Positions 1-23,354 of a stretch of DNA of 23,354 nucleotides are shown piece by piece (the first letter of the stretch is position 1; each line of letters begins with the position of its first letter). The translations under genes were made by a program, and so were the position numbers. Under the pieces are notes generated by a model. It was given only the letters and a program-made list of their open reading frames with translations, had not been told where the DNA came from and ran no database searches. The stretch is from the IMG/VR virus record IMGVR_UViG_3300048555_000201, positions 1 through 23,354 of that record. One strand, written 5' to 3'. Source of the stretch: a virus.

Positions 1-438
1 ACCTGTGGTATCCATCTTCGCCATGTAAAGCGTTTGCCCGCCATAGGAAACAATGTCGTTCTTTTGGTATGGGGTCGCGTTATCATAAACGCCTTCCCAT
101 TGAATACCGTCCGCAAACAGCGACCAGTAGGTAGCGTTTGGCGGGGTATTGCCTGTAGTGTCAAGAATACAGATGTAGACCTTACCACCATGGGTAACAC
201 CATCTCCAACTCTGTATGCAGTTGTGTTGTCGTAAACGGCTTGGAACTTAAATCCCTCAACCATCAATGCCCAGTACGAAGTATCCGTAGGCAGATGGGA
301 GTCAGTCTTTAAGCCGTATGTATATACATAAATATTACCACCGTATTTAACGATGTCGTTCAATTCGTAGGTGGTGGTGGAAGCCCAGTCACCTGCGAAA
401 TAGAAACGTAGTTTTCCTAAGTCGATTATCTGGCTCAT
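1..438 (-). CDS. Partial phage adhesin/tail protein with carbohydrate-binding-like repeats
   Basis: The reading frame is open for 146 codons from the ATG at 438 to the left edge, so the C-terminus is missing. After a short N-terminal segment it shows three tandem units of about 45-50 residues. Each has a YxxxD(I/G)V pattern, then YGG or HGG, a short hydrophobic strand, a Pro/Thr loop and a YW(A/S)L motif; the third unit is cut by the edge. This spacing of aromatic residues resembles the small chitin-binding type 3 / CBM5/12 fold used by secreted chitinases and some phage tail proteins. The ATG overlaps the stop of the preceding gene as ATGA, so translation is probably coupled. Position after the tail fibre in the virion operon suggests a receptor-binding role. 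The fold and role are inferred; the reading frame and repeats are seen directly. Confidence 0.8.
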   Translation of the reverse strand, partial: MSQIIDLGKLRFYFAGDWASTTTYELNDIVKYGGNIYVYTYGLKTDSHLPTDTSYWALMVEGFKFQAVYDNTTAYRVGDGVTHGGKVYICILDTTGNTPPNATYWSLFADGIQWEGVYDNATPYQKNDIVSYGGQTLYMAKMDTTG

Positions 439-671
439 ATCATTTCCATTAGTAAGTGACCATTATCCCATCGGAACGTCACAGTAGCTTTTGACCAAAA
501 CCACTGCCTATAATCCTCTGGGTCGATGATATTTTCGTCTGGAAGGCGTACTGGTGTCGTCCCGTCGTTAATGACATCGACGTTTAAATCACCTGTTTTA
601 TAAAGTTTAAAACCGTAAAAGGTCTTATCGGCATATTCTGTACCCTCGTACAGACCATATTCATTTGACAT
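435..671 (-). CDS. Small phage virion-operon protein, unknown function
   Basis: A 78-residue acidic protein starting MSNEYGLYEG. I chose the ATG at 671 because its A overlaps the last base of the upstream stop (TAATG). A longer reading from 704 would add a Cys-rich stretch that lies inside the upstream gene and is less likely. It contains several aromatic residues (YGFKLY, RQWFW, VTFRW) and no visible membrane segment or catalytic motif. It lies between the gene for a 110-residue protein and the repeat adhesin, with overlaps at both ends, so it is co-translated with them. I do not recognise the family. A small tail-fibre accessory or baseplate-type structural protein is plausible from position only. 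Confidence 0.75.
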   Translation of the reverse strand: MSNEYGLYEGTEYADKTFYGFKLYKTGDLNVDVINDGTTPVRLPDENIIDPEDYRQWFWSKATVTFRWDNGHLLMEMI

Positions 672-1003
672 TAATCCACGTCCTCCAAAACAGACACAAC
701 ACAATCAAGAGAATTAGCTGTCTTTGATACGACTTGGACTTTTTCACCAGATTGCATTACTAGCTTTTTACCACTTAAAAAATCATGGGTCGTCCCACCG
801 TCCACTCTCTTTGCGCTCGCCAGTGTTATTACTGAACTGTCTGCTTTTATCAGCCGAACATCTACGGGGAGACTGGCTCCCGTTGTGTTGGAAACACTAC
901 AACCTATCATGATTGATTTCTTTGGAGACGGTACGGTGTAGATGTCTACTGGGGTTGTCCCGATAGAATCTGCCGTTGCATTTTTAAATTGATAACTTGC
1001 CAT
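671..1003 (-). CDS. Small phage structural protein, beta-rich
   Basis: A 110-residue protein starting MASYQFKNAT, with an AGGG-type ribosome site about nine bases upstream. It starts 6 bases after the tail-fibre stop. The sequence alternates hydrophobic and polar residues in short strands separated by Gly, Asn and Thr turns, as in small beta-sandwich virion proteins. The segment around VDIYTVPSPKKSIMIG followed by VSNTTGA resembles short proteins found next to tail-fibre genes in marine phages. There is no signal peptide, and the single Cys-containing segments show no metal-binding spacing. The specific role is unknown: it may be a tail-fibre attachment or head-decoration protein. The virion assignment rests on operon position and composition. 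Confidence 0.75.
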   Translation of the reverse strand: MASYQFKNATADSIGTTPVDIYTVPSPKKSIMIGCSVSNTTGASLPVDVRLIKADSSVITLASAKRVDGGTTHDFLSGKKLVMQSGEKVQVVSKTANSLDCVVSVLEDVD

Positions 1004-1009
1004 GTTTTT

Positions 1010-3136
1010 TTACCCTAGTGCTATTGCCATAGCCACGGAGCGGCTATCTATATAAACGTCCTTATTGGTTTGATCTGTCCTAACTTTAGCACCGCCAAGC
1101 CCTATGAATTGAATAGAGTCTGCCGCACCATTGGCGGTGATGTCGTCCGTATCGCCTGTGGTTCGCTCATCACCTTGAAATGTTGTGAACGCATTACCCA
1201 CAGACTGTGCTACAGAAGCCCAGTGTCTAGCTGAGTAATTAACATTTCCGTCACGGTCTGTGAATGTGGAGTTGACGCCATGAACTGCGTAGTTCTCTGC
1301 ATCTTGAGCATACGCAGGAGCCTCAATGATTTGACTCACATAGGTCGCTGCTGTCGCGATGTCTGAGATGTTTGTTGCTGCCGCTACAATATCCGTGATG
1401 TTAGACGCGGCTGTCTGAATATTAGCGAGGTTGGTTCCTCCCGCTAAAGTCTGGATGTTTGCCAGACGTGGCACAATCAAATTGACATCATTGATAGAGT
1501 TACCGACTTTCGTAATATTTCCTGTAGTCCCGACATGAGGGGCCACAGTGTTTACATTCACGATGCTATTAGCTGTCGATATAACTGATGAGATATTGTT
1601 TGACGTCGTTACAATATCAGTGATGTTAGTTCCTAGAGACTGGATAGTGGCCAGATTAGAGTGAAGACCCGTCAGCGCATTTGTTGCTGTCGTCCCATCC
1701 TCAATATCAGCAAGAGTCCCGATCTTTGTAGCAACCGTAGCCAGTGCGTTTACATCGGTAATGCTAGATGAAACCGTCTGTATGTTCGTAAGGTTCGATG
1801 TATTGGCAACCGTGGTTACATCCGCGATGTTTGTTCCCACCGCATCCACGTTTGTTATTGATGCGGCTACTGTGTCGATCTCAGATATGGATTCCAGTAA
1901 GTCTGATGAGACGTTCTGAATTGCAGCAATATTCGATGCCACGGTACTAACAGCCGTGATGTTTGTGGATACCTGACTAACTGCCCCAATATTTCCGGCA
2001 ACAATATTAATATCGCCCGATCCACCAATCTCACTGGCAACACTGTTCAGATCATTGATGTTGGCTACTACCGTATTAACGTCTGATATGTTTCCGGCAA
2101 CGGCACCCACGTTCGTGATTGCGCTTGATACCGTCAGAACGGCGTTCAAGTTACCTGTCGTCGCTATCGTGTTGACGTTAGTGATACTGCTTCCGACAGC
2201 ACTAACATTCGCGATGTCAGCAGAAACGGTATTTACATCAGCAATATTGGAAGCCGTTGTATTGATAGACGTAATATTTGTGGCAGCAATGTCTACGTTC
2301 CCTATCGAGGGGGCTACCGTATCTGCTGCAATAGTAATTTTAGCGTTGATTGACGCTAAAAGATCAAGATTGTGCTCTACAGCAGATATGGAATTTCCCA
2401 TGCCCGCATGAGCTGTGCAGTAATACCATAGCGTTCGAGGCGTGGTAGACGTAGGGACTATCTCAATCTTGGCCCCGGATGACCCTTGAGTGCCTGTAAT
2501 GGTGACCCCAGTTGTATATTGGTTTGAACCAGAGTTGTTTTCACTTTCACTTAATCGGAATGGATGACTGGACAAAGAAGAGTCCGACAAATCAAATGTT
2601 ATCGTGTGTCCTTCTTTGATTGTAATCTGCGGGTTCGTTGTTCCGTCAAGAAAGAACTTGCCACCCGACGCCGTAACCGCGTAGGTCTTGGTGCCAGTTA
2701 TTTGTCCTGAAACAGTGTTGATATTAGCAATGTCGTTGGCAGTCGTAATGACGCTAGTGATATTGTTAATAACAGGAAGCGCATCATCTCTCGCACTCTC
2801 GGCAGCTAGTTTTGCAGTCTCAGCCGCATTCTTGTATGACAGGGCATCAGCAACATACTGAGCAAAGTCAGTGAATGTTATTGTCTGCCATCCTGTGTCC
2901 GCATTAATAAACTGGCCAATGCGTACTTGGAACGTGCCGGGATTAGCAGGATCTTCTCGGAACTGGAAAGTGTCTGATCGGAACGCGCCATCTGTCGAAG
3001 AGAATATATCTCCAAGCAAGTCGTTTAATTTACGACTGCCTATCTCAGAGGATTCAAGATAATCATCAAGTATGTGCTCGCCAGTGAACTGAGAGACAAA
3101 GCGAAGCTGTTCACCTATCGGTCTTGTTTCAGCCAT
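1010..3136 (-). CDS. Phage tail fibre with embedded cupredoxin-like domain and long 11-residue repeat shaft
   Basis: A 708-residue protein with a good ribosome site (GAGGAG, 7 bases before ATG). Residues 1-120 form a probable virion-attachment region ending in an Ala-rich helix. Residues 150-252 are a cupredoxin-like beta domain with HPF at 191-193 and YYCTAHAGM at 238-246, giving a candidate type-1 copper set H191, C240, H243 and M246. Residues about 285-600 are a run of imperfect 11-residue repeats of the form NIxxVxxVxxx, likely a long trimeric shaft. Residues 600-708 are a distinct tip (ENYAVHG, SARHWASVAQSVGNAF), the latter a motif often seen near the ends of phage fibre shafts. It overlaps the preceding coiled-coil gene by 8 bases. 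Tail-fibre identity is strong from architecture; metal binding is an inference. Confidence 0.85.
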   Translation of the reverse strand: MAETRPIGEQLRFVSQFTGEHILDDYLESSEIGSRKLNDLLGDIFSSTDGAFRSDTFQFREDPANPGTFQVRIGQFINADTGWQTITFTDFAQYVADALSYKNAAETAKLAAESARDDALPVINNITSVITTANDIANINTVSGQITGTKTYAVTASGGKFFLDGTTNPQITIKEGHTITFDLSDSSLSSHPFRLSESENNSGSNQYTTGVTITGTQGSSGAKIEIVPTSTTPRTLWYYCTAHAGMGNSISAVEHNLDLLASINAKITIAADTVAPSIGNVDIAATNITSINTTASNIADVNTVSADIANVSAVGSSITNVNTIATTGNLNAVLTVSSAITNVGAVAGNISDVNTVVANINDLNSVASEIGGSGDINIVAGNIGAVSQVSTNITAVSTVASNIAAIQNVSSDLLESISEIDTVAASITNVDAVGTNIADVTTVANTSNLTNIQTVSSSITDVNALATVATKIGTLADIEDGTTATNALTGLHSNLATIQSLGTNITDIVTTSNNISSVISTANSIVNVNTVAPHVGTTGNITKVGNSINDVNLIVPRLANIQTLAGGTNLANIQTAASNITDIVAAATNISDIATAATYVSQIIEAPAYAQDAENYAVHGVNSTFTDRDGNVNYSARHWASVAQSVGNAFTTFQGDERTTGDTDDITANGAADSIQFIGLGGAKVRTDQTNKDVYIDSRSVAMAIALG
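1337..2284 (-). repeat. Coding repeats: about 28 imperfect 11-residue units of the tail-fibre shaft
   Basis: About 315 residues are built from degenerate 11-residue units with Asn-Ile and Val or Ile at fixed positions, for example SNIADVNTVSA followed by DIANVSAVGSS. At the DNA level the 33-base units have diverged, so this is an old protein repeat rather than a recent tandem duplication. A hendecad period fits a trimeric coiled or beta-helical fibre shaft. Confidence 0.8.
2381..2689 (-). other. Cupredoxin-like domain inside the tail fibre
   Basis: This segment encodes residues 150-252 of the tail fibre. It begins KTYAVTASGGKFFLDG, has a strand ITIKEGHTITFDLS, then SSHPFRL, and ends LWYYCTAHAGMGNSI. 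His191, Cys240, His243 and Met246 have the order and spacing (His ... Cys-x2-His-x2-Met) of small blue-copper folds, with a slightly shorter Cys-to-Met loop than plastocyanin. The domain sits between the attachment region and the repeat shaft and interrupts the repetitive composition, as an inserted module would. Confidence 0.7.
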
Positions 3137-3566
3137 TTAGCTTCTCCTCGTTAATAATCTGAGTAATAATCCCCTTGGTTATTGCGTACTTCTCTTTGTC
3201 GAAATAACGGGACAGCTTCCTTTCCATCTCATCCATTCGCCTTTCAAAAACCGAAACGCGGGCCTCTATTGCGTCGATGACCTCTTGAGCGTCGTCCTTC
3301 CATACGCTGTCTTGGGTGTCTCTTCCGCCCACGGCCTTGTCGATAAGACGCTTAGTTTTCATTTCTACTGCTGCGATGCTGCTTTCGGTAGAACCTGCGC
3401 TTTCCTTTAATTGCTCTAATTCTTTTTGTAAGTTGCCAACTTGCTTCTTTTGCTCGGACATTAATTCCTTGAAAGGATTTAAGGATTCTGCCAACTCGAC
3501 TTCTACAGCCGCCATGTACGCGGTGACCGCCGGGTCTACATTCTTTGCCAGTACCTTCTTCGACAT
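3129..3566 (-). CDS. Coiled-coil phage protein between portal and tail fibre
   Basis: A 145-residue charged protein with a strong heptad-rich middle (about residues 22-60 and 88-125: EQKKQVGNLQKELEQLKES, then VFERRMDEMERKLSRYF). It starts at an ATG overlapping the portal stop by one base (TAATG), with GAGG eight bases upstream, and ends 8 bases inside the tail-fibre gene. There is no signal peptide or membrane segment. Position straight after the portal gene and the extended coiled coil fit a scaffolding, head-tail joining or fibre-adaptor protein, but nothing in the sequence decides between these. The function is not recognised. Confidence 0.8.
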   Translation of the reverse strand: MSKKVLAKNVDPAVTAYMAAVEVELAESLNPFKELMSEQKKQVGNLQKELEQLKESAGSTESSIAAVEMKTKRLIDKAVGGRDTQDSVWKDDAQEVIDAIEARVSVFERRMDEMERKLSRYFDKEKYAITKGIITQIINEEKLNG

Positions 3567-5494
3567 TATCTTTTCCTCGCCTCAGAGATCGGTACGAGGT
3601 TGCCCTTCTGCACTTCTTGGTCGATATTTTCTTGGGGTTGAACAGACGCACCACGCATTTTCTCCATCATCATCATCTGCTGTGACGGACTTGGCCCTTG
3701 GGATTGGAGTTGCTTCTGGTCAACACGGAAGCGATCCATGTCAGTTATACCCATAGCCCTGATAGCTTCCTCCGCTATCTGACCTGCGTTGTACTCCATG
3801 TTCAGACCAGTTTGATTCATGATCTGAAGCATGTTCATCCATGTCTCAGCGTTACGAGTTGGCTCCAAGGGAAGTGTCCCGTCGATCACTAGGTAATCAA
3901 TATCACCCTGTAGATCTTTAGAGACGTCGTAATCTAGGTATCCATCCTCAACCATGCCAGATAGTTGGTTCGGCATGTTCTGCTGATCTATCTTGATAGA
4001 TCCCTCCATGGATAAACTGTCCTGAATATTTGCGACCATCATTCTGACCATTGGCCTGATTGTGGTGGCAGACATAATTCGAGAGAGTACACCGAGCCTC
4101 TGAGATCCGAGTTGTGTTAAACGCTGTATTTCCGTTGCTGTTCGGATTCCGTCTGAGGTCGGCATACCTTGTTGTGCGTCTGACGCTGCGCTGACGCGCT
4201 GCTTCAGTTCTGACATCTGGCCTATATCGTTAAGATGCCCACGAGTGACATCTGGCACTTGCGCTATAAAGACACCGTCTCCGGGCTTACTGCCGGGAAG
4301 AGTCCTGACAATACCCCACGGGTTTCGGTCTATTAAGTCTGGTATAGAAACCTGAGTTGGGTCTGCAAAAATTAAGTTATTTAGCGCAGCACTAATGTTG
4401 TCTATGCGAGACCTCATTAGATATGTAGCAATGTCGTGCATCGGTAAGATGAGGTCATACAAAGACTGACCGTAAGTCTTATGGCTATCCTGATACAGTC
4501 CGCCAAAGACTACAGGGAATTGTTGACCATACGGATTCAGTTGGAACCGAATAACAACATTCTCATCCATGATTGTTATGACCAAGAATATCTGGTCAAT
4601 AGATGGAATACCTATCTCATGTCCCGATAGCTTGACCCACGCTTCGTCTACCACCCTAGCATCTCCTAGAGTGTAATAAGAGTGATCCATCCTCTCGCGC
4701 TGATTTGGCTGTGCAGGGTCTATGGATAAACCACGGCCCTCTTCTTTATGCCAATGGTGGGCATTCCAAGAGTTTCGGGGAGGAGAGATCTTATGACGAA
4801 GTGCCGGATACTTCCGCAGCTTTGGGTAAAGCCCACTGTTCAACAAAGCACTGTAAGACATGTAGTCAGCAAAGACTACGAATTGCATGTTCTCAAAATC
4901 GCCCCAATTAACTCTGGGGTCTGGGAAGCATCTCCGTGGATCGAAGTTGACTAGCTTGTTTTGATTGGACTTTGCATCCCACACAATTTTTGTCGGAGCA
5001 AACCCATATCGAATACTATCTAAAAGAAGTTGGGCTAGTCTTGCTTCTCCTGCGGTTCTTCGCATCTGTTGATGCAGCACTCTTTCAAGAATGAGTGATG
5101 CGTTTCTTGATTTCCTGTTAAGTCCTTCAAGCTGAAACATCGGATTTCGTCCGCCCATCGCAGCCATGAGATATGTAAGCACGGTATCAGCAATGGCGCG
5201 GGTGTCGGCCATAACTGCCTTTTCCCGAAACTCTGTAGTGTCCGCAGGAACATACACGTCGTGAGCACGATCAGCTTCTTTCCAATGGTCATATCTTTTC
5301 CTTATTTTAAAGTAAGACATGTCGGCCATAGACTTTACATAGTCCACAAGCCGTCGCTCCTGCTCCTCGGTTAGCAGGTCAGATATATCTTCGTAGTTGA
5401 TGAGTTTCTCAGCGTGTTCTGACAAATCAACTATTACCCCTTCATTCGGGCCTGATTGATATTCTGCTGACCTGTAATTTGTTTGTGGAGTCAT
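3566..5494 (-). CDS. Phage portal (head-tail connector) protein
   Basis: A 642-residue protein at the expected place after the large terminase, with an AGGT ribosome site upstream of the ATG. A dodecameric portal forms the DNA channel at the capsid vertex and docks the terminase. Features seen: an acidic N-terminus, a region around TVLTYLMAAMGGRNPMFQL typical of portal N-domains, a long alpha/beta middle (DPRRCFPDPRVNWGDFENM; QFPVVFGGLYQDSHKTYGQS), the segment LMRSRIDNISAALNN resembling the portal wing/stem helices, and a Gln/Met-rich C-terminus (QQMMMMEKMRG). The length suits podovirus-like or other large portals. The name rests on context plus general sequence character. I see no competing candidate in the window. 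Confidence 0.85.
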   Translation of the reverse strand: MTPQTNYRSAEYQSGPNEGVIVDLSEHAEKLINYEDISDLLTEEQERRLVDYVKSMADMSYFKIRKRYDHWKEADRAHDVYVPADTTEFREKAVMADTRAIADTVLTYLMAAMGGRNPMFQLEGLNRKSRNASLILERVLHQQMRRTAGEARLAQLLLDSIRYGFAPTKIVWDAKSNQNKLVNFDPRRCFPDPRVNWGDFENMQFVVFADYMSYSALLNSGLYPKLRKYPALRHKISPPRNSWNAHHWHKEEGRGLSIDPAQPNQRERMDHSYYTLGDARVVDEAWVKLSGHEIGIPSIDQIFLVITIMDENVVIRFQLNPYGQQFPVVFGGLYQDSHKTYGQSLYDLILPMHDIATYLMRSRIDNISAALNNLIFADPTQVSIPDLIDRNPWGIVRTLPGSKPGDGVFIAQVPDVTRGHLNDIGQMSELKQRVSAASDAQQGMPTSDGIRTATEIQRLTQLGSQRLGVLSRIMSATTIRPMVRMMVANIQDSLSMEGSIKIDQQNMPNQLSGMVEDGYLDYDVSKDLQGDIDYLVIDGTLPLEPTRNAETWMNMLQIMNQTGLNMEYNAGQIAEEAIRAMGITDMDRFRVDQKQLQSQGPSPSQQMMMMEKMRGASVQPQENIDQEVQKGNLVPISEARKR

Positions 5495-5553
5495 TTGAGC
5501 TACCTGCTGTTTCTATACGCCAAAGATAACTGACACGCGTAAGATGGTCGTCC

Positions 5554-7176
5554 TTACAAACCCCATCCCTGCCACTTGGAAGTGACACCCCTTACGCTCT
5601 TCATCAGGGACTTGCCGAAATCTTGTTTGTTATTGTTTAGGGATTGTGACGTGTCCGAATGCAGAGACCATGCTTCGGGTGATATTGAGGTGCGAGATAA
5701 GACGTCTATAGCCATAACTATGGCGTCTACTTGGTCATCATGATTGCCGTTAGGGAAGCTAACTGCTTCGTCTATAAAGTCATCCAACCAAGGTGACTCT
5801 TCTGGCAAGAACACTCTGCCGCCCTCTATGATTGGGAGAACCGAATTTGTTCTGGCAACTTTATCGTTGACCACCTTATACGGGATCACCGACATTCCAG
5901 ATTCTCTTTTGAGTTCCTGTATCAAGGACTGGCCACTTGCCTTGTCCTCAATATACATTGCCCTGAGACCCTTCCCCCTCCAGTGATTATTCAGACGTAT
6001 CATACGCTGTTTTAATTCTGGGAAGTCCCACTTACCTCTGAGTAAGTCTACTATATACATGTCGCCATTAGTATCGACACCCGCAACAACTAGGACACTA
6101 TAGTCTGCGGTTTCTGTTTTTTTGAACGCTGTGTCGGCAGTTATCACAAGAGATACAAATTTCTCTGGGGCTAAGTCCTTGGGGTAGTTCTGCCACCATT
6201 CTGTCCTGATAAGGTTACCGCCCTCTATATATGGCTGCTGTTGATACAGTGAGGCAAACTCTCGTGGGTTTAGACGCTGTCGTCTCTTTAGATCTTCTAG
6301 GGGGAATCTATCGGGCCATAAAGGTGCCTCATCCTCAGACGCAACAACATTACGCTTGCCGGGAGACAGTGCTCTGTACTCTTCTGGCGATACATACCTC
6401 GGATCTTTTTCGGGAAGCATACGTCTACTTACCTTCGCTCCGGGTACAGACTTTATCGCAGGGAAGTTAATGTGCTTCCACCTTCCCTCCTTCCAGTCTT
6501 CGCTGTCCATCAATCTGCCCGCCAGATCATCTGGGTGCCAACGGGTTAGGATTATTATCTGCTTTGATACAGTGCCATCACCTTCGGGCTGAAGACGTGT
6601 AGACAGTGCAGAGGCATAGTAATTCCAAGTCTTGTTCCTCTGAGTCATAGACTCTGCATCTTCACGTGACTTGATTGGATCGTCTACGAGAAGAAGGTTC
6701 GCGGGTCGACCAGAGGTTGTACCCCCAACACCAACAGCGAAGTAAGCTCCGCCAATATCTGTCCGCCAGACGTCAGCAGCACGGCTTTCTGTTGATAATG
6801 TAAAGTCTGGAAAGGCTTGATTGATCTGCTTATTCTCAACAACCGATCTTACCTGTCGCCCAAAGTCAGTAGCCAGTTGGCTGTTGTAGCTACAGGACAT
6901 TACATATCGACTGGGATTTCTAGCCATGTAGTAGGAGGGGAACAGAACGGTGCCAAAAGTAGACTTCGCATGGCGAGGTGGCATCGTTATGAGGAGGTTA
7001 TTTGCGCCCAACTCATCCTTTTCTAGCTTATCTAGCGCGTCAATCAACTCTAACTGGAAGTCGGCTAACTCCCAATCTGGGTACATTAAGCGTACAAATG
7101 ACTCAAAACTCTCTTGAGCATCTCGTATCTTAATTAAATACTTGGCTACTTGCGCCTGTGATAATGATCTACTCAT
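5554..7176 (-). CDS. terL: Terminase large subunit (ATPase-nuclease)
   Basis: A 540-residue DNA-packaging motor that pumps DNA into the procapsid through the portal and cuts the concatemer. The N-terminal ATPase has a Walker A-like MPPRHAKST at residues 65-73, Walker B LLLVDDP at 161-167 with two Asp, and a coupling motif LTRWHPDDLAG around 210-220. The C-terminal RNase-H-like nuclease has D348 (ITADTAF), E410 (YIEDKASG) and D481/D484 (NHDDQVDA), so both active sites look intact. Full length is normal for the family. The start overlaps the preceding small gene as ATGA. Fifty-nine untranslated bases separate it from the portal gene. Confidence 0.96.
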   Translation of the reverse strand: MSRSLSQAQVAKYLIKIRDAQESFESFVRLMYPDWELADFQLELIDALDKLEKDELGANNLLITMPPRHAKSTFGTVLFPSYYMARNPSRYVMSCSYNSQLATDFGRQVRSVVENKQINQAFPDFTLSTESRAADVWRTDIGGAYFAVGVGGTTSGRPANLLLVDDPIKSREDAESMTQRNKTWNYYASALSTRLQPEGDGTVSKQIIILTRWHPDDLAGRLMDSEDWKEGRWKHINFPAIKSVPGAKVSRRMLPEKDPRYVSPEEYRALSPGKRNVVASEDEAPLWPDRFPLEDLKRRQRLNPREFASLYQQQPYIEGGNLIRTEWWQNYPKDLAPEKFVSLVITADTAFKKTETADYSVLVVAGVDTNGDMYIVDLLRGKWDFPELKQRMIRLNNHWRGKGLRAMYIEDKASGQSLIQELKRESGMSVIPYKVVNDKVARTNSVLPIIEGGRVFLPEESPWLDDFIDEAVSFPNGNHDDQVDAIVMAIDVLSRTSISPEAWSLHSDTSQSLNNNKQDFGKSLMKSVRGVTSKWQGWGL

Positions 7177-7388
7177 CTTTTCTTTAGGATTCTGCTGATG
7201 TGTATCTCCTGCGCCTTCTCTTTGTCCTTGATTGTGTCCGCCATGACTTTCATCAGATGATCTTTAATGGCTTCTGCCGCCCTATCTTTTGGAACCGACT
7301 TTAAATCCAGTTGAGACATGGCGTTGCCTAGCTCACTTACCGTTATGTTCGACTCAAGCGCGTCTTTCTGTACGTTTTTAATCTTCAT
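7173..7388 (-). CDS. Small helical protein between terminase subunits, unknown
   Basis: A 71-residue, highly charged, all-helical-looking protein (starts MKIKNVQKDA, ends ISRILKKR). It overlaps the small-terminase candidate by 11 bases and the large terminase by 4 bases (ATGA), so its translation is tied to both. A GGAGG lies 14 bases upstream, rather far. There is no recognisable motif. Its position suggests a packaging accessory, but that is inference. I do not recognise the family. Confidence 0.7.
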   Translation of the reverse strand: MKIKNVQKDALESNITVSELGNAMSQLDLKSVPKDRAAEAIKDHLMKVMADTIKDKEKAQEIHISRILKKR

Positions 7389-7836
7389 GGTCTACTACTG
7401 TGCCTCCTTCTACCTCTATTTCCGAAACTCCCTGCGCTATTGCTTCCAATTCATCACGAGATAAGTCGGTTAGAGACTTTGTTGTGTGTTCATGTTGGTG
7501 AAAGTTGGCATTTAGGTCTGGAACTACTTTGTTTAGTAGGATTCCGAAGACCCTAGCCTGTGTAGGGTTCCATTCTTTAGCCCCCATTACCACCTGATGC
7601 GCGTCATTTAGCTGATCTCGCATATATGTGGCTATCTCGGCCCTGATCTTTCCGCTTTCTGCGGGGGTTAGTTTATGTGTTGTGGTTAATGATGTCATTT
7701 CACTGGCCTTCTTTAAGTGTGGAGCCGTCCTTCTGCACTCCATTGAACAAAACTTGCGTCGATCTTTATGGTAAGCCTTGGTTGAGAACTCTTTTCCGCA
7801 GTTCTGGCACGTTATTTCTACTGTACTCCCTGTCAT
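7378..7836 (-). CDS. Zinc-finger small-terminase candidate
   Basis: A 152-residue protein immediately upstream of the terminase genes. The N-terminus has a four-Cys zinc ribbon (C10xxC13 and C30xxxC34). The middle has helices IRAEIATYMRDQLNDAHQVV and the segment NPTQARVFGILLNKVVPDL, which resembles DNA-binding small subunits or related packaging proteins in other phages. The tail LTDLSRDELEAIAQG is also typical. It would recognise the packaging start and regulate the large subunit. No ribosome site precedes its ATG; the start overlaps an upstream short ORF as ATGA, suggesting translational coupling. The zinc ribbon is visible; the small-terminase role is inferred from position and the central motif. 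Confidence 0.7.
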   Translation of the reverse strand: MTGSTVEITCQNCGKEFSTKAYHKDRRKFCSMECRRTAPHLKKASEMTSLTTTHKLTPAESGKIRAEIATYMRDQLNDAHQVVMGAKEWNPTQARVFGILLNKVVPDLNANFHQHEHTTKSLTDLSRDELEAIAQGVSEIEVEGGTVVDHED

Positions 7837-8000
7837 GGACGTTTTGAAATTTTGCTGCGCTTAGTAAAAGGGGTGGGGAGGTGACGTGATCGCGTGGGAC
7901 TCCGGCGGCGGGTCGACCCCTCGCCCCCCCCACTTGCGGATTCGTGCGTCTGCGTCACACATGTGACACATGCGAGGCTAACCTGCTGATTTTGTTGCAT
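7833..8000 (-). CDS. Possible 55-residue leader protein of the packaging operon
   Basis: A short ORF starting MQQNQQVSLA at an ATG with a strong GGGAG ribosome site five bases upstream. Its stop overlaps the next gene as ATGA. The next gene has no ribosome site of its own, which supports real translation here. The product has a CVTC pair and a very basic Arg/Ser/Thr-rich C-terminal half with no known motif. The sequence also contains an inverted repeat and a C-rich run, so this stretch could be mainly regulatory. A longer reading from 8075 would begin without a good site. Whether the peptide matters or only its translation is unknown. Confidence 0.45.
   Translation of the reverse strand: MQQNQQVSLACVTCVTQTHESASGGGEGSTRRRSPTRSRHLPTPFTKRSKISKRP
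7954..7967. promoter_or_regulatory. Inverted repeat GTCACA-CA-TGTGAC
   Basis: A perfect 6-base inverted repeat with a 2-base spacer lies in the upstream part of the packaging operon. The 12-mer GTGACACATGCG that overlaps it (7963-7974) recurs at 8217-8228 across the divergent region. It could be an operator for the late operon or an RNA hairpin within the short leader ORF. No regulator can be assigned. Confidence 0.35.
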
Positions 8001-8165
8001 TTCATCTCCCTTCGTAGGGGTGTTTGTGTGTATTTGCGGGCGCACGTTTTGGAACTGATCCCCGCGAGCGCACAAACGATGGTCTGAAAGACCTCACCCT
8101 CAATCATTTCAACAGCTTACAAATCCACCATGGCGGTGTCGTCCCTCGTGTACGCGTGTGTGCAA

Positions 8166-8182
8166 TCCGAAGGAACTTTTAG
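8166..8182 (+). repeat. Leader repeat copy 1 (core AAGGAACTTTTAG)
   Basis: The 17-base sequence TCCGAAGGAACTTTTAG is identical to copy 2, 65 bases downstream. Five bases after it a hairpin forms: GAGGTCGGC (8188-8196) pairs with GCCGATCTC (8203-8211) around a 6-base loop, with one G-T wobble. The repeat-then-hairpin layout is shared with copies 2 and 3. Confidence 0.75.
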
Positions 8183-8230
8183 GCTGAGAGGTCGGCTCGG
8201 TTGCCGATCTCGGGTCGTGACACATGCGGT

Positions 8231-8247
8231 TCCGAAGGAACTTTTAG
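8231..8247 (+). repeat. Leader repeat copy 2
   Basis: An exact 17-base repeat of copy 1, ending 39 bases before the first early gene at 8287. Two bases after it TGACG (8250-8254) pairs with CGTCA (8260-8264) around a 5-base loop. It shares 15 bases (AAGGAACTTTTAGTG) with copy 3. Confidence 0.75.
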
Positions 8248-8286
8248 TGTGACGATCAACGTCAAATCAACAACGGAGAAACGCAC

Positions 8287-8730
8287 ATGACACTCACACG
8301 AGAAACCGCAATCGAAGCAATCCAAGCAAGCCCTTTCGCGGGTTGCACACTCACGGACGTAGCCAAAGGCTACGCTGTCAAGAAAACGCACAAGGACGCA
8401 GTCGCGTACCTCGCCGCCAAAGCGATGGTCACCTCGCGCAAGCGTTGGCTCAACGCACACAAAGCCGCCGTAGGCGGTGACGACCTTCGCATGGCCGCAT
8501 ACGCTGCCGAAGGCAGAGCCGAGACCAACACCGCATGGGCGGAAGTGCGCAAGGCTGAGTCCGACGCACCTGCCAAGCCGAAGGCTTCCAAGCCCAAGGC
8601 CAAAGCCAAGGCACCCGTGACGCCGAAGGCTGACAACCTCGATGCGCTTGCAGAGCAACTCGTTGCTCTCGACGATGCCGCCTTCACGAAGTTCACAGCG
8701 AAGCTGATCTCGCTCAAAACTGGCAAGTAA
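8287..8730 (+). CDS. First early protein with a Lys/Ala/Pro-rich histone-tail-like linker
   Basis: A 147-residue protein with a GGAG site upstream of its ATG. Residues 1-90 look like a helical domain (TLTDVAKGYAVKKTHKDAVAYLAAKAMV and further Ala-rich helices). Residues 93-115 are a low-complexity linker rich in Lys, Pro and Ala, like the tails of histone H1-like and HU-like DNA-binding proteins. Residues 118-145 form a short second helical region (LDALAEQLVALDDAAFTKFTAKL). It is the first plus-strand gene after the divergent region and is followed by a strong terminator, so it is probably abundantly transcribed as a single-gene unit. Nucleic-acid binding is suggested by the basic linker. The family is not recognised. 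Confidence 0.8.
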   Translation: MTLTRETAIEAIQASPFAGCTLTDVAKGYAVKKTHKDAVAYLAAKAMVTSRKRWLNAHKAAVGGDDLRMAAYAAEGRAETNTAWAEVRKAESDAPAKPKASKPKAKAKAPVTPKADNLDALAEQLVALDDAAFTKFTAKLISLKTGK

Positions 8731-8750
8731 GCGCGAGCACTTAACCCACC

Positions 8751-8785
8751 AAGCCTCACACCCTCGCGGGTGTGGGGTTTTTTTT
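8751..8785 (+). terminator. Rho-independent terminator after the first early gene
   Basis: CACACCC (8757-8763) pairs perfectly with GGGTGTG (8768-8774) around a TCGC tetraloop. The stem extends outward through CCT/GGG and AAG/TTT pairs, and is followed by eight Ts (8778-8785). This is the clearest intrinsic terminator in the window. It lies between the genes at 8287 and 8812, so downstream expression needs read-through or another promoter. Confidence 0.9.
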
Positions 8786-8811
8786 GTGTCTAAACCAACG
8801 GAGGTACACAC

Positions 8812-9009
8812 ATGGACGGACAACAACAACGACGACGCACTCCCACGTGGGTCGAGAACACGCTTGGATGGATTGGAACGGGCGCGTTCGGCTTCTTCTT
8901 CGCGTGGATGATAATCAACTGGCTATTGGGCTGTGGCGAGTCATTCCCGATGGCAGATGGTTCACGCATGATGGGCGAATGCTTGTCGATCCTGCCGTGG
9001 AGGTGGTGA
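8812..9009 (+). CDS. Small single-pass membrane protein
   Basis: A 65-residue protein with an excellent ribosome site (GGAGGT, six bases before ATG). The N-terminus is polar and basic (DGQQQRRR), then one hydrophobic segment of about 20 residues (LGWIGTGAFGFFFAWMIINW) and a short Cys-containing tail. The positive N-terminus suggests that end stays in the cytoplasm. There is no lipobox or enzymatic motif. Tiny membrane proteins early in phage operons often affect superinfection or the host envelope, but no such role can be read here. Holin is possible in size, but it is far from the lysin gene. Confidence 0.75.
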   Translation: MDGQQQRRRTPTWVENTLGWIGTGAFGFFFAWMIINWLLGCGESFPMADGSRMMGECLSILPWRW

Positions 9010-9019
9010 CAGCCTCACA

Positions 9020-9041
9020 CGCACACACACACATGTGTGCG
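9020..9041. promoter_or_regulatory. Hairpin CGCACACA/TGTGTGCG
   Basis: A perfect 8-base inverted repeat around a CACACA loop lies just after the small membrane-protein stop. No T-run follows, so it is more likely an RNA-stability or leader element than a terminator. Confidence 0.45.
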
Positions 9042-9050
9042 CACATTTAT

Positions 9051-9063
9051 AAGGAACTTTTAG
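9051..9063 (+). repeat. Leader repeat copy 3
   Basis: The core AAGGAACTTTTAG recurs here, extended to AAGGAACTTTTAGTG as in copy 2, and preceded by TTTAT. Five bases after it AGCCA (9069-9073) plus TCGA pair with TCGA plus TGGCT (9089-9093), followed by TTT. The next gene starts at 9127. Confidence 0.75.
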
Positions 9064-9126
9064 TGAGAAGCCAGTCGACTTGTCGATTTGGCTTTTCGTC
9101 GTTTTCACAACATCACAGGAGCAATC

Positions 9127-9513
9127 ATGGAAACAACAACTCAACTCGATTTATCGCAATTCACTGGATCAATGCAGTTCGCCAAGTTCGGCCTGACCAA
9201 CAGCGTCATGTCGGAAGGTGTCACGCACGTAGCCAACGAGCTTAATTGCTTCTGGCTTGTGCAGGACATCGACCTCTACATTCGCGATCTTGCGAGGAAG
9301 GGCAAGGACGTCAGCTTCGTTGTTGCTTTCCTCACAGCCAAGGACGACGGAGGCGCAGTTCTGCAACTCCAAGACGGTAACGATAACCACCTCAAGGAAG
9401 TTCACATCCCATACACGGACTTCGACTTCAACGCTGTAAGCGATGATTTCCAGATATGGGCCGCGCCAAACGAGATCAATGGGTACACCCTGTACCTCCC
9501 TCGCGAACACTAA
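9127..9513 (+). CDS. DUF6876-like small protein
   Basis: A 128-residue protein starting METTTQLDLSQFTGSMQF at an ATG with AGGAG five bases upstream. An in-frame earlier start at 9088 lacks a ribosome site. The order LSQFTGS, then GVTHVANELNCFWLVQDID, then a variable strand region, then HIPYTDFDF and a final YTLYLP matches what I recall of the DUF6876 family, small soluble proteins widespread in phages, plasmids and mobile elements with no known function. It lies between repeat copy 3 and the promoter-like site before the ATPase. The family assignment is from memory and moderately secure. Confidence 0.75.
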   Translation: METTTQLDLSQFTGSMQFAKFGLTNSVMSEGVTHVANELNCFWLVQDIDLYIRDLARKGKDVSFVVAFLTAKDDGGAVLQLQDGNDNHLKEVHIPYTDFDFNAVSDDFQIWAAPNEINGYTLYLPREH

Positions 9514-9525
9514 AAAACTTTCAAC

Positions 9526-9566
9526 TTGCGCTAAAGGTGTCTTGTGTGTATCGTAAGTTATACACA
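9526..9566 (+). promoter_or_regulatory. Promoter with palindromic operator upstream of the ATPase gene
   Basis: A possible -35 TTGCGC (9526-9531) is followed, at 17 bases, by TATCGT (9549-9554). A perfect inverted repeat TGTGTAT (9545-9551) / ATACACA (9560-9566), 8 bases apart, covers the -10. AAAGGTGT lies between the boxes. The same arrangement of AAAGGTGT plus a TGTAT/ATACA palindrome occurs at 15667-15695. The boxes are weak; the palindrome is clear. Confidence 0.5.
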
Positions 9567-9605
9567 TTACACCTTGGCGTTTCACATCAACCCACGGAGA
9601 TCAAT

Positions 9606-11429
9606 ATGACCCCAACGCAAACAAAGCTGCGTTCATGTCTGAGTATCGCTGACTTTTCCAAGAGACGAGCCGCTGTTCGCGGTCTTTTCTCTGCGTCAGT
9701 TTCAGTACGTGTTCAGAACAGCATACAGTCTGCGGTTAAGTCCGCAGATAAGGCGACCCTGCCGCCAAGTGTAGCAAGGAAACCAACACCCTCAGTCATT
9801 CGCGACAACATGACCATCATCACGATGGCCCTAATCATCGAGCAGTCAAGCGGTGGTTTGGTGGGTGAGTATAACGCCGTCAGCATGACGATGGATTGCA
9901 TCGGAGACCAAGGCTTATGCGCATCCGGCAGAGGCGGCAAGACTCGCTTTGCGGAGCACGAAAAACACCAAGAAGAGTTCGATCAACTCATTGCAACAAC
10001 AATCACGGAGACACCACCTATGAGCTTAACCGCCGCACTTAACGCTTACGATTACGCACGTATCGAGGGCTTTGCCGAGGAAATGACCATCTGGCAGGAT
10101 CTTGCCGAGGTTTGCGACCAAACCACGTCTGACGGGGTCAAGTCCCTCGTTGGTATTCGCGAGGTAGCAGACACCCCACGTACCGTGTCGGACATCAAAC
10201 TCGACCTCATGGCCCCTGATGATCTTGCGCTCTACGAGAAGATCTTAACGCACCTTCAGTCAGAGCCAATGGCAGACGAGCCAACGCCTCGAACCGTCCT
10301 CAATCCACCCACCGACCCCGCGCTTATCAACCTTGCGCTATCACAGGCCAGTCTGCCGCCAATCACAGACCTGATCGAGCAGATCAACACGCTCACAGAA
10401 GAGCTTGAGAAGGCCCACAGCACCCCTGTAATCGGATCTGCATCCGAGGAGTCCAAGCACGACGGAACGATCCCTAGTGGACGTCTGACGACTCAGGAGG
10501 CATGGAGAGCGTTCGGTCTGGCGCGAGGCAAGAAGCAGTTCAGCTTTAAGGTGCCTGTATGGGAGTGGGATTCACCTCACCCTCACGTGCCAGAGGTTGA
10601 CGAGGACTACGTGTTCCGTCCGTTCGAGCTGTTGCGTGTGTTGTACGCAGTCATGACCAACCAACGCTGTTACCTGCACGGCCACACTGGATCGGGCAAG
10701 ACAACGCTTGTCGAACAGGTTGCGGCACGTCTTACATGGCCGTTCATGCGTGTCAATTTCGACAGCGAGATCACACGTATGGATCTCATCGGACGTGATG
10801 TTCTGGTCAACGAGGGCGGTGTTACTTCATCCAAGTTCGTGGACGGTATCTTGCCCCAGATGATGTCTGGCCCGTATATCGGGTGCCTCGACGAGATAGA
10901 CTTCGTGCGTCCTGACATTGCCTACGTCTTACAACGTGCGGCAGAGGGCAACGGTCTCATGCTCACCGAGGATGGTGGCCGTATGGTCAAGCCTCACAAG
11001 CTGTTCCGCATGTTCGCAACTGGCAACACTGTCGGGCAGGGTGACGAGTACGGTATGTACCAAGGCTCACGTCCACAGAGCATGGCGTTCCTTGATCGTT
11101 GGACTGTGTGGGTCAAGGTCGACTACCTCAAACCCGCTGATCGCAAGCGTCTAATATCTGCACGTCTGCCCAAGTTGCCAGAGGTACACGCAGAGAAGCT
11201 CAACAGATACGTGACCGAGCATCTTGAGGCGTTCACCAAGTCCAAGGTCATGCAACCAATATCTCCACGTGGGTTCCTATCACTAGGGCAAGCCATGTGT
11301 GCCTACCTATCATTCATCGACGACGAGAAGAAGGCAGTCGAGGAAGCCCTTGAGACTACGATGCTTGACCGAGCAACGGTCAATGATCGTGCAGTCCTCA
11401 AGGCAATTTCACAGCGAGTATGGGGTTAA
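9606..11429 (+). CDS. MoxR/CobS-like AAA+ ATPase with long N-terminal extension
   Basis: A 607-residue protein. The AAA+ domain (about residues 320-540) has Walker A GHTGSGKTT at 359-367, Walker B CLDEID with D429/E430, sensor-1-like FATGNTVG and a RW motif (AFLDRW). The segments VEQVAARLTWPFMRVNFDS, DLIGRD and PHKLFRMFATGNT follow the cobaltochelatase CobS pattern closely. CobS itself is near 330 residues; here about 300 extra N-terminal residues include a short coiled coil near 255-280. I chose the ATG at 9606 (GGAG upstream); a second possible start is 10020. It precedes the VWA/HExxH gene by two bases. MoxR/CobS ATPases remodel partner proteins together with a VWA protein. With no CobN seen in the window, cobalt insertion is unlikely to be its job here. 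Confidence 0.88.
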   Translation: MTPTQTKLRSCLSIADFSKRRAAVRGLFSASVSVRVQNSIQSAVKSADKATLPPSVARKPTPSVIRDNMTIITMALIIEQSSGGLVGEYNAVSMTMDCIGDQGLCASGRGGKTRFAEHEKHQEEFDQLIATTITETPPMSLTAALNAYDYARIEGFAEEMTIWQDLAEVCDQTTSDGVKSLVGIREVADTPRTVSDIKLDLMAPDDLALYEKILTHLQSEPMADEPTPRTVLNPPTDPALINLALSQASLPPITDLIEQINTLTEELEKAHSTPVIGSASEESKHDGTIPSGRLTTQEAWRAFGLARGKKQFSFKVPVWEWDSPHPHVPEVDEDYVFRPFELLRVLYAVMTNQRCYLHGHTGSGKTTLVEQVAARLTWPFMRVNFDSEITRMDLIGRDVLVNEGGVTSSKFVDGILPQMMSGPYIGCLDEIDFVRPDIAYVLQRAAEGNGLMLTEDGGRMVKPHKLFRMFATGNTVGQGDEYGMYQGSRPQSMAFLDRWTVWVKVDYLKPADRKRLISARLPKLPEVHAEKLNRYVTEHLEAFTKSKVMQPISPRGFLSLGQAMCAYLSFIDDEKKAVEEALETTMLDRATVNDRAVLKAISQRVWG

Positions 11430-11431
11430 TC

Positions 11432-13285
11432 ATGAAAACATCTACATTCACCAACGAACTTACAAAATCATCCGCAGTGTTCGGACGCAAGCATGACATC
11501 AAGGTCGTGTTTACTGGCGACAGTGCGGCAACCAATGGCGAGACAATCAAGCTACCCGCCATCGACAAGAACAGCAACATGACCGACGAGCAGATGGATA
11601 TTCTGCGTGGTTACGTAGACCATGAGGCAGGTCACGTTAAGCACACGGATCATGCGGCTGTCAGAGCATTGGGCGAGGAGTGCAGACTTAACGACAACAT
11701 GCACCTCAAGTCTGTCTGGAATGCGCTTGAGGACATATGGCTTGAGCGTCGTGTCATGGATGATTATCCGGGTGCGGCTCACAACCTTGCGGCAACGACT
11801 AACGCTGTCAACAAGGAGTTCCTTGAGCTTGCGGCCAAGAAGCCAGACTACGCGAAGCATGACAACGCTGTCGCGGCAGTTGCGATCACATGGGAGGGGC
11901 GCAAGTCTTACGGCGGCCCGACATGTCAGCAGTGTCTCGACCTAATCAACGAAGATCTCAGGAACACGCTCCCCAAGTGGGTTGGTGCGCTTGAGCATTG
12001 CCGTACCACGCAGGACGTTATCGCGCTTGCTCGTGTGGTTCACCAATCATTGCGCGACGAAGACTACAAGGAGAAACCAGAGGATGAGCCAAGAGATGCA
12101 AGTGAAGATACAGGTGATGGAGAAGAACGATCCGAGCCAAGTGCCAGTGACGATAACGGTGACGAAGAGCGGAGCGACGACGCCGGAGCTAGTGAAGATA
12201 GCACAACGGGTGATGAAGACGATGGATCTGATGGCGGCACCGTGCCTGATGACGGTATTGCCGAAGGAGAAGTTACGCCAGACGATGCTGAACCCGAACC
12301 GTTTGACCCAGATTTAGGCAAGCATGTAGAGACCCTCATGAAGCGTGGCGAGCTAACGTCCTCGGATGGATTCTCTTACGTCACATATGATGAAGAGGAT
12401 GCTTGGCACCACCGCACACTAGAGACCTATAACTCTCGCATCTTACGTGATGGCAATCCCATCGTGTACGACAACCTGCTTCATGACATGGCAGGTGAGG
12501 TTAATTCCATGCGCAACAAGCTGATGCGTTCACTCGTAGCCAAGCAGAAGCGTGACTGGGATTATGGCCGAGAGGATGGTCGTCTGGATACACGTCGGTT
12601 TACGCAAGCCTTTGGTGGTCGAACCAACGTGTTCAAGATGCGCACTGACAGCACCGAACTCGACACAGCAGTCACCGTGCTCGTGGATCTTAGCGGCAGT
12701 ATGCACGGCAGTAAGATCAAGCTCGCGACACAGTGTTGCATAGCCATGTGTGAGTCACTCGACAAGGCAGGTGTTGCTTACGAAGTCTTGGGCTTCACTA
12801 ACGAGTACACCTACCCAGAGACTCTTGATGTGAAGTATGACCGTCTGCTTCCATTGCACATGTTCATCTTCAAGCAGTTCGACGAGCGTTTGTTCGAGGC
12901 CAAGGGTTCTATTGCCGCCATGAAGGACATGGCACTGTGGGACAACTCGGATGGTGATGCTGTAGCCAAGGCACATGCGAGACTGCTCGATAGGCAGGAG
13001 CGTAGACGTGTGATGTTGGTGCTGTCTGACGGTTACCCTGAGTGTAGCGGTGATCGTGTAAACATTGATCGTTATACCCGCAACGCAGTTAATGACGTCG
13101 CCAAGTCTGGCACGGACATTATCGGTATCGGCATCATCTCCGACGCTGTCCGCAGATACTACCCGAAGTACACGGTGGTGAAGGATGTCAGCGACCTTGC
13201 AGGTGCGGCAATGGATCAACTGTCCAAGGCGTTACTGGGTGACCGCTTCCAAGTAGATAACAGCAAGCTCATGGATGTTTCATGA
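11432..13285 (+). CDS. CobT-like VWA protein with HExxH motif
   Basis: A 617-residue partner of the preceding ATPase. Residues 64-68 are HEAGH, a metallopeptidase-type HExxH motif, followed by NALEDIWLER at 97-106 that could give a third Glu ligand. Residues about 217-295 form a very acidic Asp/Glu/Ser/Gly linker, as in CobT. The C-terminal VWA domain has the metal-site motif DLSGSM (D419, S421, S423) and a later VLSDGYPE. I chose the ATG at 11432 over 11420 because GGGG lies six bases before it. CobT in cobalt chelatase joins the ATPase ring to the chelatase. Here the HExxH region may be a protease or substrate-binding part. The pairing is clear; the activity is inferred. Confidence 0.88.
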   Translation: MKTSTFTNELTKSSAVFGRKHDIKVVFTGDSAATNGETIKLPAIDKNSNMTDEQMDILRGYVDHEAGHVKHTDHAAVRALGEECRLNDNMHLKSVWNALEDIWLERRVMDDYPGAAHNLAATTNAVNKEFLELAAKKPDYAKHDNAVAAVAITWEGRKSYGGPTCQQCLDLINEDLRNTLPKWVGALEHCRTTQDVIALARVVHQSLRDEDYKEKPEDEPRDASEDTGDGEERSEPSASDDNGDEERSDDAGASEDSTTGDEDDGSDGGTVPDDGIAEGEVTPDDAEPEPFDPDLGKHVETLMKRGELTSSDGFSYVTYDEEDAWHHRTLETYNSRILRDGNPIVYDNLLHDMAGEVNSMRNKLMRSLVAKQKRDWDYGREDGRLDTRRFTQAFGGRTNVFKMRTDSTELDTAVTVLVDLSGSMHGSKIKLATQCCIAMCESLDKAGVAYEVLGFTNEYTYPETLDVKYDRLLPLHMFIFKQFDERLFEAKGSIAAMKDMALWDNSDGDAVAKAHARLLDRQERRRVMLVLSDGYPECSGDRVNIDRYTRNAVNDVAKSGTDIIGIGIISDAVRRYYPKYTVVKDVSDLAGAAMDQLSKALLGDRFQVDNSKLMDVS

Positions 13286-13467
13286 AGCGCGTCAAGGTAC
13301 GCACTGAGTGGATGGGCTTGCACCCCCGAAATGACATGCGTTTCTGGCTTGCCGTTGCACTGCGCGTCAAGACACGGAGCGTTCGTCACAAGGATTTCCA
13401 TACGATCAAGCTGATTTGTATGGAGGTCGATCATCAAATCAAACAACTGAAAGGAGACCAAGTATGA
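13282..13467 (+). CDS. Small basic protein coupled to the VWA gene, unknown
   Basis: A 61-residue basic protein (MKRVKVRTEW start; net charge strongly positive). Its ATG overlaps the VWA stop as ATGA and has no ribosome site of its own; its stop overlaps the next ATG as ATGA too. The tight coupling on both sides argues that it is translated. It holds an aromatic/hydrophobic centre (DMRFWLAVALRVK) and no known motif. The family is not recognised. Confidence 0.6.
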   Translation: MKRVKVRTEWMGLHPRNDMRFWLAVALRVKTRSVRHKDFHTIKLICMEVDHQIKQLKGDQV

Positions 13468-13985
13468 ATATATTTTTCGTAGACAAAGATCCCAAGATTG
13501 CGGCGCAGTCTTTGGGTGACAAGCATGTTGGTAAGATGCTTGTTGAATCTGCGCAGATGTTATTCACCGCTGTTCGTGAGCATGGCTACGATGGTGGTGG
13601 TTACAAGTCTGCGTATCAACACCACCCCATGACCAAGTGGGTGGGCAAGTCTTACCTACATGCGCAGTGGTTGCTTGACCATGCTATCGAACTCGCACGA
13701 GAGTTTGAATTGCGTTACGAACATGAGCACAAAACCAAATCCATGTTGCCAGTGTTGAGCATGGCCGTGCATCACCACATGCCAGAAAAACCATGGCGCA
13801 ATCCGCCTCGCTGTATGCCTGACATCTACAAGATTGCTTACGATGCTTGGGAGGGTGACATCCCGTGTCACGTCCAATCATATCGTGACTTCTACAGGTG
13901 TGAGAAAACAACATGTCACAAGTACACCAATCGTGCTGTGCCTAAGTGGTTGAGCGAGGTTATCACGGAGGTGCCTCATGTCTGA
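13464..13985 (+). CDS. Conserved phage protein (MNIFFVDKDP family), unknown
   Basis: A 173-residue protein with a strong AAGGAG site. The opening MNIFFVDKDPKIAAQSLGDK, then HVGKMLVESAQML and the segment with HHPMTKWVGKS and AQWLLDHAIELAREFELRY, fit a widespread family of phage and bacterial proteins of unknown function in which DKHV, HP and WL..H are conserved. Many His and Cys residues (including HVQSYRDFYRCEKTTCHKY) could bind metal or nucleic acid. It is translationally coupled to its neighbours. I recognise the pattern but not an activity; a DNA-repair or nuclease role would be a guess. Confidence 0.8.
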   Translation: MNIFFVDKDPKIAAQSLGDKHVGKMLVESAQMLFTAVREHGYDGGGYKSAYQHHPMTKWVGKSYLHAQWLLDHAIELAREFELRYEHEHKTKSMLPVLSMAVHHHMPEKPWRNPPRCMPDIYKIAYDAWEGDIPCHVQSYRDFYRCEKTTCHKYTNRAVPKWLSEVITEVPHV

Positions 13986-14256
13986 ATCACTCAAGTACAA
14001 GTGGTGGGAGTACCACAAGCAAAATCCACAGGTCTACGATCTTGTTGAGCAGTTCACGTTCGACATCATCAGACGTGGGTATGAGAACTACTCAATCAAT
14101 TCAGTGTTCGAGCGCATCAGATGGCACACAGACGTCGAGACTGAGGGCGAGCAGTTCAAGTTATCCAACAACCATCGTGCTTATTACGCACGTTACTTTA
14201 TGCACAACCACCCTGAGCATCAGGGTTTCTTTAGAACCAAGGAGACTGGCAAATGA
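13978..14256 (+). CDS. Conserved small phage protein (KWWEYHKQNP family), unknown
   Basis: A 92-residue protein with a strong GGAGGT site five bases before its ATG. It overlaps the previous gene by 8 bases. The pattern W.YHK.NPQVYDLVEQFTFD, then SINSVFERIRWHTD, then NNHRAYYARYFM and a final GFFRTK recurs in many phage and prophage genomes as I remember them. It looks like a compact helical domain with conserved aromatic, Arg and His residues, possibly nucleic-acid binding. The function is not known. Confidence 0.8.
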   Translation: MSESLKYKWWEYHKQNPQVYDLVEQFTFDIIRRGYENYSINSVFERIRWHTDVETEGEQFKLSNNHRAYYARYFMHNHPEHQGFFRTKETGK

Positions 14257-14822
14257 AAAAAGCAAATGACGTTATAGATAACATCACCAAGAAATCACTC
14301 GCGTCTTACGGCGTGAAGAGCGAAGAACAAGAAACGGCTGCAACCGTATCGACAGACTTGTTCTCCGCTACCGATGACTATGGAGTATCTACTAAACCAA
14401 AAACCAAGCGGCGAATCCATAGTCGCACAGCCAAACAGATGCGTCCAGTCACGCCACGCGCTGAGTACGCCAAGCGTTACCCCGAATCCCAAACGCCAAG
14501 CGCATCGAGCAGGGCAAGTGTGGACAAAGTCTTGCTCGATTGCAGAGAACTACCCTCACCCGATCAACCCATCAAGGGCTATGCCGGATACACACAGGAA
14601 GAGTGGGACAAGTTGCTCACTGTCGTGACGCGGTACATGGCAGACGTGGTTGAGGGTGCAGGTCTTATCTACAGGGGGCCAACGATGTTTGGTGTTGATA
14701 GGTGGCGTGATGGCCTGTCCTTGCTCATGCAAGAGTGCTTCCGTCACAGAGATCCTTGGGATGATAAGTACCGACACATCAGCGTCAATGGCCGCATTGA
14801 TACAGACGAACGTCAGCCATGA
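14253..14822 (+). CDS. Early-operon protein with disordered N-terminal half, unknown
   Basis: A 189-residue protein with AGGAG upstream and an ATGA overlap with the previous gene. Residues 1-95 are low-complexity and basic (KPKTKRRIHSRTAKQMRP), probably unstructured. Residues 100-189 look folded (YAGYTQEEWDKLLTVVTRYM, GPTMFGVDRWRDGLSLLMQE). The basic tail suggests nucleic-acid contact. The family is not recognised. Confidence 0.7.
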   Translation: MKKANDVIDNITKKSLASYGVKSEEQETAATVSTDLFSATDDYGVSTKPKTKRRIHSRTAKQMRPVTPRAEYAKRYPESQTPSASSRASVDKVLLDCRELPSPDQPIKGYAGYTQEEWDKLLTVVTRYMADVVEGAGLIYRGPTMFGVDRWRDGLSLLMQECFRHRDPWDDKYRHISVNGRIDTDERQP

Positions 14823-14983
14823 AAACTACCGAGATAAATGTCGTGATCGAGCAGTTCCAGTGGGTGCTGTACGAGGACATGCAAACGCAAGACGAGCAAC
14901 TGAGCCAACTTCACGAGTTGGCTTGGAAGCTAGTCAATCTAACCAGAGTGGAGGATCAACATGAGTCTGAATCAAGTTCTTAA
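14819..14983 (+). CDS. 54-residue protein, unknown
   Basis: A short ORF read directly from the sequence. Its ATG overlaps the previous stop as ATGA. The product is acidic and Gln-rich with a Leu-rich amphipathic helix (QLSQLHELAWKLVNL). The stop falls 23 bases inside the next gene. It sits in a run of overlapping genes and has the same base character as its neighbours, so translation is likely. Function unknown. Confidence 0.55.
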   Translation: MKTTEINVVIEQFQWVLYEDMQTQDEQLSQLHELAWKLVNLTRVEDQHESESSS

Positions 14984-15152
14984 TATGGAGTGTGTGCTCG
15001 AATGGATAAAGGCTTGCCCATTTGAGTACCGCGTCTCGTCGTACCAGAGCGGCGCGATAAGCATAAAGGTAGACGTCCCAGAGAATATGGAGTGGGCGGT
15101 GAAGGATGGCAATTACGATACCGAGGAGGTGAAAGATGAGCGTGATAGTTAA
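14961..15152 (+). CDS. Small early-operon protein, unknown
   Basis: A 63-residue protein with GTGGAGG about six bases before its ATG. It overlaps the previous gene by 23 bases and the next by 17. It has a short hydrophobic start (NQVLNMECVLEWIKAC) and a beta-like middle, ending in an acidic tail. No motif is recognised. Support comes from the ribosome site and operon packing. Confidence 0.6.
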   Translation: MSLNQVLNMECVLEWIKACPFEYRVSSYQSGAISIKVDVPENMEWAVKDGNYDTEEVKDERDS

Positions 15153-15609
15153 GTCTATTGAGAAAATGTTCCGCGCCATGAGCGACGTCGAACGTCTGGC
15201 TACTGTCGATATGATAAGCACAGTATGCAAGGAGCTTGGTGACACAGGCTTTACCGAGGCTGAGAAGTCGGCCCCCAAGAAGACGGCTTGGAAGAAGCGA
15301 GCGAGGGGTGCGTCTGCCAAGTCTTACTGGATGCGCTCGGTCAAGGGCTTGGATAAAACCAAGAAGGGAATGTTCCAGATCGAAGGAGACTGGGTCAACA
15401 ACGTCGCCAAGGATTGTGAGTATGGAGAGAAGGTGGTTCTTGGAATCAAGGGAGACGAAAAGAAATACCACCTGATTACTAGGGCAACGGCAGGATCATT
15501 CTCGTTTAATGATTCTAACGGCAACCTTGTGAACCTAGAGAACTGCGAATCTCTCTTTGATTCAGAAAAATTTGGGGCCGTACTGAGTGAGATCGAGCGA
15601 GGATTGTGA
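15136..15609 (+). CDS. Last gene of the early operon, unknown
   Basis: A 157-residue protein with a strong GAGGAGG site about eight bases before ATG. A helical N-terminus (MFRAMSDVERLATVDMIS) leads to a basic linker (KKTAWKKRARGASAK) and a beta-rich C-terminal half (VVLGIKGDEKKYHLITRAT, SFSFNDSNGNLVNLENC). It ends seven bases before the hairpin at 15616. It may bind nucleic acid through the basic linker. Not recognised. Confidence 0.75.
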   Translation: MSVIVKSIEKMFRAMSDVERLATVDMISTVCKELGDTGFTEAEKSAPKKTAWKKRARGASAKSYWMRSVKGLDKTKKGMFQIEGDWVNNVAKDCEYGEKVVLGIKGDEKKYHLITRATAGSFSFNDSNGNLVNLENCESLFDSEKFGAVLSEIERGL

Positions 15610-15615
15610 CTCACG

Positions 15616-15633
15616 TGGGGGCGTAAGCCCCCA
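15616..15633. terminator. Hairpin at the end of the early operon
   Basis: TGGGGGC (15616-15622) and GCCCCCA (15627-15633) pair perfectly around a GTAA tetraloop just after the operon stop. No T-run follows, so it may mark the mRNA end by other means or protect it from decay. Confidence 0.5.
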
Positions 15634-15645
15634 TCCACTCCCACA

Positions 15646-15695
15646 ATAACAAAGGGTGTTGTCAATATAACAAAAGGTGTATAACATGGTATACA
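15646..15695 (+). promoter_or_regulatory. Promoter with tandem and palindromic operators before the LuxR/integrase genes
   Basis: Two copies of ATAACAAA(G/A)GGTGT start at 15646 and 15667, exactly 21 bases (two helix turns) apart, differing at one base. A perfect inverted repeat TGTATA (15678-15683) / TATACA (15690-15695), six bases apart, follows. A possible -35 TTGTCA (15659-15664) and -10 TAACAT (15682-15687) with 17-base spacing lie within them, so a bound protein would block polymerase. The LuxR-type gene downstream may be the regulator. Confidence 0.6.
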
Positions 15696-15884
15696 TGAAA
15701 TAAGTAAAGAGAGGTTACATTACTATGACAAAAACAAAAATTTTCAACTACGGCATTACGGCTCCATCTGCTTGGTATCGGAGGGCATCCTGTGGAATTT
15801 CGTCTCCACCCCCCTGCTTATTTACATTGCGAACAGATAACGGTTTAGGAATGAAGATAGGTACGGAATCAGTAGGAAATAACG
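15696..15884 (+). other. Untranslated leader before the LuxR-type gene
   Basis: About 190 bases with no convincing gene. A frame opening at 15725 has only a distant ribosome site, has odd composition and runs on into the next gene out of frame, so I do not call it. A GTGGA/TCCAC hairpin lies at 15792-15809. A long leader here may affect expression of the regulator. Confidence 0.45.
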
Positions 15885-16394
15885 ATGGAACTCACAGAAC
15901 TAATGGCCAGTGTAAGCCGAGTGGAGCACAAGCTAGAAGAACAGACGCAACAGCTAAAACTATTAACTCAAATTGTAACCTTCTTGTCGGAGAAGATCAG
16001 CACAACCACATCGCAAGATGGTGCGGAGACAACCTCACATTCGGTAGCTACGATGACGGAGACACCGAACACGCTATTCAAACTCACCCTAAAGCAACAT
16101 GGAACATTGCAAATGTTGCTTGATGGTAAGTCTAACTTTGAAATAGCTAAAAGATTTGATGTGTCAGAGGACACAGCCAAAGTCTACGTGAGGACAATAG
16201 CCAAGAAGTATGGGGTTAATACACGCGCCCAGATCGTCATGGCTACCTTGGAAGAGTTCAACTCAGTCGGTGATGATGTCTATCAGAGAATATCTGGTGG
16301 TCTGCCTAAAGATTGGCACTCCAATTTCTCTGAGCCAGATCCATTCGCTGACCTATACAGCAGGAAGAAGCATGAGCCTAAATCTAAGTCTTAG
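15885..16394 (+). CDS. LuxR/GerE-type HTH regulator with coiled-coil N-terminus
   Basis: A 169-residue protein with AGGA seven bases before ATG; an in-frame stop lies twelve bases upstream, fixing the start. Residues 1-38 form a coiled coil (RVEHKLEEQTQQLKLLTQIV), probably for dimer formation. Residues 66-122 are a GerE-type HTH: LTLKQHGTLQMLLDGKSNFE, IAKRFDVSEDTAKVYVRTIA, then KYGVNTRAQIV, with the recognition helix around 94-108. There is no receiver or autoinducer domain, so it is a minimal DNA-binder. It lies just downstream of the operator cluster and overlaps the integrase by 23 bases, so they are co-expressed. It is a good candidate for the lysogeny regulator or an integrase control factor. 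Confidence 0.85.
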   Translation: MELTELMASVSRVEHKLEEQTQQLKLLTQIVTFLSEKISTTTSQDGAETTSHSVATMTETPNTLFKLTLKQHGTLQMLLDGKSNFEIAKRFDVSEDTAKVYVRTIAKKYGVNTRAQIVMATLEEFNSVGDDVYQRISGGLPKDWHSNFSEPDPFADLYSRKKHEPKSKS

Positions 16395-17400
16395 GGGTAA
16401 CGTCTGGCAGGTCAATGGAAGCGTCAAAACTTTGACGGGTGACACTGTTCGCGTCAGAAAGTCGACGGGGTTCACGAAACCTGAGAGACGCTACGCCCAA
16501 GTTGTTATGAATAAAATTATGGAAGATGCCCTTCACGGGCGTCTCCCTACCAAAGACGCATCTTCTGGAGTCGAGTACGTCGCCGATGCCATTGATGCTT
16601 TTATCCATCGACCTAGTCCGCCGGGTGAGACAGACGTCAGGGCTTTAATGAAAGTGAAGTCTGAGTTGGGGTCTATCAAGCTAAAGACAATAACAATCGC
16701 TGACTTCATGGATTACTTTTCCAAGCGTCGGATTGCGGCAAACTCTTTGGCGCGTGAAATGACGAGCGTCAACGCCATGATTAGTTATGCGAGAGACGGT
16801 GGCATGTCCGCGCCAGACATCAAACTAAAGAGACCACAGTACGACGACGAGCGAGTAAGGTGGTTGTATCGAGAAGAAATGGATGCGCTTATCGAGGCGT
16901 GTCCACCAGACATCAAGACCCTTGTGGCTTTCCTGTTCTTTACGGGCGCAAGACTTGGTGAGGCTACGTCCTTGAGGTGGAGAGACGTGGTTGGCAACTC
17001 GGCTATCTTTTCTAGCCGCAAGGGTAAGGCCAAGAAGATTAGACGCCGATCAATAATACTTTCTCCATCCATGATTGAGGCCATGGGGGAGAAGGGCGCG
17101 TCTAATGATTATGTTTTCAAGAACACAATCGGAAACAAATGGGATCGAAGTAATTTCTACACATACTTCAACCCTGTTTGCGAAGAGCTAGGGATTGAAG
17201 ACTTCCACCCACATGATTGCAGACACACGTTTGCATCACACCTAGTGCAGAAGGGCGCAAGCCTTGGACACGTGGCCGAACTACTAGGTCACTCGTCTTT
17301 GCAGATGGTGATGAGGTATGCACATTTAGCACCTGCACACCTTGAGAGTACTGTTAGTCTCCTTTGGGATGCTGACACAAAACGGACACAACCCCAATGA
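16372..17400 (+). CDS. int: Tyrosine site-specific recombinase (phage integrase)
   Basis: A 342-residue integrase that would insert the phage into the host chromosome and excise it. I chose the ATG at 16372 (AGGA upstream), since residues before it do not resemble an integrase. An N-terminal arm-binding region is followed by a core-binding domain (about 70-155) and a catalytic domain with R194 (FTGARLGEA), K217, H281 and R284 (HDCRHTF), H307 (LLGHSS) and Y316 (MRYAHL), so all key residues are present. It overlaps the LuxR-type gene and ends 12 bases before a tRNA gene on the other strand, the usual place for an attachment site. Confidence 0.95.
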   Translation: MSLNLSLRGNVWQVNGSVKTLTGDTVRVRKSTGFTKPERRYAQVVMNKIMEDALHGRLPTKDASSGVEYVADAIDAFIHRPSPPGETDVRALMKVKSELGSIKLKTITIADFMDYFSKRRIAANSLAREMTSVNAMISYARDGGMSAPDIKLKRPQYDDERVRWLYREEMDALIEACPPDIKTLVAFLFFTGARLGEATSLRWRDVVGNSAIFSSRKGKAKKIRRRSIILSPSMIEAMGEKGASNDYVFKNTIGNKWDRSNFYTYFNPVCEELGIEDFHPHDCRHTFASHLVQKGASLGHVAELLGHSSLQMVMRYAHLAPAHLESTVSLLWDADTKRTQPQ

Positions 17401-17412
17401 ATAGGGAGTGGA

Positions 17413-17487
17413 TGGTGCTGTCGGAGAGGATTGAACTCTCGACCTCTCACTTACCAAGCGAGTGCTCTACCACTGAGCTACGACAGC
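17413..17487 (-). tRNA. tRNA-Thr (anticodon GGT), CCA encoded
   Basis: The minus strand folds into a complete cloverleaf. The acceptor stem GCTGTCG/CGACAGC is perfect. The D stem is GCTC/GAGC. The anticodon stem CTCGC/GTGAG has one G-T pair, with loop TTGGTAA giving anticodon GGT. The variable loop has 5 bases, the T stem is GAGAG/CTCTC with loop TTCAATC, and the discriminator A and CCA are encoded. Nothing looks degenerate. Sitting next to the integrase, it is either a phage-carried tRNA, a target rebuilt by integration, or part of attP. No second copy of its 3' half was seen in the window. Confidence 0.95.
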
Positions 17488-17715
17488 ATTCTTGTGCCAC
17501 TGTATTCGCCCTTACCAACGGTGTCTGTGTCTCGAAACTAAACCCTTTCGAATTAATTAAACACCTAAAGAAACTTAATGATTTGAAACTTTTTAAACGA
17601 CGTACTCTTACGGGTGTAATGAGTCACGTAAATGACACACTTAATTGGACAATTGTTACCATATATCGTACTGATAGAGAATCAATTTCCTCTAAGGGTG
17701 TCTGGAGAACTGCAA
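17488..17715 (+). promoter_or_regulatory. AT-rich regulatory region after the tRNA
   Basis: Without a convincing gene. It contains AACGGTGT (17517-17524), TTACGGGTGTAA (17608-17619, a TTAC/GTAA inverted repeat), AATTG-GA-CAATT (17643-17654) and AAGGGTGT (17694-17701). These recall the GGTGT elements before the LuxR-type gene. It must hold the promoter of the next three genes, but I see no confident -35/-10 pair. If the tRNA is the attachment site, integrase arm sites could also lie here. Confidence 0.5.
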
Positions 17716-17934
17716 ATGATTGAAGCAAAACAGGCAATAAGACCACCGTTCTCTCCAGAGGAACGTAAAGACATGGACAATGTTCTGGAGGGATTGATCG
17801 AGCACATTGTAAGATACACAAACAACAAAGAAAGCGTAGCAGTAAAACACTTCGCTGACGATCTGACTGACATGCTCGTTGATATCAAGGTTGATCTAAA
17901 CAAATTTGATATAAAGGAGAAGGTCAATGGATAA
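17716..17934 (+). CDS. Small helical protein, unknown
   Basis: A 72-residue protein starting MIEAKQAIRP at an ATG with GGAG eight bases upstream. An upstream in-frame start at 17632 lacks a site. It is mainly helical (MDNVLEGLIEHIVRYTNNK, FADDLTDMLVDIKVDLNKF) with no motif. It overlaps the next gene by 8 bases. Function unknown. Confidence 0.7.
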   Translation: MIEAKQAIRPPFSPEERKDMDNVLEGLIEHIVRYTNNKESVAVKHFADDLTDMLVDIKVDLNKFDIKEKVNG

Positions 17935-18217
17935 CAAGCGAGAGTTTATTGAAGTTGGAAAGCTCTACCTAGTCAAAGAGGAGGAGCAATTCATTAGCGT
18001 TGAGTGGATGATGAATGAAAATGTCACCACCAAGAACGCCGCCGCCGAACTGATCGACTTCCTGAAACGCTGTACTGATAACTCGACTTGGGTTGTCAAC
18101 ACAGTGTTGCGGATAAAGGAAGGAGATAACAATGCACAGGTTGAAGACGGAGGAGATCAGAGCGGCAATACTGATAAGCAGGGAACTGGAGAACTTGAAC
18201 AGACCCCTAGCAATTAA
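17927..18217 (+). CDS. Small protein with acidic tail, unknown
   Basis: A 96-residue protein with AAGGAG before its ATG. Residues 1-65 look folded (FIEVGKLYLVKEEEQFISVE, AAELIDFLKRCTDN). The last 27 residues are Gly/Gln/Asp-rich and coincide with the reading frame of the next gene. It overlaps that gene by 86 bases, an unusually long overlap, and the acidic tail may be a by-product of it. Not recognised. Confidence 0.65.
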   Translation: MDNKREFIEVGKLYLVKEEEQFISVEWMMNENVTTKNAAAELIDFLKRCTDNSTWVVNTVLRIKEGDNNAQVEDGGDQSGNTDKQGTGELEQTPSN

Positions 18218-18380
18218 GGAACTTCCATTAGTGGTGGGGCGTAGCGCGGCAAGCATACGTCCCATCCTTGTCAGACTTACCCACTGCCGGATACTACAGA
18301 GAAAAGATATGAGAAGTGGGATTGAGAAGGGCGAGAAGTGGGGAGTCTACTGGAAGAGATGGTTAGAAGATTACGCCTAG
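18132..18380 (+). CDS. Small winged-helix-like DNA-binding candidate
   Basis: An 82-residue basic protein with GGAAGGAG about six bases before ATG. The order of a first helix (EEIRAAILISRELENL), PLAIKELPLVVGRSAASIRP as a helix-turn-helix, VLVRLTHCRILQRKD as a helix leading to a wing, and KWGVYWKRW as a final strand resembles a winged helix. It begins inside the preceding gene and ends four bases past the start of the convergent minus-strand gene. It may be a small regulator. The fold is inferred from pattern only. Confidence 0.65.
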   Translation: MHRLKTEEIRAAILISRELENLNRPLAIKELPLVVGRSAASIRPILVRLTHCRILQRKDMRSGIEKGEKWGVYWKRWLEDYA

Positions 18381-18568
18381 ACACCAAGGCCATCAGACAT
18401 CTGCACACAGCTAGATATAATCTTTCCCCCCTTGGGTTTGGTGGCATCAAGTCTTGTCACCAATTCCACCCTCGCCTGTTCGCAAGCATACAGAGATTTG
18501 TAAAGCATCTGGTCAGACGCAATCTGAAACGTCGTACCCTGTAGAAGTATTAGAGCTATCATCCACAT
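18377..18568 (-). CDS. Small membrane or secreted protein, unknown
   Basis: A 63-residue protein starting MWMIALILLQ at an ATG with GGGA about eight bases upstream. A TTG start ten codons earlier would overlap the previous gene. A short hydrophobic N-terminus is followed by a soluble part with two Cys (YACEQARVELV, IISSCVQM). It is next to the lysis-type genes, so a spanin- or holin-like accessory is possible, but no lipobox is present. It converges with the 18132 gene with a 4-base overlap. Confidence 0.55.
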   Translation of the reverse strand: MWMIALILLQGTTFQIASDQMLYKSLYACEQARVELVTRLDATKPKGGKIISSCVQMSDGLGV

Positions 18569-18572
18569 TAAA

Positions 18573-19019
18573 CTATCCCGCCAATCTTGTTGCCACAAAA
18601 AGCATTAGGCCAATGACAAGTAGGCCACCCAAAGCAACGGCGATTATAATTAGAGTTGCCTCCTGCTTTTCTGCTCGGAGTTTTCTCGCTTCAATCTCGG
18701 CTTGTTTTCGCTCTCGTCTTATCTCTGCGCGTAATTGTAAAAGCTCATGCCATGCGCTGTGACCACGTGAGTATACTACGATCTCGCGTAGCTCCGCCTC
18801 TAAGTCTTTTGCTCTTTGCTTGTCGACGAATGTAGACAGGGCTTCCTCGTTTACCGAGAGAACCTGCCTGTTCTTTTTCTTATTGTGGTCTTTGTTGACC
18901 TCGTCGCAAGCATCCCACATCTTCCCAAGTTCTTTGGCAAGACTGTGCAACTCTTTACCTGCTGTGAGTCCGGCCTTAACAGCACCGAACGCCGCTACTG
19001 CGGTAGATATTGGTTCCAT
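18573..19019 (-). CDS. Coiled-coil protein with C-terminal membrane anchor
   Basis: A 148-residue protein starting MEPISTAVAA. The N-terminal 30 residues are Ala-rich and amphipathic, the middle has a basic patch (DHNKKKNRQ) and a long charged helix (about 95-118: RAEIRRERKQAEIEARKLR), and residues 121-143 form one transmembrane helix near the C-terminus. This architecture recurs beside lysin or structural genes in marine phages as I recall. It may be a virion-associated or lysis membrane protein. It lies four bases after the lysin stop in the same operon. The exact role is unknown. Confidence 0.75.
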   Translation of the reverse strand: MEPISTAVAAFGAVKAGLTAGKELHSLAKELGKMWDACDEVNKDHNKKKNRQVLSVNEEALSTFVDKQRAKDLEAELREIVVYSRGHSAWHELLQLRAEIRRERKQAEIEARKLRAEKQEATLIIIAVALGGLLVIGLMLFVATRLAG

Positions 19020-19023
19020 TTAA

Positions 19024-19956
19024 TCACGCTAAGCCTAGTACCTTGTTCATATCCAAAGACGTCAGACTTTGAGTAGTCTTCTCCAGTGCTTGCCGCTGTT
19101 GTGGAGTAAGGTTCTCTGTGGTCTGGGGGTCTTGCTTTTGAAAGCCAGTTACGTAGGAAGGAAATCGCTCAGTAGAAAACCACTCTTCTATTGAACGCTT
19201 ATCCGCGTCTTGTCTGCGTGAGATCATGTAGGCTTGTTGTTCCATCATCCGTTGTTGTGGATTCAGGGAGTTAAAAAAATTGATTGCCGCTTCTGCGACG
19301 TTATACATTTTAGTATCTTGTACCGCATCAGTAACAGACTGCTGTACTAGCGGTGAATATTCAGGCTCATAAACTTCCTGAACCTGCTTCTCGTCTGACC
19401 CCGCAGCTTCCTCGGCTGCTGCCAGACTTACTTCAGTGTTCTTACTCTCTCCTTCTTCTGGTTGAGATGGTTGTTCTCCGTCAGGCTTCGGTTCACCGAA
19501 GACTGCGGAAAGCATTTGCTTGCCTATGCCATCATCGCGATTTACGAAATCACTAACCGCCTCTGCATTTGGATCAAGCTCGATATGCCAAGGCTCCCAG
19601 TCCATCCTGAAGTGGAGACCAAAAGACGGTGCGTTTTGATGCGCCCACGATCTTGCTTCGTCTGACCCATATTTCAAGTCTGCTGCTGTGCCATGATTGT
19701 GTTGAGACTTTCCGGGTGGTGCCACCCACTTCCGGGCTGCCGCCGGGCTGCCGTATTTTTCGAGAGCGTCTTGGTAAAGTCTACCCTGATGTTCGTCTGA
19801 CCTGTAGCCAGAGTATATTGATATGTTGTGGCCCGCTTCCTTCGCGGCATCCATAAAAGGCACGAGGTTGGTTCCGAATCCCTGATTGAAATTCAGATGG
19901 GATTCGTCCTTACCCTTTGACAGGTAACCAGAAAGATGGTCGCTGAAGCCGCTCAT
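19024..19956 (-). CDS. VanY-type D-Ala-D-Ala carboxypeptidase fused to a C-terminal domain
   Basis: A 310-residue protein. Residues about 25-130 form a peptidase M15/VanY domain: SGYRSDEHQG at 49-58, the zinc motif SQHNHGTAAD (84-93, with H86 and D93 as ligands) and EPWHIE with H124. Such enzymes cut peptidoglycan cross-links and serve as endolysins or virion-associated wall enzymes. After a Glu/Pro-rich linker (about 155-190) comes an extra region of 110 residues, Gln-rich and helical, likely structural. There is no signal peptide. The zinc ligands are complete. The long tail argues that it may be a virion component rather than a simple free lysin. Confidence 0.88.
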   Translation of the reverse strand: MSGFSDHLSGYLSKGKDESHLNFNQGFGTNLVPFMDAAKEAGHNISIYSGYRSDEHQGRLYQDALEKYGSPAAARKWVAPPGKSQHNHGTAADLKYGSDEARSWAHQNAPSFGLHFRMDWEPWHIELDPNAEAVSDFVNRDDGIGKQMLSAVFGEPKPDGEQPSQPEEGESKNTEVSLAAAEEAAGSDEKQVQEVYEPEYSPLVQQSVTDAVQDTKMYNVAEAAINFFNSLNPQQRMMEQQAYMISRRQDADKRSIEEWFSTERFPSYVTGFQKQDPQTTENLTPQQRQALEKTTQSLTSLDMNKVLGLA

Positions 19957-20172
19957 TTATCTTCGCCTTAACACCGATCCAGAACGTCCAGAGAATCCAG
20001 TTCCACCCACAGTTGTAGGCTTCTGCTGATTCAGACTTCGGCCAAATTGTGTGGCCACATTTGACTGGATGCGTAGAGCTTTGGGTTGTCCCATTTGACT
20101 GCTTCTACCACCGCCAGATCCAGAGATGGTGCCGAACACCAATCCCTTATTTTTATTTCTGTTGCCTCTCAT
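19957..20172 (-). CDS. Small Gly/Ser/Arg-rich basic protein, unknown
   Basis: A 71-residue, very basic, probably disordered protein (starts MRGNRNKNKG, ends SGSVLRRR) with GAGG upstream. It ends immediately before the lysin gene. Composition is Gly, Ser, Gln, Asn and Arg, and no motif is seen. It may be a minor virion or nucleic-acid-contacting protein. Not recognised. Confidence 0.6.
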   Translation of the reverse strand: MRGNRNKNKGLVFGTISGSGGGRSSQMGQPKALRIQSNVATQFGRSLNQQKPTTVGGTGFSGRSGSVLRRR

Positions 20173-20190
20173 ACTTATTTCCTCTTGGGT

Positions 20191-20829
20191 TTAGTGCTCG
20201 AAACCTTCGCCTTGAAGCCGCCCTTGGAGGGCTTCTTCTTCTGTGTACTCGTAGGCTTTCGCATCGACTTTTTCATTCCACGCATCAAACTTCTCCATTC
20301 GGTTTCTAATAATAGTCATGTCTTCTGGTGAGTAAGACCGATAGTATCTCGTGCGAAGGAGTCGTTTCGATGCTCCCACCAGATGCTTGTATGATTGCAT
20401 AAGTATTATGGCGTAGTCGTCCGCACCGAGACCTTTATATTCAGGTATGTTCTCATCTTCTTCAGCATCAGGATGAAACCCAGTTAGCCAGACGCCGAAG
20501 TGGTTCCTGTTTTGCAAGTCTATCCACAAGTAGAACTGCTCCGGGGTTAGCTCTTGCGCCTCAGTCCAAGCCAAGATGTGCATGGTATCAGACGTCGGCG
20601 GGTAGAGAGCTTTCATCTCTATCACGGCCTCCAACTCTGGAGTCACATGAACCATAATGTTCTCTTGCATCCACGCTTGCCTAGCGAAGGGGCAGGGTGG
20701 TAGACCTCCATGATCCTCCGAAGGAACCTCTAATATTTTTTCGCTCCAGTCCCGTATCTCATTACAGATTAGGACAGCGTCGTTTTCCCACGTATCCACG
20801 CTACTAACACTTTCCTCTTTCCGAACCAT
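20191..20829 (-). CDS. Phage protein with CPFARQAW motif, partner of the oxygenase
   Basis: A 212-residue protein with GAGG five bases before ATG. It overlaps the oxygenase gene by 61 bases, so they are co-translated. Residues 46-53 read CPFARQAW, and an aromatic, acidic central region (TEAQELTPEQFYLWIDLQN) precedes a basic C-terminal stretch with helices. I recall the CPFA..AW pattern beside 2OG oxygenases in marine phages, without a known function. It could be the oxygenase's substrate or adaptor. That is inference from neighbourhood. Confidence 0.75.
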   Translation of the reverse strand: MVRKEESVSSVDTWENDAVLICNEIRDWSEKILEVPSEDHGGLPPCPFARQAWMQENIMVHVTPELEAVIEMKALYPPTSDTMHILAWTEAQELTPEQFYLWIDLQNRNHFGVWLTGFHPDAEEDENIPEYKGLGADDYAIILMQSYKHLVGASKRLLRTRYYRSYSPEDMTIIRNRMEKFDAWNEKVDAKAYEYTEEEALQGRLQGEGFEH

Positions 20830-21335
20830 ACCGGCCTCGCTTGATGTAATATATGTGATGGAAATATAGCCATTGACCCACGTTCACGTGGGGCATATGG
20901 CGACTGACCTTGCCCAAATATCTTGAGCTTGCCACCTAAGTAATCACTGGGATGGGATAGCTGAATGCTTACCGAATACTTTCTGCAAGCAACTTGGTCT
21001 GCACCGTTGTCTACGTGGCGGTTGTAGAACTGCAAGGGGCCGTACTCTAAATACTGTAGGGGTTCGATACTGCACTCACGCAGATCAAACTTTAGAGTTC
21101 TTTTATTTATCTCATCAACAGCATTTAATATTTCAGAGAAGAGCCATATGTTGTTTGGCTCCTCATGAATCCAACCGCTCTTACAGTTGCGAGCGAGAGG
21201 TGTGAAGCGGAACTTTCCTCCCTTGGATAAAGTCCCTGCTCTAATAAGTTGTGAAGTCTTGGTGATCTCTAGGATCTTATCTACTTTCTCTTCGTCAAAG
21301 AACGGAGATAAAGAAAACCATTTTTGTATGTGCAT
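20769..21335 (-). CDS. 2OG-Fe(II) oxygenase
   Basis: A 188-residue dioxygenase with AGGAG seven bases before ATG. The double-stranded beta-helix signature is visible: RHVDN with H107 and D109, a later H164 (HILHQARPV) as third iron ligand, and R174 for the 2-oxoglutarate carboxylate (GKRKVLVAW). Such enzymes hydroxylate proteins (prolyl-4-hydroxylase-like, PKHD type), nucleic acids or small molecules using oxygen and 2-oxoglutarate. No substrate domain is present. The neighbouring CPFA gene may define the target. Confidence 0.9.
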   Translation of the reverse strand: MHIQKWFSLSPFFDEEKVDKILEITKTSQLIRAGTLSKGGKFRFTPLARNCKSGWIHEEPNNIWLFSEILNAVDEINKRTLKFDLRECSIEPLQYLEYGPLQFYNRHVDNGADQVACRKYSVSIQLSHPSDYLGGKLKIFGQGQSPYAPRERGSMAIFPSHILHQARPVWFGKRKVLVAWIRGKTTLS

Positions 21336-21368
21336 TTACGTCTCCTGTATCAGAGAGACTATGCAATC

Positions 21369-21878
21369 CTACTGACGTGGTCGTCCTAGATGTTCGATGA
21401 TAGCGGTACACCAGTCTACTAACTCAACGTAGTCAGACGAACCTTTCATTTCGTTAGCCTTGAGACAGACTAACTGGACGTTTTTTTCGGTGTATCCGAG
21501 GCTATTGTCTATTCTATCAAGAGAGACATTGGTTTCAACGCGACCCTCTCCCCTCTCATAAGTCAGTTCAACACCAGACACAGCGCACTTTCCAGACTGC
21601 TGAACGTACAGACGGAACAGGAAGTCTGGCGTGAGATCACCCCTCCCGTGTTTCTTATTTGATCGGCCACCACCCGCCCACAGCAATGCGGACAATGCGT
21701 GTTCCATGTTTCCGTTCAATCTCTTTATTGTGCGTGTCCTGTTACAAGTCTTGCAACGTCCGTATGGCTTGCCAACCCGCCCTTCTTGCTCGGCTGTCTT
21801 GCCAGATCTAAGTCTAAATTCAGTTAGTGGTAATGTTCTTTTGCAACCCGTACACTGACGCACATTCTCCGTCAGCAT
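21369..21878 (-). CDS. HNH-type endonuclease-like protein with zinc-binding N-terminus
   Basis: A 169-residue protein. The N-terminus has a Cys-pair zinc motif (C9xxC12 and C42xxC45). The C-terminal half has the ordered features of the phage HNH-type fold: GKCAVSG (C98), SLDRIDNSLGYT (119-130), NVQLVC and KANEMKG (140-146). The usual first His of the motif is replaced by the DRID variant, which occurs in a common phage subfamily. It may nick DNA at packaging sites or act as a homing-type or repair nuclease. It overlaps the preceding nuclease gene by 59 bases. Activity is uncertain because of the variant residues. Confidence 0.8.
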   Translation of the reverse strand: MLTENVRQCTGCKRTLPLTEFRLRSGKTAEQEGRVGKPYGRCKTCNRTRTIKRLNGNMEHALSALLWAGGGRSNKKHGRGDLTPDFLFRLYVQQSGKCAVSGVELTYERGEGRVETNVSLDRIDNSLGYTEKNVQLVCLKANEMKGSSDYVELVDWCTAIIEHLGRPRQ

Positions 21879-22242
21879 CTTGATTATCTATATGTCCTTG
21901 CTGTAGTAAGTATGCCTTATAAAATTTTAAAAACTCATCGAGTCTTACAAGGCAGAGACTTTCCCCTGTCGGCTGTCTATTTTTTCTGTTGATTACTATG
22001 GGCGTGTCAGGACTACTCGTCTTCACGGCATTCCTTTCAGCTTGGCGCAAGGCATCATGAAAATTAAGACGCTCAACTCTCTTGGCCTCGACGAATAATT
22101 CTGGCACACCCAACAGGTCTGCTCCACCACTCATTCCGACGTTGCCACCACCAGATAGCGGTGCTCGAAAGCTCTTAGTTCCCGTCTTATCATTGATGTA
22201 GGCGGCTAACTCTCGTTCGTAGTTGTCGCCCTTTTGTTTCAT
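21820..22242 (-). CDS. PD-(D/E)XK nuclease, Holliday-junction-resolvase-like
   Basis: A 140-residue protein from the ATG at 22242; a longer start at 22293 would overlap the upstream gene. It contains GDNYERELA near residue 5-13 (E8 or E11), GGADLLG (D42), LFVEAKR (E52, K54) and ALRQAE (Q68), the order of a PD-(D/E)XK core with a resolvase-like KG..YERE start. Such enzymes cut branched DNA before packaging. Two nucleases side by side and the HTH gene upstream point to a DNA-processing cluster. Confidence 0.8.
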   Translation of the reverse strand: MKQKGDNYERELAAYINDKTGTKSFRAPLSGGGNVGMSGGADLLGVPELFVEAKRVERLNFHDALRQAERNAVKTSSPDTPIVINRKNRQPTGESLCLVRLDEFLKFYKAYLLQQGHIDNQDADGECASVYGLQKNITTN

Positions 22243-22253
22243 GCCGCGACCAC

Positions 22254-22547
22254 TCAATCTTCGTACCCCATTGTTTTGCGGCAGGGTTTGCAAAAGAACC
22301 AGTTCTTTGGTCTCTTTTCCTTACTTCCACAACTCATACATGGACGAATCCACATCTTCTCTTCAAAGTCTCTACGCACTTGGTACTTAGCACCGTCGAA
22401 CTCCTGAAGTCCTTCGCGGACTAGGATACGTTTTAATGTGTCTACGCAGCATCCAATTCTTGCTGCAAGGTCAGAGTAAGAGTGACGGTCATGTTCTTCG
22501 CGGAGCCAATCCAAGTCCGTGTCTGACACACGAACAACTTTTGGCAT
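22254..22547 (-). CDS. HTH plus zinc-ribbon protein
   Basis: A 97-residue protein starting MPKVVRVSDT at an ATG with AAGGAG 10-11 bases upstream. The GTG at 22568 is less likely. Residues 23-46 form a helix-turn-helix (SYSDLAARIGCCVDTLKRIL) and residues 70-89 a zinc ribbon (CxxC ... CxxC). It is the first gene of the right-hand minus-strand operon and may regulate it or bind DNA in processing. The start of the next gene is 11 bases beyond its stop. Confidence 0.8.
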   Translation of the reverse strand: MPKVVRVSDTDLDWLREEHDRHSYSDLAARIGCCVDTLKRILVREGLQEFDGAKYQVRRDFEEKMWIRPCMSCGSKEKRPKNWFFCKPCRKTMGYED

Positions 22548-22592
22548 GTATTTTAATCTCCTTCGCACCCCTGCGTTAGCAGGATTACCTGT

Positions 22593-22621
22593 ACCTTAGA
22601 TGAGACAGTGTAATTTGGCAA
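22593..22621 (-). promoter_or_regulatory. Weak minus-strand promoter candidate
   Basis: On the minus strand TTGCCA (22621-22616) is followed at 17 bases by TAAGGT (22598-22593), a good -35 but a poor -10. AGGTGT-type bases (22621-22628 read in reverse) adjoin it, like the other promoters. It would drive the right-hand operon from 22547. Confidence 0.3.
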
Positions 22622-22673
22622 CACCTAAAGAGTATTTTTTACAACGAAGGGGGTTGATTGTGAAAGCAAAGAA

Positions 22674-22795
22674 CGATACACTCGCCTTGCTCGGAGACGG
22701 GAGACGACGAAGGGGTCGCTTGCGCACCCCTTCGGGAAAGTCGAACGCTTAGAGCTGCTAGACTTCTAGCGCGGGTCGAGTGTATCGCTTTTTCT
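22674..22795 (+). ncRNA. Candidate structured RNA closed by an 11-bp stem
   Basis: CGATACACTCG (22674-22684) pairs perfectly with CGAGTGTATCG (22777-22787), enclosing about 92 bases. Inside, CGAAGGGGT (22708-22716) pairs perfectly with ACCCCTTCG (22726-22734), and GCTAG (22757-22761) with CTAGC (22766-22770). The outer stem is followed by C and five Ts (22789-22793), as in an intrinsic terminator. The folding is by eye. No known family is recognised. It begins about 125 bases after the divergent minus-strand operon start. Confidence 0.65.
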
Positions 22796-22809
22796 ACAGG
22801 GTCTTGGGT

Positions 22810-23154
22810 GTGAGTAAGCAAAGGTTACGTGAGCAACAGAAAAAATATGATGAATGGAAACGACAAAAAGAACTTAAAGAAAATAACAGAGTCGATACTG
22901 AGAAACCCATACGTGCAAGCACACATACAGAAAGCAGACCCGATAGAACTGATACGGGACGCTTATCAGCAAACCCAGAATGGGAAAAGCAAAGAGAAGA
23001 AAACAGACGTAAACACCCAGAGCTTGCAAAATTCGTGGACGAAATCCGCAAGCACTTCCCCGAAGCAGAAGTAATAAGTATTACCCCTCGATCTGATCTA
23101 GCTCCAACCACTCATGAATTAGACGAACAGGACGCTCAAGATGATCCGAGATAG
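22810..23154 (+). CDS. Small charged protein (GTG start), unknown
   Basis: A 114-residue protein starting VSKQRLREQQ at a GTG with no good ribosome site; no in-frame ATG exists. The first part is a basic, Glu/Lys-rich helix; a middle low-complexity stretch leads to a folded C-terminus (NPEWEKQREENRRKHPELAK, then FVDEIRKHFPEAEVISITP). The C-terminal part looks genuine. A competing frame at 22829-23074 is also somewhat protein-like. The last 74 bases overlap the opposite-strand gene. Not recognised. Confidence 0.5.
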   Translation: MSKQRLREQQKKYDEWKRQKELKENNRVDTEKPIRASTHTESRPDRTDTGRLSANPEWEKQREENRRKHPELAKFVDEIRKHFPEAEVISITPRSDLAPTTHELDEQDAQDDPR

Positions 23155-23354
23155 CGATGGGATCATAACCGTCTAACGCCATATCTTTTGCACGTTGCTT
23201 GGTAGACTTGCTTGAGACAAGAACCTTCTCATCTGTTTTGTTGTGAGCTGCAAAGCCAATCCACTGAATCCTATCGTGCATGTCTGTCCACTCGCGAACC
23301 TTTCCATATCGTATCTCCATTACCATGTATAAACGGTAGTCTGGAGACAGCTTC
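23081..23354 (-). CDS. Partial protein, HTH-like C-terminus, unknown
   Basis: The frame stays open from the stop at 23081 to the right edge, so the N-terminus is missing (an internal ATG is at 23326). A beta-like part (YRLYMVMEIRYGKVREW) precedes TKQRAKDMALDGYDPIAISD and HLERPVRLIHEWLEL, which resembles a short helix-turn-helix. It would be the end of another minus-strand gene running into this window. The overlap with the plus-strand gene is convergent. Confidence 0.6.
   Translation of the reverse strand, partial: KLSPDYRLYMVMEIRYGKVREWTDMHDRIQWIGFAAHNKTDEKVLVSSKSTKQRAKDMALDGYDPIAISDHLERPVRLIHEWLELDQIEG

Follow-up and report, generated by a model that had tools for sequence, protein, structure and literature searches.

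The window analysed here, a linear virus contig of 23.4 kb (the whole record, 23,354 nucleotides), belongs to the CRP-810-type family of marine phages. The terminase shows 80% identity, across 99% of its length, to its counterpart in Roseobacter phage CRP-810, which is temperate and has 57.7 kb. Near the repeated element described below, the gene order is the same as in CRP-810: minus-strand structural genes, a divergent region, and a plus-strand operon that holds gene 1, gene 2, small genes, cobS and cobT. A LuxR-type (GerE) regulator, an overlapping integrase gene and a tRNA-Thr occupy 15885-17487; the integrase gene adjoins the tRNA-Thr (17413-17487, minus strand), an arrangement that matches the integration target reported for CRP-810 (PMC11288001). 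Within the divergent region (8080-8170) lie a stem, GGTCTGAAAGACC, and a block, TTTCAACAnCTTA, that is kept in relatives, followed by TCGTCC before the first copy of the element. The features of the plus-strand side are listed here.

8166 to 8187, plus strand: element copy 1, TCCGAAGGAACTTTTAG followed by GCTGA; the homologous position in CRP-810 is 57604
8188 to 8211, plus strand: hairpin B of copy 1, GAGGTCGGC / GCCGATCTC, 9 bp
8229 to 8247, plus strand: element copy 2, including hairpin 1, GTTCC-GAA-GGAAC, at 8229-8241
8251 to 8263, plus strand: weak hairpin behind copy 2, GACG/CGTC, 4 bp (z -0.7, indistinguishable from chance)
8287 to 8730, plus strand: gene 1, small basic protein of 147 aa, in which the family motif SKRxRW reads TSRKRW and the tail is rich in Lys, Pro and Ala
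8751 to 8785, plus strand: T1, intrinsic terminator behind gene 1, a hairpin of about -18 to -22 kcal/mol and then eight T
8812 to 9009, plus strand: gene 2, small membrane-like protein of 65 aa, starting 26 nt past T1
9047 to 9063, plus strand: element copy 3, upstream arm lost, TTATAAGGAACTTTTAG
9065 to 9097, plus strand: hairpin B of copy 3, 14 bp (z -3.4)
9127 to 9513, plus strand: gene 3, DUF6876 protein of 128 aa (PF21781, 9.5e-20), downstream of copy 3
9546 to 9565, plus strand: GTGTAT-N8-ATACAC, a palindrome overlapping the cobS promoter's -10 region

A preliminary description of this DNA had reported three plus-strand copies of a 13-base core, and exact matches to that core, AAGGAACTTTTAG, were found at 8170-8182, 8235-8247 and 9051-9063, with no others in the window. 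The longer matches it had given were borne out as well, with 17 bases common to copies 1 and 2 (the form TCCGAAGGAACTTTTAG, beginning at 8166 and 8231) and 15 common to copies 2 and 3; the shared stretch is longer than the 13-base core and extends to AAGGAACTTTTAGKSWGA. The copies had also been placed in leaders, and each of the three does stand in front of a gene: copies 1 and 2 precede the 147-aa ORF at 8287-8730, and copy 3 precedes the 128-aa ORF that begins at 9127. The core is the sole 13-mer with three occurrences in the window, and any 13-mer occurring three times was seen in 1 of 200 dinucleotide shuffles. A search of the whole record allowing up to two mismatches found no fourth copy.

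Further copies of the core were present among relatives. About 38 copies from approximately 17 relatives were examined, and they define an element of about 24 nt with the consensus YYCCGAAGGRACTTnTnGGGYGAG, behind which comes a variable hairpin. Three parts can be distinguished: a small hairpin formed by the core itself (hairpin 1), the conserved stretch CTTnTnGGGYGAG, and the hairpin behind it (hairpin B). When 34 copies were aligned on the core, conservation ran from -5 to +19 and nothing upstream was conserved. Two of the relatives, L007 and L018 (approximately 90% terminase identity), carry the element at the two corresponding places, and CRP-810 carries GTCCCGAAGGGACTTCnTG or a near form at 57604, 844 and 1762. 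A scan of cobS relatives added the forms TCCCGAAGGGACTTA, TTCCGAAGGAACTTTTAT, TTCCGAAGGAATTTATG and CACCGAAGGTGCTT. L066, another relative, has GAAGGAACTTAAnnnCGCGAGG in six or seven copies, many of its genes being preceded by one; six copies with their hairpins lie in L066:230-5783, several directly after stop codons and each ahead of a small gene, and the seventh core match, at 7263, is inside the cobS reading frame.

Where longer records could be searched whole, the element was confined to the early cobS-side operon, with three copies in CRP-810 (57.7 kb) and two each in G001 (55.7 kb) and G002 (55.8 kb). A pattern scan of the viral collection yielded one more family member, L170; most matches in other viruses were set aside because their context differs. 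The Cobavirinae phage T5S1, which shares cobS and cobT, has no such element, a terminase-based scan of genome contigs for prophages returned distant relatives only, and an Rfam covariance-model search gave no match at the element region. In L069 (7180-7710), a distant relative, a diverged element with an AAA loop precedes a gene 1 that has no detectable similarity to the other gene 1 proteins.

Hairpin B begins 5 to 9 nt past CTT in most copies and has a median length of 8 bp, reaching 16 bp in some. In 30 of the 38 copies a perfectly paired stem of 7 bp or more starts near the core, compared with 16% of random positions. Its stem and loop differ from copy to copy, G-U pairs are included, and there is no boxB of conserved sequence or loop. 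A hairpin had been claimed after every copy in the window; this stands for copies 1 and 3 (9 and 14 bp) but not for copy 2, whose 4-bp stem is like those of shuffled sequence. The gene 1 leaders of L007 and L018 likewise have a weak hairpin B, and the site corresponding to copy 3 gave z -3.6 in L018 and -2.6 in L007.

Hairpin 1 is absent from the preliminary description. It is a stem of 3 to 6 bp with a 3-base loop (NNCC-GAA-GGNN), and its third pair, which may be C-G, T-A or A-T, is formed in 19 of 22 distinct sequences; this score was reached by none of 2000 shuffles, which ignore relatedness. In L069 it takes the forms TTTCC-AAA-GGAAA and CTTCC-AAA-GGAAG; window copy 3 and the L066 copies are among those that lack it.

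Conservation and covariation of the hairpins among relatives were found, with compensatory change in both. For hairpin B, the site of copy 1 reads GAGATC/GATCTC in CRP-810 and GAGGTC/GACCTC in L048. Across orthologous leaders, 8 double and 22 single changes were consistent with pairing and 4 broke it; the count was made on small automatic alignments, in which one three-member group is misaligned by two bases, and some pairs of the predicted consensus folds lie outside hairpin B. Between lineages the hairpins align poorly. Lineages alter the sequence of the element and keep its pairing.

The genes around the element follow a recurring plan. SKRxRW is present in most members of the gene 1 family, for which no relatives of weight were found in PHROG, Pfam or PDB. 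T1, another feature that the first reading of the window did not include, has a counterpart behind gene 1 in all 17 phages compared (hairpins of -15 to -27 kcal/mol followed by seven to nine T). In 13 of these 17, the conserved gene 2 starts 20 to 36 nt past T1, and the gap holds just a ribosome-binding site; this leaves no room for a promoter, and transcription of gene 2 must therefore pass through T1. A second terminator-like site lies in CRP-810 at 1600-1631, between its second element and the cobS promoter. In L069, gene 1 and its terminator face a convergent gene and gene 2 is lacking.

All 11 cobS leaders that contain the element have a sigma-70-type promoter 42 to 56 nt upstream of the core (TTGACT or TTGTCA, a spacer of about 17, TTATAC), so the element is most likely transcribed there as part of the cobS message. 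This promoter carries the palindrome GTGTAT-N8-ATACAC or its remains, which is likely an operator; the palindrome is conserved in CRP-810 (1707) and relatives, and two more similar ones occur in CRP-810 at 7736 and 16971. The cobS leader of the window keeps the palindrome and lacks the element. No clear promoter was recognised upstream of gene 1, where we infer transcription.

The copies had been described as a repeated, phage-specific leader signal. Among the forms such a signal might take, a regulatory RNA leader fits best; it is favoured by the sigma-70-type promoter upstream, by the compensatory changes in the hairpins and by conservation that reaches no more than about 5 nt upstream from the core. 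A phage-specific promoter, which had also been suggested, is not supported as a promoter of a phage polymerase, since no T7-like or N4-like RNA polymerase was found. Our leading, though tentative, reading is that the element is a cis-acting leader RNA whose most likely role is antitermination, with gene 1 as the candidate factor. Antitermination is favoured because the genes are ordered as in lambda pL-nutL-N-tL1 and because the two-hairpin leader recalls the put RNA of HK022. Lying in the 5' leaders of early messages, where it is most likely read as nascent RNA, the element would, we infer, make RNA polymerase resistant to termination, and the polymerase would then pass T1 into gene 2 and the genes beyond. 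Gene 1, small, basic and beside the first element, would be the most economical candidate for a trans-acting factor; alternatively, the RNA could act alone and without a protein, as HK022 put does. A factor brought by the phage is favoured by the range of hosts reported for CRP-810-type phages, which includes Roseobacter, SAR11 and Sphingomonadaceae (PMC11288001).

Several observations sit less comfortably with antitermination. L069 fits it poorly, since the terminator there simply ends a unit, and a leaky T1 would account for gene 2 without any antitermination. The six or seven copies in L066 speak against the lambda type in particular, in which one site per transcript suffices. The lack of a boxA, the element-free cobS leader of the window, the copies with hairpin 1 lost or hairpin B weak and the want of a clear promoter at gene 1 also count against this reading. 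If antitermination is nevertheless correct, we may be dealing with a new boxA-less processive system of marine alphaproteobacterial phages, in which the core and its paired shape are recognised, possibly by an orphan partner encoded by gene 1, and which is reused before several early genes; we hold this fuller version more loosely still.

An unlikely alternative is that the 24 bp are a promoter, read by a phage RNA polymerase or specificity factor, with transcription starting at the G-rich stretch and hairpin B protecting the mRNA at its 5' end, as happens with T7 class III transcripts. The element is indeed a self-contained block of 24 bp with unconserved sequence upstream, hairpin B begins within 5 to 9 nt of CTT, the copies stand before separate genes, and the sequence is lineage-specific, as in promoters of phage polymerases. 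T1 closes a unit, which would suit this arrangement as well, but gene 2 would then be left without a promoter. The cobS leaders already have their sigma-70-type promoter upstream, and the spacing from the core to GAG varies by several bases between copies. A polymerase to read such promoters is also wanting: PF00940 was absent from CRP-810 and four relatives in a search in which no control genome gave a match either, and the virion protein of 3195-3436 aa has neither an RNA polymerase match nor similarity to the N4 virion RNA polymerase, while the match of CRP-810 gp36 is N-terminal and non-catalytic only.

More specific candidates of this kind were rejected individually. No T7-like polymerase was found in the PF00940 search of CRP-810 and four relatives, and an N4-like virion RNA polymerase with hairpin promoters, to which the size of the giant protein (3200-3400 aa) and the gp36 match had pointed, was discarded because that protein has no polymerase match. 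A -35 box for an ECF sigma factor (GGAAC) was set aside since the core reads GGGAC or GGTGC in relatives and, by eye, no -10 lies at a fixed distance. The giant virion protein is a single chain in G001 (L093:5880-15467) and G004 (L172) and corresponds to three ORFs, gp34, gp35 and gp36, in CRP-810 (L043:21570-31210). There, the N-terminal part of gp36 weakly matches phrog_2206, and gp35 has a weak ADP-ribosyltransferase match and, by eye, the zinc-protease-like motifs HELAH and HEIGH.

A post-transcriptional element of the 5' UTR, which would stabilise the mRNA or control translation of the gene behind it, appears about as improbable as the promoter. The arrangement in L066 suits it, where copies follow stop codons directly and only the hairpin and a ribosome-binding site come before the next start; in all cases hairpin B is close to the start of the gene. 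Such a role would leave T1 and gene 2 unexplained, however, and the distance from the element to the start codon varies from about 50 to 100 nt. The core was also considered as the Shine-Dalgarno sequence of a leader peptide and rejected, the start codons that follow being inconsistent.

We consider it quite improbable that the copies are operators or stoperators, bound as DNA in the prophage by a phage repressor such as the LuxR-type regulator, in the manner of the asymmetric sites of cluster A mycobacteriophages. One-way 13-bp repeats limited to the early genes of an integrating phage, with a partly palindromic core, are what this would predict. A DNA-binding protein, however, needs no hairpin B with G-U pairs, and the arms of the palindrome change in sequence while their pairing is kept. 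The half-sites are 7 bp apart, which we take to be close for a helix-turn-helix dimer, and GTGTAT-N8-ATACAC already resembles an operator for cobS. That the repeats arose by chance or by a recent local duplication without function can practically be dismissed: copies 1 and 2 are 65 bp apart with 17 bases in common and one of them may be recent, but conservation of the same sites throughout the phage family refutes this explanation.

No study of gene timing in CRP-810-type phages was found in the open literature, and in the CRP-810 paper the terms 'promoter' and 'RNA polymerase' are absent and 'motif' appears once. These phages occur widely in the sea. The combination seen here, of a leader signal at a set position, a candidate partner gene and an inbuilt terminator, lends itself directly to a reporter test, and if antitermination is the true function, a mechanism best known from enterobacterial phages would extend to widespread marine phages.

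The element resembles several known systems in part. N4 early promoters are small hairpins with a 3-base purine-rich loop and lie before early genes only, and hairpin 1 has the same kind of loop and the same restriction to positions ahead of early genes; unlike N4, no virion RNA polymerase was found here and a sigma-70-type promoter lies upstream in the cobS leaders. With the SAS/ESAS of cluster K mycobacteriophages, where GGGATAGGAGCCC is at the translation start and the inverted repeat upstream, the element shares a 13-bp one-way repeat with an accompanying inverted repeat, placed ahead of some of the non-structural genes (PMC3203893). In the present phages, however, the hairpin is downstream of the repeat and lies farther from the start codon.

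The series in lambda from nutL through N to tL1 has the same components as this locus, namely a leader RNA element with a hairpin, a gene for a small basic protein, an intrinsic terminator and further early genes. The element is not itself a lambda nut site: there is no boxA (the best matches in the leader have 4 to 5 mismatches, no better than shuffles), hairpin B is variable and cannot be a boxB of fixed sequence, and up to seven copies occur per operon. No search related gene 1 to lambda N. The put RNA of HK022, a temperate phage with terminators downstream of its early promoters, is about 70 nt long and has two long stem-loops downstream of those promoters; one of the stem-loops contains an RNA triplex, and put is known to contact the zinc-binding domain of the beta-prime subunit (PMC9378689). 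Our element may likewise supply early leaders with a tandem pair of stem-loops, hairpin 1 pairing in most but not all copies and hairpin B in most. It differs from put in that hairpin 1 has only 3 to 6 bp and a 3-base loop, and in that the sequence of the core is its most conserved part.

Follow-up and report, generated by a model that had tools for sequence, protein, structure and literature searches.

A roseophage ATPase-VWA protein pair labelled cobS/cobT is probably not a cobalamin locus and may be a protein remodeller with a peptidase-like domain

The name CobT is shared with a lower-ligand-base protein of Salmonella, which is unrelated to the proteins discussed here. MoxR-VWA chaperones include NorQ/NorD and CbbQ/CbbO, whose tasks are the insertion of metal and the activation of Rubisco. 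Across hundreds of marine phage genomes, "cobS/cobT" has been counted as a B12 auxiliary metabolic gene, and viral CobST has been proposed to borrow the CobN of the host and thereby raise cobalamin synthesis (PMC8651126). Almost all members of the published family of CRP-810-type phages carry "cobS" and "cobT," and the paper describing them calls its cobT the lower-ligand-base gene (PMC11288001). For jumbo phages, a MoxR-VWA-peptidase pair has been proposed to process structural proteins during virion assembly and maturation (PMC7824862). Both the occurrence of the pair in CRP-810-type phages and the notion that phages may encode a MoxR-VWA metallopeptidase are therefore already on record, and a limited literature search with partial coverage found no paper on the difference in HExxH between viral and cellular CobT that is described below.

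The window analyzed here comprises an entire IMG/VR record (23,354 bases) and represents a fragment of a CRP-810-type roseophage genome. Its gene order is that of CRP-810, with portal and terminase genes running leftward, followed by a rightward module composed of the ATPase, the VWA protein, a pyrimidine-dimer glycosylase, a LuxR regulator, an integrase, and tRNA-Thr; the DenV-like glycosylase gene lies downstream of the pair in both. At positions 16378-17487 of the window, the integrase is followed immediately by tRNA-Thr (ggt), which agrees with the report that CRP-810 integrates at tRNA-Thr. Both open reading frames of the pair lie where the first-pass annotation had placed them, and the HEAGH motif, the NALEDIWLER motif, and the acidic linker that it had described in the VWA protein were all found (Table 1). 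The VWA protein is laid out as an N-terminal HExxH domain, an acidic linker, and a C-terminal VWA domain, and its gene begins 2 bases past the stop codon of the ATPase gene. Pfam matches of the pair were AAA_5 (6.6e-15), CobT PF06213 (1.3e-22), and CobT_C PF11775 (1.2e-34). An identical 617-residue VWA protein (100% identity) is encoded on two other metagenome contigs.

Table 1. Features of the ATPase-VWA locus, in window positions
Feature	Position	Strand	Evidence or remark
MoxR/CobS-type AAA+ ATPase, 607 aa	9606..11429	+	AAA_5, phrog_249, TIGR01650 170 bits
Walker A GHTGSGKT, ATPase aa 359-366	10680..10703	+	
Walker B CLDEID, ATPase aa 427-432	10884..10901	+	
CobT-like VWA protein, 617 aa	11432..13285	+	phrog_1576, TIGR01651 180 bits
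VWA protein N-terminal domain, aa 1-215	11432..12076	+	AlphaFold2 model; PF06213 7e-16 on aa 1-200
HEAGH, aa 64-68, predicted helix 52-71	11621..11635	+	Conservation, model
NALEDIWLER, aa 97-106, predicted helix 90-111	11720..11749	+	E100/D101, candidate third metal ligand
Acidic low-complexity linker, about aa 211-296	12062..12319	+	Translation
VWA domain, about aa 401-616; MIDAS DLSGS aa 419-423 and D533	12632..13279	+	
Pyrimidine-dimer DNA glycosylase (DenV-like)	13461..13985	+	PF03013 3.4e-07, phrog_624

The AAA core of the ATPase spans about residues 323-600 and is complete, with Walker A, Walker B, sensor, and arginine residues, as expected of a member of the MoxR AAA+/VWA class. Nine residues (G359, G362, G364, K365, D429, E430, N474, R498, and R555) were invariant in 37 relatives. 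About 350 residues precede Walker A, which begins at residue 359 compared with mostly about 75-160 in cellular CobS, so the earlier estimate of about 300 extra N-terminal residues was off by no more than a few tens. The model of the ATPase (pLDDT 88.4) predicts that this extra part is mostly helical, and its best matches among solved folds were NorQ (9qh9) and CbbQ2 (6l1q). In relatives of the VWA protein, MIDAS residues D419, S421, S423, and D533 were invariant, and the ATPase and VWA genes were linked in nearly all loci.

The resemblance of the pair to the ATPase and VWA parts of cobaltochelatase, noted in the first-pass annotation, reflects true CobS/CobT homology in both Pfam and NCBIfam. 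The match to TIGR01651 covers residues 6-598 of the VWA protein, and the solved CobT structure 9uka aligns with residues 7-599 (E 3e-38). Both proteins nevertheless fell short of the equivalog cut-offs, with 169.9 bits against 558.55 for the ATPase (TIGR01650, CobS) and 180 bits against 759.05 for the VWA protein (TIGR01651, CobT). A search with PF02514 confirmed that the window fragment contains no CobN. Using the same profile, we detected CobN in none of the 42 records of phages and plasmids that carry relatives; 19 of these are named phage or plasmid records searched whole. Among bacterial genomes carrying relatives, CobN was missing from seven of eight and present in one. It was also missing from 40 of 41 Vibrionaceae, the family of the phage ICP2 host Vibrio cholerae, and from the E. 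coli control.

The absence of CobN is by itself a weak argument and cannot separate the two forms, since cellular CobST also often occurs without CobN. No PF02514 (CobN/BchH) match was found in 15 of 33 alphaproteobacterial genomes of unstated completeness with CobT above the equivalog cut-off (G001, G009-G065); since some matches in the remaining genomes resemble BchH, even fewer genomes may have true CobN. In three genomes without a CobN match, a DnaJ-domain protein is encoded directly upstream of cellular CobS (L155 3859-4464, L156 4143-4901, and L159 9525-10109).

HExxH followed by a conserved acidic residue (E100), the sequence signature of zincins, was present in 59 of 62 mobile-element relatives (90% nonredundant). 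By column, H64 was kept in 60 of these proteins, E65 in all 62, H68 in 60, and E100 and D101 in 61 each. In 52 nonredundant relatives, H64, E65, H68, E100, and D101 were invariant, whereas the median column was 40% conserved, which argues that the motif is not due to chance. Many loci had been retrieved with patterns holding part of the motif, and retrieval bias was therefore tested with half-motif matches. Loci matching only the RGxxDHE pattern kept H68, E100, and D101 in 47 of 47 cases, and those matching only NxLED kept H64, E65, and H68 in 20 of 20, thus excluding this bias. HExxH was also found in relatives retrieved through the VWA domain or through their position beside CobS, namely those of cyanophages, Pelagibacter phage HTVC008M, Rhizobium phages, ICP2, Ochrobactrum OC, Cupriavidus and Klebsiella phage-plasmids, a Salmonella island, and a Halomicrobium plasmid. 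Counting against a peptidase are the ICP2 protein, which lacks E100, and three proteins, from Pseudomonas phage nickie, Stenotrophomonas phage BUCTxx99, and an Acinetobacter phage-plasmid, that have lost both histidines and kept E65; judging from their sequences, these three may be pseudo-peptidases. The neighbor of CobS in Listeria LP-018 has neither HExxH nor a D.S.S motif and was omitted from the relatives.

Cellular CobT differed at the same columns. In a set of 30 proteins, whose loci with one exception were taken from matches far above the cut-off, HExxH was found in none and E100 in all. In a FastTree tree, 20 cellular CobT proteins formed a single clade (support, 0.985) nested among HExxH-bearing proteins, the direction of change, a loss of HExxH, resting on midpoint rooting. 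Because E100 is kept, HExxH is absent, and the clade is nested in this way, cellular CobT looks like a degenerate version of the HExxH-bearing family. Taken together with the missed cut-offs and the absence of CobN from carriers, this contrast indicates that cobalamin synthesis is probably the wrong label for the pair, as the first-pass annotation had suspected.

The N-terminal domain (residues 1-215) was modeled with AlphaFold2 from 48 sequences, giving a pLDDT of 93.7 and a pTM of 0.89, with HEAGH on one helix (52-71) and E100 on another (90-111). The first-pass annotation had proposed a metallopeptidase-like part and comparison with known peptidase folds. The conserved HExxH and glutamate and the confident model agree with the former, whereas the fold comparison did not: a Foldseek search against the PDB returned no solved peptidase or zincin fold and no match with an E value below 2. 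Against the BFVD viral models, significant matches were mostly to the domain's own family, including haloarchaeal viruses. DUF2201_N was considered as a homologous peptidase with a similar order of motifs and was rejected; the VWA protein has no Pfam match to PF13203 (DUF2201), and the profile comparison (hhalign E 0.056, probability 1%) did not reach significance whether the alignment was shallow or deeper, reversed controls being included. A single-protein scan with the T5S1 CobT and the full 15-sequence alignment yielded nothing. In the reading preferred below, the N-terminal domain is a probable built-in peptidase.

The neighborhoods of relatives vary with the type of element. Cyanophages have recombination endonuclease genes, then "peptidase"-cobS, then clamp and clamp loader genes, as in P-HM2 (gp47-gp46-[pair]-gp45-gp44) and similarly in others. 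Phage-plasmids and related phages have the VWA and ATPase genes followed by dnaE, and IncC plasmids have, in order, the ATPase, an unknown gene, ssb, bet, exo, DUF3150, and the VWA gene (locus L188, 2804-10797). One search yielded 1,431 plasmid records with relatives and a second yielded 991. In relatives of the window, the most common families downstream of the pair were integrase, LuxR, primase/helicase, DNA polymerase, and glycosylase. Since the pair adjoins replication and recombination genes across element types, a role in DNA metabolism is favored over one in virion assembly. Within the window clade itself, the pair lies near a DNA-repair gene and an integrase and no polymerase is adjacent, which counts against replication clients. 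On the Halomicrobium plasmid, the row (L147, 6-10133) consists of a Ser/Thr kinase, an AAA ATPase, a vWA protein with HELGH, and a HEAT-repeat protein. A transfer defect of s063 in SXT has been published (PMC2791158) and is not used as evidence for the pair.

These data allow several readings to be weighed. Cobalamin synthesis with a borrowed CobN (PMC8651126) has in its favor the full-length homology and the existence of CobN in some hosts, e.g., Poseidonocella. However, both equivalog scores are far under the cut-offs, the viral form keeps the HExxH that cellular CobT has lost, and the proposal is weakened by the absence of CobN from carrier records, most carrier genomes, Vibrionaceae, and E. 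coli and by the lack of de novo B12 synthesis in the lineage infected by CRP-810 (PMC9426536; PMC11288001); we regard it as highly improbable. Maturation is a common role among phage peptidases, and the architecture of the pair equals that of group 2.2 jumbo phages, for which processing of structural proteins was proposed (PMC7824862). Yet in both CRP-810 and the window the pair belongs to a rightward nonstructural module, whereas the structural genes run leftward, and homologues occur on conjugative IncC plasmids. The most frequent downstream families in relatives include no virion family, and a virion machine thus seems distinctly unlikely.

A nonstructural location and a wide spread over phages, phage-plasmids, and IncC plasmids would also suit a weapon that cleaves or disassembles host defense or regulatory proteins. 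This appears very unlikely, as the conserved neighbors are replication and recombination genes and as a PADLOC scan matched the VWA protein to no known defense model. The scan gave only weak matches of the ATPase to IetA, which would be defense and not counter-defense; on these matches, the pair was not accepted as a defense system either. It is less improbable, though still unlikely, that the HExxH domain carries a metal with a structural or regulatory role, or passes metal on, with the machine only unfolding or loading its clients, as NorQD does. The ATPase folds closest to that of the pair, NorQ and CbbQ, are to our knowledge not known as proteases, the fold of the N-terminal domain is unlike those of solved peptidases, and some relatives persist without the histidines. 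Against this stands E65, the most conserved residue of the motif (62/62), since the glutamate at this position in classical HExxH enzymes is catalytic rather than metal binding.

The kept HExxH, the lack of CobN, and the frequent location beside DNA-copying genes make it more probable that the pair takes proteins apart than that it serves vitamin synthesis. From sequence and models, we put at about an even chance the full reading that the pair is a nonstructural MoxR-type AAA+/VWA protein remodeller with a peptidase-like domain and clients in DNA metabolism, and not a B12 gene. The ATPase, given its fold and invariant motifs, would form a MoxR-type AAA+ ring, on which the VWA protein may dock through its MIDAS-bearing C-terminal domain, by analogy with NorD on NorQ. 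The HExxH domain would be tethered by the acidic linker, with a metal held by H64, H68, and E100 (or D101) and with E65 as the putative general base, and it could then cut or pry apart the protein engaged by the ring. Likely clients would be proteins on replicating or recombining DNA, since relatives in unrelated elements sit by replication and recombination genes. Cellular CobT would be a related branch that lost HExxH. A broader reading, that the mobile-element family consists of AAA+-driven metalloproteases acting on replication and recombination complexes and that cellular CobT is their catalytically dead descendant, is tentative and in our judgment more probably wrong than right; if it holds, a B12 enzyme owes one of its subunits to a protease partner.

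Should the viral protein prove to be a remodelling protease, the B12 inference would be wrong for a large class of elements that comprises phages, phage-plasmids, and IncC plasmids. A pair of cyanophage core genes whose role is uncertain would gain a testable function, and the N-terminal domain of CobT would gain an evolutionary origin.

Among known systems, the cellular CobS/CobT pair is alike in having a MoxR-type ATPase beside a protein with an N-terminal domain, an acidic linker, also seen there in the alignment, and a VWA domain. It differs in its much shorter CobS N-terminus, in lacking HExxH while keeping E100, and in CobT scores of >759 bits compared with 180 in the window. The "CobS/CobT" or "peptidase/CobS" pairs of mobile elements (PHROG 249/1576), compared in cyanophages, SSU5-like phage-plasmids, IncC plasmids, and CRP-810-type phages, belong to the same family and share HExxH plus glutamate and the linked ATPase; the window clade has the longest ATPase N-terminus, and the neighboring genes vary. 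NorQ/NorD and CbbQ/CbbO share the ATPase fold (TM about 0.84 on target) and a VWA partner, and we know of no HExxH domain in them. In N4, gp24/gp25 (AAA plus a DUF2201_N metallopeptidase and VWA-like protein) likewise has the AAA gene upstream and HELWH followed by WNYACDIYIN, compared with HEAGH followed by WNALEDIWLE, although the profile-profile similarity of gp25 was the nonsignificant one given above. The jumbo-phage MoxR-vWA pair shares the architecture and a proposed N-terminal metallopeptidase domain, which may be of the CobT or the DUF2201 type; it differs in its proposed role in virion assembly (PMC7824862).

Follow-up and report, generated by a model that had tools for sequence, protein, structure and literature searches.

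The window analysed here is the whole 23,354-nt stretch of virus record IMGVR_UViG_3300048555_000201. It carries genes for a terminase, an SU10-type portal, CobS/CobT-like proteins and an integrase, together with a tRNA-Thr. The nearest isolate is Roseobacter phage CRP-810, whose terminase is 80% identical, and the window is a CRP-810-type marine phage. CRP-810 is the type of a marine phage family (PMC11288001), and CRP-810-type phages are reported to occur throughout the world's oceans and to infect Roseobacter, SAR11 and others. The tRNA-Thr (17413-17487, minus strand) lies directly behind the integrase gene (16210-17400) and is probably the attachment site; CRP-810 likewise carries one Thr tRNA (PMC11288001). 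An inverted repeat upstream of the integrase gene (16082-16131) has 19-nt arms that are 84% complementary and a scan fold z of about -5.

The element described below occupies positions 22674-22795, and its parts and flanking genes are listed in Table 1. A closing stem, P1, is a perfect 11-bp pairing of CGATACACTCG with CGAGTGTATCG. Inside it, the irregular P2 arm pairs GCTC (22689-22692) with GAGC (22752-22755), plus weaker inner pairs, and carries the apical hairpin P2b; the GCTC/GAGC pairing becomes GTTC/GAAC in relatives L006 and L012. A T-run, CTTTTTCT, trails the closing stem in the window. All the pieces named in the first-pass annotation of this DNA were found, namely the 11-bp stem, the two inner helices, of which one is a 5-bp hairpin, and the T-run after the stem. 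Immediately after the P1 3' arm (window 22788-22797), many groups of relatives share a motif TATC(A/G)C-N5..7-TACA that other groups lack.

Table 1. Coordinates of the element, its promoter and the flanking genes in the window
Feature	Position	Strand	Basis or remark
P1 closing stem, 5' arm CGATACACTCG	22674..22684	+	sequence, fold, covariation
P1 closing stem, 3' arm CGAGTGTATCG	22777..22787	+	sequence, fold, covariation
P2 irregular lower arm	22689..22755	+	RNA and DNA-parameter folds; conservation poorer
P2b apical hairpin of P2, CGAAGGGGTCG-CTTG-CGCACCCCTTCG	22708..22734	+	counterpart in every relative
P3 hairpin GCTAG-ACTT-CTAGC (5 bp)	22757..22770	+	fold; many but not all groups
-35-like TTGATT of conserved rightward promoter	22654..22659	+	comparison; weak match alone
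-10-like TACACT, 17 nt after -35, within P1 5' arm	22677..22682	+	family consensus TAnAAC/T
Prim-Pol gene, C-terminal end	23081..23354	-	76% identity to CRP-810 gp23 over 86 aa
Small P0001-family gene	22810..23154	+	relatives behind element in most main-family members
Divergent left-hand gene P0002, HTH + four-cysteine (zinc-ribbon-like)	22254..22547	-	25 relatives

The Prim-Pol gene ends 294 bp from P1 in the window. Its CRP-810 homologue, gp23, combines a Prim-Pol domain (PF09250, E 5.5e-28) with an AAA_25 (RepA-like) domain. The frame of the small P0001-family gene is also open from a GTG at 22780. The family carries the motif NRxKYPEIAxFVDEVRxYFPxAKV, is unannotated in CRP-810 and gave no notable Pfam or PHROG match. 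The left-hand gene P0002, also unannotated in CRP-810, has a mean column identity of 65% over its 25 relatives, and its core GCCVDTLKRILVREGLQEFDGAKY is almost invariant across very different phages. Pfam returned weak HTH matches to P0002, none above the cut-off, and a fold search with a P0002 model gave no confident match. P0002 is a candidate regulator or origin-binding protein.

Conservation of the structure among relatives

In thermodynamic folding, a check proposed in the first-pass annotation, the plus strand folded as RNA reached -59.3 kcal/mol (z -5.06) and none of 200 shuffles was as good; the minus strand had a z of -5.24, and a fold with DNA parameters had a z of -4.37. Perfect 11-bp arms within 160 bases occur at a mean of 0.7 per shuffled window, with at least one in 45% of the shuffles, and a scan of 581 stretches of the window found another site (start 2274, z -5.40) that matches the z of the element. 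This second stretch, 2274-2395, lies within a tail-fibre gene and folds as strongly relative to shuffles as the element does. On the window sequence alone, the element is only moderately unusual. The earlier claim that the structure is far beyond chance is too strong for the single sequence, given the 0.7 arms expected and the tied z, but holds through conservation and covariation, because the same anatomy is kept in 45 distinct relatives with different sequence.

Relatives were gathered through the left-hand gene P0002 and comprise viral contigs, the isolate CRP-810 and one MAG contig. In the record of CRP-810, whose Roseobacter host is FZCC0198, the element is at about 14,320-14,560. All sufficiently covered main-family loci, 45 distinct sequences, have the same anatomy upstream of P0002, with an element that spans 95-135 nt. 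In these 45 relatives P1 is perfect over 11-14 bp and encloses 70-110 bases, with little sequence in common. An alignment of 16 variants reduced to the P1 arms gave a covariation score of 0.721 versus 0.168 for shuffled alignments, and none of 500 shuffles reached it. Two-sided changes occur in 7 of the 11 pairs among these variants; the few non-Watson-Crick cells in the P1 count fall at the ends of the fixed 11-column frame, in its outermost two pairs and its innermost pair, positions that are not part of P1 in the members concerned. The paired changes that the annotation had proposed looking for among homologues are thus present in P1.

In the relatives P2b has 12-13 bp and a loop of 3-4 bases, frequently C-GNA-G. 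Its sequence varies as much as that of P1, and it usually carries a single mismatch or bulge 7-8 bp down the stem from the loop. Conservation of P3, and of the arms that connect P1 with P2b, is limited to individual groups. RNAalifold on a single alignment of all members recovered P1 alone because the inner helices are too divergent, and folding was therefore done group by group. The trailing T-run is not conserved in the relatives and a terminator scan of the window found nothing, and the reading as a Rho-independent terminator was rejected.

An Rfam search with the element gave no match at the gathering score or at E values up to 10, and blastn with 301 bases against phage records gave no match. 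The main text of the CRP-810 paper has no wording on non-coding, promoter, intergenic, hairpin or stem-loop features (PMC11288001). Judged by its conservation, the element is a real, non-coding, structured phage element that is unannotated even in the isolate CRP-810. Several known classes were provisionally set aside, namely attC sites, retron RNAs, invertible promoters, packaging RNAs and CRISPR-like guides, as neither their hallmark motifs nor their partner genes stood out.

A promoter that shares bases with the closing stem

A strict sigma-70 scan of the window alone gave no match, and the rightward promoter in Table 1 is visible by comparison only. TTGANN or TTTACA lies 13-16 nt before P1 in 45 of 45 distinct relatives; for L036 and the L044 group, where the scripted search gave a second match nearer P1, the distance of 14 nt refers to a TTGATC/TTGATT read from the sequence itself. 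A spacer of 16-17 bases separates this -35 from a TAnAAC/T-like -10 inside the P1 5' arm in the 45 relatives. An alphaproteobacterial housekeeping promoter is expected to have this form, with a TTGANN and TAnAAC/T pair. Upstream of the P0002 homologues of L095 and L099 there is a second small inverted repeat, CCGATT...AATCGG, with a predicted -10 in its loop.

Transcription in the window is predicted to start at about 22689, give or take 2 nt. The predicted start of the main family falls just after the P1 5' arm, and the promoter's own transcript should therefore lack this arm and with it the closing stem. P1 lies at about -6 to +9 relative to the predicted start in L149-L152 and at or after it in the L088-like subgroup. 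The stem is always found at the promoter, yet by these predicted starts its place in the transcript appears not to be fixed.

The P0001-family gene is the probable product of the P1-overlapping promoter in the window. In most main-family members 3-40 nt separate the P1 3' arm from the small gene's start codon, and there is no clear Shine-Dalgarno sequence. The same geometry is known from the T4 genes e, soc and 49 and from IS10, where the promoter is inside the 5' arm and the 3' arm is near the start of the downstream gene. The element could be a switch gated by the start site, in which P1 would form in transcripts that read in from the left and mask where the right-hand gene starts, while those made at the promoter would lack the 5' arm and be translated. 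The promoter in the 5' arm and the position of the 3' arm fit this model, but it is improbable as an account of the element as a whole. The element persists in the L088-like subgroup, which has no right-hand small gene and in which the element abuts the end of the Prim-Pol gene, and in L013, L031 and L068 the distance to the start of the small gene is 115-350 nt. Moreover, read-through from the left is not expected next to a divergent left-hand gene, and the model has no need of the conserved P2b. Persistence without a downstream gene and the large conserved inner hairpin also distinguish the element from the T4 and IS10 cases.

The divergent HTH gene beside the promoter and the arms that are always identical within one phage raise the reading of P1 as a pair of double-stranded operators, in which a repressor such as P0002 would bind the -10 region in one arm and its inverted copy in the other, and so loop the DNA. 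This is the least probable of the readings considered: the HTH region of P0002 is nearly invariant while the arms vary freely, and P2b between the arms is conserved as a hairpin as well.

The placement of the 5' arm exactly upstream of the start, together with strict Watson-Crick pairing, would be explained if P1 were an RNA-DNA helix. The 3' arm in the RNA would pair with the non-template strand of its own -10, and this fold-back hybrid would hold the promoter open, throttle re-initiation and prime replication. Such a self-targeting origin RNA leaves the distant members with P1 inside the predicted transcript unexplained, and it is considered very unlikely.

Pairing at the DNA or RNA level

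The types of base pair and the two strands were compared. No G-U pair occurs in P1 among 18 distinct 5' arms, or in P2b among 44 sequences. Over the minimum free energy folds of 31 representatives, G-U accounts for 5.5% of the pairs on the plus strand and 2.3% on the minus strand, against 13.7% in shuffles, and the fold z of the same set is -7.00 (plus) versus -6.53 (minus), p = 0.11. A control set of 26 6S RNAs treated alike had 13.6% G-U pairs and folded better on the sense strand (p = 0.002). These results point indirectly to pairing that is kept at the DNA level, with a plus-strand preference that is slight at most; the somewhat higher G-U share of the plus strand hints at such a preference. 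G-U pairs can also be avoided where palindromes are corrected by template-switch repair or where selection favours a very stable RNA.

A functional structured RNA transcribed rightward, either a small RNA or a 5' leader that acts on phage or host functions, is unlikely on this evidence but is the main rival of the origin reading given below and keeps several observations on its side. The -35/-10 pair with its fixed spacing precedes the element in all main-family members, and in L088 and L089 a strong Rho-independent-type terminator stands in place of the small gene, so that the rightward unit ends without a gene. For members of the L149 group and of the L088-like subgroup the predicted start is in or before the 5' arm, so that the RNA could close P1 there. 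Some members have GNRA-type tetraloops, and the plus strand folds slightly better and has more G-U. Set against this are the main-family 5' arm upstream of the predicted start, the lack of G-U in P1 and P2b, the lack of a significant strand preference, unlike the 6S control, and the lack of an Rfam relative. If the element were an RNA, it would be a new RNA family.

A leftward RNA was weighed as well. Prim-Pol and P0002 both read leftward and flank the element, a transcript running from one to the other would cross its complement and hold both arms, and the minus strand folds about as well as the plus strand; the element could then act between the two genes as a site of processing or pausing. 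The conserved rightward promoter in the arm has no explanation in such a model. The G-U pairs of a leftward RNA would appear as A-C on the plus strand, which are absent from P1, and the G-U share is the lower one on the minus strand. The chance that a leftward RNA is the answer is accordingly put as very small.

The absence of G-U, the strand symmetry, the promoter in the arm and the L088-like members without a right-hand gene together argue against a conventional RNA or a ribosome-site switch as the general function. The first-pass proposal of an unrecognised phage RNA was right that the element is genuine, non-coding and structured, with compensatory changes and no Rfam match; its step to RNA was not supported. 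Against a roughly 120-base RNA closed by the 11-bp stem stand the 5' arm that doubles as the promoter -10 in the main family, P1 and P2b without G-U and the absence of a significant strand bias. Whatever the function, covariation does not by itself make an inverted repeat of a phage an RNA, and pair types with respect to G-U, and strand symmetry, should be checked.

Relation to known stem-loop origins

The tentatively preferred reading, which falls just short of being probable, takes the element for a replication origin, a stem-loop like that of pRN1 joined to a promoter of host type. This is suggested by the position of the element shortly behind the Prim-Pol stop, 125-759 bp (median 210) in 44 of 44 distinct measurable members and abutting in the L088-like subgroup, by the PF09250 plus AAA_25 architecture of the neighbouring protein, by the conservation of structure rather than sequence with Watson-Crick-only pairing that fits DNA, by the location of a P1 arm where the promoter opens, and by the analogues in pRN1, BPP-1 and the Streptococcus phages P7133 and A25. 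The constant parts of the locus are Prim-Pol, the promoter, the inverted-repeat structure and P0002. GC skew around the element showed no consistent switch and no clear origin signal, and no iterons were found.

The stem-loop origin would work as follows. Host RNA polymerase would open the promoter and transcribe rightward. The non-template strand, free at or behind the bubble, would fold into P1-P2-P3, or the double-stranded DNA would be driven into that form. The phage Prim-Pol/helicase would then load or prime at the folded element, and forks would start. The same promoter would additionally express the small phage gene in most members. An origin of this type would pin down, precisely and testably, where replication begins in a large uncultured phage family. 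It would also take the idea of a stem-loop behind Prim-Pol, known from an archaeal plasmid, to abundant marine phages, with a closing stem that shares bases with a promoter as the added feature.

Stem-loops or inverted repeats near primase genes were compared in other phages. Of 9 phages outside the family, 3 have their strongest inverted repeat behind the primase gene, 1 has its second strongest there and 5 do not follow the pattern; support from outside the family is mixed. The Bordetella phages BPP-1 and BIP-1 have the same order as here, Prim-Pol, a convergent small gene, the stem-loop and an HTH gene reading away. The BPP-1 stem-loop (L203:2608-2711, record 26607-26710) has 48-nt arms with tandem TTGCCTCGTTT repeats and a strong DNA fold (z -8.34), and it outranks every other inverted repeat of its locus. 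BPP-1 differs in having one long hairpin with internal direct repeats, an unrelated, YecR-like small gene and a D5-type helicase, and P0002 has no significant similarity to the HTH protein beside the BPP-1 stem-loop. Two Streptococcus phages, P7133 and A25, have the strongest inverted repeat of their locus about 60 bp behind a primase gene, in the replication module. In Salmonella phage iEPS5 an inverted repeat (L210:7579-7655), the second strongest of its locus, lies about 500 bp behind a putative primase gene and beside an HTH gene.

Streptococcus thermophilus phage Sfi21 and its relatives are reported to have a noncoding ori in the replication module (PMC6356513). This Sfi21-type ori (PER) resembles the element as a noncoding inverted-repeat region in the replication module but differs in its nested inverted repeats, AT-rich core and other helicase, and no -10 within an arm was seen. 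Folded single-stranded DNA is recognised by primase or RNA polymerase at RSF1010 ssiA/ssiB, at sso and at Frpo (PMC4595007, PMC4234260). RSF1010 ssi, sso and Frpo act at single-stranded stages of plasmids, whereas the element conserves a double-stranded promoter with its -35 outside the fold. The hairpin promoter of the N4 virion RNA polymerase was rejected as a model; the large CRP-810 proteins gp34 and gp35 gave no such match.

The closest comparison is with the crenarchaeal plasmid pRN1, where a stem-loop of 100 bp, located 54 bp behind the prim-pol gene, needs only the replication operon beside it to sustain replication (PMC4234260). Among pRN1 relatives the sequence conservation of the stem-loop is low and its structure conservation is high, and the pRN1 authors indicate similar stem-loops in Bordetella phages (PMC4234260). 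The pRN1 origin and the element have in common a non-coding stem-loop of about 100 nt closely behind Prim-Pol, conservation of structure over sequence and an inner stem. The pRN1 origin has a 21-nt stem, a 58-nt loop and an arm without a bacterial promoter, whereas the P1 of the element is 11-14 bp and contains the -10. The pRN1 origin is proven by deletion and relocation, while an origin at the CRP-810-type element is a proposal. The pRN1 protein ORF904 combines an SF3 helicase with a winged helix, and the CRP-810 protein has AAA_25 (RepA-like) instead. Owing to this mismatch in helicase type the element is likened to pRN1 in its working only and is not a strict member of the pRN1 type. On these comparisons, the element is better read as a variant of the Prim-Pol-associated stem-loop origins than as a proven RNA.
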